Shown piece by piece: positions 1-35,137 of a DNA stretch of 35,137 nucleotides; position 1 is the first letter of the stretch; the number at the start of each line of letters is the position of its first letter. The translations under genes were made by a program, and so were the position numbers. Location of the stretch: IMG/VR virus record IMGVR_UViG_3300030202_000906, positions 1 to 35,137 of that record; one strand, written 5' to 3'. Under the pieces are notes generated by a model. The model saw nothing but the letters and a program-made list of their open reading frames with translations. It was not told the DNA's origin and ran no database searches. Source of the DNA: a virus.

Positions 1-2
1 TA

Positions 3-101
3 ATAGATGATAGTTATTATAGGAGAGAGATAAGTAGGGAGGAACTTATAAGACTAGCCGAGCATTTTCTTAGCCGGGCATTAGAGAGGGCGCCAGAGTA
101 G
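3..101 (+). CDS. 3' end of a possible rightward gene (partial)
   Basis: An open frame enters from the left edge and ends at TAG (99-101). Its last residues, ending REELIRLAEHFLSRALERAPE with the terminal E before the stop, read as a charged amphipathic helix rather than random translation. The stop lies in the loop of the 87-108 hairpin, as expected if this is the last gene of a rightward operon converging on the integrase. If the genome is circular or continues outside the window, this could be the end of the rightward operon that starts near 34746. No family is recognised, and only 32 codons are visible, so the call is weak. Confidence 0.3.
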   Translation: MDDSYYRREISREELIRLAEHFLSRALERAPE

Positions 102-108
102 GCGCCCT
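87..108. terminator. Hairpin between converging genes, terminator-like
   Basis: AGGGCGCC (87-94) and GGCGCCCT (101-108) form a perfect 8-bp GC-rich stem with a 6-nt loop. It sits 7 bp beyond the integrase stop codon and at the end of the possible rightward gene. The plus strand continues with only a modest T-rich tail (GTGTGTTTA), and the minus strand has none, so it is a plausible but not textbook bidirectional terminator. Confidence 0.45.
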
Positions 109-114
109 GTGTGT

Positions 115-1260
115 TTAGATACCAGCTTGCGCCATGCTTTTTCTTACACGGTTGTTTCTATCTTCATCTTTAAACCAATGCACATATTGTTTTTTAGTAA
201 ATTCTACTGATTCATGGCCTAATAGTTGGCTAACAATATAATAATCACCTTCAAATTTATCGAACAATATAGAAGCAAAAAAGTGTCTAAGGTCATGCCA
301 AGTAAAAGCATCGACACTACTTTTTTTAATAGCATTTTTTAATTTAGTACGAAATGTTTTGCCAGATATTGGCATATTATTTCTATTACTAAATACATAA
401 CTATTTTCTTTTGGCATGCCACGTTTTAACTTTTCTTCTTTTAAGGCTTTAGATAAATCTTCGCTCATAGGTATTTCACGAAAAGAACCTTTAGTTTTTG
501 GTACACCAATTTCTTCACCATGTTTAGCAACCTTAACAGCTTTAGATATTTTTATTGTTCCTGCATTAAAGTCAACATCATTCCAAGTTAATGCTCTTTG
601 TTCTCCTTGACGCATACCTGTAGCTATTGCTGTGTAATATAATAATTTAAAATCATTATCTATATTAGAACGTACGCTATGTATAATTTTTGGATTAAGA
701 CGTGTAGCCTTCATGTCCTCATTATAATCTTGTGGCTTTTCTATCTTTGCTGTTTCTAAAGGATTGCTTTTTATATAAGCGCACTCAACAAAGTATTTAA
801 ACATTTGTTTAAAATGCTGTAAATAGTTTTGCCTAGTCTTAACACTTGTCTTGCCACCTGCATGCCTATTAATAGACATAGGCCCATTAAAAATGTCTCT
901 AGTAATTGTTTTGGGGGTTCTTAAAGGTGGGTAAATTAGTTCGCCTAAATCCCAATCTGCAAATTTAGTACCTGCAATTTGTGTTTCTAATAACAATGCA
1001 GCTGATGCTAATTTATGTTTTCTTTCTGATTCACCAATAGCTTCTCTAGTAGTCTGTTCTTCTATCCATTGGTTTAATGCTTCTTGACCAGTTACTCTAT
1101 GATTAAGAGGTACATAGTTTTGTTCTAAGTGTTGCTCCCATAATTTCTTTGCTTCAAGTTGAGCAACTTTTTTATCTTTATATGCTTTGCGACCTGCTTT
1201 TATTTTTCTTGCATCTACTATATAAAGTTTATTCTTTTTATCATGTATTATGTTTAACAT
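115..1260 (-). CDS. int: Tyrosine-recombinase integrase
   Basis: Site-specific recombinase that would insert and excise the phage at a host tRNA-Asn gene. The C-terminal catalytic domain shows the family residues in order: R in GMRQGEQRAL (R217 in a 381-residue numbering), HDLRH (H322, R325), LLGH (H349) and the nucleophile in KKQYVHW (Y359). The N-terminal part (about residues 60-170) fits a SAM-like core-binding domain, and the first 40 residues fit an AP2-like arm-binding domain. I prefer the ATG at 1260, which follows GAAGGG by 8 nt; an ATG 12 codons upstream (1296) is also open but lacks a clear ribosome site. The attachment site with arm repeats lies immediately upstream, as in typical integrase-attP modules. 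The gene reads leftward and is the last minus-strand gene seen. Confidence 0.95.
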   Translation of the reverse strand: MLNIIHDKKNKLYIVDARKIKAGRKAYKDKKVAQLEAKKLWEQHLEQNYVPLNHRVTGQEALNQWIEEQTTREAIGESERKHKLASAALLLETQIAGTKFADWDLGELIYPPLRTPKTITRDIFNGPMSINRHAGGKTSVKTRQNYLQHFKQMFKYFVECAYIKSNPLETAKIEKPQDYNEDMKATRLNPKIIHSVRSNIDNDFKLLYYTAIATGMRQGEQRALTWNDVDFNAGTIKISKAVKVAKHGEEIGVPKTKGSFREIPMSEDLSKALKEEKLKRGMPKENSYVFSNRNNMPISGKTFRTKLKNAIKKSSVDAFTWHDLRHFFASILFDKFEGDYYIVSQLLGHESVEFTKKQYVHWFKDEDRNNRVRKSMAQAGI

Positions 1261-1351
1261 TATTTTGACCCTTCTGTTATTGATTATAAAAATCATTTAT
1301 ACTATTAATATAATGACTTTTAATGTCAATTACAAGGGGTCGAATTAAAAA

Positions 1352-1421
1352 AACCGATTGACCTTTTGTCCAGTAGATTTTTTATAATTTTTTATTGTCC
1401 AGATTTTGTCTAGTAAACTAC
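1352..1421. repeat. Left attP arm: integrase arm-type sites
   Basis: Contains AACCGATTG (1352-1360), TTTTGTCCAGTAGA (1364-1377), ATTGTCCAG (1394-1402) and TTTTGTCTAGTAAA (1404-1417). The composite GTCCAGATTTTGTC plus AGTAAA plus TACT recurs on the other side of the tRNA-like core at 1628. Directly repeated short motifs flanking a tRNA-derived core are the expected arm-type integrase sites. They also lie in the upstream region of int, so binding could autoregulate the gene. Confidence 0.7.
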
Positions 1422-1471
1422 TTTTTCAAAATCAGCAAAAATAAAAAACCTAATAGTATCAAGGGATTAAA

Positions 1472-1521
1472 TGGCTCCGCGGGTAAGATTCGAACTTACG
1501 ACCGATCGGTTAACAGCCGAT
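1472..1521 (-). other. attP: attP core: 3' half of tRNA-Asn(GTT)
   Basis: On the minus strand this is the 3' part of a tRNA: anticodon stem ATCGG, loop CTGTTAA (anticodon GTT, asparagine), stem CCGAT, variable loop, T-arm with GTTCGAATC, 3' acceptor strand CCGCGGA-G and encoded CCA (1472-1474). The 5' half is missing: no matching TCCGCGG acceptor strand or proper D-arm precedes the anticodon stem. It is therefore not a tRNA gene but the phage copy of the attachment sequence that restores the 3' end of the host tRNA-Asn on integration. An inverted repeat (CTCTGTAA 1532-1539 / TTACAGAG 1576-1583) and a direct repeat TGCCTTGCT (1525, 1568) lie just beyond it. Confidence 0.85.
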
Positions 1522-1601
1522 TAATGCCTTGCTCTGTAACCCTTGCAAATCCTCAAAAGTCAGAATATGCCTTGCTTACAGAGTAACATGTGTTCCCAAT
1601 T

Positions 1602-1713
1602 ATGTCCACACATTGCCGTATCTACTGTCCAGATTTTGTCCAGTAAATTACTAGCAAAAAACCGATTGCCTATAAAAATTGTCCAATAAAATATTAAAGA
1701 AGTTGTCCAGTTC
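1602..1713. repeat. Right attP arm: integrase arm-type sites
   Basis: Contains TATGTCCACA (near 1602), CTGTCCAG (1625-1632), TTTTGTCCAGTAAA (1634-1647), AACCGATTG (1660-1668), ATTGTCCAATAAA (1678-1690) and GTTGTCCAG (1702-1710). The last site falls just inside the lysozyme stop end. The 1625-1651 block repeats the 1395-1421 block almost base for base, 230 bp away across the tRNA-like core. Confidence 0.7.
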
Positions 1714-2140
1714 GCATAATCTTTTCTAATCTTAATGCTCTGGTTTTAACTTGTTTAGCCCATCGGCTATCCATCATTTCGTTTGCTGCTTCGCTCCATG
1801 ATTTCGTATTTAATGCTGCTTGAAATTTCTTAAACTTATTGAAACGTGTTAGCCCAAGATTAAATAACATATTAGCAACACATATTTTTCTAGGTTCGTT
1901 TAAATGATTCCACCATTCAAATGCTTCGGCTTCTTTTAATACGCGTTGTATGTCATTCATTAACAAGTACCGGGCTTCATCTTCTGTTATACCAAACATA
2001 CTTAGTTCTCTACCGATTCCTAAAGTTGGTTGTGCTATAACAGTATAACCCTTTTTTATAAGCTCACCATTATGATCGTCATAAACCTTTAAGCGCAGAC
2101 CTTCATCTGCTGTCAGCATGTCAGCTAGTTCTTCACGCAT
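1694..2140 (-). CDS. Endolysin, T4-type lysozyme (GH24)
   Basis: Muramidase that cleaves the glycan strands of peptidoglycan at lysis. The T4-lysozyme signature is visible: DEGLRLKVYDD supplies catalytic E13 and D22, followed by PTLGIGREL with T39, matching E11-D20-T26 of T4 lysozyme. The loop between D22 and T39 is longer than in T4. At 148 residues the length is typical. There is no signal peptide, so it should depend on a holin, for which the 64-residue protein at 3011-3205 is a candidate. Its ATG overlaps the preceding small gene by 8 nt. It is the last gene of the late operon before attP. Confidence 0.92.
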   Translation of the reverse strand: MREELADMLTADEGLRLKVYDDHNGELIKKGYTVIAQPTLGIGRELSMFGITEDEARYLLMNDIQRVLKEAEAFEWWNHLNEPRKICVANMLFNLGLTRFNKFKKFQAALNTKSWSEAANEMMDSRWAKQVKTRALRLEKIMRTGQLL

Positions 2141-2312
2141 TAGGATGACCTAGTTTTTTGTGCAGTTGTTTTACCAACTTATGTTTCTTTAACCTACGGT
2201 CTAGTTCAATGCCTATCTCTCTGCCTTTAGCTTCAAGTTCAAGTTTAGACATTTCGTTTAACTCATTTATTGTAGGTGTTTTAGTAAACCAACCATTTAA
2301 CCATTCAAACAT
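2133..2312 (-). CDS. Small HeH/SAP-like protein (59 aa)
   Basis: A 59-residue ORF too short for most gene callers. The ATG at 2312-2310 is preceded by GGAG seven bases upstream, and the TGA overlaps the lysozyme start. The protein begins MFEWLNGWFTKTPTINELNE and continues with a KLELEAKGREIGIELDRRLK segment. That matches the pattern of HeH/LEM-like mini-domains common in phages, in which ELxAKGRELGIELDRR precedes KLVxQL. The role is unknown; these domains often bind nucleic acid. The position between SNase and lysozyme in a tightly packed operon and the good ribosome site support a real gene. Confidence 0.75.
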   Translation of the reverse strand: MFEWLNGWFTKTPTINELNEMSKLELEAKGREIGIELDRRLKKHKLVKQLHKKLGHPNA

Positions 2313-2321
2313 TGTTTCTCC

Positions 2322-2693
2322 TTATACCCACGGTTCTTTAGATCCACCAAAGTAAGGGCGAGCGTGTCCTTCTAAAACCATTCTTTCGCATATATCTTCG
2401 CCATCAACTATAGGCACAGCGAGGATTCTCCCGAACTTGCCCTTGCCCTTGCCATCCTTAGATGTTTTTATAATAAACCTTTTGGGAAGCAACTCTTTAA
2501 GACGTTCCTTACTCGCAAGGCCCAACGCTTTCTCCTCAAGGTTGCGCGTTCTGCTTTCCGGGGTATTGATTCCCAACAGGCGCACCCTTTCTTTTCGCAA
2601 CCACACTTTAAAGCCAAGATCAACGCTAACATCTATAGTATCTCCATCAACAACTCTAATAAGTTCACATTTATATTCATAAGTCATTCGCAT
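2322..2693 (-). CDS. Staphylococcal-nuclease-like (SNase) protein
   Basis: A 123-residue thermonuclease-fold protein predicted to cleave DNA or RNA using Ca2+. Motifs: VVDGDTIDV (metal-binding Asp and Thr), VRLLGINTPES (the family's Arg followed by catalytic Glu), FGRILAVP (second catalytic Arg) and the late EGHARPYF. No signal peptide is seen, so it would act in the cytoplasm or after lysis. Start is the ATG at 2693 or the one at 2687; the second gives an ATGA overlap with the lipoprotein gene upstream. Location within the lysis cassette suggests late expression. A role in degrading host DNA is inference. Confidence 0.88.
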   Translation of the reverse strand: MRMTYEYKCELIRVVDGDTIDVSVDLGFKVWLRKERVRLLGINTPESRTRNLEEKALGLASKERLKELLPKRFIIKTSKDGKGKGKFGRILAVPIVDGEDICERMVLEGHARPYFGGSKEPWV

Positions 2694-2902
2694 AGCCGAT
2701 CATAAATTTCATTGTGTACTAACAAGTCATCAACTAAAGAATCAGAGATAACTTCTATATCTGATTCAGTAGGATTAATAGGCGATGCTATTAAACAGTA
2801 ACCCTTACTTCCGCTTGACATACTTAGACAACCGCTTACGTTTATTAGCAACGCTAGTAGCATTAATCTTTTTAGTAACTTCGTTTTTAAGATGTAAGTC
2901 AT
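2684..2902 (-). CDS. Rz1-like outer-membrane lipoprotein (o-spanin candidate)
   Basis: A 72-residue protein with a basic N-terminus, a hydrophobic stretch (LMLLALLINVSG) and a lipobox LINVSGC, so the mature protein should begin at the cysteine near residue 25. The mature part has the small Rz1-like pattern KGYCLIASPINP then D, LLVHNE and a terminal C, seen in many phage lysis lipoproteins. The first 98 nt overlap, in another frame, the 3' end of the 68-residue gene upstream, as in classical Rz/Rz1 pairs. Function as outer-membrane spanin is inferred from family and position. Confidence 0.72.
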   Translation of the reverse strand: MTYILKTKLLKRLMLLALLINVSGCLSMSSGSKGYCLIASPINPTESDIEVISDSLVDDLLVHNEIYDRLCE

Positions 2903-3011
2903 CTAATTGATCCTTCATAACGTCTGCTTGTACTGCTTTACGCATAAGCATAAAGCCAAACAACTTACTTGCTAGTTTGGCTATGCCACCTAATGCTGAT
3001 AACCAGCCCAT
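2805..3011 (-). CDS. Small membrane-associated basic protein; possible i-spanin partner
   Basis: A 68-residue protein with an amphipathic or weakly membrane-spanning N-terminus (about residues 3-22, WLSALGGIAKLASKLFGFML), a charged helical middle and a strongly basic tail (NKRKRLSKYVKRK). Its 3' end is overprinted by the start of the Rz1-like lipoprotein gene, the arrangement expected of an inner-membrane spanin. It is short for one, and the hydrophobic part carries lysines. The holin-candidate stop and this ATG overlap by one base at 3011. The gene is likely real, the function unproven. Confidence 0.6.
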   Translation of the reverse strand: MGWLSALGGIAKLASKLFGFMLMRKAVQADVMKDQLDDLHLKNEVTKKINATSVANKRKRLSKYVKRK

Positions 3012-3205
3012 TACTGGTCGTCTTTATTACGATTTTTACCTATGTTGCCTGATAAAAGATTAAGTATTTTTAATACAAAATTAATAATTTTATCATCGCT
3101 TTGTGTAGGTGTTAATGCTGTTATTGCTGTGCAAGCTGTAACTATACCAGTTACGGCTGCTATCCAAGCAGGCCCAGAATTAAAAAATCCAACAATCATA
3201 TCCAT
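3011..3205 (-). CDS. Holin candidate (64 aa)
   Basis: A short hydrophobic protein. The N-terminal segment (about residues 2-33: IVGFFNSGPAWIAAVTGIVT and following TACTAITALTP) can span the membrane. It is followed by a conserved-looking DDKIINFVLKILNLLSGN and a charged GKNRNKDDQ tail. Small proteins with this ITALTP...LNxLSGN pattern are common next to endolysins in marine podoviruses. Size, topology and position three genes upstream of the lysozyme fit a holin, but no experimentally defined holin class is recognisable. Confidence 0.6.
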   Translation of the reverse strand: MDMIVGFFNSGPAWIAAVTGIVTACTAITALTPTQSDDKIINFVLKILNLLSGNIGKNRNKDDQ

Positions 3206-3221
3206 ATTCTTTCTCCCATTA

Positions 3222-3422
3222 TTAAATTACAAGTCCATAAACAATAGCAAACAGACCAGCAATAATACTTCCGCTTGTACCTATTACGATCCATTCCAAT
3301 CTTCTTAATTGAAACTTCACTTCAGCATGTGATTGCTCACACAAATATTCATGCGACTTAAATCGTGCTGATAATTCTAATAGTTCTGCGCTTACAGTAT
3401 TTATGCTTTTAGGTCTTGCCAT
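3222..3422 (-). CDS. Tail-anchored small membrane protein
   Basis: A 66-residue protein with a soluble N-terminus containing a heptad-like stretch (SHAEVKFQLRRLEWI) and one C-terminal transmembrane segment (VIGTSGSIIAGLFAIVYGLV). The architecture resembles XhlA-type haemolysin/holin accessory proteins. It lies between the coiled-coil protein and the holin candidate and may belong to the lysis apparatus. The specific role is not known. Confidence 0.6.
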   Translation of the reverse strand: MARPKSINTVSAELLELSARFKSHEYLCEQSHAEVKFQLRRLEWIVIGTSGSIIAGLFAIVYGLVI

Positions 3423-3426
3423 TTTT

Positions 3427-4080
3427 TTATTTCCCAGCTAGAGGGTTGTTAAGTGCTTTTTCAAGCATATCGCGAAGCCTGTCCTCTAGTTCTTTTAGCT
3501 TCACATCTAGTGCTTCAGCTCTACGCTGTGCATCAGATTCTATAGCAGTTCGTTTTCCGTCAAAGCGATCTTCCGCATGTTGTATTAATGTGCGAATATC
3601 ATTTTCACTTATACGGATTGAACTGCGAATTTCTTGCTCAGTTGTTCTACTTCTTTTATCAACCGCAGCAATCTGGTCTAAAACTGTGTGTATGTCTGCA
3701 CGCAAATCATTGCGTATTGTTCTGGCATCATCTTGTGCCGCTGTTACTAATTCTTTTAATGCGTCTACTTCTATAGTAATAGTCTCAAGTATAGTGTGAA
3801 CCTCTGATGATAACGCTTCTATTTTTATGCTAGAATTTTCTTCTAAGTTGGCAATGCGCTCATCGGTAACAGCTACACGTTCCTGGAACCCAGATAAGTC
3901 TGGAGCAACAAACTCATTAATCTGTGTTTCCATTGCTGTCCATCGGGCATATCCCTCGAACCCCGCCCAGATAGCACCGCCTAAAGTAGACAATGCTGTG
4001 AGCAATGCAATTATCTTGGTAGACGATTTAAACTTTACGCCACCAAATTCTATTTCAGATTTACTCATACTGCATGTCAA
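3427..4080 (-). CDS. Inner-membrane coiled-coil protein
   Basis: 217 residues: a short cytoplasmic N-terminus, one transmembrane segment (about 22-45: IIALLTALSTLGGAIWAGF) and then a long, almost uninterrupted coiled coil to the C-terminus, rich in A, E, R and D. The topology (N-in, long periplasmic coil) is that of an i-spanin, although it is longer than usual. Proteins with a similar TM plus YxRWxxMExxINExxAPDLSGF junction occur in other marine phages. The start may be ATG 4080 or the ATG at 4068; the gene overlaps the stop of the upstream exported-protein gene. Spanin function is inference. Confidence 0.7.
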   Translation of the reverse strand: MTCSMSKSEIEFGGVKFKSSTKIIALLTALSTLGGAIWAGFEGYARWTAMETQINEFVAPDLSGFQERVAVTDERIANLEENSSIKIEALSSEVHTILETITIEVDALKELVTAAQDDARTIRNDLRADIHTVLDQIAAVDKRSRTTEQEIRSSIRISENDIRTLIQHAEDRFDGKRTAIESDAQRRAEALDVKLKELEDRLRDMLEKALNNPLAGK

Positions 4081-5743
4081 TCATTTTATTAAAAGTTAGG
4101 CTATCTCGCACACCAAAAAAATTACCTAACGGATCTTGCAATATAGCGTCTGCATAGATTTCTTCGCTTTCGTACCAAGTAGGTTGTGTTTGTACGGGCG
4201 CACTATATGTTTTAATGTTAGGGCCAAGTGCATTTACCAAAGCAAGCGTAGTCATTTGGGCTACATTACTATAAGGGTCTACAAGATTGTTTAATATCTC
4301 GTTGGCTTTGGCTTGCTTTTGCTCTTGCTGCTTTTCTTGCTTTTCTTGTTTGGCGGTTTTTTGTACGGGTTCTTTTTCTTTGACATCATTTTGTGCTACC
4401 TCTTTCTTTTCTTCTGGTTTATCTTCTACGATTTCTTCTTTAGTTTCTTCCTTAGTTTCTTCAACTTGTTTTTCTTCTTTTACTTCTTCAACCACTTGCT
4501 TTTCTTCTACTTCTTCTTGCTGTGGTTCTTCAGCAACTTCTTGTTTTTCTTCTACTGGTTCAGGCTTTGGCTCTGATTGTTCGGCAACAACTTCTTTAAC
4601 AGGCTCACTTTCAGTAGTTTCTTCTGTAGGCGCTTCTGGTTGCACCTCATTAACAGTAGGTTCTTCCGTAGGTGTTTCTATTTCAACTACAGGTTGTGGC
4701 GTTTCTACAGCCGTTGTAGAACCTATTTCTTCAATCTCTGCTACTAAAATTTCAATATCTGCAACGGTATCATCTATTGTATTGCCTGTTACAACATCTA
4801 CTGTTATTTCTGGTGTTACTGGAGTAATAGTTCCCATTCCAGTATCTGTTGGCTGATCAATAGGAGTATCTATTGGCGCAATATTAATATCTAAAATGTC
4901 AACATCAATAATGTCTGGTGTTTGTGTAACAGGTGTTGAAGTAATAGGATCGTCTATAATTGTATTTATAGTATTATCTAATTCTTGTTGTGCAACAACT
5001 TGCATCCATGTATCGACAACAGTCGTAATATGATTGTAGGCTACGTTATATTGAAACTCATCCCAATAGTATTCTCCGTACCCACCAATCTCTATATATA
5101 CTTTATCTAATTGGTTAGCAAAATCATACGCACCATTAACGGTATTAACCCAATTTGTATTGTTAGTATAATTATTAGGGTTTTGCGTAAAGGTTGTTTT
5201 GTCTATAGTTACTAACCCTGTTTCCCATTGCAGCACATTGTCATTATACCCTTTAGTTTGGACATACGCTGTTTGTCCTTCGTTCTGGTACATGCTGTCT
5301 GGAAACGCAAACAAAAATTCATAGTCTACTTTACCGCCTGATTTAATATCAAAACTATTTAAGTCAACGTATTGGCGCCAGGTTGTTAAACTATTACTTC
5401 TTGCATGGCCACACCCACTTGTTCGGCCATCAATACCTGTTGCCGGGAAGCCTGATGCTGCATCGGTACATGCAGAATGAGGATATATACTGCCAGCACC
5501 GCCCCAATCTGTATTAACATTACCATCTTTAGATGCAGCAACAATACCATTATCGCTGTCTAATACATCGCCTGTTGTTTTGTTTTCTATAGTAACCGTT
5601 GTTTCTGTAACAGTTTCTACATTACCTTGTTGTTCTATTTCAGTTGTAACCGTTGTGCCTTCATCAAGCATTTGGCCCCATGTATCAAAGGAGAAGGAGC
5701 AAGAGCAACACGCCACCAATACTAAGACCAGTAAGTTCTTCAT
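4061..5743 (-). CDS. Large exported protein, Glu/Pro/Val-rich, probable lipoprotein
   Basis: 560 residues. The N-terminus MKNLLVLVLVACCSCS is a signal sequence with a possible lipobox (LVAC). Residues about 60-250 look like a globular, Gly/Asn/Tyr-rich exported domain. Residues about 270-330 are Thr/Asp/Ile-rich. Residues about 345-470 form a low-complexity Glu/Lys/Val/Pro repeat tract with many EEVKEE-like units. The last 80 residues return to an ordered segment (LALVNALGPNIKTY, then WYESEEIYADAI) resembling a tail found in other marine phage proteins. The first 59 nt overlap the end of the 184-residue gene. It could be envelope- or virion-associated; the function is unknown. Confidence 0.75.
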   Translation of the reverse strand: MKNLLVLVLVACCSCSFSFDTWGQMLDEGTTVTTEIEQQGNVETVTETTVTIENKTTGDVLDSDNGIVAASKDGNVNTDWGGAGSIYPHSACTDAASGFPATGIDGRTSGCGHARSNSLTTWRQYVDLNSFDIKSGGKVDYEFLFAFPDSMYQNEGQTAYVQTKGYNDNVLQWETGLVTIDKTTFTQNPNNYTNNTNWVNTVNGAYDFANQLDKVYIEIGGYGEYYWDEFQYNVAYNHITTVVDTWMQVVAQQELDNTINTIIDDPITSTPVTQTPDIIDVDILDINIAPIDTPIDQPTDTGMGTITPVTPEITVDVVTGNTIDDTVADIEILVAEIEEIGSTTAVETPQPVVEIETPTEEPTVNEVQPEAPTEETTESEPVKEVVAEQSEPKPEPVEEKQEVAEEPQQEEVEEKQVVEEVKEEKQVEETKEETKEEIVEDKPEEKKEVAQNDVKEKEPVQKTAKQEKQEKQQEQKQAKANEILNNLVDPYSNVAQMTTLALVNALGPNIKTYSAPVQTQPTWYESEEIYADAILQDPLGNFFGVRDSLTFNKMIDMQYE

Positions 5744-6239
5744 CGGTTACTAACTCCTCATTTTTAACATTATCTTTTTTCCATTGCTCATAGTCTGGGC
5801 GCTTTTCTGGATTTTCTTCCCATGCTTTTGCAGCTTCAATTCCTATAAGCCCTTTGTACGGGCAAGGTGTTCCTGCCATATTCATCGCTTCAAACACTCT
5901 TTCGTCTTGGCATAACAAAGATACAGCAGCAACTTTCATCCCACTACGAAACAAAGTCCGTGATAATTTTAACCGCTCACAATTTAAGTCTCTAATTGTT
6001 GTACCGCCTGCAATACCAAATATCTGCGATTGTATAGCTGCACTTGCAGCTGTTGAACATACGTCTTGGTTATTAACTACTACTCCGGGAGCCGAAGCTG
6101 TAGAAGGTGTGCGGTCTACTGTAGTGCTTGATACTGTATTACTTGATGTACTTGTTACAGTATTACTTTGCGCCCAGGCATTTACGCATAAAAAAACCGC
6201 CATGACAGCGGTTAACAAAAAGTATGATAGTTGTTTCAT
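5685..6239 (-). CDS. Exported Cys-containing protein of marine phages
   Basis: 184 residues with a clear signal peptide (MKQLSYFLLTAVMAVFLCVN, cleavage after AWA-Q). A Ser/Thr/Val-rich linker follows, then a compact domain with four or more cysteines: NNQDVCSTAAS, IRDLNCERLKLSRTL, VAAVSLLCQDERVFEAM and GTPCPYKG. This family is one I recognise from marine phages, but I know no function for it. The C-terminus ends in SIGGVLLLLLLL, a short hydrophobic tail encoded by the same bases that encode the next gene's signal peptide. The ATGA overlap with the upstream gene indicates coupled translation. Confidence 0.78.
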   Translation of the reverse strand: MKQLSYFLLTAVMAVFLCVNAWAQSNTVTSTSSNTVSSTTVDRTPSTASAPGVVVNNQDVCSTAASAAIQSQIFGIAGGTTIRDLNCERLKLSRTLFRSGMKVAAVSLLCQDERVFEAMNMAGTPCPYKGLIGIEAAKAWEENPEKRPDYEQWKKDNVKNEELVTDEELTGLSIGGVLLLLLLL

Positions 6240-6892
6240 CGTCTGTATGCTTTAACTCCGCTATCGTCTGTCCAACGATTAACTCTAGCAACTACATCTA
6301 TAACTTGTTTACCATCTACAGTTTTATAAGTATCAGTATGTAATGCTATAAACGCATCCATATCACTAGCACCATCAACAGCATCACATATCGCTTTATG
6401 GTCGGTACGAATTGATGCCATATAAGAAATTACATCTGAATGTATGGCTGTATTAGCAGTAACTTTACGTTGTATTAACCAATCAAATCCTTGTAATAAA
6501 CTATTAGCATCTGTAGTTGCTTTGTTTTTAGCATTAGTTTTTAAACCATAATTTATTCTTTTTGTTGTACCATCTTCTTCATATAATTGTTCACCATCTT
6601 CATCTTTAGCATCTTCGTCAGCTAGTTTTTTGTCAGCAGCTTTAACTCCTATAGTACGCACAACACTATTTTTGCTACTATGAATAGCATAGCTTTCATC
6701 TACCTCTATATAATAATTAGTATTTAAATGGCTTCCAGTAGTTGTTACTGGTACTATACCTACAGCTTTTAACTCGGCTGTTGTCCATTTAAACATCTGT
6801 CTTGGGTATGTTGTGCCACCAATAACCATAGTCTTTGGATGTTGAATCAACTCCTCTATGGTATCTTCTGCATCATTTAGTTTAGCCCACAT
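6236..6892 (-). CDS. Tail-fibre-associated protein of unknown function (218 aa)
   Basis: A soluble protein just downstream of the two fibre genes. It has an N-terminal segment with an IGGTTYPRQMFKWTTAELKA motif typical of small phage tail-accessory proteins. An acidic linker (KKLADEDAKDEDGEQLYEED) follows, then a helical C-terminal region. Similar architectures (including DUF4376-type) occur in fibre-assembly or baseplate-adjacent proteins, but I cannot assign it to a named family. The context suggests a fibre chaperone or adaptor. Confidence 0.65.
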   Translation of the reverse strand: MWAKLNDAEDTIEELIQHPKTMVIGGTTYPRQMFKWTTAELKAVGIVPVTTTGSHLNTNYYIEVDESYAIHSSKNSVVRTIGVKAADKKLADEDAKDEDGEQLYEEDGTTKRINYGLKTNAKNKATTDANSLLQGFDWLIQRKVTANTAIHSDVISYMASIRTDHKAICDAVDGASDMDAFIALHTDTYKTVDGKQVIDVVARVNRWTDDSGVKAYRR

Positions 6893-6911
6893 TGTTTTTC
6901 TCCTTTATTAA

Positions 6912-9467
6912 TCATCTAGATGTTGCGTATTTAAATGGATTATGTGACATGGCTAACCAAACCCATTCACCACCACTTCCATTGAGTCCACTACCAGAGG
7001 TACGCATTTTCCAACCATTGCTTAAAATATCAATTACATTAGTTGTTCCATGAGATGATTCAGTTATAGTACCATCTGCATTTAACATTTGCATACCCGG
7101 GCCATTAAAAGGATTTCTTGTTGCATCTAAAAGATACCAAAAATCACCACTTCTATTATGCCTTTTTAATAATATAAATGCTGGTTTAAATCCTGTGTAA
7201 ACAAATGTACCATCTGTATTACCATTTCCAACGTATGATCCTGCTTTACAATACCCTTCTACATTTGTAAAACAATAATAAATATAATTATTTGTACCTG
7301 CCCAAGTATAATTGTCTTTACAAGTAAATATAGAAGAATTGACAGTTCCCCAACGACCAGTAAAAGGACCTTCACTTGTGTTTAATCGTAATCCTGAACC
7401 AGCAGTAACACCTTCTGCCCAATAAGTATCCCAATTATAAGCTGTATCTCTATTTTTAGCTAATATAACTGTGGGTGCCGCTGATAAACCATGAGATACA
7501 GTTTTATCTCCAGAACCTCCATCACCGACTGCTTTAACAATACTAAAACCACCACTAGGGTCTACTTGATGTGTTGATGTTAAATCTCCAGAACCAGAAC
7601 TTGTCGTTCCACCATTTGCTCTCCAATTCCAAGAAGCATAAGTATTACTGCTTGTATTATAACCAGCAACAGTAGAACCACCAAAACTAAAACCATCATT
7701 ACCAAAAGCTGATAATCCAGATTCTGTAGATTGTGTATCATTATTATGTGAAGAAATTACTTTAGTAACACCTCTACTAGAATCAAATAACTTATGTCCT
7801 TGAGTATCATTTCTATTTTTAAGCCATACAAAATCAGGTTGAAATCCTACTCCTGTTACACTTTGAGATGAACCATTACCTGTATATAATACAGGACTAA
7901 ACAATTTCTGTGGAAAATTGTCATCAGTTTGTGCAGGGTCTACTGCATCTGCTACTGAAGCATTACCAGAACAAAGAGCTAAAAATCCTGTATCTGGAGC
8001 ATAATAAAAATTACCATAGCCTGTATCATCACTATTTCCTTGTGCTGTTTTTTCTCCAGCAAAAGTTCCATCTTGTCCTGCGTTTAATATACTACCAGTT
8101 CCATTATATATTTGATCTATAAATGATATTGGGTTACTAGGTGTTGTAGTCCATGACCATTGAGGATTAGTGCCTGCTGAAGGATCACCAGAATTAACAA
8201 ATGCTCCATTTTTAGTAATCCAGCATTTACGATTATCTAAATCTAAATGAAAACCTATAATATCTCCTGTTGTAGCAGTAGCAAGACCTGTACTTGTAGC
8301 AGTTATTGTTCCAAAACCTGCTACATTAGCAGCAGTACCATTTACAGCAACTGTTCCAGAAGCAGGAGCAAAACGCATAGCCCAAATATCTCCTCCTGTA
8401 TTTGTATTATATGCCACATTTCCAATAGCAGCTAATCCTAAATAAGGATAACCAGAACTTTCATTTGCTATTAATCTTTCAAAATACCATTTACCACTTG
8501 TCATAGCAAAAGTACCTGAAGGCATAGCTATATCACTAGAAGTATTGCCTAAAGCTTTTAAATTACCTTCTGATAAAGTTGCATAACTACCTGCATTTAA
8601 AGGATTATAAGTACAAAAATTACCACCATTAGAACTAGAGTTAAAAGTAGGAGTATCTAGCATTTGATCGTGTGTTGAAAGATTAGAGCTTCCCCAATCG
8701 TTTCCTTCTCCACTTGTATCATCACCTAAAGCACTAGAATCTTGAAACATTAATAAATGTCCTGCACTTCCCCAAGTAATTCCACTACTTAAATCTTTAG
8801 GAATCCAAACTCCATTTTTTTCTTCTGAAAAAACAGTAGGAGCTAATGTGCTTCCATCAACATATGCCCATTGTGCTAGGTAACTTTGAATAGGATAACT
8901 ACCCGGATAATAATCTCCTATTGTCCAAGCACCTGCTACAATACCTGCCATAGAAGAATACGAACTTCTATTATCTACGTTGTAATCTGCTTCTGTGCCA
9001 TTTATAAATATTTTTAATTTTTCACTAGCTGTTCCATTATCAAGATCTGCCTGAATATGAATATTATAAAATGCCGAAGTATCACGAAATACATTATTTG
9101 TAGATAAAATATATGCACCAGTATTTGTATTAGTTATAACAAAAGCATCTCCTGCTCCATAAGAACCAGTAGCTGCAAATCCAAATTCATGTAAAACAGA
9201 ACCACTTGTACCACTTCTAGGGGTAAAAACATTTAATAATCTAGCACCTCCTACTGGATTAGTTCCTTCTATTGCTGACCTTTTAATCCAAAAGTTTAAA
9301 GTAAAATGCACATTAGAATCAACAGTACTAAATGTTCTTGTTAATCTGCTATTGTTTGCTCCTGTACCACTAGGAGCAACCATTCTGACCGAATGTGGAA
9401 TTTGATGTGTATAAAAATCAGTTGCACCTGCTGTTGGTATAGCATTACTATTTTGTAATAAACTCAT
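6912..9467 (-). CDS. Tail fibre/spike with LamG-like, SPRY-like and DUF7483-like domains
   Basis: 851 residues, probably receptor-binding. Domains in order: an N-terminal concanavalin/LamG-like region (about 40-250) around HFTLNFWIKRSAI and KIFINGTEADYN; a conserved GNDWGSSNLSTHDQMLDTP linker (about 256-275); a SPRY-like region (about 320-440) with GKWYFERLI, GLAAIGN and GDIIGFHLDLDNRKCWI; and a C-terminal DUF7483-like region with VGFQPDFVWLKNR, HKLFDSSRG and YASWNWRANGG. These carbohydrate-binding-type modules suit recognition of surface glycans. The ATG overlaps the stop of the upstream fibre gene (TAATG). It carries no C-type lectin variable region and there is no nearby reverse transcriptase. 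Confidence 0.82.
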   Translation of the reverse strand: MSLLQNSNAIPTAGATDFYTHQIPHSVRMVAPSGTGANNSRLTRTFSTVDSNVHFTLNFWIKRSAIEGTNPVGGARLLNVFTPRSGTSGSVLHEFGFAATGSYGAGDAFVITNTNTGAYILSTNNVFRDTSAFYNIHIQADLDNGTASEKLKIFINGTEADYNVDNRSSYSSMAGIVAGAWTIGDYYPGSYPIQSYLAQWAYVDGSTLAPTVFSEEKNGVWIPKDLSSGITWGSAGHLLMFQDSSALGDDTSGEGNDWGSSNLSTHDQMLDTPTFNSSSNGGNFCTYNPLNAGSYATLSEGNLKALGNTSSDIAMPSGTFAMTSGKWYFERLIANESSGYPYLGLAAIGNVAYNTNTGGDIWAMRFAPASGTVAVNGTAANVAGFGTITATSTGLATATTGDIIGFHLDLDNRKCWITKNGAFVNSGDPSAGTNPQWSWTTTPSNPISFIDQIYNGTGSILNAGQDGTFAGEKTAQGNSDDTGYGNFYYAPDTGFLALCSGNASVADAVDPAQTDDNFPQKLFSPVLYTGNGSSQSVTGVGFQPDFVWLKNRNDTQGHKLFDSSRGVTKVISSHNNDTQSTESGLSAFGNDGFSFGGSTVAGYNTSSNTYASWNWRANGGTTSSGSGDLTSTHQVDPSGGFSIVKAVGDGGSGDKTVSHGLSAAPTVILAKNRDTAYNWDTYWAEGVTAGSGLRLNTSEGPFTGRWGTVNSSIFTCKDNYTWAGTNNYIYYCFTNVEGYCKAGSYVGNGNTDGTFVYTGFKPAFILLKRHNRSGDFWYLLDATRNPFNGPGMQMLNADGTITESSHGTTNVIDILSNGWKMRTSGSGLNGSGGEWVWLAMSHNPFKYATSR

Positions 9468-11992
9468 TACGCATATACCACACTATTTGTTATGTAAGCA
9501 TTTGTTCCATCAGACAAATAACTTACTAAATACGTTCCTGCCGTAGTTAAAGTTGCCGCTGTAGTAGCAGAGCCTTTAGTGTTTGCATGTAAACTTAGTG
9601 TATGACCACCACTATTAATTAACAATATGTATCCAGATTGACCATCTGCATGATTAGTAAAAGTTATAGCTAAGTTTCCAGCAGGAGTGCATTTAAAATT
9701 ATTGTTAGCGTTCATGTCAAACGAGCCGTCATTATCTGTTGTTAAAGCATTACGCTGTGGCGCAGTATATACGTTCGTTTCATCTTTAGCTACAATGTCA
9801 GCATTATAAGCCTGAACATGTGTGCCGATTGTTAAACCTAAACTTGCCCTAGCCGTTGCTCCATTTTCAGCTACAAAGTTACTGCCATCTCCAACAATAA
9901 TATTACCATCTGTTACTGCTAATCCAGCAACATCTTGTAGTTGTTGATCGAGTCTTGCATTAGCAACTGTTCCTGTTAATTGTGTAGCGACTATTGATTT
10001 ATTGGTAAGAGTCTGTGTAGCTACTGTAGATACTAACTCGCCATCTCCTCCCGGAGGAAGGGTTAACGTATTAGTTACTGTAGCTGAATGGGGTTGACTC
10101 TTAACAGTTTGTCCATGACTATTACTTTCACAATTAAAGACTATAGTACCAGGATTTGTATTACCTCTTACAACTACCGTACCAGTACCATGTGGCGCTA
10201 GATCAATAGTTCTATTTGATGATGATACTATATCCCTCGCCAAAACATCCAAATCTCCACCTAATTCTGGACTCGTATCTTCTACAACATTTGTAAGATT
10301 ACCTGCACCATCTGCGCCACTATAACTAAAGTGTACGCCTATGCCATCGTTGTTTGTAAATGATCCGTTACTTACAACATGCGTTACAGGAACTTTACTA
10401 TATCCACTTGCGTCAGTTACAGCACCAGACACTTTAAACATAGCATACGTTGATGCGGTGCCTTCTTTTGTTACAGTAATTATACCTCTAGCATTAGCAT
10501 TGCTAATATCATCCCACGATTGCACAAATCCAGATATATCAGCAGAAGCATCATCAGCATCGTCTACATATAAAATAGATACACTTGATAAAGTTCCGTG
10601 ATTAAATGCTATCTTACCGCCTCCTGGATCTGCGTCAGATGTACTACTATTCCATGTCATAGATAATTGTGAGTTTGTTCCACTTGCACCTGTCGAACCA
10701 GTTGAACCTGTTGATCCTGTTGAACCCGTTGAACCAGTATCACCTGTATTTCCTGACCGTGAAAAATGCACAGACAATTCATCGGCTGCACTAAACGTAT
10801 TATTCGATGCAACATGCGTAACAGCCAGTTTGTTATAGCCAGAAGCGTCTGTTGATGCTCCCGTAATATTAAATCGTGCATAAGTAGAACTATCGTTTAT
10901 ATCTACTATATGTAAATGACCTCTTATTGTACTATCGCTGTCATCCCAAGTTAATACATCAGTTGAAGTTGTTACACCATGAGCATCTGCATCATCTATA
11001 TATATTGCAGTAGCAGAAGCGTAGGTGCCATTATTAAATCTTATTTCTCCAGCACCCGGATCTGCGTCTGAAGTTCCTGTATCAAACTTATAAAAATAAC
11101 CCGGTATTGCGCCATCTTCACCAGACGCTACAAAACTTATAAACACTTTATCGTTATTAGCTAATGTGCCTGCGCCGTCTATATATGTTAATGCAACTTT
11201 AGAATAACCTGACGCATCCGTAACAGCGCCCGACACTTTAAATACATGCCAAGTATCTAAGGTATTAGATTTACTTACACGAATACGGCCACGGTTTGTG
11301 TCATTTCCAGAGACATCATCGAAACTTTGAATCCAGGCAGATACGTCTGTGCCAGCTGCATCTAAGTCATCTATATACGCAATAGTTGCACTACCAATAG
11401 TTGAGTTATTAAACCTTACAACACCTGAACCTGGGTCGCTATCTGTAGTTGTTGTGCTGTATGTAAACTGTGCGCTATCGCCACCTTTAGGCAAAAAGTC
11501 TGCAACTGTTGTTAAATTACCATCGCTGTCAAAACCAAGTGTTTTACTTGCTCTCGTTGCAGCATTATCGGTAAACTCAGCAGTAGTTATAGTATTAGTT
11601 TTACTAACTTTAAAGCTACGATCTACTTCTTCTTGTATCTCGATCATTTGATGCGTTACTTTATCTAAGCTATCCTCAAAACTACCAGACAAGAAGGGAT
11701 CATTTTCCACTAGATCAAGACTTTGTGTTAATGCTGTATCTCTTATTAACACGACAGTCTCTGTAGCAGCTGGTACACTTTCTGATTCAAACACAACATT
11801 ACCGCCTGATGCGTTACCTATGTTTGTAAGAGTGTAGTGGGTCGTAAGTGTCTTTAATGTCTCTGTGCCAGCAGCACTTCGTATAAATACTTTAATTTCA
11901 GAACTCGCAAAAATCTTAAATCCATAGGCGAAAGTTGTAGTACTTGCGTCTCCTGAATAACTATTTTTGGTGGTTAACGATGATACAGTCAT
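9467..11992 (-). CDS. T7 gp17-like tail fibre with three tandem repeats and a collagen-like linker
   Basis: 841 residues. The first 165 residues match the T7 gp17 N-terminal (tail-attachment) domain pattern: a YSGDASTTTFAYGFKIF start, SHxT-type beta strands, TALTQSLDLVENDPF and a coiled coil DKVTHQMIEIQEEVDRSF. Three tandem domains of about 115 residues follow (about 174-294, 299-416 and 443-562). Each has a DSDPG/DADPG start, RFNN or AFNH, YIDDxDA, W-DD, a VSGAVTDASGYSKV-like core and SFVASG/HFSRSG/HFSYSG at the end. Between repeats 2 and 3 lies a collagen-like Gly-Ser-Thr run (about 414-439). The C-terminal part has LPPGGDGELVSTVATQTLTN typical of phage fibres. Confidence 0.88.
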   Translation of the reverse strand: MTVSSLTTKNSYSGDASTTTFAYGFKIFASSEIKVFIRSAAGTETLKTLTTHYTLTNIGNASGGNVVFESESVPAATETVVLIRDTALTQSLDLVENDPFLSGSFEDSLDKVTHQMIEIQEEVDRSFKVSKTNTITTAEFTDNAATRASKTLGFDSDGNLTTVADFLPKGGDSAQFTYSTTTTDSDPGSGVVRFNNSTIGSATIAYIDDLDAAGTDVSAWIQSFDDVSGNDTNRGRIRVSKSNTLDTWHVFKVSGAVTDASGYSKVALTYIDGAGTLANNDKVFISFVASGEDGAIPGYFYKFDTGTSDADPGAGEIRFNNGTYASATAIYIDDADAHGVTTSTDVLTWDDSDSTIRGHLHIVDINDSSTYARFNITGASTDASGYNKLAVTHVASNNTFSAADELSVHFSRSGNTGDTGSTGSTGSTGSTGSTGASGTNSQLSMTWNSSTSDADPGGGKIAFNHGTLSSVSILYVDDADDASADISGFVQSWDDISNANARGIITVTKEGTASTYAMFKVSGAVTDASGYSKVPVTHVVSNGSFTNNDGIGVHFSYSGADGAGNLTNVVEDTSPELGGDLDVLARDIVSSSNRTIDLAPHGTGTVVVRGNTNPGTIVFNCESNSHGQTVKSQPHSATVTNTLTLPPGGDGELVSTVATQTLTNKSIVATQLTGTVANARLDQQLQDVAGLAVTDGNIIVGDGSNFVAENGATARASLGLTIGTHVQAYNADIVAKDETNVYTAPQRNALTTDNDGSFDMNANNNFKCTPAGNLAITFTNHADGQSGYILLINSGGHTLSLHANTKGSATTAATLTTAGTYLVSYLSDGTNAYITNSVVYA

Positions 11993-12007
11993 TGTCTTTC
12001 CTTATTG

Positions 12008-15000
12008 TTATTTAATGTATTGATTGATATTTTCTTTAATATCTTTTACTTCGTAATAAACTGCGGATAATTCTTCATTGCCAGGCAATGACAATAAAGT
12101 TAGTATTGCTTCTTCATAAAATTTTTCTTCAATATTATTTACAATGCTAAATTTTTCTTTTAAAGAAGCTTCATCATAATCATCTGTGTTTGTTATATAC
12201 TCTAAAGCATCTATAAAATTAAAATCGTGCTTACCATTTATTTTGTATAATGTTTCTTTTTTAGCAATAACATTCCATTGGCTTATTTGTTTTTCACTTA
12301 ATGGTATGCGATTTAAAAGTTTTGTTTTTTTTCTTTGTAATGGCATGCCAATTCTTATTAATTCTTCTTGTAATTCAGTCATTTTTTCTCCTTTTGATAC
12401 TTTAAAAGGAGTAATCATATTCCATGCAGCTAAAACAGCATTGTCAGAAAAACGCACACTATTATCTATTTCATCACCAAAAACATCATATTGTAAAGCT
12501 TCTGCTGCTTCTGCTTCTGATGAACCAAATATTAAACTGTCTTTTGTTTGCAATTTCCATGTATTGTCTAAAAATTCAGTAAAATAATTTCCGCCTTTAA
12601 TTGTGCCTACTTTATCGTATTGATATTCACCAGTTTCATCTGGCCCTAATTTTTCTATTTCTTCCCAAGTGTAATACTCATACTCTTTATTAATTTTAGT
12701 TCTTTTAGAATTATTAATTTTTGCAAATCTTTTTTGTGCTGAACTAAATGGAATTGGTAAAGGGCCAATAGCATTACTTAATGGGCCTTCTGTTAAATAA
12801 CTCATATCTTCATACATAAATGCTTTAGTTACATCGCCCATTGTTTGTAAAAATGGAAGTTCAGTAAAATAATTTGCTGTTGCTGCAACAGCAGACATAG
12901 CAAGAGTGTCATTTACGTTAGGGTTATCATTTCTTCTTTGTCTTTCTACAGTATCTGTACCAACAGCTATAACAGCGCCTACTGGTTCAAAACCAGAATA
13001 ATTTACATAATATAATTCACCATTTGGATTACCTACTTCATTATATAAAGGCAAAAAATCACCATTTTTATCTTTAGGAAAATTCTCTGCTCTAAAAACG
13101 CAACTATAAGGTTGCCATCCAGGAGGTAATCTATTTTGTTGATTTTTATTGCGGGGGTAAGATCCTGTGCAACGACCTTCCATAGCATAATCTGCAATAG
13201 AAAGCATAGCTGCTGAACCTAAAGCTAAACGAGAAAATGCTTTTGCTCTTTCTCTTGGCCCTCTCATAAACAATTTTTGATAAAACGTAGGATTAAAAGC
13301 AGCCATTATTGGATTACGTTCTGCATGTCTTACAACAGCATTAGTAGGAACCATTGCAAAAGGAATAGCTACTCTACCTAACGGGTGATTTTGTATTACA
13401 CTTAAAATATTTTTTACAGATTTAGGTAATGGAGAAGTTAATGTTGAATATTCTGCTGCTTCTATTAATTCTTTTTCTACTGAACGAGGGTCTAAATGAA
13501 TCATCATAGCTGCTTCATCTGCTTCAGTTATACTTTTTCCATTTGCTAAAGCATTTTGTCGTGCAAGAAAAGCTTGTCTATGTAATTCTCCTCTTTGTAA
13601 ACCTGTTTTCCAAAAATCATCTCCACTTTGCAAACTACGACCTGGCAATCTTATTATTCTTCCTATAAAATCTAATGCTTGACCATAAACAGGATTATCT
13701 AATTCATTAAATTTTTTACTTCCCCATTTAATTCTTTCTGAACTAATTGCTTGATACCGTAAATTTTCTGCTTTAGCACCTCCCATTGCAGGAATTTCTG
13801 TTTTAAGAGTTTTGTTAGCTACAACAAACATATCTCTTAAACCTCTTATTTGACCATAATGTTTTGCAAATATTTCTCTTAAAAAAGCGCCTTCATCAAT
13901 TCCAGGTTTGTTTATAGCTTTTCTTGCGCCTCTTTCTATTAAACTAAATCCTCCAGCTAATATTTCTTCTACAGATTGATAACCTTGAAAAACTGGTGTT
14001 GCAATTATGTTTTTTAAAATTGTTGTTGTCCAACCTAACAAACCATTTACATAAATTTCATTAAATACATCTTTAGAAGTTCCCCACCAACCTTGATATG
14101 TATAATTATGAGCAGCATGACTTCCATTTTTATAAGCTTGTCGCCATCCTTTAGCCATTTTAATAGTTAATTCTGCTCCACCAGCAGAAGATAATAATTC
14201 TTTAATAGCTGCACCTTCTAATTCTGGAGGTAAACCTAATGGTATTTTTAATGAATTAAATGCTCTTGCATTTTCAGTTATAGATCCTTTAACTTGCATA
14301 ATAATACCAGCATTAATTGCTGATTGTCTGCGATATTCTAATAATAATTTTTGATCTACTATTCCAGCTATTTCATTAGCTTCTATTTGTTTTGTTAATT
14401 TATCTAATTTTTCAATACTTTTGTTCATTAATAATCTTACAGCAGTCAACTCTGTGTTATTTAAAGTAGCGCCATTTTTTCTAGCAAATAATTTTTTAGT
14501 TAAATTTAATTCATCTAACAATAATTTTTCAGCTTCTTCTTTAGTTTCTATATGTGATATTTTGCCTCTTTTAGCTTTGTTTATAGGTTCTGCTATTTCG
14601 TCTGAAATAGCATTAATAATTTCTTTTACATCATCGCTAGTTTCTATTTTATTAAAATTAAAATCTGTGCCATCTTTAGAACTAACGTGTAAAACACCTT
14701 CTTTATTTCTTAAAGTTTTTATATTATCGTAAATGTTTTCAGATGCTATACGACTGTCTGAATAAGGAGCATCTATTTCTTTGTCTTTTAATGCTTTAGA
14801 AGCTAAATCTAATATTTCTTTTTGTTCTGTATCTTTTACGTTTTCTTTACCTTCCATATTTTGTTTTTTAAAACGTGCATACCCTTCTTTAGACAACATT
14901 CTTTTTGCATGATAATCTTTAGTTTTTGCATACGATTGATTTTTTGGTGGTAAAAAACTTTCTTCTATAGTTGTTGGAACTCTTGGCGCTACTTTAGAAG

Positions 15001-15172
15001 GCAACGTATCATCTGCTTTAGTTATTGATGCAGCCATATCATCAGAACCGCCTAAAATTAATTTTAATAATTCTCGACCTAAACCCGCTACTTCTATTTC
15101 ATTTGGGTCTCCTGCAATTTCTGTAACACCACCTTTTAAAGCAGTATTATTTGCTTTTTCTCTAATAGCCAT
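12008..15172 (-). CDS. Large internal virion (ejection) protein, gp16-like position
   Basis: 1054 residues, the largest protein of the window. By position (last of the ejection cluster, before the fibre gene) and composition it is the counterpart of T7 gp16. These proteins leave the capsid and form the channel for DNA entry. Recognisable segments are a Lys/Glu-rich helical N-terminal half, a TLKNIIATPVFQGYQS region, FWKTGLQRGELHRQAF, a VIQNHPLGRVAIPFAMVPTN stretch and a hydrophobic LALGSAAMLSIADYAMEG segment. No lytic-transglycosylase motif is evident. The gene is very AT-rich. The function is inferred from context and family resemblance. Confidence 0.75.
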   Translation of the reverse strand: MAIREKANNTALKGGVTEIAGDPNEIEVAGLGRELLKLILGGSDDMAASITKADDTLPSKVAPRVPTTIEESFLPPKNQSYAKTKDYHAKRMLSKEGYARFKKQNMEGKENVKDTEQKEILDLASKALKDKEIDAPYSDSRIASENIYDNIKTLRNKEGVLHVSSKDGTDFNFNKIETSDDVKEIINAISDEIAEPINKAKRGKISHIETKEEAEKLLLDELNLTKKLFARKNGATLNNTELTAVRLLMNKSIEKLDKLTKQIEANEIAGIVDQKLLLEYRRQSAINAGIIMQVKGSITENARAFNSLKIPLGLPPELEGAAIKELLSSAGGAELTIKMAKGWRQAYKNGSHAAHNYTYQGWWGTSKDVFNEIYVNGLLGWTTTILKNIIATPVFQGYQSVEEILAGGFSLIERGARKAINKPGIDEGAFLREIFAKHYGQIRGLRDMFVVANKTLKTEIPAMGGAKAENLRYQAISSERIKWGSKKFNELDNPVYGQALDFIGRIIRLPGRSLQSGDDFWKTGLQRGELHRQAFLARQNALANGKSITEADEAAMMIHLDPRSVEKELIEAAEYSTLTSPLPKSVKNILSVIQNHPLGRVAIPFAMVPTNAVVRHAERNPIMAAFNPTFYQKLFMRGPRERAKAFSRLALGSAAMLSIADYAMEGRCTGSYPRNKNQQNRLPPGWQPYSCVFRAENFPKDKNGDFLPLYNEVGNPNGELYYVNYSGFEPVGAVIAVGTDTVERQRRNDNPNVNDTLAMSAVAATANYFTELPFLQTMGDVTKAFMYEDMSYLTEGPLSNAIGPLPIPFSSAQKRFAKINNSKRTKINKEYEYYTWEEIEKLGPDETGEYQYDKVGTIKGGNYFTEFLDNTWKLQTKDSLIFGSSEAEAAEALQYDVFGDEIDNSVRFSDNAVLAAWNMITPFKVSKGEKMTELQEELIRIGMPLQRKKTKLLNRIPLSEKQISQWNVIAKKETLYKINGKHDFNFIDALEYITNTDDYDEASLKEKFSIVNNIEEKFYEEAILTLLSLPGNEELSAVYYEVKDIKENINQYIK

Positions 15173-15192
15173 AGCAAATCCTATAAATTAAA

Positions 15193-16173
15193 TTATAATT
15201 TTGTGTTTGATGTTTGTAAGTTTAAAGAATTAGTATTTATTTCAGCTTCTTTAAATAATTGATCCCAAGGAATTAATTTAGCGCCTTTTACAGCTGTTTC
15301 TATAAAACCTTGAATAGCACCCCCTAAAACTAAACCTTCTAAAGATAACCTTAAACGATTTACAATAGCTGGATCATTAACATTTTTTTCAAATATTGAA
15401 ACTACAACATTTCCAAATTCACTACGTTCTTCTGGTGTTTGCCCTAGTAAATATTTAGCTAAATCATCTGTTAAAGTGCCTTGCATTTCTGGAAATGCGG
15501 CAGCATCTGCAATAGAACCCCACACCATTCCACGAACAAATGGATTTGGCGCTTTCATGCCTTCTACCCATAAATTTGCTTTGCGCCATCCTTTTTCTAT
15601 AAGTTTTGCGCCTGATACTATTTTGGCAGAGGGTACAGCAGGAGTTGCAAATTGTGAAACAACTTTTACTATTTGACCATACAATTCATAGTTAAATGGC
15701 TGATTAGCGTATTCATTAAAACCCATGTCAGGCATTATGTTTTCATCAAGCCAACTTAATCCAGCTTGTAATTGTCTATTAATATCTTCTGAACCAAGAA
15801 ATTTATTAAAATTTTCTTCTCCTGTTAAATTTTTACCTAAGTAATTTAAAGCATCTCCTGGCGCCCCAGCTAAAGTTCCAATAAAATCATTAAAGTTTTT
15901 ACTGCCTTCTACTACGCCTTGTATTATAGCTTTAGGCGTATCTTCAGCTACATTAGCTACAACACTTTGCTCTTGAGTGTCCTCTACAGCATCAACTTGT
16001 GTGTCAGCAATAGCATCAGATTGAACAACAGCATTTTCTGTATTATCAGCAACGACAACATTATCAGTTTCTTCTTTTGGTGGCATAATTTCATTATTAA
16101 AAGCCATAACAGGAATACCCATTTCAACTAAATCGTATTTGTCCAATTCTTCTTCTACATTAATTAAAATCAT
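15193..16173 (-). CDS. Ejection-cluster protein, 326 aa
   Basis: A protein with an acidic low-complexity N-terminal third (rich in V, D, A, E, with EDTQEQSVVANVAEDTP), followed by a helical region containing VVEGSKNFNDFIGTLAGAPG, glycine/alanine-rich possible membrane segments (FVRGMVWGSIADAAAF) and GLVLGGAIQGFIETAVKG. It sits between the gp15-like and gp16-like genes with a 4-nt overlap on one side and a 20-nt gap on the other, so it is probably a component of the ejection apparatus. I cannot match it to a named T7 protein. It may correspond to the N-terminal part of a larger ejection protein in relatives. Confidence 0.65.
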   Translation of the reverse strand: MILINVEEELDKYDLVEMGIPVMAFNNEIMPPKEETDNVVVADNTENAVVQSDAIADTQVDAVEDTQEQSVVANVAEDTPKAIIQGVVEGSKNFNDFIGTLAGAPGDALNYLGKNLTGEENFNKFLGSEDINRQLQAGLSWLDENIMPDMGFNEYANQPFNYELYGQIVKVVSQFATPAVPSAKIVSGAKLIEKGWRKANLWVEGMKAPNPFVRGMVWGSIADAAAFPEMQGTLTDDLAKYLLGQTPEERSEFGNVVVSIFEKNVNDPAIVNRLRLSLEGLVLGGAIQGFIETAVKGAKLIPWDQLFKEAEINTNSLNLQTSNTKL

Positions 16174-18143
16174 TTATATGGCCCAATTCCTTCAATTTTA
16201 TACGTTTTCATTTTACTTAAAGAATCAGCAAATTTAGGAAACAAACTTGGATCAGATTTTACAGCATCCATTATAGATTTAATAGGATCTAGTTCATTTA
16301 TTGGTAAATTACCTGCTCTTTTTTCTAAAGTAATAAAATCTTCTATATAAGAAATTTCTAACATTTCTTTAAAAGTTGATTCTTGTTCTTTTATTATTGA
16401 TTTAGCTTTTGTAACAATTTCTGAATATGTAGCATTAGCATTTTCAATCAAATAATCATCTAAAGCATATACTGAAAGTTGGTAAGCATTAACTGCTTCT
16501 GCTGTATAACTATCGCTAACAGCTTTTCCTGCTTCAAATTTAAATCTACTTTTAAATAAAGCTTTGCTTTTTACAGTACCTTCATTTGCTTCTTGTCTAA
16601 GCGCAGCACGATAGCGTAAATAATCTTCTTTTGTTAAAAATTGTTTTTGTTTATTTATTGCTGCAAGTGTTAATTGATTTAACTCATTTAAAGTTTCTAA
16701 ACTATCTAAAACTTCTATAGAACTTTTTTCTGCAAAACTTATTTTTCCCGCATTACTTAATTCTTCTAATTCTTCATAAGCTTCTTCTTTAGCTTCTGTT
16801 GATTGCCAATAATTTGCATTGCTTAGTTGATTAGTTAAATTTGTTCTTTCTTTTAAATCTTCTGAGTTTATACGTTTTATATCTATATCTTTAAGATATT
16901 CTTCTAATTTATTTTCTTTTTCTTCATCTGCTTCTTTTCTTTGTGTTTCTATTTTTTTTGCAAAATCCATAGCATTTTTTGTTAACTCTTGTTTTTCATT
17001 AGGGTTTAATTCTGGCCATATCATTCTTAATATAGGATCAGTTATAAACCCATCAGTAATGCCTAAAGCAATAGCGTTAGCGTCAGGCGCAGATTGAATT
17101 AAACTTGTAATAGTATTGCTTGCTATTTTGTTAAATGCTTCTCTATTACTTGTAATAGCTTCGCTTATAGAAATAATTTGTTCATCTACTAATTTCATAT
17201 TTAATCCAGTAGTTATTTCTTTTTCCATTTTAGCTAATTTTTTGCCGTCATTATTTATAAAAAGTTTTAACCGTTTTACACGTTTTTTATGATCTGCATT
17301 GTTGCTGTCAGAAGGGTACATATCCCACCAACCTTCTTCATTAGCTTTATTAAACACTTCTTCTTCAGTATGTTTTTCTCCTTCCCAATAACCAGGAAAC
17401 ATATATATTCTACCATTTTCAGGATGTTTTACGCCTGTAATGTAAATTGTTGTAGTAGAACCGTCTGTATTTTCTAAATACGTTCCATTAGCAATACGTT
17501 CTCTATGATATTTTAAAATATTTACATCTTTGTCATCATAATGCGTAGGTATAGGAGTAAAATCAAAATTAGTGGTGTCTACAGCGTTTTTACCTGTTAT
17601 TTTAAAAATATTTTGTATACGATCATTATAAGGCATATCTGTATTAGACGCGTCTTTTATCGCATCTTGTAATTGCACATCAGTTATATTTTTAGTAAAA
17701 TCATTTATTCTATTAAGATTTTCTTTATTAAAAGTACCTTTACGATTTATTAATTTTTCTTGTGCGTGTAATTGAAATAATGCTAAAGAGTTTTTACTTA
17801 AATTTGGTCTTGCACGCTCATATAATGCTTGTGATTTTATTTCATAATGTCTTTGTGCTTCATGCGGATTAGTATTAGCTAGTTGGGTTGATTCTAAATA
17901 TAAATCTAGTAATTGGCTATCTAATTCTGTAACTGCTAATGCTGCTTCATTTTTATCGGCAAGCTGTTGTTTTTTAGTTTCTACTTCAAGCATATCAGCG
18001 CCAAAATTAAACATTGTTTGACCTGCTGATGCCAAACCTTGTCCAGCTAAAGCCATAACATTAGGATTAACTTGTGCTGTTAAATATCCAGCACCAGTTC
18101 GGTCTGTTCTTTGTAATTGTCGTCTATATGTAGGAACCTTCAC
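16170..18143 (-). CDS. Internal virion protein, gp15-like position
   Basis: 657 residues, predominantly helical and charged, with repeated coiled-coil stretches. The N-terminus MKVPTYRRQLQRTDRTGAGY followed by an Ala/Gly-rich helix (ALAGQGLASAGQTMFNFGAD) is typical of ejection proteins in podoviruses. Order in the operon (gp14-like, TerS-like, this, then the gp16-like proteins) supports a gp15 role in the ejection channel. The start overlaps the TerS-like stop by 4 nt (ATGA). The gene is strongly AT-rich compared with the head genes. Confidence 0.72.
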   Translation of the reverse strand: MKVPTYRRQLQRTDRTGAGYLTAQVNPNVMALAGQGLASAGQTMFNFGADMLEVETKKQQLADKNEAALAVTELDSQLLDLYLESTQLANTNPHEAQRHYEIKSQALYERARPNLSKNSLALFQLHAQEKLINRKGTFNKENLNRINDFTKNITDVQLQDAIKDASNTDMPYNDRIQNIFKITGKNAVDTTNFDFTPIPTHYDDKDVNILKYHRERIANGTYLENTDGSTTTIYITGVKHPENGRIYMFPGYWEGEKHTEEEVFNKANEEGWWDMYPSDSNNADHKKRVKRLKLFINNDGKKLAKMEKEITTGLNMKLVDEQIISISEAITSNREAFNKIASNTITSLIQSAPDANAIALGITDGFITDPILRMIWPELNPNEKQELTKNAMDFAKKIETQRKEADEEKENKLEEYLKDIDIKRINSEDLKERTNLTNQLSNANYWQSTEAKEEAYEELEELSNAGKISFAEKSSIEVLDSLETLNELNQLTLAAINKQKQFLTKEDYLRYRAALRQEANEGTVKSKALFKSRFKFEAGKAVSDSYTAEAVNAYQLSVYALDDYLIENANATYSEIVTKAKSIIKEQESTFKEMLEISYIEDFITLEKRAGNLPINELDPIKSIMDAVKSDPSLFPKFADSLSKMKTYKIEGIGPYK

Positions 18144-18562
18144 GATGCTTCAGCCTTTACTTCACCATTAGCCCAAGTTAAAGTAATAGCGCCTGTATTT
18201 GTGTCGCTATTTTCTTTTCTATCGCGTAAACCGTATGGTTGTATGCGGGCTAATGTCCATTTAAGAGAATCTATTTCTAATCTTCTTCTTTGTACTTCTG
18301 CGTTCATAAATCTAGGGTCGCCATCTTTATCTAGCGGTTGCATTGCTAATTCACTAATATGATCGCTGTAATATTCTGCTTGCATAACTCTGCCTCTACG
18401 GTAAATATCATACAATTCTGGGTCTTTTTGCACTACACGAATAATTTGTCTGTACGAAGGACACCAATTATTTTTACATATTTTTACAAGACTATCGCCA
18501 TTAGCCATTTCTTCTGCAATTTTTTCTAATAACTCAACTGTAATAATACTTTTTTTAGCCAT
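18140..18562 (-). CDS. Small terminase-like DNA-binding protein (Sf6-type TerS)
   Basis: 140 residues. The N-terminal helix-turn-helix region (about 5-45) reads TVELLEKIAEEMANGDSL-VKICKNNWCPSYRQI. A middle helix carries MQAEYYSDHISELAMQP, followed by a C-terminal segment with EVQRRRLEIDSLKWTLARI and QPYGLRDRKE. This is the Sf6/Bbp-type small-terminase pattern: HTH, then a helix, then the conserved R-L-x-x-D-x-x-K-W-x-x-A/S-K/R signature. TerS recognises the packaging site and loads DNA into TerL. Its placement between the gp14-like and gp15-like ejection genes, more than 9 kb from terL, is unusual. It could be a derived regulator, but the full signature argues for TerS. Confidence 0.75.
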   Translation of the reverse strand: MAKKSIITVELLEKIAEEMANGDSLVKICKNNWCPSYRQIIRVVQKDPELYDIYRRGRVMQAEYYSDHISELAMQPLDKDGDPRFMNAEVQRRRLEIDSLKWTLARIQPYGLRDRKENSDTNTGAITLTWANGEVKAEAS

Positions 18563-18574
18563 ATTTATTTACCC

Positions 18575-19075
18575 TTATGTCATCATTGTAGAATTAGATG
18601 CTATTTTACCAAAACCACTTAACAATGTTCCCATTGCTTGTGTTCGTGCAGCTTTTAATTGCGCTCTGCCTTCGTAGCGTTTTAAAGCTGCGGATAATTT
18701 CATATTAGTTGCAACTTCCATTTTTTCATTTTGTTTTACTTTTGTGTTATATTTAGCAATTTCCATGTCTTGTTGAAATTGTACTATGTTACGCATTTGT
18801 CTTTTTAATGGTGTTCCTGTTGCAGCCATCCATCCATTTTTTCCATAACCCATTTGAATTTTATCAGTAAGTTGCTTAAATTGTTCTTCTTGTTCAAGCG
18901 CTTGAAATCCTGCTATACGCCCTATTTGTTCTGCTTCTTTAGTAGCAACTTTAGCATTACGTTCCATAATACTAGCGTTGTAATCAGCTGCTGCTTTAGC
19001 GCCTTTTCCTCCTTTAATTGTTCCAAAAGCGCTTAGTGCTGTCCCTCCTACCATGAAAGCCTGTGATACACTCAT
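18575..19075 (-). CDS. Internal virion protein, gp14-like
   Basis: 166 residues. An Ala/Gly-rich hydrophobic N-terminus (FMVGGTALSAFGTIKGGKGA) leads into a long helical, Lys/Glu/Gln-rich body with YNASIMERNAKVATKEAEQI, and ends in TLLSGFGKIASNS. This pattern (short TM-like start, AxxYNAxxxxxNAxxA helix) is typical of gp14-like ejection proteins of podoviruses, which insert in the outer membrane during DNA delivery. It follows the Gp13-like acetyltransferase gene with a 4-nt overlap, the same order as in T7. Confidence 0.8.
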   Translation of the reverse strand: MSVSQAFMVGGTALSAFGTIKGGKGAKAAADYNASIMERNAKVATKEAEQIGRIAGFQALEQEEQFKQLTDKIQMGYGKNGWMAATGTPLKRQMRNIVQFQQDMEIAKYNTKVKQNEKMEVATNMKLSAALKRYEGRAQLKAARTQAMGTLLSGFGKIASNSTMMT

Positions 19076-19515
19076 GTTTTAAACCTTCCCATTACTAAAT
19101 AGTCTAAGCCGTCTGGGCCAAACTTTTTCATGTAACCTTCTTTTGTAAAGCCTACCAGTTTGGCAAACTTAATTGCTTCTGGCCAATCTGCACGCACATT
19201 AGCGTGTAAGCGTGTGTAATTGCCATTATCTTGTTTATCTTTAAAAATTTTCCTAACAAATCGTACAGCGCTTAATGTATGTTTTTGTATGCGATCCGCA
19301 CCAATAAACCACGTTTCACCTACACCATCCCATAATGGCATAATCCCGGCACAACCAACAATGTGTCCATTGTCTAAGCCTGTCCATGCGTCATAATGCG
19401 AAACTTTTTGTATATGCTCTTTCCATTCATGTTTTGGATATAATGTGCCTATTGATAGCTTTTTGTTATGTATTATATCGGCAGCATGTTCTGGTATAAA
19501 CGGAACAATCTTCAT
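19072..19515 (-). CDS. Gp13-like GNAT-fold protein
   Basis: 147 residues with the layout of the T7 gp13/DUF2833 family. It has a GNAT-like fold with beta strands DAWTGLDNGHIVGCAGIMPL and GETWFIGADRI, then a helix and RADWPEAIKFAKLVGFTKEG, the usual end of small acetyltransferase domains. Gp13 is needed for virion assembly in T7. Whether this protein acetylates anything is unknown. It overlaps the nozzle gene upstream by 4 nt and the gp14-like gene downstream by 4 nt. Confidence 0.82.
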   Translation of the reverse strand: MKIVPFIPEHAADIIHNKKLSIGTLYPKHEWKEHIQKVSHYDAWTGLDNGHIVGCAGIMPLWDGVGETWFIGADRIQKHTLSAVRFVRKIFKDKQDNGNYTRLHANVRADWPEAIKFAKLVGFTKEGYMKKFGPDGLDYLVMGRFKT

Positions 19516-22037
19516 TTATTTTGTATGTCTACAGAAGCGTATATACTAACAACCGTCATAGGCAACGGCTGTGATTGTTCAACTATAATACTGCCTTCTG
19601 TATCCCACTTAGGTTGCGCTTCAATCGTTTTATCGCCCGTAAATAATGGCACCGCTGTGTCCATTTTATCCGAACTGTCTCTAAATGGTACTGTGTCTAA
19701 ATTATCACTACTAGTACCAACCGAAGCGCCAACAGTTCTAAAAAATCTTACCGTTACATTATAAATCTTTTTAATCTTACCTTGTATTGTGCCTGTTGCC
19801 ATTGGCACTTCCATGCGTGGTGTTTTTAATGTTGACGTATATCCTAATCCTACATGCGCTTTAGTAGTAGCCCGGTCTAATGTTATAGCGCCAGATGCTA
19901 CAGTTTTTGTAGGATGCGCTGATCCTTCTTCTAAAACAGAAACGGTTTGGCCAACTAAATGATCTAAACCACTTATTGTTGATGCACTAGAACCAGAATA
20001 CGTTAATCCGCTATCGACAAAAAAAGCATCGGTAACGTCTGATCCAAAATCTGATAACGATAAAAATTCTACAAAACGTCTGGTTACACTATTAATAGTA
20101 CGTTTAACAACCATGTATAAATTGTCTTGGTTAAGTTCTCCAGGAATAGTTGCAATGTTTTCTACAAACCCATAATCGTAAGTCGTGCTTCCATCTACCC
20201 AAGTACCGCCTAATTTATGTTGATGCCACGCTACTACGTTTTCTTCTCTACGATATGTTAACCCTAACAGCCTGCCATCGCCTGTTACAGCCCATACAAT
20301 GCTGTCTGGCTCTTGTTGGTACGCTAACTCTATAATACCATTTTCTGTAACGTGGTCAGCTAATATTGTTAAGTCTGTTGCTTGGTAACTATCGGTATCA
20401 TACACATAATGCAGTTCTCTTATTTTACGTTTTGCCCGTTGCACAAATAATGTATATCCACCTATTTGAGCAGGCTGTGTATCAGCGCTACCATAACTCG
20501 CTTGTTTTTTAACCTGTGCATTTTCTGGATTTAACGGTTCATCCGTTCCAGAGGCTCGCACCACAAACTCACCGCCTGTTGTTCCTACTAATAAAGAACT
20601 GGCACTAGCTAAATACACAATACGATTAACTTGGTTAGAACCAATAGTGTAATTTAATGCACTAGCGTCTGTATCGCCTTCAGTAAAGTTTTCAAAATCA
20701 CCCGCTACACTAAAGTATAACGATTGCGGTTGTGTTGCTGTTCCTGCAAACACCAATCTTTGTTCATAAAAAGCGCAGGCTCTTGGATAGCCTGTTGTTT
20801 CACTAAATGCTCCTAATGACCAATCTTTAGTTGCGTGTAATTTACCGACTATTGTAATACTATTACTCGCTGATTCATTTACAACATCATCAACAGGAAC
20901 AAGTGTTATTTCATCGCTTGTTACTTTAACAATTTCATAATCGCCATTATTAGCACTATTCGATGCACCAGACACCGTAATAGTCATATTTTCTTTAAAA
21001 CCTTGTTCTATAAATTGTTTAGTACTGTCTCTTATAAAATCATTGTGTGATTTGCCTGTAGCATCAGGATCACCTTCAACAAAACTTATAGTACTCGCTG
21101 TGTATGTTGGTAATAATTCTGCTTGGCCTATTTCATCTGTTTGTACCGTAGTAACTACAGTTGTAGCATTAGTACGGCTTGTTATTTTAGCATAACCTTT
21201 GTATATCTTAATAGTACGACCAACATCAGTACTTACAAACAAATCAGCCGATGCTGTAATTGTGCAACTGCTACCAGTTCGTGCATTAGCTGTTAATGTG
21301 GTTGTTGTACTGTTTTCATCTAAATACGGGCCATTAACAAAACTTGGTGTGCTTAATGTCCATGTTGTATGCGCTGTTCGTGTTAATTTTCTTGGTTCAT
21401 GGTCAACGTGTGTTAAATACATAACATCCGCTGATTGTGTAAATTTTAAATCCGCTACTTGCGCTGTTGTGTACGGTGTTGTTACTTGAAATATTCTTGC
21501 AGAAGTGCCTGCTGATGAATACGCTGTATGACTTGTAGAATTAATATTATTGCCATCTACGTCTTGTATTTGAAAAGTATTTGTTGTTTTATTTTTTACA
21601 ACAAAAGTCTTACCGTTAACTTCTGTCATGCCTACTACGCTATTAATAATAACGTGGTCATCATTAGAATAACCATGACTATTAGCCGTAACAACTGCTG
21701 GATTAGCTTGTGTTATAGCAGAAATAGTTTTTGTTGATTCGGTAACAATACCGCCATCGCGAAATACTCTAAAATATAAATTACCAAATTCTAATATATA
21801 AGTATTAGCTGTAGTCGTATTAAACTCAAACGGTACTAAACGCACCGCTGCTGCACTTGATTTTACTTCATGTATAAACTTTGTACCCGGGCGTCTTGCT
21901 GCACCACCCGCAGGATGCACCATAAAGTTTGTTAAACTTTTAGCGGCATTAGTGTACCGTGTTAAATCGGTACGACCATCTAATAAATCACTTATTTCGC
22001 CAGAAGTGAAATTTGTAAAAGAAGTGGTGGCTCGCAT
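19512..22037 (-). CDS. Tail tubular protein B (nozzle), gp12-like
   Basis: 841 residues. The N-terminus has the family pattern FTSGEISDLLDGRTDLTRY, then NFMVHPAGGAARRPGTKFI. The middle has repeated beta modules (NDHVIINSVVGMTEVNGKTF), and the CAFYEQRLVFAGTATQPQSL segment is highly characteristic of podovirus tail nozzle proteins. The C-terminal part continues with IRELHYVYDTDSYQATDLT and LLGLTYRREENVVAWHQHKL. It forms the distal tail tube together with gp11. Its ATG overlaps the last base of the gp11-like stop. Confidence 0.92.
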   Translation of the reverse strand: MRATTSFTNFTSGEISDLLDGRTDLTRYTNAAKSLTNFMVHPAGGAARRPGTKFIHEVKSSAAAVRLVPFEFNTTTANTYILEFGNLYFRVFRDGGIVTESTKTISAITQANPAVVTANSHGYSNDDHVIINSVVGMTEVNGKTFVVKNKTTNTFQIQDVDGNNINSTSHTAYSSAGTSARIFQVTTPYTTAQVADLKFTQSADVMYLTHVDHEPRKLTRTAHTTWTLSTPSFVNGPYLDENSTTTTLTANARTGSSCTITASADLFVSTDVGRTIKIYKGYAKITSRTNATTVVTTVQTDEIGQAELLPTYTASTISFVEGDPDATGKSHNDFIRDSTKQFIEQGFKENMTITVSGASNSANNGDYEIVKVTSDEITLVPVDDVVNESASNSITIVGKLHATKDWSLGAFSETTGYPRACAFYEQRLVFAGTATQPQSLYFSVAGDFENFTEGDTDASALNYTIGSNQVNRIVYLASASSLLVGTTGGEFVVRASGTDEPLNPENAQVKKQASYGSADTQPAQIGGYTLFVQRAKRKIRELHYVYDTDSYQATDLTILADHVTENGIIELAYQQEPDSIVWAVTGDGRLLGLTYRREENVVAWHQHKLGGTWVDGSTTYDYGFVENIATIPGELNQDNLYMVVKRTINSVTRRFVEFLSLSDFGSDVTDAFFVDSGLTYSGSSASTISGLDHLVGQTVSVLEEGSAHPTKTVASGAITLDRATTKAHVGLGYTSTLKTPRMEVPMATGTIQGKIKKIYNVTVRFFRTVGASVGTSSDNLDTVPFRDSSDKMDTAVPLFTGDKTIEAQPKWDTEGSIIVEQSQPLPMTVVSIYASVDIQNK

Positions 22038-22621
22038 TAGAACCTCGAATTAATAAACGTATTAGAGTGTAATACGCCATAATCAACGCCTTCTGTTCCA
22101 GGCATACCTTCAGTAGCGTCTACAAAGCGCGCTTCACTTAATTTTTGACTATACATTTCCCACATAGTTGCTGTTAAAGCATTATTATTTGTAATTGCAT
22201 ACGCTATATCTGCTGCTAATCGTGCAGATAAACATTCTATTAATAACATATCATATTCGTTAGGGTCAGTTATACGCCCTACATATTTTATCTTCATAGT
22301 AGAATTATTGGAAGCTATTGTTCTTCCTTCTACTTTAAAATCTGTATCTAAATCTTCTACTCGTAAAACACGCAAACAATAAGGATCTGTTGGTAAATTA
22401 AAAGCATACGTATATTCCCAATCAGGTGCTGTAGTGTTTTGCGCTAAAGATGCTCTTTTTACTAAGCAATTCCAAGGATGCGCTCTAAATACTGAATCAC
22501 GGACAAACTCGTAGCGTTGGTTACAGATACGAGCAGCAACACTATCTTCTGTTAAAGAATTAATGTTAGATGCGCCTAAATTATTTAATGCACTATTTGC
22601 TATATCAACGTCTGAAGCCAT
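22037..22621 (-). CDS. Tail tubular protein A (adaptor), gp11-like
   Basis: 194 residues with the tail-tube A signature: DIANSALNNLGASNINSL, ICNQRYEFVRDSVFRAHPWN, KRASLAQN, YAFNLPTDPYCLRVLRV and ECLSARLAADIAYAIT. It forms the adaptor ring between portal and nozzle. It follows directly after the terminator at 22633-22671, so it may be expressed at a lower level than the head genes unless a promoter lies between them; I see none that is convincing. Confidence 0.92.
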   Translation of the reverse strand: MASDVDIANSALNNLGASNINSLTEDSVAARICNQRYEFVRDSVFRAHPWNCLVKRASLAQNTTAPDWEYTYAFNLPTDPYCLRVLRVEDLDTDFKVEGRTIASNNSTMKIKYVGRITDPNEYDMLLIECLSARLAADIAYAITNNNALTATMWEMYSQKLSEARFVDATEGMPGTEGVDYGVLHSNTFINSRF

Positions 22622-22632
22622 TGTTTTTTCCT

Positions 22633-22671
22633 AAATAAAAGGGAGAGAGCAGCATAACGCTTGCTCTCTCC
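22633..22671 (-). terminator. Intrinsic terminator after the head-protein genes
   Basis: On the minus strand GGAGAGAGCA and TGCTCTCTCC make a perfect 10-bp stem with a 10-nt loop (22642-22671), immediately followed by CTTTTATTT. It lies between the decoration-protein gene and the tail adaptor gene inside the late operon. This is the usual position for a partial terminator that raises capsid expression relative to tail genes. Confidence 0.85.
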
Positions 22672-22679
22672 AATTTGTA

Positions 22680-23138
22680 TTAATCAATAACGTAAAGCAT
22701 TTTTAGTTCGACTAAACCAGTACCATTGGCACCAGCAATACTTACAGTAACAGGAATTCCATCACCGTTTGCGTCAACAACTGAATTTCTGCCAAGCGCT
22801 GCCGTTGCTGCTATATCAACTGTAGTAATTGATGTAGAAGCGGCTGCTGCTTTATACTCGTCAACGTCAGCTGCTACCGCAGTTCCCGCTGCATTTGTAT
22901 AAGCTGCATGGCCTACAGATGCTGTTGTAGAAGAACCTAAAGCCACATGTACTAATTCACCAGACAGTATTCTTGCACCGTTTGGTAAATTAAACATATG
23001 AATGTCTGATTGTTCAGCAGATGCGGTATAAGAACCGTATGCTACACGAACACGACCAGCCAATTCAATAGGCTTTATTGCTTCAGTCGGATTATTTTGA
23101 TCCCATTTAGTCTTTTGATCAGAATACACTGTACCCAT
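22680..23138 (-). CDS. Probable capsid decoration/head structural protein
   Basis: 152 residues, Ala/Thr/Val/Gly-rich, with no membrane segment. It includes IELAGRVRVAYGSYTASAEQ, MFNLPNGARILSGELVHVAL, a variable alanine-rich middle and IPVTVSIAGANGTGLVELKM, suggesting a mainly beta fold. It lies 14 bp downstream of the major capsid gene and before a terminator, so it is co-expressed at high level with the capsid. Proteins with this pattern following the capsid gene in podoviruses are usually head decoration or minor head proteins. The assignment is contextual. Confidence 0.65.
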   Translation of the reverse strand: MGTVYSDQKTKWDQNNPTEAIKPIELAGRVRVAYGSYTASAEQSDIHMFNLPNGARILSGELVHVALGSSTTASVGHAAYTNAAGTAVAADVDEYKAAAASTSITTVDIAATAALGRNSVVDANGDGIPVTVSIAGANGTGLVELKMLYVID

Positions 23139-23152
23139 TATATAATCCTCCC

Positions 23153-24010
23153 TTACTCGTTACAAGCTATTTGCACAACTTTTTCTTCTTCCATGCGGGT
23201 TGCCCCAATAGACATGCAATAGTAAACTTGTGTGCTGTAGCTTTTGTCCGCTCTTTCCGTAATTTGAGCGTTGACATCTTTGCCAATTCCTAATTTAACG
23301 CCATCTTCTGCCCAGGCTGGACATAATCTGGATGTACCATCGTCAGTTAGACGATTAGTAACGATAAATTTAAAACCAATAAAAGTGTCTATATCACCTT
23401 GAACAAGCGCTTTAACAGTATTAAAGTCTGCTGAAGTAACTGTTGTATTATTTAACAGATCTTCAATTTGTTCTGGTGATACCGCTATGTATCTCGGAAT
23501 AGACGGATCGATTGAATTAGCGTCAAGAATTTTCTTAGCGCTTACTAATTTAGCAATAGTCAAACCTGCGGAACCATGAGCAACTTTTTGCCCTGCTGGT
23601 AAAGCTGTAGCTGTTGTACCTGCTTTGCCTGTTTGTGCATTACCGTTCATTGCGGCAATAATCACATCATCCATTGATCTTCCCATCGCTGCTGCTGCTG
23701 CTCTTGCATAAGTAGAAGTTGGATCTGCAAGCATTCTGACTTTATCAACAGAATCTATAAGATCGGCCCACTCATAATCGCTAAGAGTAACCATACGTCT
23801 CGTATGTGGAGTTTCCATTAACGGTGTGTCTCCATGACGAGTTGTACGAACAACAGCGGCTGCTTTTCCGACTTGATCGAAAAATGCTTTCTCTCCAGTA
23901 ATAGTCTCTGAATCTACACCACCACGCAAAAGGGAACCCATTTGCTGAGATAACATAGTAATATTCGAAGAAAATTGCTGAACGAAAGCTGTACTCACTT
24001 GTGTAGACAT
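23153..24010 (-). CDS. Major capsid protein
   Basis: 285 residues. Position between scaffold and tail genes, a strong ribosome site (GGAGG five bases before ATG) and motifs of the Bbp17/podoviral capsid group support the call. The motifs include TAFVQQFSSNITMLSQQMGS, SETITGEKAFFDQVG, TPHTRRMVTLSDYEWADLID, MGRSMDDVIIAAMNG and GFKFIVTNRL. These fit an HK97-like fold with an N-arm, E-loop and P-domain, but without a protease-cleaved delta domain; assembly instead uses the separate scaffold encoded just upstream. Confidence 0.93.
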   Translation of the reverse strand: MSTQVSTAFVQQFSSNITMLSQQMGSLLRGGVDSETITGEKAFFDQVGKAAAVVRTTRHGDTPLMETPHTRRMVTLSDYEWADLIDSVDKVRMLADPTSTYARAAAAAMGRSMDDVIIAAMNGNAQTGKAGTTATALPAGQKVAHGSAGLTIAKLVSAKKILDANSIDPSIPRYIAVSPEQIEDLLNNTTVTSADFNTVKALVQGDIDTFIGFKFIVTNRLTDDGTSRLCPAWAEDGVKLGIGKDVNAQITERADKSYSTQVYYCMSIGATRMEEEKVVQIACNE

Positions 24011-24085
24011 ATAAGCCTCCGTGTTATAAGTTAATAAAAAAACAAGTGCTACCCTGTATTACAAGACACTTTAACATTAAGTATG

Positions 24086-24117
24086 CTACCTCCAACTTGA
24101 CGCTGTTGGCTCGGTAG
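24086..24117 (-). promoter_or_regulatory. Hairpin in the scaffold-capsid intergenic leader
   Basis: CTACC (24086-24090) pairs with GGTAG (24113-24117), and CCAAC (24092-24096) with GTTGG (24105-24109), around an 8-nt loop. No U-tract follows on the minus strand, so it is not an intrinsic terminator. The 122-bp gap it occupies is the longest in the head operon, and the hairpin may stabilise or process the capsid mRNA. I see no good promoter in the gap. Confidence 0.4.
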
Positions 24118-24132
24118 GGGCTTACGCTTATC

Positions 24133-24978
24133 CTACTCCTCGACTTCTGGATGTAAATATTCCATTAGTCGTGAAACTTCTGCGACAGCTGCTGCATGAT
24201 CTGGATGTTTATTGTTCCAGTACGGGCCTTTATCTTTAGGATCGCCACGCAACATTGCTATTTCTTTTTGTGCATCTTCTGGTGTAAGAGATGGCGTTTG
24301 TTTAGCGCCAATGATCTTATCTTCTCCTACTTTAGAATTTATATAATTACCTATGTTGGCCATAGTTTTTATAAACTCTGGAGAATTACCTAATGCAACA
24401 CCATCTTTTGTCATTATTTCTGCAAAACCTTCTGGGGCAAACTGCTCTAGTATGCCTTTAGCTTCGTCTAATTTCTGATCAAACGCTTTACCCCATTCTT
24501 TTTTAAGGGTAACTTCGGTTTCGCTTTTTTGTATTTCTATATCTTGTTCACTTAATTCTTCATTTACAGGAGCCATTTCGCCTGTTTTAGCTATATACGC
24601 TTCATATATCTTTTGCGCTTGGCGGTTATTTAATCCTGCATCATGTGCTAAATCTTGGTACCAACTTTTAATATCGCCATCAATAGCTTCTGTTCCTTCA
24701 GGATTTTTTAAATCATATCCTTCTGCTGCTTCTGGCCGACCGAGTTTAGTATATACACCGTTCCAATCATCATCATTAGCCCAGTTACCAGGAATAGCTA
24801 TTTTCTCGGCACCGACCATAGATTGTGCATGAATGGCTGTTTTGGCTAATGTTTCTACATCATCCATATTGTGTATTAAACTGTTATTTTTTATATCGTC
24901 TGGGAGACTTGCTTTCCAATCAGACGGTGCTTCCCCAGTTTCAACTACTGGAGCATCCGCTACCTGTTCTTCTGCCAT
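24133..24978 (-). CDS. Capsid scaffolding protein
   Basis: 281 residues, acidic and largely helical, located just upstream of the capsid gene. It starts with an acidic Ala/Glu/Val segment, then has SDWKASLPDDIKNNSLIHN and DDVETLAKTAIHAQSMVGA. IPGNWANDDDWNGVYTKLGR, a hallmark of scaffold/capsid-assembly proteins in podoviruses, follows. The C-terminal part is LRGDPKDKGPYWNNKHPDH. It guides procapsid assembly and is absent from mature heads. Confidence 0.9.
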   Translation of the reverse strand: MAEEQVADAPVVETGEAPSDWKASLPDDIKNNSLIHNMDDVETLAKTAIHAQSMVGAEKIAIPGNWANDDDWNGVYTKLGRPEAAEGYDLKNPEGTEAIDGDIKSWYQDLAHDAGLNNRQAQKIYEAYIAKTGEMAPVNEELSEQDIEIQKSETEVTLKKEWGKAFDQKLDEAKGILEQFAPEGFAEIMTKDGVALGNSPEFIKTMANIGNYINSKVGEDKIIGAKQTPSLTPEDAQKEIAMLRGDPKDKGPYWNNKHPDHAAAVAEVSRLMEYLHPEVEE

Positions 24979-24984
24979 GTGTTA

Positions 24985-25218
24985 TTATCCTTCCGCTATT
25001 GTTTGTTGGTTTTTTTTATCTTCTCTTAATAAATGCAGTACATATAAGACCACACTTCTTTGCCCCTCATGGACAAAACTCAAATCCCGGTTGTTATCAA
25101 CAAATGTCATTGTATCAATATGGAACCGTTCTTTTAAATCTTCTAAGATTTGTTTGCCGTCATCGGTTGCAAACATTCTTTTATAAGTTTCTAATCTATC
25201 GGTTTCTGTTTTAAACAT
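24985..25218 (-). CDS. Bbp19-like phage protein
   Basis: 77 residues matching the Bbp19 domain pattern: a helical start, FATDDGKQILEDLKERFHID, a SFVHEGQRSVVLYVLHLLRED core and a short polar tail. Bbp19-like proteins are encoded near the portal and scaffold genes of Bordetella phage BPP-1 relatives; their role is unclear. The ATG follows the upstream gene's stop with no gap. Confidence 0.85.
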   Translation of the reverse strand: MFKTETDRLETYKRMFATDDGKQILEDLKERFHIDTMTFVDNNRDLSFVHEGQRSVVLYVLHLLREDKKNQQTIAEG

Positions 25219-25365
25219 TTAAATTAATGTTTTCTTTTTCTTTTTAGGAAAACCTGCTTTCATATTTGCATAGGCTTTATCTGATACCGTAGAATTTTTC
25301 TTACTACGGCTTATGCCTTTTTTCTTTCTAGCGTTCATGTTTGCATATAAACCTTTTTTAGCCAT
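25219..25365 (-). CDS. Tiny basic head-region protein (48 aa)
   Basis: An ORF below common length cut-offs: ATG at 25365-25363 after GGAG, stop abutting the Bbp19-like start. The sequence begins MAKKGLYANMNARKKKGISR and continues SKKNSTVSDKAYANMKAGFP with a poly-lysine tail. The GLYANxNxKRKxGxSRSKKxSTxSxKAYANMKxGFPKKK pattern is very common in phages of many groups, always in the head-gene cluster. The function is unknown; its basic charge suggests association with DNA or a nucleic acid-containing particle. Confidence 0.85.
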   Translation of the reverse strand: MAKKGLYANMNARKKKGISRSKKNSTVSDKAYANMKAGFPKKKKKTLI

Positions 25366-25374
25366 GTTATTCTC

Positions 25375-25629
25375 CTACCATTTAACCTTGTTAGCCCAAT
25401 ACGCGGCACTCATCTTACCTTTTTTAATATTACTTCCGTGGCGTGCTTTAAAAGATCGTGAGCGTGCTGTATTAGTTTTATCGCCACTTACACCTTTTTG
25501 ACCAAAACGTATAAGTTTTATTTGGTCTCCAGTCTTTGCTAGTACCGCATGCGATTTTGTTTTATGTCCAGGAGTACGCTTTGCTTTGTTATACCCAGAA
25601 AATGTTTGTCCACGATAATTTATAGCCAT
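25375..25629 (-). CDS. Small basic conserved head-region protein (84 aa)
   Basis: A basic protein with a recognisable conserved C-terminal half: IRFGQKGVSG, then ARSRSFKARHG-NIKKGKMSAAYWANKVKW. The SFKARHxxNIxKGKxSAAYWxxxVKW motif is widespread in phages that also carry Bbp19-like and portal genes. No function is known to me. The gene starts in a TAATG overlap with the portal stop. Confidence 0.82.
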   Translation of the reverse strand: MAINYRGQTFSGYNKAKRTPGHKTKSHAVLAKTGDQIKLIRFGQKGVSGDKTNTARSRSFKARHGSNIKKGKMSAAYWANKVKW

Positions 25630-27236
25630 TATTGTTGTAACGCTTTCACCATAGGAGCGGCATCGCCCATAGCTTGGGCTTGGTTAGCGATCTGCTGTTG
25701 TTCTGCCATTTCTGCTTGTTGATCGGCTTTTTGTTGGCGTTCTTGGACAACTTGCTCATCCGACTTCACAACAGTTGCAGGAACACCCAACACTCTAATA
25801 ATATGCTTGGCTAATCCATCCATATCGACATAATCAAATACGCCTGGATTAACTTGCGATAACGGAGCCAGACTTTCAAATAAACGCATAGCGGATTGTA
25901 TATCGCCAAAGCGTTGTGCTTTTGCTAACGGTGATACATATTCTATTTCTACATCGTTTTCTTGTAAAAATTCTGGTGGCGGTGCAAACATTTCTTGGCG
26001 TGTTAATACGCTATACACTCTTTCAATTAACGGTTGTAATAATTCTGCTTGTAGTCTCCCAAGTACTGGGCCTAAAAGGCGCATCTTCTCCTCAGTTCTC
26101 TGTATAACCTCGGTAGCTGTCATTTGTGGGCCTTGCCCTAGTATTAATTGGTCAACATAAAACGCTGCACGAATAGCTTGGCGTCTCTGTTCTTCCATTT
26201 GCAAGCCTAAAGGATTGTTTGCGCCTGTGTTTAATGGCTCAATACGATCTCTTGTACCGCTTCTATAGAAGTTTAATCCACCAGGCACCGTACGAATAGG
26301 CATCATAAAGCCGTCATCAGGCAGCATGAGAGGAGGGTCAACCTGTTTTTGTGCTGCCCGAATCGTTACTTCCGACATTTTTGATAACATTTTTGTATCG
26401 GCTAACGCAGTCATAGCAGGGGAGCGCCCATAACCACGTTCAAAACTGGCTTTTAACCAGCGCGGACACATATAGGGAAGTTCATCGAATCCGCCTTCGG
26501 AAATAATTTGTTTATCTTCTGGGTCAATATAAATAGATGCGTAAGGTTTATTAAGACCATCGACTTTATTAGGATCATAATTGTCTCTAGGATGCACAAT
26601 ATGACAGAACTCTACTTCGGTGTACGGTTCTTCTATAGCTTTTTTCTGCATACTGGTTGGCAGGGCTTCTACACCAAAAGTTTCTTTTGCTGCTATACAA
26701 GTCATTTTAAATTTACGATACACCGCATTAACACGGCCTTCGGCATCTTCTGATATAAAACATTCACCAATATGGCGTGTAGAAAATCTTAAGTTAGTAG
26801 ACGCATCGCGCTCTACCATCATTACACCTGTACCAAATACCACTAAATCTGAATACAATTCATGCACGGCTTCGGCAAAGTTAGAACGATGAAATGCGGA
26901 ATACATAACTTCAGTTACACCTTGTAACCATTCTTTCGCTTCATCATTACCATCTAACACACGGTCTTTAAATTTTAAACTAAACCACGGTGTAGACGGA
27001 TTGGTTAACATGCCGTGCAAAGACGCTGCTAACATTTCAGCCGCATGAATAGCGGTGCCGTCAAATATCAATTCGGTACGTTTATCGCCAGCCGTTCTTC
27101 GTTTTGTAATATCCGCTTTCCGTGGACTAATATAATCGGCAAGTTCTTGCCAATGATTTTCCCATACGGAACGTTGATTTTCTAAAACGCTTAACTGACT
27201 TAATAACGCTACTGCACGTTTGTCTGCAATAGGCAT
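25629..27236 (-). CDS. Portal protein (head-tail connector)
   Basis: 535 residues, the usual size for the T7/Bbp head-to-tail connecting portal family. Motifs: WENHWQELADYISPRKADIT, TRTELIFDGTAIHAAEMLA-type region with LTNPSTPWFSLKF, YSDLVVFGTGVMMVERD, WLKASFERGYGRSPAMTALAD, QKQVDPPLMLPDDG, LILGQGPQMTATEVIQRTEE and a Gln-rich coiled C-terminus. It forms the dodecameric DNA gate at one vertex and docks the terminase. Confidence 0.95.
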   Translation of the reverse strand: MPIADKRAVALLSQLSVLENQRSVWENHWQELADYISPRKADITKRRTAGDKRTELIFDGTAIHAAEMLAASLHGMLTNPSTPWFSLKFKDRVLDGNDEAKEWLQGVTEVMYSAFHRSNFAEAVHELYSDLVVFGTGVMMVERDASTNLRFSTRHIGECFISEDAEGRVNAVYRKFKMTCIAAKETFGVEALPTSMQKKAIEEPYTEVEFCHIVHPRDNYDPNKVDGLNKPYASIYIDPEDKQIISEGGFDELPYMCPRWLKASFERGYGRSPAMTALADTKMLSKMSEVTIRAAQKQVDPPLMLPDDGFMMPIRTVPGGLNFYRSGTRDRIEPLNTGANNPLGLQMEEQRRQAIRAAFYVDQLILGQGPQMTATEVIQRTEEKMRLLGPVLGRLQAELLQPLIERVYSVLTRQEMFAPPPEFLQENDVEIEYVSPLAKAQRFGDIQSAMRLFESLAPLSQVNPGVFDYVDMDGLAKHIIRVLGVPATVVKSDEQVVQERQQKADQQAEMAEQQQIANQAQAMGDAAPMVKALQQ

Positions 27237-27237
27237 A

Positions 27238-27465
27238 TTAGTCTCCTAATAAAGATTTCGTTGATTTGCTTTCGCCAGATGTTGTTAACCCTTGTGTACC
27301 TGTCAACATTGTTGCTGCTTCGCCAGAAACCATTTTCTTTTTTTTCTTTTTTCCTGATTCCTGTTCATCCGAACGAATAGCTGCTGCTGGTTGCACATAT
27401 GGTTTAGCAGGCTGTGCTACCGCTCTTTGTGCAGAGCCTCCGCTGCCGCCAAAAAATCCACCCAT
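27238..27465 (-). CDS. Small head protein with LTG...LLG tail (paralogue 1)
   Basis: 75 residues. It has a Gly-rich start (MGGFFGGSGGSAQR), a lysine run and a conserved tail ATMLTGTQGLTTSGESKSTK-SLLG. A good ribosome site (GGAG) precedes the ATG. The neighbouring 71-residue gene ends with the same kind of tail (TILTGSGLT, then K-x-x-LLK), so the two are probably diverged duplicates. Short proteins with LTGxxGL...KxLLG ends, located between terL and portal, occur in many podoviruses; the role is unknown. Confidence 0.75.
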   Translation of the reverse strand: MGGFFGGSGGSAQRAVAQPAKPYVQPAAAIRSDEQESGKKKKKKMVSGEAATMLTGTQGLTTSGESKSTKSLLGD

Positions 27466-27474
27466 AATATTCTC

Positions 27475-27690
27475 CTATTTCAATAAAGTTGGTTTGTATG
27501 TGCTTGATGCACCTTGTTCTTGTGTTAATCCAGAACCTGTTAATATGGTATCTTGTACGCCTTTACGTCTTTTTAATCTTTTTTCTTCCTGCTCTATTTT
27601 TCCTTTATCGACACCCTCTATTCCCGGAGGAGGAGGTGGTGGCGGTGGAGGAGGGGGCGCAGGTGGCGCTTTTGGACTTAAGAAACCCAT
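27475..27690 (-). CDS. Small proline-rich head protein (paralogue 2)
   Basis: 71 residues. It starts MGFLSPKAPPAPP and contains an uninterrupted run of 11 prolines encoded by a GGN-type simple repeat (on the plus strand near 27631-27662). A charged helix (KIEQEEKRLKRRKG) and the tail QDTILTGSGLTQEQG-STYKPTLLK follow. The tail resembles that of the next gene. The ATG follows GGAG and overlaps terL by 13 nt. The poly-proline run may be prone to length change. Confidence 0.75.
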   Translation of the reverse strand: MGFLSPKAPPAPPPPPPPPPPPGIEGVDKGKIEQEEKRLKRRKGVQDTILTGSGLTQEQGASSTYKPTLLK

Positions 27691-28976
27691 GATGTATCTC
27701 CTTTATGCGTAAACGGATTATAATTACTAGCCGCAATTTGTTGCGGTGGATGCGACCAATCTTTCTGTTCTTTTAATCCAACAGCAAAATACCGAAACGC
27801 ATCCGCTGCATGACTTGACCAATCGTGAACAGGACTGGCTCTAAAACTTCGTGTTCTTTCATTATACGCTCTATGGTAATGCCGTAATGCTTCTAGCCCA
27901 ACCTTACACTTCTCCTGGTCAAACCAACACCGCGGTATCAACATTTGTGCAGCGTGTATACCATCTTCAATCGGTAACTTAGGTGTTACCCGGAAGTTCA
28001 GCCCCAAATCCCATGCAACTTCCCTACGGCTTTTACCGCTTCCAAGTTCCCGCACTTCAATATCATGGGGCGCCCAATGGTCTCCGTATAAATATCCTTT
28101 TCTCTGCAACACACTTACATAATGGGGCAAGCCTTCATTGCGTGCTTCATAAAAATCAATCACATTAATGGCACGGCCTTGTACTTGGCCAAACCATATA
28201 GCCGTAGAATCGCCAATTCCTAAATCCCAAAACGTCATAACCTTCGCAGCAGGATCATACGGAACTTTGGTAATCCTATTTTCTTCTAAAGATGTTTGTA
28301 ATTCTTTCCCATATATTGCACCGGGGACATTCGCTACCCAACTGCACTCAAATTCTTGATCATACTGATCCGTTGTCATTGTAACTTTAGCAGCTTCTAA
28401 TTCATCATCATCTACAATACCTGTTTCCGAAGCCTTATAAATAACATTATACCAATCATCTAACTGACTTGCCTGTTCATACAACTCGAAAAACATATTA
28501 TGGCCACGGGGCGTTCCTATAAAATAACAAAACCCTTTCCTATCCGATAACGCTGGTCGAATAATTTCAGGAAATACCGTCTCTGGCATATCCGCGACCT
28601 CATCCATCACACATCCATCCAGATAAATCCCTCGTAAACTATCGGGGTTCTCTGCACCAAGTAGCGTTATTCTTGCACCATTAGGCAAATCCGCTCTCAA
28701 CTCCGTCTCATGGAACTTCACACCCGGTATCGCTCCAGAGAACTGCTTGAGATAATCCCATGCAACAGCCTTCGCTTGCCGATATGTAGGTGCTAAGTAT
28801 GCAAACCGTGGTGAACGATCCGTACACAATATAGCAGCACGCAACAAATGGTTTATAGCCATCACAGTCTTGCCAAACCTTCTGTGCATCACTAAGACAG
28901 CCCAGCGGTTTCTATCAAGCTGTGCGTGCAGTTCTGCTTGCAAAGGTCGTGGTGTATAAGGTATCTCGATGTTCAA
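27678..28976 (-). CDS. terL: Terminase large subunit
   Basis: 432-residue packaging motor. The N-terminal ATPase has Walker A MHRRFGKTV (about 30-38), Walker B GCVMDE (121-126) and a coupling motif FIGTPRG. The C-terminal nuclease has DLGIGDS (D251), APHDIEV (D305) and SHAADAFRY (D392). The start appears to be TTG at 28976-28974: a stop codon (TGA) lies two codons upstream in frame, and the TTG-encoded N-terminus fits normal TerL length. The only purine-rich ribosome-like site (GGAGAG) is about 12 nt away, so initiation may be weak. Confidence 0.94.
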   Translation of the reverse strand: MNIEIPYTPRPLQAELHAQLDRNRWAVLVMHRRFGKTVMAINHLLRAAILCTDRSPRFAYLAPTYRQAKAVAWDYLKQFSGAIPGVKFHETELRADLPNGARITLLGAENPDSLRGIYLDGCVMDEVADMPETVFPEIIRPALSDRKGFCYFIGTPRGHNMFFELYEQASQLDDWYNVIYKASETGIVDDDELEAAKVTMTTDQYDQEFECSWVANVPGAIYGKELQTSLEENRITKVPYDPAAKVMTFWDLGIGDSTAIWFGQVQGRAINVIDFYEARNEGLPHYVSVLQRKGYLYGDHWAPHDIEVRELGSGKSRREVAWDLGLNFRVTPKLPIEDGIHAAQMLIPRCWFDQEKCKVGLEALRHYHRAYNERTRSFRASPVHDWSSHAADAFRYFAVGLKEQKDWSHPPQQIAASNYNPFTHKGDTSWVS

Positions 28977-29240
28977 GGGTCAGACACTCTCCAATCTAGT
29001 AATAACTACGTAGTCCAACCGCGCCCATGTTTTGGGGTGGGTGGGCCTCTTGGTTTCGAAAAAAAAGCATGCCCCCTATCGCTACAATTAATTAATTATT
29101 GTCCACGTATTGTCCACTATGTTTAATAAACGGGAGGAGACTGCCATAGTTCTATCGGTTATAAACCGATTGACTAGGCTTGCCTTATTATTTGCTGGCA
29201 TCCCGCGCGTAGCTCCGACAAGACAAGGTGTCCACTACCA
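28977..29240. promoter_or_regulatory. 264-bp non-coding region upstream of terL
   Basis: No credible gene. It contains a 10-bp palindrome ACTACGTAGT (29005-29014), a C-rich/G-rich imperfect hairpin (about 29015-29055) and two direct ATTGTCCAC repeats (29098-29106, 29109-29117) spaced 11 bp apart. It also has a perfect inverted repeat ATCGGTT-ATA-AACCGAT (29154-29170) and another TGTCCACTA (29229-29237). The TGTCCA and AACCGATTG motifs also occur in attP. The complement TGGACA can serve as a -35 box on the minus strand, but I find no convincing -10, so the late promoter is not identified. Confidence 0.55.
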
Positions 29241-29459
29241 CTACTTCTTACTTCTATTCCTTCTCTTACTCATCACACTCAAGTTACTCTTACTATTATT
29301 CCTTGGGTTGCCATCTCTGTGATCTATGTCTTTCCCATCGCCCTTGCGAACTCTACCAGTTGAACTCAATAGAGTACGTGCTTTGTTTCTTGCTGCTCTA
29401 TTCTTCTTCTGTTCTGGTTTGGCATGATAAGAGTTATACTCTTTCTTATAGTCTCTCAT
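29241..29459 (-). CDS. HNH-like small nuclease-type protein upstream of terL
   Basis: A 72-residue basic protein beginning MRDYKKEYNSY, with AARNKARTLL and the motif KDIDHRDGNPRNNSKSNL-SVMSK followed by RRNRSKK. DHxDGNxxNNxxxNL is the core of short HNH domains. Only part of a full HNH fold is present (first His after Asp, later Asn), so activity is uncertain. HNH proteins near terL can nick DNA to aid packaging. I chose the ATG at 29459, which follows GGGGGC, rather than the TTG/ATG starts 10 codons upstream. It is the first gene of the leftward late operon as seen. Confidence 0.78.
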   Translation of the reverse strand: MRDYKKEYNSYHAKPEQKKNRAARNKARTLLSSTGRVRKGDGKDIDHRDGNPRNNSKSNLSVMSKRRNRSKK

Positions 29460-29471
29460 TATATAGCCCCC

Positions 29472-29506
29472 AATAAAAAACCAGAGCAAGGGGCCTCACT
29501 CTGGTT
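29472..29506 (-). terminator. Intrinsic terminator at the head of the late operon
   Basis: On the minus strand AACCAGAG and CTCTGGTT form a perfect 8-bp stem (29479-29506), with AGG/CCT pairing inside, followed by TTTTTTATT. It lies just upstream of the HNH-like gene. The only leftward transcription it can stop is that coming from the early operon (cro-like to DUF6362-like) through the opposite strand of 29665-30844. This makes it a barrier between early leftward and late transcription. Confidence 0.8.
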
Positions 29507-29588
29507 ATACAACTATGATTAAGTTTAACTAAAGTTATTGCGATTTGACGTCATTGGCAACATAAAAAAGCAATAATGATAAAATAAC

Positions 29589-29616
29589 TTGACAGTATCT
29601 GTCATATCTATATCTT
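29589..29616 (+). promoter_or_regulatory. Early rightward promoter with palindromic operator
   Basis: TTGACA (29589-29594) and TATCTT (29611-29616) are 16 bp apart, a good sigma70-type promoter. A perfect inverted repeat TGACAG-TAT-CTGTCA (29590-29604) overlaps the -35 box and is a likely repressor operator. Further TGAC motifs lie close by (TGACGTCA at 29546-29553, ATGACA near 29622). The promoter reads into the operon starting at 29665. Confidence 0.7.
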
Positions 29617-29664
29617 AGTACATGACAAGCAATTAAGCTCGTTAATAACAAAGGGGTCAAACTT

Positions 29665-29874
29665 ATGAATAAATATAGAAGATTACAAACAAAAGAACCA
29701 ATAAACTATTCCAAAGTATTTACAGTACTTGGTATGTGTTTTTGTGCATTTACTTTATTTCCATTGTATTGCTCAATGGCGTTAGAAAGTATGTTTCATT
29801 TAGTTATATTTGGTGGAATGTTTACAAGTGGAGCAATAATGATTGTCTTAGGTTCAATAGAGGGGGAAATATAA
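29665..29874 (+). CDS. Small two-TM membrane protein
   Basis: 69 residues: a basic N-terminus, then two transmembrane segments (about 19-41, VFTVLGMCFCAFTLFPLYC; and about 46-66, LVIFGGMFTSGAIMIVLGS). The ATG follows GGGG by 9 nt. It is the first gene of the rightward early operon behind the 29589 promoter. Early phage membrane proteins can act in superinfection exclusion, but nothing in the sequence proves it. Confidence 0.65.
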   Translation: MNKYRRLQTKEPINYSKVFTVLGMCFCAFTLFPLYCSMALESMFHLVIFGGMFTSGAIMIVLGSIEGEI

Positions 29875-30176
29875 TGCACTATTCTTCATTTCCTATATGG
29901 AATCAAGTTCAAGCATGTATTTATAAAAGCTCTAAATCTTATGGCGTAAAAAATGAAGGCGTTGTTAATGTAAAAGTTGGCACATCAAGAACGTACTCTT
30001 ATGACTTTGTAAAACATGTAACAACAGTTAAAGACATAGATAAGCATACTAAAGAATATAGATTCTATGTTGATGGACATTTAATTAAACAAGCATTCTT
30101 TAATACAAAGACCAAAGAGTTCACATTAAAGAAAATAGACTTTCAAGCAATAATAGAAGAAGGGGAGAATGTATAA
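29874..30176 (+). CDS. Early protein of unknown function (100 aa)
   Basis: 100 residues, starting at the ATG that overlaps the previous stop (TAATG, 29872-29876) and preceded by AGGGGGAAA. A longer frame opens upstream, but its extra residues come from overlap with the first gene. The protein is beta-rich in appearance, with KVGTSRTYSYDFVKHVTTV and EYRFYVDGHLIKQAFFNTKT, and no recognised family. It is translationally coupled to its neighbours. Confidence 0.7.
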   Translation: MHYSSFPIWNQVQACIYKSSKSYGVKNEGVVNVKVGTSRTYSYDFVKHVTTVKDIDKHTKEYRFYVDGHLIKQAFFNTKTKEFTLKKIDFQAIIEEGENV

Positions 30177-30415
30177 TGATTAATATAAAAAATTTTAAAG
30201 TAGAAGAAATAGAAACTACTACAAGCAAATGGAATCAAAAAAAAGAAAAATATATAGATTTAAAAGTTCCTATTGTAGAAACTAAAACAGTTTATGAACA
30301 AGAGAATATTTATGATTCTTTTGAACTTTATAAACATTTAGATTATTGGAAAGAGAACGCCAATCATTGGAGTACAAAAGTTAAAATTACATTTAATGTA
30401 GAAGATGGAGAGTAA
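30176..30415 (+). CDS. Early protein of unknown function (79 aa)
   Basis: 79 residues, charged, with aromatic-rich second half (YDSFELYKHLDYWKENANHW). The start overlaps the previous stop (TAATG) and follows AGGGGAGAA. No recognised family. Its place in a compact early operon with strong ribosome sites indicates a real gene; short acidic/basic early proteins of this type often bind host proteins. Confidence 0.65.
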   Translation: MINIKNFKVEEIETTTSKWNQKKEKYIDLKVPIVETKTVYEQENIYDSFELYKHLDYWKENANHWSTKVKITFNVEDGE

Positions 30416-30418
30416 ATA

Positions 30419-30844
30419 ATGGAATCAATCAAAGATTATAACCATAGAATAGTAAGCATAGAAGAAGGGCAACCTTATGAATGTCTAGTTCATAAAGAGG
30501 ACAAGAGATGGAATGGTTGGGTCTGTCCATTGTTTACTATGAAAACTTTCAACAAGTTTTATCAACATCAATTAGATGGTATTTCAGATAATGGAGAAGT
30601 TCGAGAAGAAGAAAAGGAATTTCTTAAAGATTTAAACTATATGAAAACAAATATAACAACGATTGATAATGTTGATTATATAAATGTTGTTGGCATGATA
30701 TGGAGTTATCATGCAACAGACAAAATGCAACTAGAAAAAGATTTAGAGGACATCTTAGGACAACTACAAATGGATAAGATAGACACTAAACAAGCATTAG
30801 AAACATTAAAAAATATTGTTAATTATAATAAGGGGGAAAACTAA
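30419..30844 (+). CDS. Early protein of unknown function (141 aa)
   Basis: 141 residues, acidic. It has an N-terminal region with RWNGWVCPLFTMKTFNKFYQ and a helical C-terminal region ending ILGQLQMDKIDTKQALETLK, resembling a dimerising helix pair. The start follows GGAGAG. The stop overlaps the start of a six-codon ORF (TAATG). No family recognised. Confidence 0.65.
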   Translation: MESIKDYNHRIVSIEEGQPYECLVHKEDKRWNGWVCPLFTMKTFNKFYQHQLDGISDNGEVREEEKEFLKDLNYMKTNITTIDNVDYINVVGMIWSYHATDKMQLEKDLEDILGQLQMDKIDTKQALETLKNIVNYNKGEN

Positions 30845-30864
30845 TGAAAGAATATGTACTATAG
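30844..30864 (+). pseudogene. Six-codon ORF with full translation signals; truncated gene or leader
   Basis: After AAGGGGGAAAA and the same TAATG coupling used by upstream genes, an ORF begins at 30844 and ends at TAG after six codons (MKEYVL). The strong initiation signals make a decayed or deleted gene, or a short leader peptide, plausible. Beyond the TAG the frame is open for only about 12 more codons. I do not claim a function. Confidence 0.4.
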
Positions 30865-30889
30865 CTAATCAAAATATATAGCACAATAA

Positions 30890-31294
30890 CTAACTCTTTT
30901 TAAGGTGGTAATAAAGGCGAATGAGTGCTTGCTCATATCGCCTTTTTACTGTCCGTCTGTCGCATCTGTAATGCTTTGCTAGTTTTAACCATGCAATGCC
31001 TCTAACTCTAAATACAGACGTACTAGCCACCTTCCATATGAGTTGATTGTCGTCTCTGTCTATTTCTAGCCCTACGGCAAGGGCAAACTCAAGGCGTGTT
31101 ACTTGGTTGGTTGTTGGTGTAATCCTAACCATGCCAATATTATGATAGTTGTAGACATCCCAATGACTCTGCACCGTATCTGGCCAATAATTGAGCTTCT
31201 GCTTTTTTAGTGCGCTAGGTAACAAAGCAAGGGTTTGTGCTGCTTCTTTGTAAAGTTCGTCAAGATCGGTTATGCTCCAATTATCTCTATTCAT
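30890..31294 (-). CDS. DUF6362-like putative regulator (sigma-like HTH)
   Basis: 134 residues matching the DUF6362 pattern of alphaproteobacterial phages. The N-terminal half has LYKEAAQTLALLPSALKKQ, then a conserved YWPDTVQSHWDVYN. The C-terminal half is a sigma-region-4-like helix-turn-helix (RVRGIAWLKLAKHYRCDRRT-VKRRYEQALIRLYYHL). Such proteins probably control transcription, possibly as late activators. It is the last gene of the leftward early operon and lies directly behind the 14-bp iteron array and the strong promoter at 31732-31761. The exact function is inferred. Confidence 0.78.
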   Translation of the reverse strand: MNRDNWSITDLDELYKEAAQTLALLPSALKKQKLNYWPDTVQSHWDVYNYHNIGMVRITPTTNQVTRLEFALAVGLEIDRDDNQLIWKVASTSVFRVRGIAWLKLAKHYRCDRRTVKRRYEQALIRLYYHLKKS

Positions 31295-31302
31295 TTACAA
31301 TA

Positions 31303-31354
31303 TCCAACCGCTAAAATCCAACCGCTCTTTTCCAACCGCTGTAATCCAACCGCT
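31303..31354. repeat. Four 14-bp-spaced iterons
   Basis: The 10-mer TCCAACCGCT occurs perfectly four times, at 31303, 31317, 31331 and 31345, exactly 14 bp apart, with variable 4-bp spacers (AAAA, CTTT, GTAA). The array fills almost the whole gap between the DUF6362-like gene and the preceding ORF, and its last copy touches that ORF's stop codon. It could be an operator for a regulator, a replication origin or a nuclease/terminase recognition site; the sequence alone cannot decide. Confidence 0.8.
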
Positions 31355-31742
31355 ATTTTTTATGTGCAGCATCTTCCATCCTCCGCAACCAGTTCTCTCT
31401 CTCTGTCATGGTAAGTTGTGATAACGCTTTGAGTAAACTTACAAAACGATCAGCAGAATATTTATTCCGTAAAGAAGTAAGCATCTTATCATAACGATAT
31501 TTAAACGGATTATTCTGCCTTTTCTTTACAGCAGCATAATAAAATGGGTTGTTCATTTTGGCAGTTTTAGCAAGAATTTGCTTGGCTTTAGCAACATCAG
31601 CTTCAGACACTCTAGTTAACTCTAGAGTAGTCTCTTGTGTAAGTTTATTATTTGGAAAACTATTTAGTTTGGATGTTACTTCGAGGGTATACTCTAGAGT
31701 ATACTCTAGTGTTTTGCTTGCTTGCTTGTAGATTATATGCAT
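31353..31742 (-). CDS. Unknown early protein; start uncertain
   Basis: 129 residues if the ATG at 31742 is used. The first 20 residues are a translation of tandem palindromic DNA (TLEYTLEYTLE). A consensus promoter lies over the presumed start, so that ATG would be upstream of the transcript. The next ATG (codon 63, at NNPFYYAAVKK) would give a 67-residue basic protein, with a GTG near codon 45 as another option. The C-terminal half (MNNPFYYAAVKKRQNNPFKY, then MERRMEDAAH-like charged helices) looks protein-like. No family recognised. Confidence 0.45.
   Translation of the reverse strand: MHIIYKQASKTLEYTLEYTLEVTSKLNSFPNNKLTQETTLELTRVSEADVAKAKQILAKTAKMNNPFYYAAVKKRQNNPFKYRYDKMLTSLRNKYSADRFVSLLKALSQLTMTERENWLRRMEDAAHKK
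31609..31627. repeat. CTCTAG repeats, downstream cluster
   Basis: ACTCTAGTTA and ACTCTAGAGT are adjacent here; CTCTAGAG (31620-31627) is an 8-bp palindrome. The same element occurs at 31692-31699, inside the upstream cluster. The pairing of two clusters about 80 bp apart suggests DNA looping or cooperative operator binding. Confidence 0.5.
31687..31709. promoter_or_regulatory. Interlocking perfect palindromes (operator candidate)
   Basis: GTATACTCTAGAGTATAC (31687-31704) is an 18-bp perfect palindrome, interlocked with the 16-bp perfect palindrome CTAGAGTATACTCTAG (31694-31709). The 12-bp unit GTATACTCTAG(A/T) is repeated in tandem. It lies about 15-38 bp downstream of the predicted transcription start of the 31732-31761 promoter, the position of a classical operator or roadblock. 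Confidence 0.65.
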
Positions 31743-31761
31743 CCGTTCTCTTTCTTGTCAA
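31732..31761 (-). promoter_or_regulatory. Near-consensus promoter reading into the DUF6362-like gene
   Basis: On the minus strand TTGACA (31761-31756) is followed after 18 bp by TATAAT (31737-31732): both boxes are perfect matches. Three TGTCA motifs (31756, 31769, 31779) lie in and upstream of it. It lies at the annotated start of the 129-residue ORF, so transcription should begin near 31725, inside that ORF. It would express the downstream unknown ORF and the DUF6362-like gene independently of the cro-like promoter. Confidence 0.75.
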
Positions 31762-31770
31762 TACCTTGTG

Positions 31771-31941
31771 TCATGTACTGTCAGGGTTTTTTCGTTTCCA
31801 AGGATTTGGGCGTTGGTATTGCTTGCGTTTTTTCTCCCAACAATCTCCACATAATGCACGCCTTGCATCGTTTAATGTTACTGTTGCACCACAAATGTTG
31901 CAGCTGTTATAAAACGTACCTACGCTGTCGTGCTTCTTCAT
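31771..31941 (-). CDS. Cys4 zinc-ribbon-like mini-protein (56 aa)
   Basis: A 56-residue ORF below common cut-offs: ATG at 31941 overlapping the previous gene's stop (ATGA), stop at 31771. It contains two CxxC pairs, SCNICGATVT (C14, C17) and ALCGDCWEKK (C32, C35), separated by 14 residues, followed by a basic tail. This is the pattern of a small zinc ribbon. No stronger family match is recognised; proteins of this kind often bind nucleic acid or a polymerase. It sits in the leftward early operon. Confidence 0.72.
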   Translation of the reverse strand: MKKHDSVGTFYNSCNICGATVTLNDARRALCGDCWEKKRKQYQRPNPWKRKNPDST

Positions 31942-32147
31942 TTGCCATCCATCCTACGTTTATAGCTATCCCACCATGCCGCCATGTTAGCCACTACAAC
32001 AATCCAACTGCTGCTGGTTTTTGTTTTACAAAAGTCTCGCATAATATCCTGGGGGTTTGCTCCGCTCTTAACTAATCTCCGGGCTTCGTTTAATGCCCCT
32101 TCAAGCGAATCTAATTCTTGCAGCGCTTTTAGTTGTTGATTATTCAT
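31938..32147 (-). CDS. Unknown early protein (69 aa)
   Basis: 69 residues with a helical N-terminus (QLKALQELDSLEGALNEARR), then VKSGANPQDIMRDFCKTKTS and a Trp-rich end (NMAAWWDSYKRRM). The start overlaps the 3' ends of both methyltransferase frames, and the stop overlaps the Cys4 gene (ATGA). No family recognised. Position between the methyltransferase and the zinc-ribbon gene in a coupled operon supports a real gene. Confidence 0.65.
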   Translation of the reverse strand: MNNQQLKALQELDSLEGALNEARRLVKSGANPQDIMRDFCKTKTSSSWIVVVANMAAWWDSYKRRMDGK

Positions 32148-33243
32148 CGATCTTCCTCAATGATGATGGCTCTGGCGATTTGTGCGATGACTTGGGGGAC
32201 AACCGCGTTGCCGAGGGCTTTGAGCCTTTGCGTTCTTCCAACTTGATGTGTTGTAACTCTTGGGATGTCAGGTTCGTGTAACCAGAAGGGAACCCCATCA
32301 ACCATTCCACCCAATCCGCGTTCAATGCTCCCTTTGTAATGTTTATTTCTTTTGTCTTGTTTTTTATTATGTCTTTCGCCACCGCACTCGCTGTCGTTTC
32401 CTGATGCCCATTCGTGTTTGCTAGTTTTTCTATTTTTCCTGTATCTTTGTAACCTCTCGCTGCTGGTGTTGGCCACATCTGCTTCTCCTCGTAATCCACC
32501 GCATCCTTCAACTTCACTCCCCAACGTACTCCTTTCTTGTTCTTGCGGCTGTAATTCCCGTTCTGTTTCTCCACTCCTTTGGCTACTGCTCCTTCCGTAT
32601 CGCTCACTCTCGGTGTTGGCCACATCTGTTGATGCTCCACCACATCGTTCAGACTGGCTCCGTATTTTACTTTGCTTCCTTGTCTGATTTTGCTCCACCC
32701 TGTCTTTGTTTTTACTACTCTCTTGCCTTCTGCTCCTTGGTAATCTCTTGCTTTTGGTGTTGGCCACGATGAAAAGTCTTTGCCTTCTATGCGGGGCGTC
32801 AACGGCCACAGCTCCCAATACAAACGTCTGCCAGGAGTAACCTTCACTTTCCAAGTCAAATAACACTTGGTCGAGGCCCAAGTTGACATGACCAGGCACG
32901 TTCTCGCAAAGTACCCAAGTGGGTCTTTTGTGCTTAATAATTTCAAACATTCTCGGCCAGAGGTGGCGGTCATCTTCTGTGCCTTTTTGCTTCCCGGCAA
33001 CGGAGAAGGGCTGACAGGGATATCCTCCGCAGATAAGGTCGATGTCTCCGCAACTGTTTGGATCGAAGGTTTTGACATCTCCCCAAATAGGAACATCTGG
33101 CCAATGTCGTCTGAGTATGTGTTGGCAGAAGGGTTCGTATTCAACGAACTGGATTGTTTCAAATCTTCCTGTGCTTTCCAATCCGAGGTCGATACCTCCG
33201 ATGCCTGCAAAGAGGGAGAGGACTTTGAGTTTTTCTTTTTCAT
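32140..33243 (-). CDS. Overlapping-frame protein of the WPTP/LMGFP family (alternative frame of the methyltransferase)
   Basis: A 367-residue frame, same strand and +1 relative to the methyltransferase, open for its entire length. The first 90 residues are Ser/Pro/Thr-rich. Then TATSGRECLKLL, STWASTKCYLTWKVKVTPGR-RLYWELWPLTPRIEG and the first WPTP (160-163) appear. WPTP recurs at 208-211 and 257-260, each followed by a (K)ARD-like motif; the second and third are preceded by a VKYGASLNDVVE/VRWGVKLKDAVD-type module. The C-terminus has LNADWVEWLMGFPSGYTNL. I recognise this as a conserved protein family commonly annotated beside or within phage cytosine methyltransferases; the function is unknown to me. 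Start ATG 33243 uses the same AGAGAGGA site as the methyltransferase. It is not a random shadow frame. Confidence 0.72.
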   Translation of the reverse strand: MKKKNSKSSPSLQASEVSTSDWKAQEDLKQSSSLNTNPSANTYSDDIGQMFLFGEMSKPSIQTVAETSTLSAEDIPVSPSPLPGSKKAQKMTATSGRECLKLLSTKDPLGYFARTCLVMSTWASTKCYLTWKVKVTPGRRLYWELWPLTPRIEGKDFSSWPTPKARDYQGAEGKRVVKTKTGWSKIRQGSKVKYGASLNDVVEHQQMWPTPRVSDTEGAVAKGVEKQNGNYSRKNKKGVRWGVKLKDAVDYEEKQMWPTPAARGYKDTGKIEKLANTNGHQETTASAVAKDIIKNKTKEINITKGALNADWVEWLMGFPSGYTNLTSQELQHIKLEERKGSKPSATRLSPKSSHKSPEPSSLRKIDE

Positions 33244-33253
33244 TCAAGGACAC
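32144..33253 (-). CDS. DNA cytosine-5 methyltransferase
   Basis: 369 residues if read from GTG 33253 (TTG at 33247 has a better-spaced AGAGAGGA site). It transfers a methyl group from SAM to C5 of cytosine. Motifs: I LSLFAGIGGIDLGLE; IV GGYPCQPFSVAG with catalytic C80; VI CENVPG (117-120 region); VIII HRRQRLFIVANT (about 155-166); and X ALGNAVVPQVIAQ near the end. The region between VIII and X (about 165-315), where the target-recognition domain normally sits, is charged and Ser/Gln/Arg-rich with repeated VANTxSxR (163, 211, 260), and does not resemble a classical TRD. It overlaps the VRR-NUC gene by 10 nt. It may protect phage DNA from host restriction. Confidence 0.9.
   Translation of the reverse strand: MSLNEKEKLKVLSLFAGIGGIDLGLESTGRFETIQFVEYEPFCQHILRRHWPDVPIWGDVKTFDPNSCGDIDLICGGYPCQPFSVAGKQKGTEDDRHLWPRMFEIIKHKRPTWVLCENVPGHVNLGLDQVLFDLESEGYSWQTFVLGAVAVDAPHRRQRLFIVANTKSKRLPRSRRQESSKNKDRVEQNQTRKQSKIRSQSERCGGASTDVANTESERYGRSSSQRSGETERELQPQEQERSTLGSEVEGCGGLRGEADVANTSSERLQRYRKNRKTSKHEWASGNDSECGGERHNKKQDKRNKHYKGSIERGLGGMVDGVPFWLHEPDIPRVTTHQVGRTQRLKALGNAVVPQVIAQIARAIIIEEDR
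32465..32770. repeat. Triplicated DNA repeat GGTGTTGGCCACATCTG inside the methyltransferase
   Basis: The plus-strand 17-mer GGTGTTGGCCACATCTG occurs at 32465-32481 and 32612-32628, and its first 12 bases plus GAT at 32756-32770, spaced 147 and 144 bp. In one frame it encodes VAN(T); in the overlapping frame it encodes WPTP. The region between copies is also repetitive in the second frame, so the unit is about 48-49 codons long. Confidence 0.75.
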
Positions 33254-33645
33254 ATCCTCTCTATAATCTGCATACGAGGGTTATCTTTTAATTCCACTAA
33301 TGTATTGAGCCACAGCTTTACTTGTTGCAGGCTGTAACACGTTTCAATATGTTCACCCGTCATAAGCAAACACCGCTTTATTGCTTTCTGATTCTCCGTC
33401 ATGCGCCCTTTCTTGGCTTTGAGTTCTATAAATATCCCAGCTTTCTCTAACGGATGCAGCCAGCTTTCCTTCGGCACAAAGATCTCAATGTCTGGCCAAC
33501 CGCTCGCCATACCCATAGCCTTTAACTTGCGCCTAAACGCAACATGCCTTACGCCCTCATTAGGCGAATGATGATAGATAGAGTTATCTGGCAGGGCTAT
33601 TTCTAACCATTGAATGACATACTTCTGTAAATCATCCTCTAACAT
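33244..33645 (-). CDS. VRR-NUC domain nuclease
   Basis: 133 residues with the VRR-NUC (PD-(D/E)xK) pattern: an N-terminal Glu (MLEDDLQKYVIQWLE), a YHHSPNEG motif, GWPDIEIFVP (D52) and IFIELKAKKG (E74, K76) followed by MTENQ (Q86). These stand-alone domains cut DNA, often at branched structures. The gene starts directly after the cro-like stop with no gap and overlaps the methyltransferase start, so these three are co-translated. It may act in replication/recombination; a restriction-like pairing with the methyltransferase is possible but not shown. Confidence 0.88.
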   Translation of the reverse strand: MLEDDLQKYVIQWLEIALPDNSIYHHSPNEGVRHVAFRRKLKAMGMASGWPDIEIFVPKESWLHPLEKAGIFIELKAKKGRMTENQKAIKRCLLMTGEHIETCYSLQQVKLWLNTLVELKDNPRMQIIERMCP

Positions 33646-33852
33646 TTATTCTCTGTAAAAATCGTTAGGCATAACTGCACTTTGTGTGTAATTAATAATA
33701 GCATCCATATACTTTTCTGATGGAATCATACGTTGCTTGTGGCCTTTAGGTAAACACCAACGCCTAACAATCGTAGCATGTGCTGCACCTAATCGAGACG
33801 CAAGTTGCCCGTAACTTAATTTTTTATTTTGTCTGAATTGATTGAGTTTCAT
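33646..33852 (-). CDS. Cro-like HTH repressor
   Basis: 68 residues with a helix-turn-helix (about 10-32) in LSYGQLASRLGAAHATIVRR, then RMIPSEKYMDAIINYTQSAV. It lies divergently opposite the larger HTH repressor gene, the arrangement of cI/cro switches. Its predicted promoter places the transcript start at or next to the ATG (-10 TATTAC followed by TTAAAT then ATG), with no Shine-Dalgarno sequence, so the mRNA may be leaderless. It is the first gene of the leftward early operon (VRR-NUC, methyltransferase and so on). Confidence 0.82.
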   Translation of the reverse strand: MKLNQFRQNKKLSYGQLASRLGAAHATIVRRWCLPKGHKQRMIPSEKYMDAIINYTQSAVMPNDFYRE

Positions 33853-33858
33853 ATTTAA

Positions 33859-33928
33859 GTAATATTATATTTGACATAATGCGTCAATACATATATTAAA
33901 TTAATATACAAATGTCTTTTTATGACAT
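33859..33928. promoter_or_regulatory. Genetic switch: divergent promoters and operators
   Basis: A TTGAC-N7-GTCAA palindrome (TTGACATAATGCGTCAA, 33871-33887) has one -35 box in each arm. Rightward: TTGACA 33871-33876, 17 bp, TATTAA 33894-33899. Leftward: TTGACG (33887-33882), 17 bp, TATTAC (33864-33859). A second inverted repeat ATGTC-N7-GACAT lies at 33912-33928, downstream of the rightward start. Whichever protein binds the first palindrome could block both promoters at once. This is a predicted operator; no binding evidence exists here. Confidence 0.75.
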
Positions 33929-33956
33929 ATTATAAGTATTTACAAAAGGGTTAAAC

Positions 33957-34643
33957 ATGATTAAATATAAAAATATGGGTTTAATAAATATAAAAAAGTA
34001 TATGAAAAAAGCAGGGCTTCAAAGCAAAGAAGTGGCGGATCGTATGGGTGTGCGTGCGGAAACTATAAGCCGATGGGTTTCTGGAACTAATAACCCAGGC
34101 TTGGAACAAGCAGAAGAATTAGCAGACATATTAGGTGTAAGTATATCTGATATATTGTTTAAACAAAAAGGTATGTTGATTGCTGGCACAAGAGATTTTC
34201 ATGGCAATGCAACATTTTATAACGCAATGGACAAACAAAGATATTTACCAATATTAGGAATGGATGTTCCAGAACATAGATTTTGTTTAGAATTAGAAAC
34301 ACATCGACAAGAGGATAAACATAGTTATGACACTTTTAGTAATGTGCATATATTAAATAAAATAGTTAGCACAAGTTGTTATACTATGCGTAGTTTAGTA
34401 AAAATTACACATGGCCCTCAAGAATTTATAAGTAAAATTATACAAGGCGTTGTTTTTCCTATGCCAACTAAAGAATTAGTTAAAGGTAAATTATTTTACA
34501 ACATACAAAGACCAGAAACAAAAGACATTATAACAAATGTGCAATTAGAATGGGCCACACCTTTAATAAGTCGTTTTTACAATAGAAATCACTCAGAAAT
34601 GTTAGACCTTAGTAATGCAAACAACCAAGATTTAAATTTATAA
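33957..34643 (+). CDS. HTH repressor (CI-like position)
   Basis: 228 residues. An XRE-type HTH covers about residues 13-66 (KKYMKKAGLQSKEVADRMGV, then RAETISRWVSG and EQAEELADILGVSISDILF). The C-terminal domain (70-228) shows no LexA/CI S24 catalytic Ser or Lys signature that I can identify; its CLELE-like strands and VKITHGPQEFISKIIQGVVF segment could be a diverged dimerisation fold. The ATG follows AAAAGGG by 8 nt, behind the 33871-33899 promoter. It probably maintains lysogeny by binding the TGAC palindromes. The lack of the usual self-cleavage residues suggests another induction route. Confidence 0.8.
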   Translation: MIKYKNMGLINIKKYMKKAGLQSKEVADRMGVRAETISRWVSGTNNPGLEQAEELADILGVSISDILFKQKGMLIAGTRDFHGNATFYNAMDKQRYLPILGMDVPEHRFCLELETHRQEDKHSYDTFSNVHILNKIVSTSCYTMRSLVKITHGPQEFISKIIQGVVFPMPTKELVKGKLFYNIQRPETKDIITNVQLEWATPLISRFYNRNHSEMLDLSNANNQDLNL

Positions 34644-34687
34644 TAAAGCGCAATATATCCTATATTTAGCCTAATTTAACATAATTG

Positions 34688-34716
34688 TTGACAAGATATC
34701 TCAATTTTAATAATCT
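34688..34716 (+). promoter_or_regulatory. Candidate promoter for the second rightward operon
   Basis: TTGACA (34688-34693) is followed after 17 bp by TAATCT (34711-34716), an imperfect -10. It precedes the partial gene starting at 34746, which has GGGGGAAT as ribosome site. The spacing of the promoter to the gene is about 30 bp. The -35 lies in a TTGT-TG-ACAA near-palindrome. Confidence 0.5.
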
Positions 34717-34745
34717 TCTCCTAATCAAAATTGATTGGGGGAATT

Positions 34746-35137
34746 ATGACATTTATAAAATATCCAAAGTGGGCGATACAACATAACTTTTTTCACCATA
34801 GTAATCCATCTATGCCAGACGGCTATACTTTTTGGAATAAAACGTACACAAGAACAAAAGTTATTTTAGCATACAAAATTTTAAATGGGGAATTAAAAGG
34901 CAACAAAGAAGAAGCTCAACATATTATTAATATCCATAAAAATGAAAATCCAAACATGACGTCTGGTGTTGTAGTGCAGGAATACTGCGATGATATTTTA
35001 TTGAATGAGATTGGCCCAGGAGATGCTTACCGTAATGCTGTAGTAAAGTTGCAACAGTTTGAACCTTTAGAATGGCATGATACTGAGAAAGAAGCTGCTA
35101 TTATAAAACATAGGACAGAACCTAAGTACGCTTTAAA
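34746..35137 (+). CDS. 5' part of a possible PD-(D/E)xK exonuclease (partial)
   Basis: An open frame from ATG 34746 (after GGGGG) to the window edge; at least 130 codons, no stop. It begins MTFIKYPKWAIQHNFF and includes NMTSGVVVQEYCDDILLNEI, then KEAAIIKHRTEPKYAL. The spacing of a TSGVVVQE-like helix before AAIIKH resembles the N-terminal part of RecB/Cas4-like phage exonucleases, but the catalytic core would lie beyond the edge. It is probably the first gene of the replication/recombination operon that this window lacks. The family call is tentative. Confidence 0.4.
   Translation, partial: MTFIKYPKWAIQHNFFHHSNPSMPDGYTFWNKTYTRTKVILAYKILNGELKGNKEEAQHIINIHKNENPNMTSGVVVQEYCDDILLNEIGPGDAYRNAVVKLQQFEPLEWHDTEKEAAIIKHRTEPKYAL

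Follow-up and report, generated by a model that had tools for sequence, protein, structure and literature searches.

The stretch of DNA analysed here, referred to as the window, is the whole of the 35,137-base virus record IMGVR_UViG_3300030202_000906. Given an integrase, a CI-like repressor, terminase and capsid genes, the record most likely represents a temperate tailed phage. Its minus strand carries the gene for the catalytic subunit of an m5C DNA methyltransferase (alpha) and, offset from it by +1, a second open frame (beta), as summarized in Table 1. An initial annotation, made from the DNA letters alone, had described these two same-strand frames as open over nearly the same interval, and this description holds. 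The overlap covers approximately 365 common codons, or about 99%, and the two frames end 4 nt apart. The ATG of beta abuts the stop codon of the upstream VRR-NUC nuclease gene (TGAATG), and a Shine-Dalgarno-like sequence is placed where either frame could use it; for alpha, the in-frame TTG at 33247 is better spaced from this sequence than the GTG at 33253.

Table 1. Features of the window, with emphasis on the alpha/beta locus
Feature	Position	Strand	Basis or remark
Integrase	115-1296		
DUF6362 protein	30890-31294		
VRR-NUC nuclease, upstream of alpha	33244-33645		
CI-like repressor	33957-34643		
Shine-Dalgarno-like AGAGAGG, usable by alpha (TTG 33247 or GTG 33253) and beta (ATG 33243)	33256..33262	(-)	sequence
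Alpha ORF, m5C DNA methyltransferase catalytic subunit, 369 aa, GTG start	32144..33253	(-)	PF00145
Alpha motif I, LFAGIGG	33194..33214	(-)	alpha alignment
Alpha motif IV, catalytic PCQPF	33005..33019	(-)	alpha alignment
Alpha motif VI, ENV	32897..32905	(-)	alpha alignment
Alpha motif VIII, HRRQR	32777..32791	(-)	alpha alignment
Alpha linker, motifs VIII to X	32300..32758	(-)	38% charged, 15% hydrophobic; free of stops, evolves at the rate of beta
Alpha motif X, RLKALGNAVVPQV	32189..32227	(-)	alpha alignment
Beta ORF, +1 frame of alpha, 367 aa, ATG start	32140..33243	(-)	phrog_1008, E 1.6e-29
Beta residues 1-49, N-terminal extension peculiar to the window subfamily	33097..33243	(-)	start weakly constrained
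Beta core, residues 88-152, AQKMTATSGRECLKLL...STKCYLTWKVKVTPGRRLYWEL	32788..32982	(-)	overprinted on alpha motifs IV-VIII
Beta module 1, WPTPKARDYQGAEG..., 48 aa	32623..32766	(-)	putative target-recognition module
Beta module 2, WPTPRVSDTEGAVAKGVEKQNGNYSRKNKKGVRWGVKLKDAV..., 49 aa	32476..32622	(-)	
Beta module 3, WPTPAARGYKDTGKIEKLA..., 50 aa	32326..32475	(-)	
Beta motif IX equivalent, LNADWVEWLMGFPSGYT	32275..32325	(-)	missing from alpha

Alpha matches PF00145 (E 6.7e-50) and contains motifs I, IV (PCQ), VI (ENV), VIII and X in one chain, with motif columns that are invariant in an alignment of 17 alpha sequences; the initial annotation had assigned these motifs to the same frame. Alpha lacks motif IX and, unlike a complete m5C enzyme, does not combine its catalytic motifs with a recognition region and motif IX in one polypeptide. 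The charged, low-complexity character ascribed to the segment between motifs VIII and X is borne out by its composition (Table 1), and its substitution pattern fits. This linker looks unfolded. The alpha linkers of the window (32758-32300) and of its relatives contain VANT or VADT repeats, which are the WPTP motifs of beta read in the alpha frame and can be used as a quick sign of a hidden beta.

The sequence elements originally quoted for beta (TATSGRECL, STKCYLTWKVKVTP, three WPTP repeats and LNADWVEWLMGFPSGYTNL) are all present. Residues 65-329 of beta match the phage "DNA methyltransferase" family phrog_1008 (model positions 35-285 of 329), and sequence searches of Pfam, NCBIfam and PDB returned no match. 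The protein is composed of a conserved core (TSG...LTWK..TP.GR...L), followed by a row of WPTP modules of approximately 30-55 residues each (three in the window, 1-6 in relatives) and a C-terminal segment, LNPxWVEWLMGYPxGWT, whose spacing matches motif IX as it is known from m5C enzymes, for instance KLTPRECWRLQGFPD of Javan6. When beta was aligned by hhalign to the canonical enzymes of Javan6 and KP27, the best alignments fell on motif IX, with E values (0.5-0.7) that are not significant on their own. AlphaFold models of beta alone were of low confidence, both for the window protein with 101 sequences (pLDDT 62, pTM 0.29) and for a minimal one-module beta (pLDDT 61, pTM 0.28), and a Foldseek search with the low-confidence window model found no structural relative. 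Because these models are poor, the target-recognition fold of beta remains inferred. Poor models of beta by itself would be unsurprising in a subunit whose folding takes place on its partner.

Selection on both frames and conservation of the nesting

Several lines of evidence demonstrate that the second frame is not a by-product of the first. When the window locus was shuffled with the alpha protein and codon usage fixed, beta was open in none of 2000 shuffles, which contained 8.7 stops on average; the third frame over the same locus contains 26 stops. The initial annotation had named frequent second-frame stops in homologues as a refuting observation. The beta frame is free of stops in all of 139 loci made non-redundant at 65% alpha identity, although 4.4 per locus would be expected. 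In the mirror shuffle, with the beta protein fixed, the alpha linker was free of stops in 81 loci, where 4.2 were expected, which shows that selection also keeps alpha open.

Conservation of beta beyond the level forced by alpha, another check that the initial annotation had proposed, was assessed with a held-out beta profile built without relatives of at least 50% alpha identity, using as null the betas implied by synonymous alpha shuffles. The window beta reached 286 bits, whereas the null betas averaged 105 and did not exceed 152; results for 14 further loci pointed in the same direction. Since the null mean of 105 bits indicates that alpha forces part of the similarity among betas, simple conservation of beta would have been misleading. 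Phage N15, K1ind3 and three E. coli prophages likewise have beta profile scores above every null. For N15 (L352), the score belongs to an unannotated 242-aa beta nested in gene 58 and amounts to 105 bits, with a null maximum of 65.

Synonymous rates, compared at alpha codons for the same amino acid within those clusters of relatives in which comparison was possible, add to this evidence. Alpha synonymous differences are about 0.35-0.63 outside the overlap, before and after beta, and about 0.14-0.31 inside it; in one closely related cluster the corresponding values are 0.15-0.21 and 0.02. Inside the overlap, the rate thus falls to between less than half and about two thirds of its outside level. 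In the linker of the window subfamily, alpha codon position 1, the wobble position of beta, changes approximately 2-4 times as often as positions 2 and 3 (0.13, 0.15 and 0.24 vs 0.04-0.07), implying that selection in this region is for the beta protein and that alpha is only kept free of stops. At the N-terminus of the same subfamily, the alpha wobble position varies most. Thus, the conservation of beta far exceeds what alpha dictates in both profile nulls and synonymous rates, and both frames of the window are under selection; neither of the refuting outcomes named in the initial annotation was observed. The initial annotation had gone further and held that the second frame is translated as well; this part was overstated, and in the absence of proteomic or ribosome-profiling data the translation of beta is still an inference.

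The nested arrangement is widely conserved. Among the viral loci picked by the alpha alignment alone (best 80 hits), a +1-nested beta was observed in 78 of 78, and picking by beta recovered +1-nested alpha/beta pairs in 127/129 viral and 77/78 genomic loci; some of the viral loci share a contig. Over the 285 viral and genomic loci combined, all but three keep the +1 nesting, and beta was not found apart from alpha among the loci surveyed. According to their record titles, the genomic loci belong to Bacillota, Pseudomonadota, Bacteroidota, Chlorobiota, Chloroflexota, Acidobacteriota, Desulfobacterota and other phyla; in a sample of Pseudomonadota, phrog_1008 was detected in 24 of 398 genomes, and the +1 nesting holds at almost every one of these loci. 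The more distant phage methyltransferases of Javan6 and KP27 lack beta and are of the usual single-chain type.

Existing records treat these loci unevenly. Both frames are annotated in Paenibacillus larvae phages, and beta appears as "g62 internal gene" in phage Lily and as "Mte8-like protein" in Escherichia phage K1ind3. The records of phage N15 (gene 58), of several E. coli prophages and of a Klebsiella plasmid prophage annotate alpha alone and leave out the beta that is present. At positions 1046-2215 of the E. coli cS100a locus (L351), RefSeq splits the methyltransferase into two incomplete pseudogene fragments, yet both frames are intact there, with 404 aa for alpha and 343 aa for beta.

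Placement of motifs IX and X and the nature of the enzyme

The function of beta is best approached through the distribution of motifs among its relatives. The single-chain enzyme of Mycobacterium phage Moonbeam contains, in frame and flanked by motifs VIII and X, a segment corresponding to the beta modules plus motif IX, and hhalign places the beta segment on this enzyme with a probability of 94.7 and an E value of 5.6e-8. In two viral contigs, L026 (2784-4203) and L052 (2787-4359), alpha ends just past motif VIII, and one beta ORF contains the modules, motif IX and motif X, with an overlap of 335 nt remaining. Phages Kampy, Gmala1 and Abidatro have a similar layout, in which motif X also belongs to the beta ORF. 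Motif X is part of the AdoMet-binding half of m5C enzymes. Forms that carry it in beta are therefore intelligible only with alpha and beta working as a single enzyme, and the system is best explained as a two-subunit methyltransferase with a nested second gene.

It is thus very probable that the locus encodes a two-subunit phage m5C methyltransferase resembling M.EcoHK31I, with both subunits read from one stretch of DNA in two frames, although translation of beta and assembly of the subunits are inferred. In the proposed mechanism, alpha would provide AdoMet binding and catalysis through motifs I-VIII and X, lacking a target-recognition domain and motif IX, and beta, from the +1 frame, would add the conserved core, motif IX and, in a row between them, exchangeable WPTP modules for target recognition. 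Assembled, the pair would form an active enzyme in which beta chooses the DNA sequence, and a likely use would be to mark the DNA of the phage itself against host restriction. In the absence of activity data, it is an inference that the enzyme is active, that the modules select its target sequence and that phage DNA is protected. The initial suggestion that the second protein supplies the missing target-recognition part has become the best-supported mechanism through the placement of motifs IX and X and the in-frame segment of Moonbeam; recognition as such is inferred.

Other readings of beta have to be weighed against a two-subunit enzyme. That the second frame is open only through the first frame and base composition, with nothing encoded, fits the share of the profile similarity that is imposed by alpha (null mean 105 bits), but the shuffle, profile and synonymous-rate tests exclude this reading for the window and most of the relatives tested, leaving it next to no credence. 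A translated and selected beta that is no enzyme subunit, for instance an anti-restriction or regulatory protein, is improbable. Such a protein would be compatible with the core (residues 88-152), for which no known enzyme part was matched in Pfam, NCBIfam or PDB; it is opposed by the presence in beta of the motif IX that alpha lacks, the in-frame module and IX segment of the Moonbeam single-chain methyltransferase, the fusion of motif X to beta in L026, L052, Kampy, Gmala1 and Abidatro, and the failure to find beta apart from alpha among the surveyed loci. Still harder to sustain is a +1 ribosomal frameshift after motif VIII that joins alpha to the beta modules and motif IX and leaves beta without a start of its own. 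The first WPTP module does start immediately after motif VIII, where a +1 shift would yield the canonical order of motifs I-VIII, recognition region and IX. However, the fused product would be without motif X, the alpha ORFs of L026 and L052 reach only just past motif VIII, and conservation of the beta core, which precedes the shift point, exceeds the alpha-forced level; in L026 the core scores 122.7 bits against a null maximum of 95.3.

Start sites also speak against a frameshift, since internal Shine-Dalgarno and ATG sites are enriched: the beta of most relatives has an internal start within alpha, frequently preceded by a Shine-Dalgarno site of its own (AAGGAG...ATG), and a Shine-Dalgarno sequence (at least 5 nt) before the beta ATG is found in 50% of 126 loci, compared with 17.5% of nulls. 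The near-common start of the two frames reported in the initial annotation is real in the window but is limited to its subfamily, in which beta starts at the start of alpha and a Shine-Dalgarno-like match precedes the beta ATG in all 12 of 12 members. Even there, beta might instead start at Met50, with the near-total overlap amounting to an open but unread extension. This possibility is unlikely and yet deserves to be kept in mind: Met50 coincides with the position of the beta start in distant relatives, and the first ~17 codons of the extension are so weakly constrained (synonymous differences 0.09-0.36) that a Met50 start cannot be excluded. In favor of ATG 33243, the upstream match is present throughout the subfamily, Met50 has no clear Shine-Dalgarno, and codons 21-50 of the extension show fewer synonymous differences (0.05-0.20).

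Some single-chain enzymes also have an ORF in the +1 frame. Moonbeam (L341, 2095-2628) and Papez (L342, 2236-2556) have motifs IX and X in frame, as are the modules in the Moonbeam enzyme, yet a +1 ORF similar to the beta core is present in each. These core-only ORFs were not counted towards an independent core, their similarity being at best marginally above the alpha-forced level (P 0.003 and 0.047), and neither were the ORFs of Gmala1, Abidatro and Vibrio phage 1.003.O (P 0.16, 0.25 and 0.10).

Known split enzymes and exchange of recognition modules

Natural m5C methyltransferases made of two polypeptides include M.EcoHK31I and M.EaeI. The small subunit of M.EcoHK31I was reportedly found by Lee, Kam and Shaw in 1995 to be read from an alternative frame inside the large gene, with both subunits needed for methylation. 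The window shares the alternative-frame arrangement, with its probable second subunit nested in the +1 frame of the first and both frames under selection. In M.EcoHK31I (YGGCCR), the larger polypeptide contains motifs I-VIII and X, the smaller one contains motif IX, and the predicted recognition domain has been placed in the larger subunit (PMC3404938). Alpha and beta of the window divide the motifs in the same manner, but the recognition part appears to reside in the beta modules. Unlike M.EcoHK31I, the window subfamily has a beta that starts at the start of alpha and ends within 4 nt of it (~99% overlap), and the window beta carries three WPTP modules (1-6 in relatives) of a kind exchanged between phages. 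By analogy, the system may be said to work like M.EcoHK31I in architecture, and membership by sequence is not claimed. M.AquI (CYCGRG) is another split m5C enzyme, in which the second polypeptide provides the distal recognition region, motif IX and motif X (PMC3404938). Here, too, two polypeptides would form one m5C enzyme, the second with the recognition region and motif IX; in the window, unlike M.AquI, motif X stays in alpha, whereas L026, L052 and Kampy do match the M.AquI distribution. The multispecific Bacillus phage enzymes M.SPRI and M.phi3TI have several short recognition modules in a row between motifs VIII and IX. Their modules belong to the frame of a single enzyme, whereas those of the window are located in a second frame and on a separate subunit.

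The phage "DNA methyltransferase" families phrog_1008 and phrog_363 are the same families as beta and alpha, and some records annotate the overlapping genes; however, no function or dual-coding analysis is attached to these families or to the Lily and K1ind3 records, and many records list alpha only. Long same-strand overlaps that are kept over long evolution are rare in bacteria and dsDNA phages. The view of the initial annotation that the system may be under-described is accurate for the wide nesting, for which no prior description was found in the open-access literature, but it has to be qualified, considering that M.EcoHK31I is known and that an "internal gene" is annotated in some phage records. 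As far as the open-access literature shows, the extent of the nesting, selection on both sides, the near-total overlap in the window subfamily, the second-frame modules and their exchange are new.

If the proposed reading is correct, many entries named "DNA cytosine methyltransferase" describe half an enzyme, annotations having missed beta. It is also predicted that cloning alpha with recoded codons destroys beta and yields an inactive enzyme. The chances are about even that, in a family spread over many bacterial phyla, the second frame of the catalytic gene houses recognition modules which are swapped as dual-coded cassettes, so that phages could rapidly alter their methylation targets or gain new ones through a product that annotations often omit. 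Such exchange would make it possible to test directly how sequence choice in m5C methyltransferases depends on recognition modules.

The exchange itself is directly observed, as modules are swapped like cassettes between phages; their role in recognition is inferred. Any piece that is exchanged must remain free of stops in both frames. The window and four relatives (L008, L009, L010 and L012) have catalytic DNA that is 96-97% identical, and their rows of modules differ in number and kind (three in the window vs five, three, four and three, respectively). Conversely, modules more than 90% identical in DNA occur in loci whose catalytic regions are less than 80% identical, often elsewhere in the row. 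For example, module 2 of 2 in L063 and module 4 of 4 in L172 are 99.2% identical, and the catalytic regions of these two loci are 76.6% identical.
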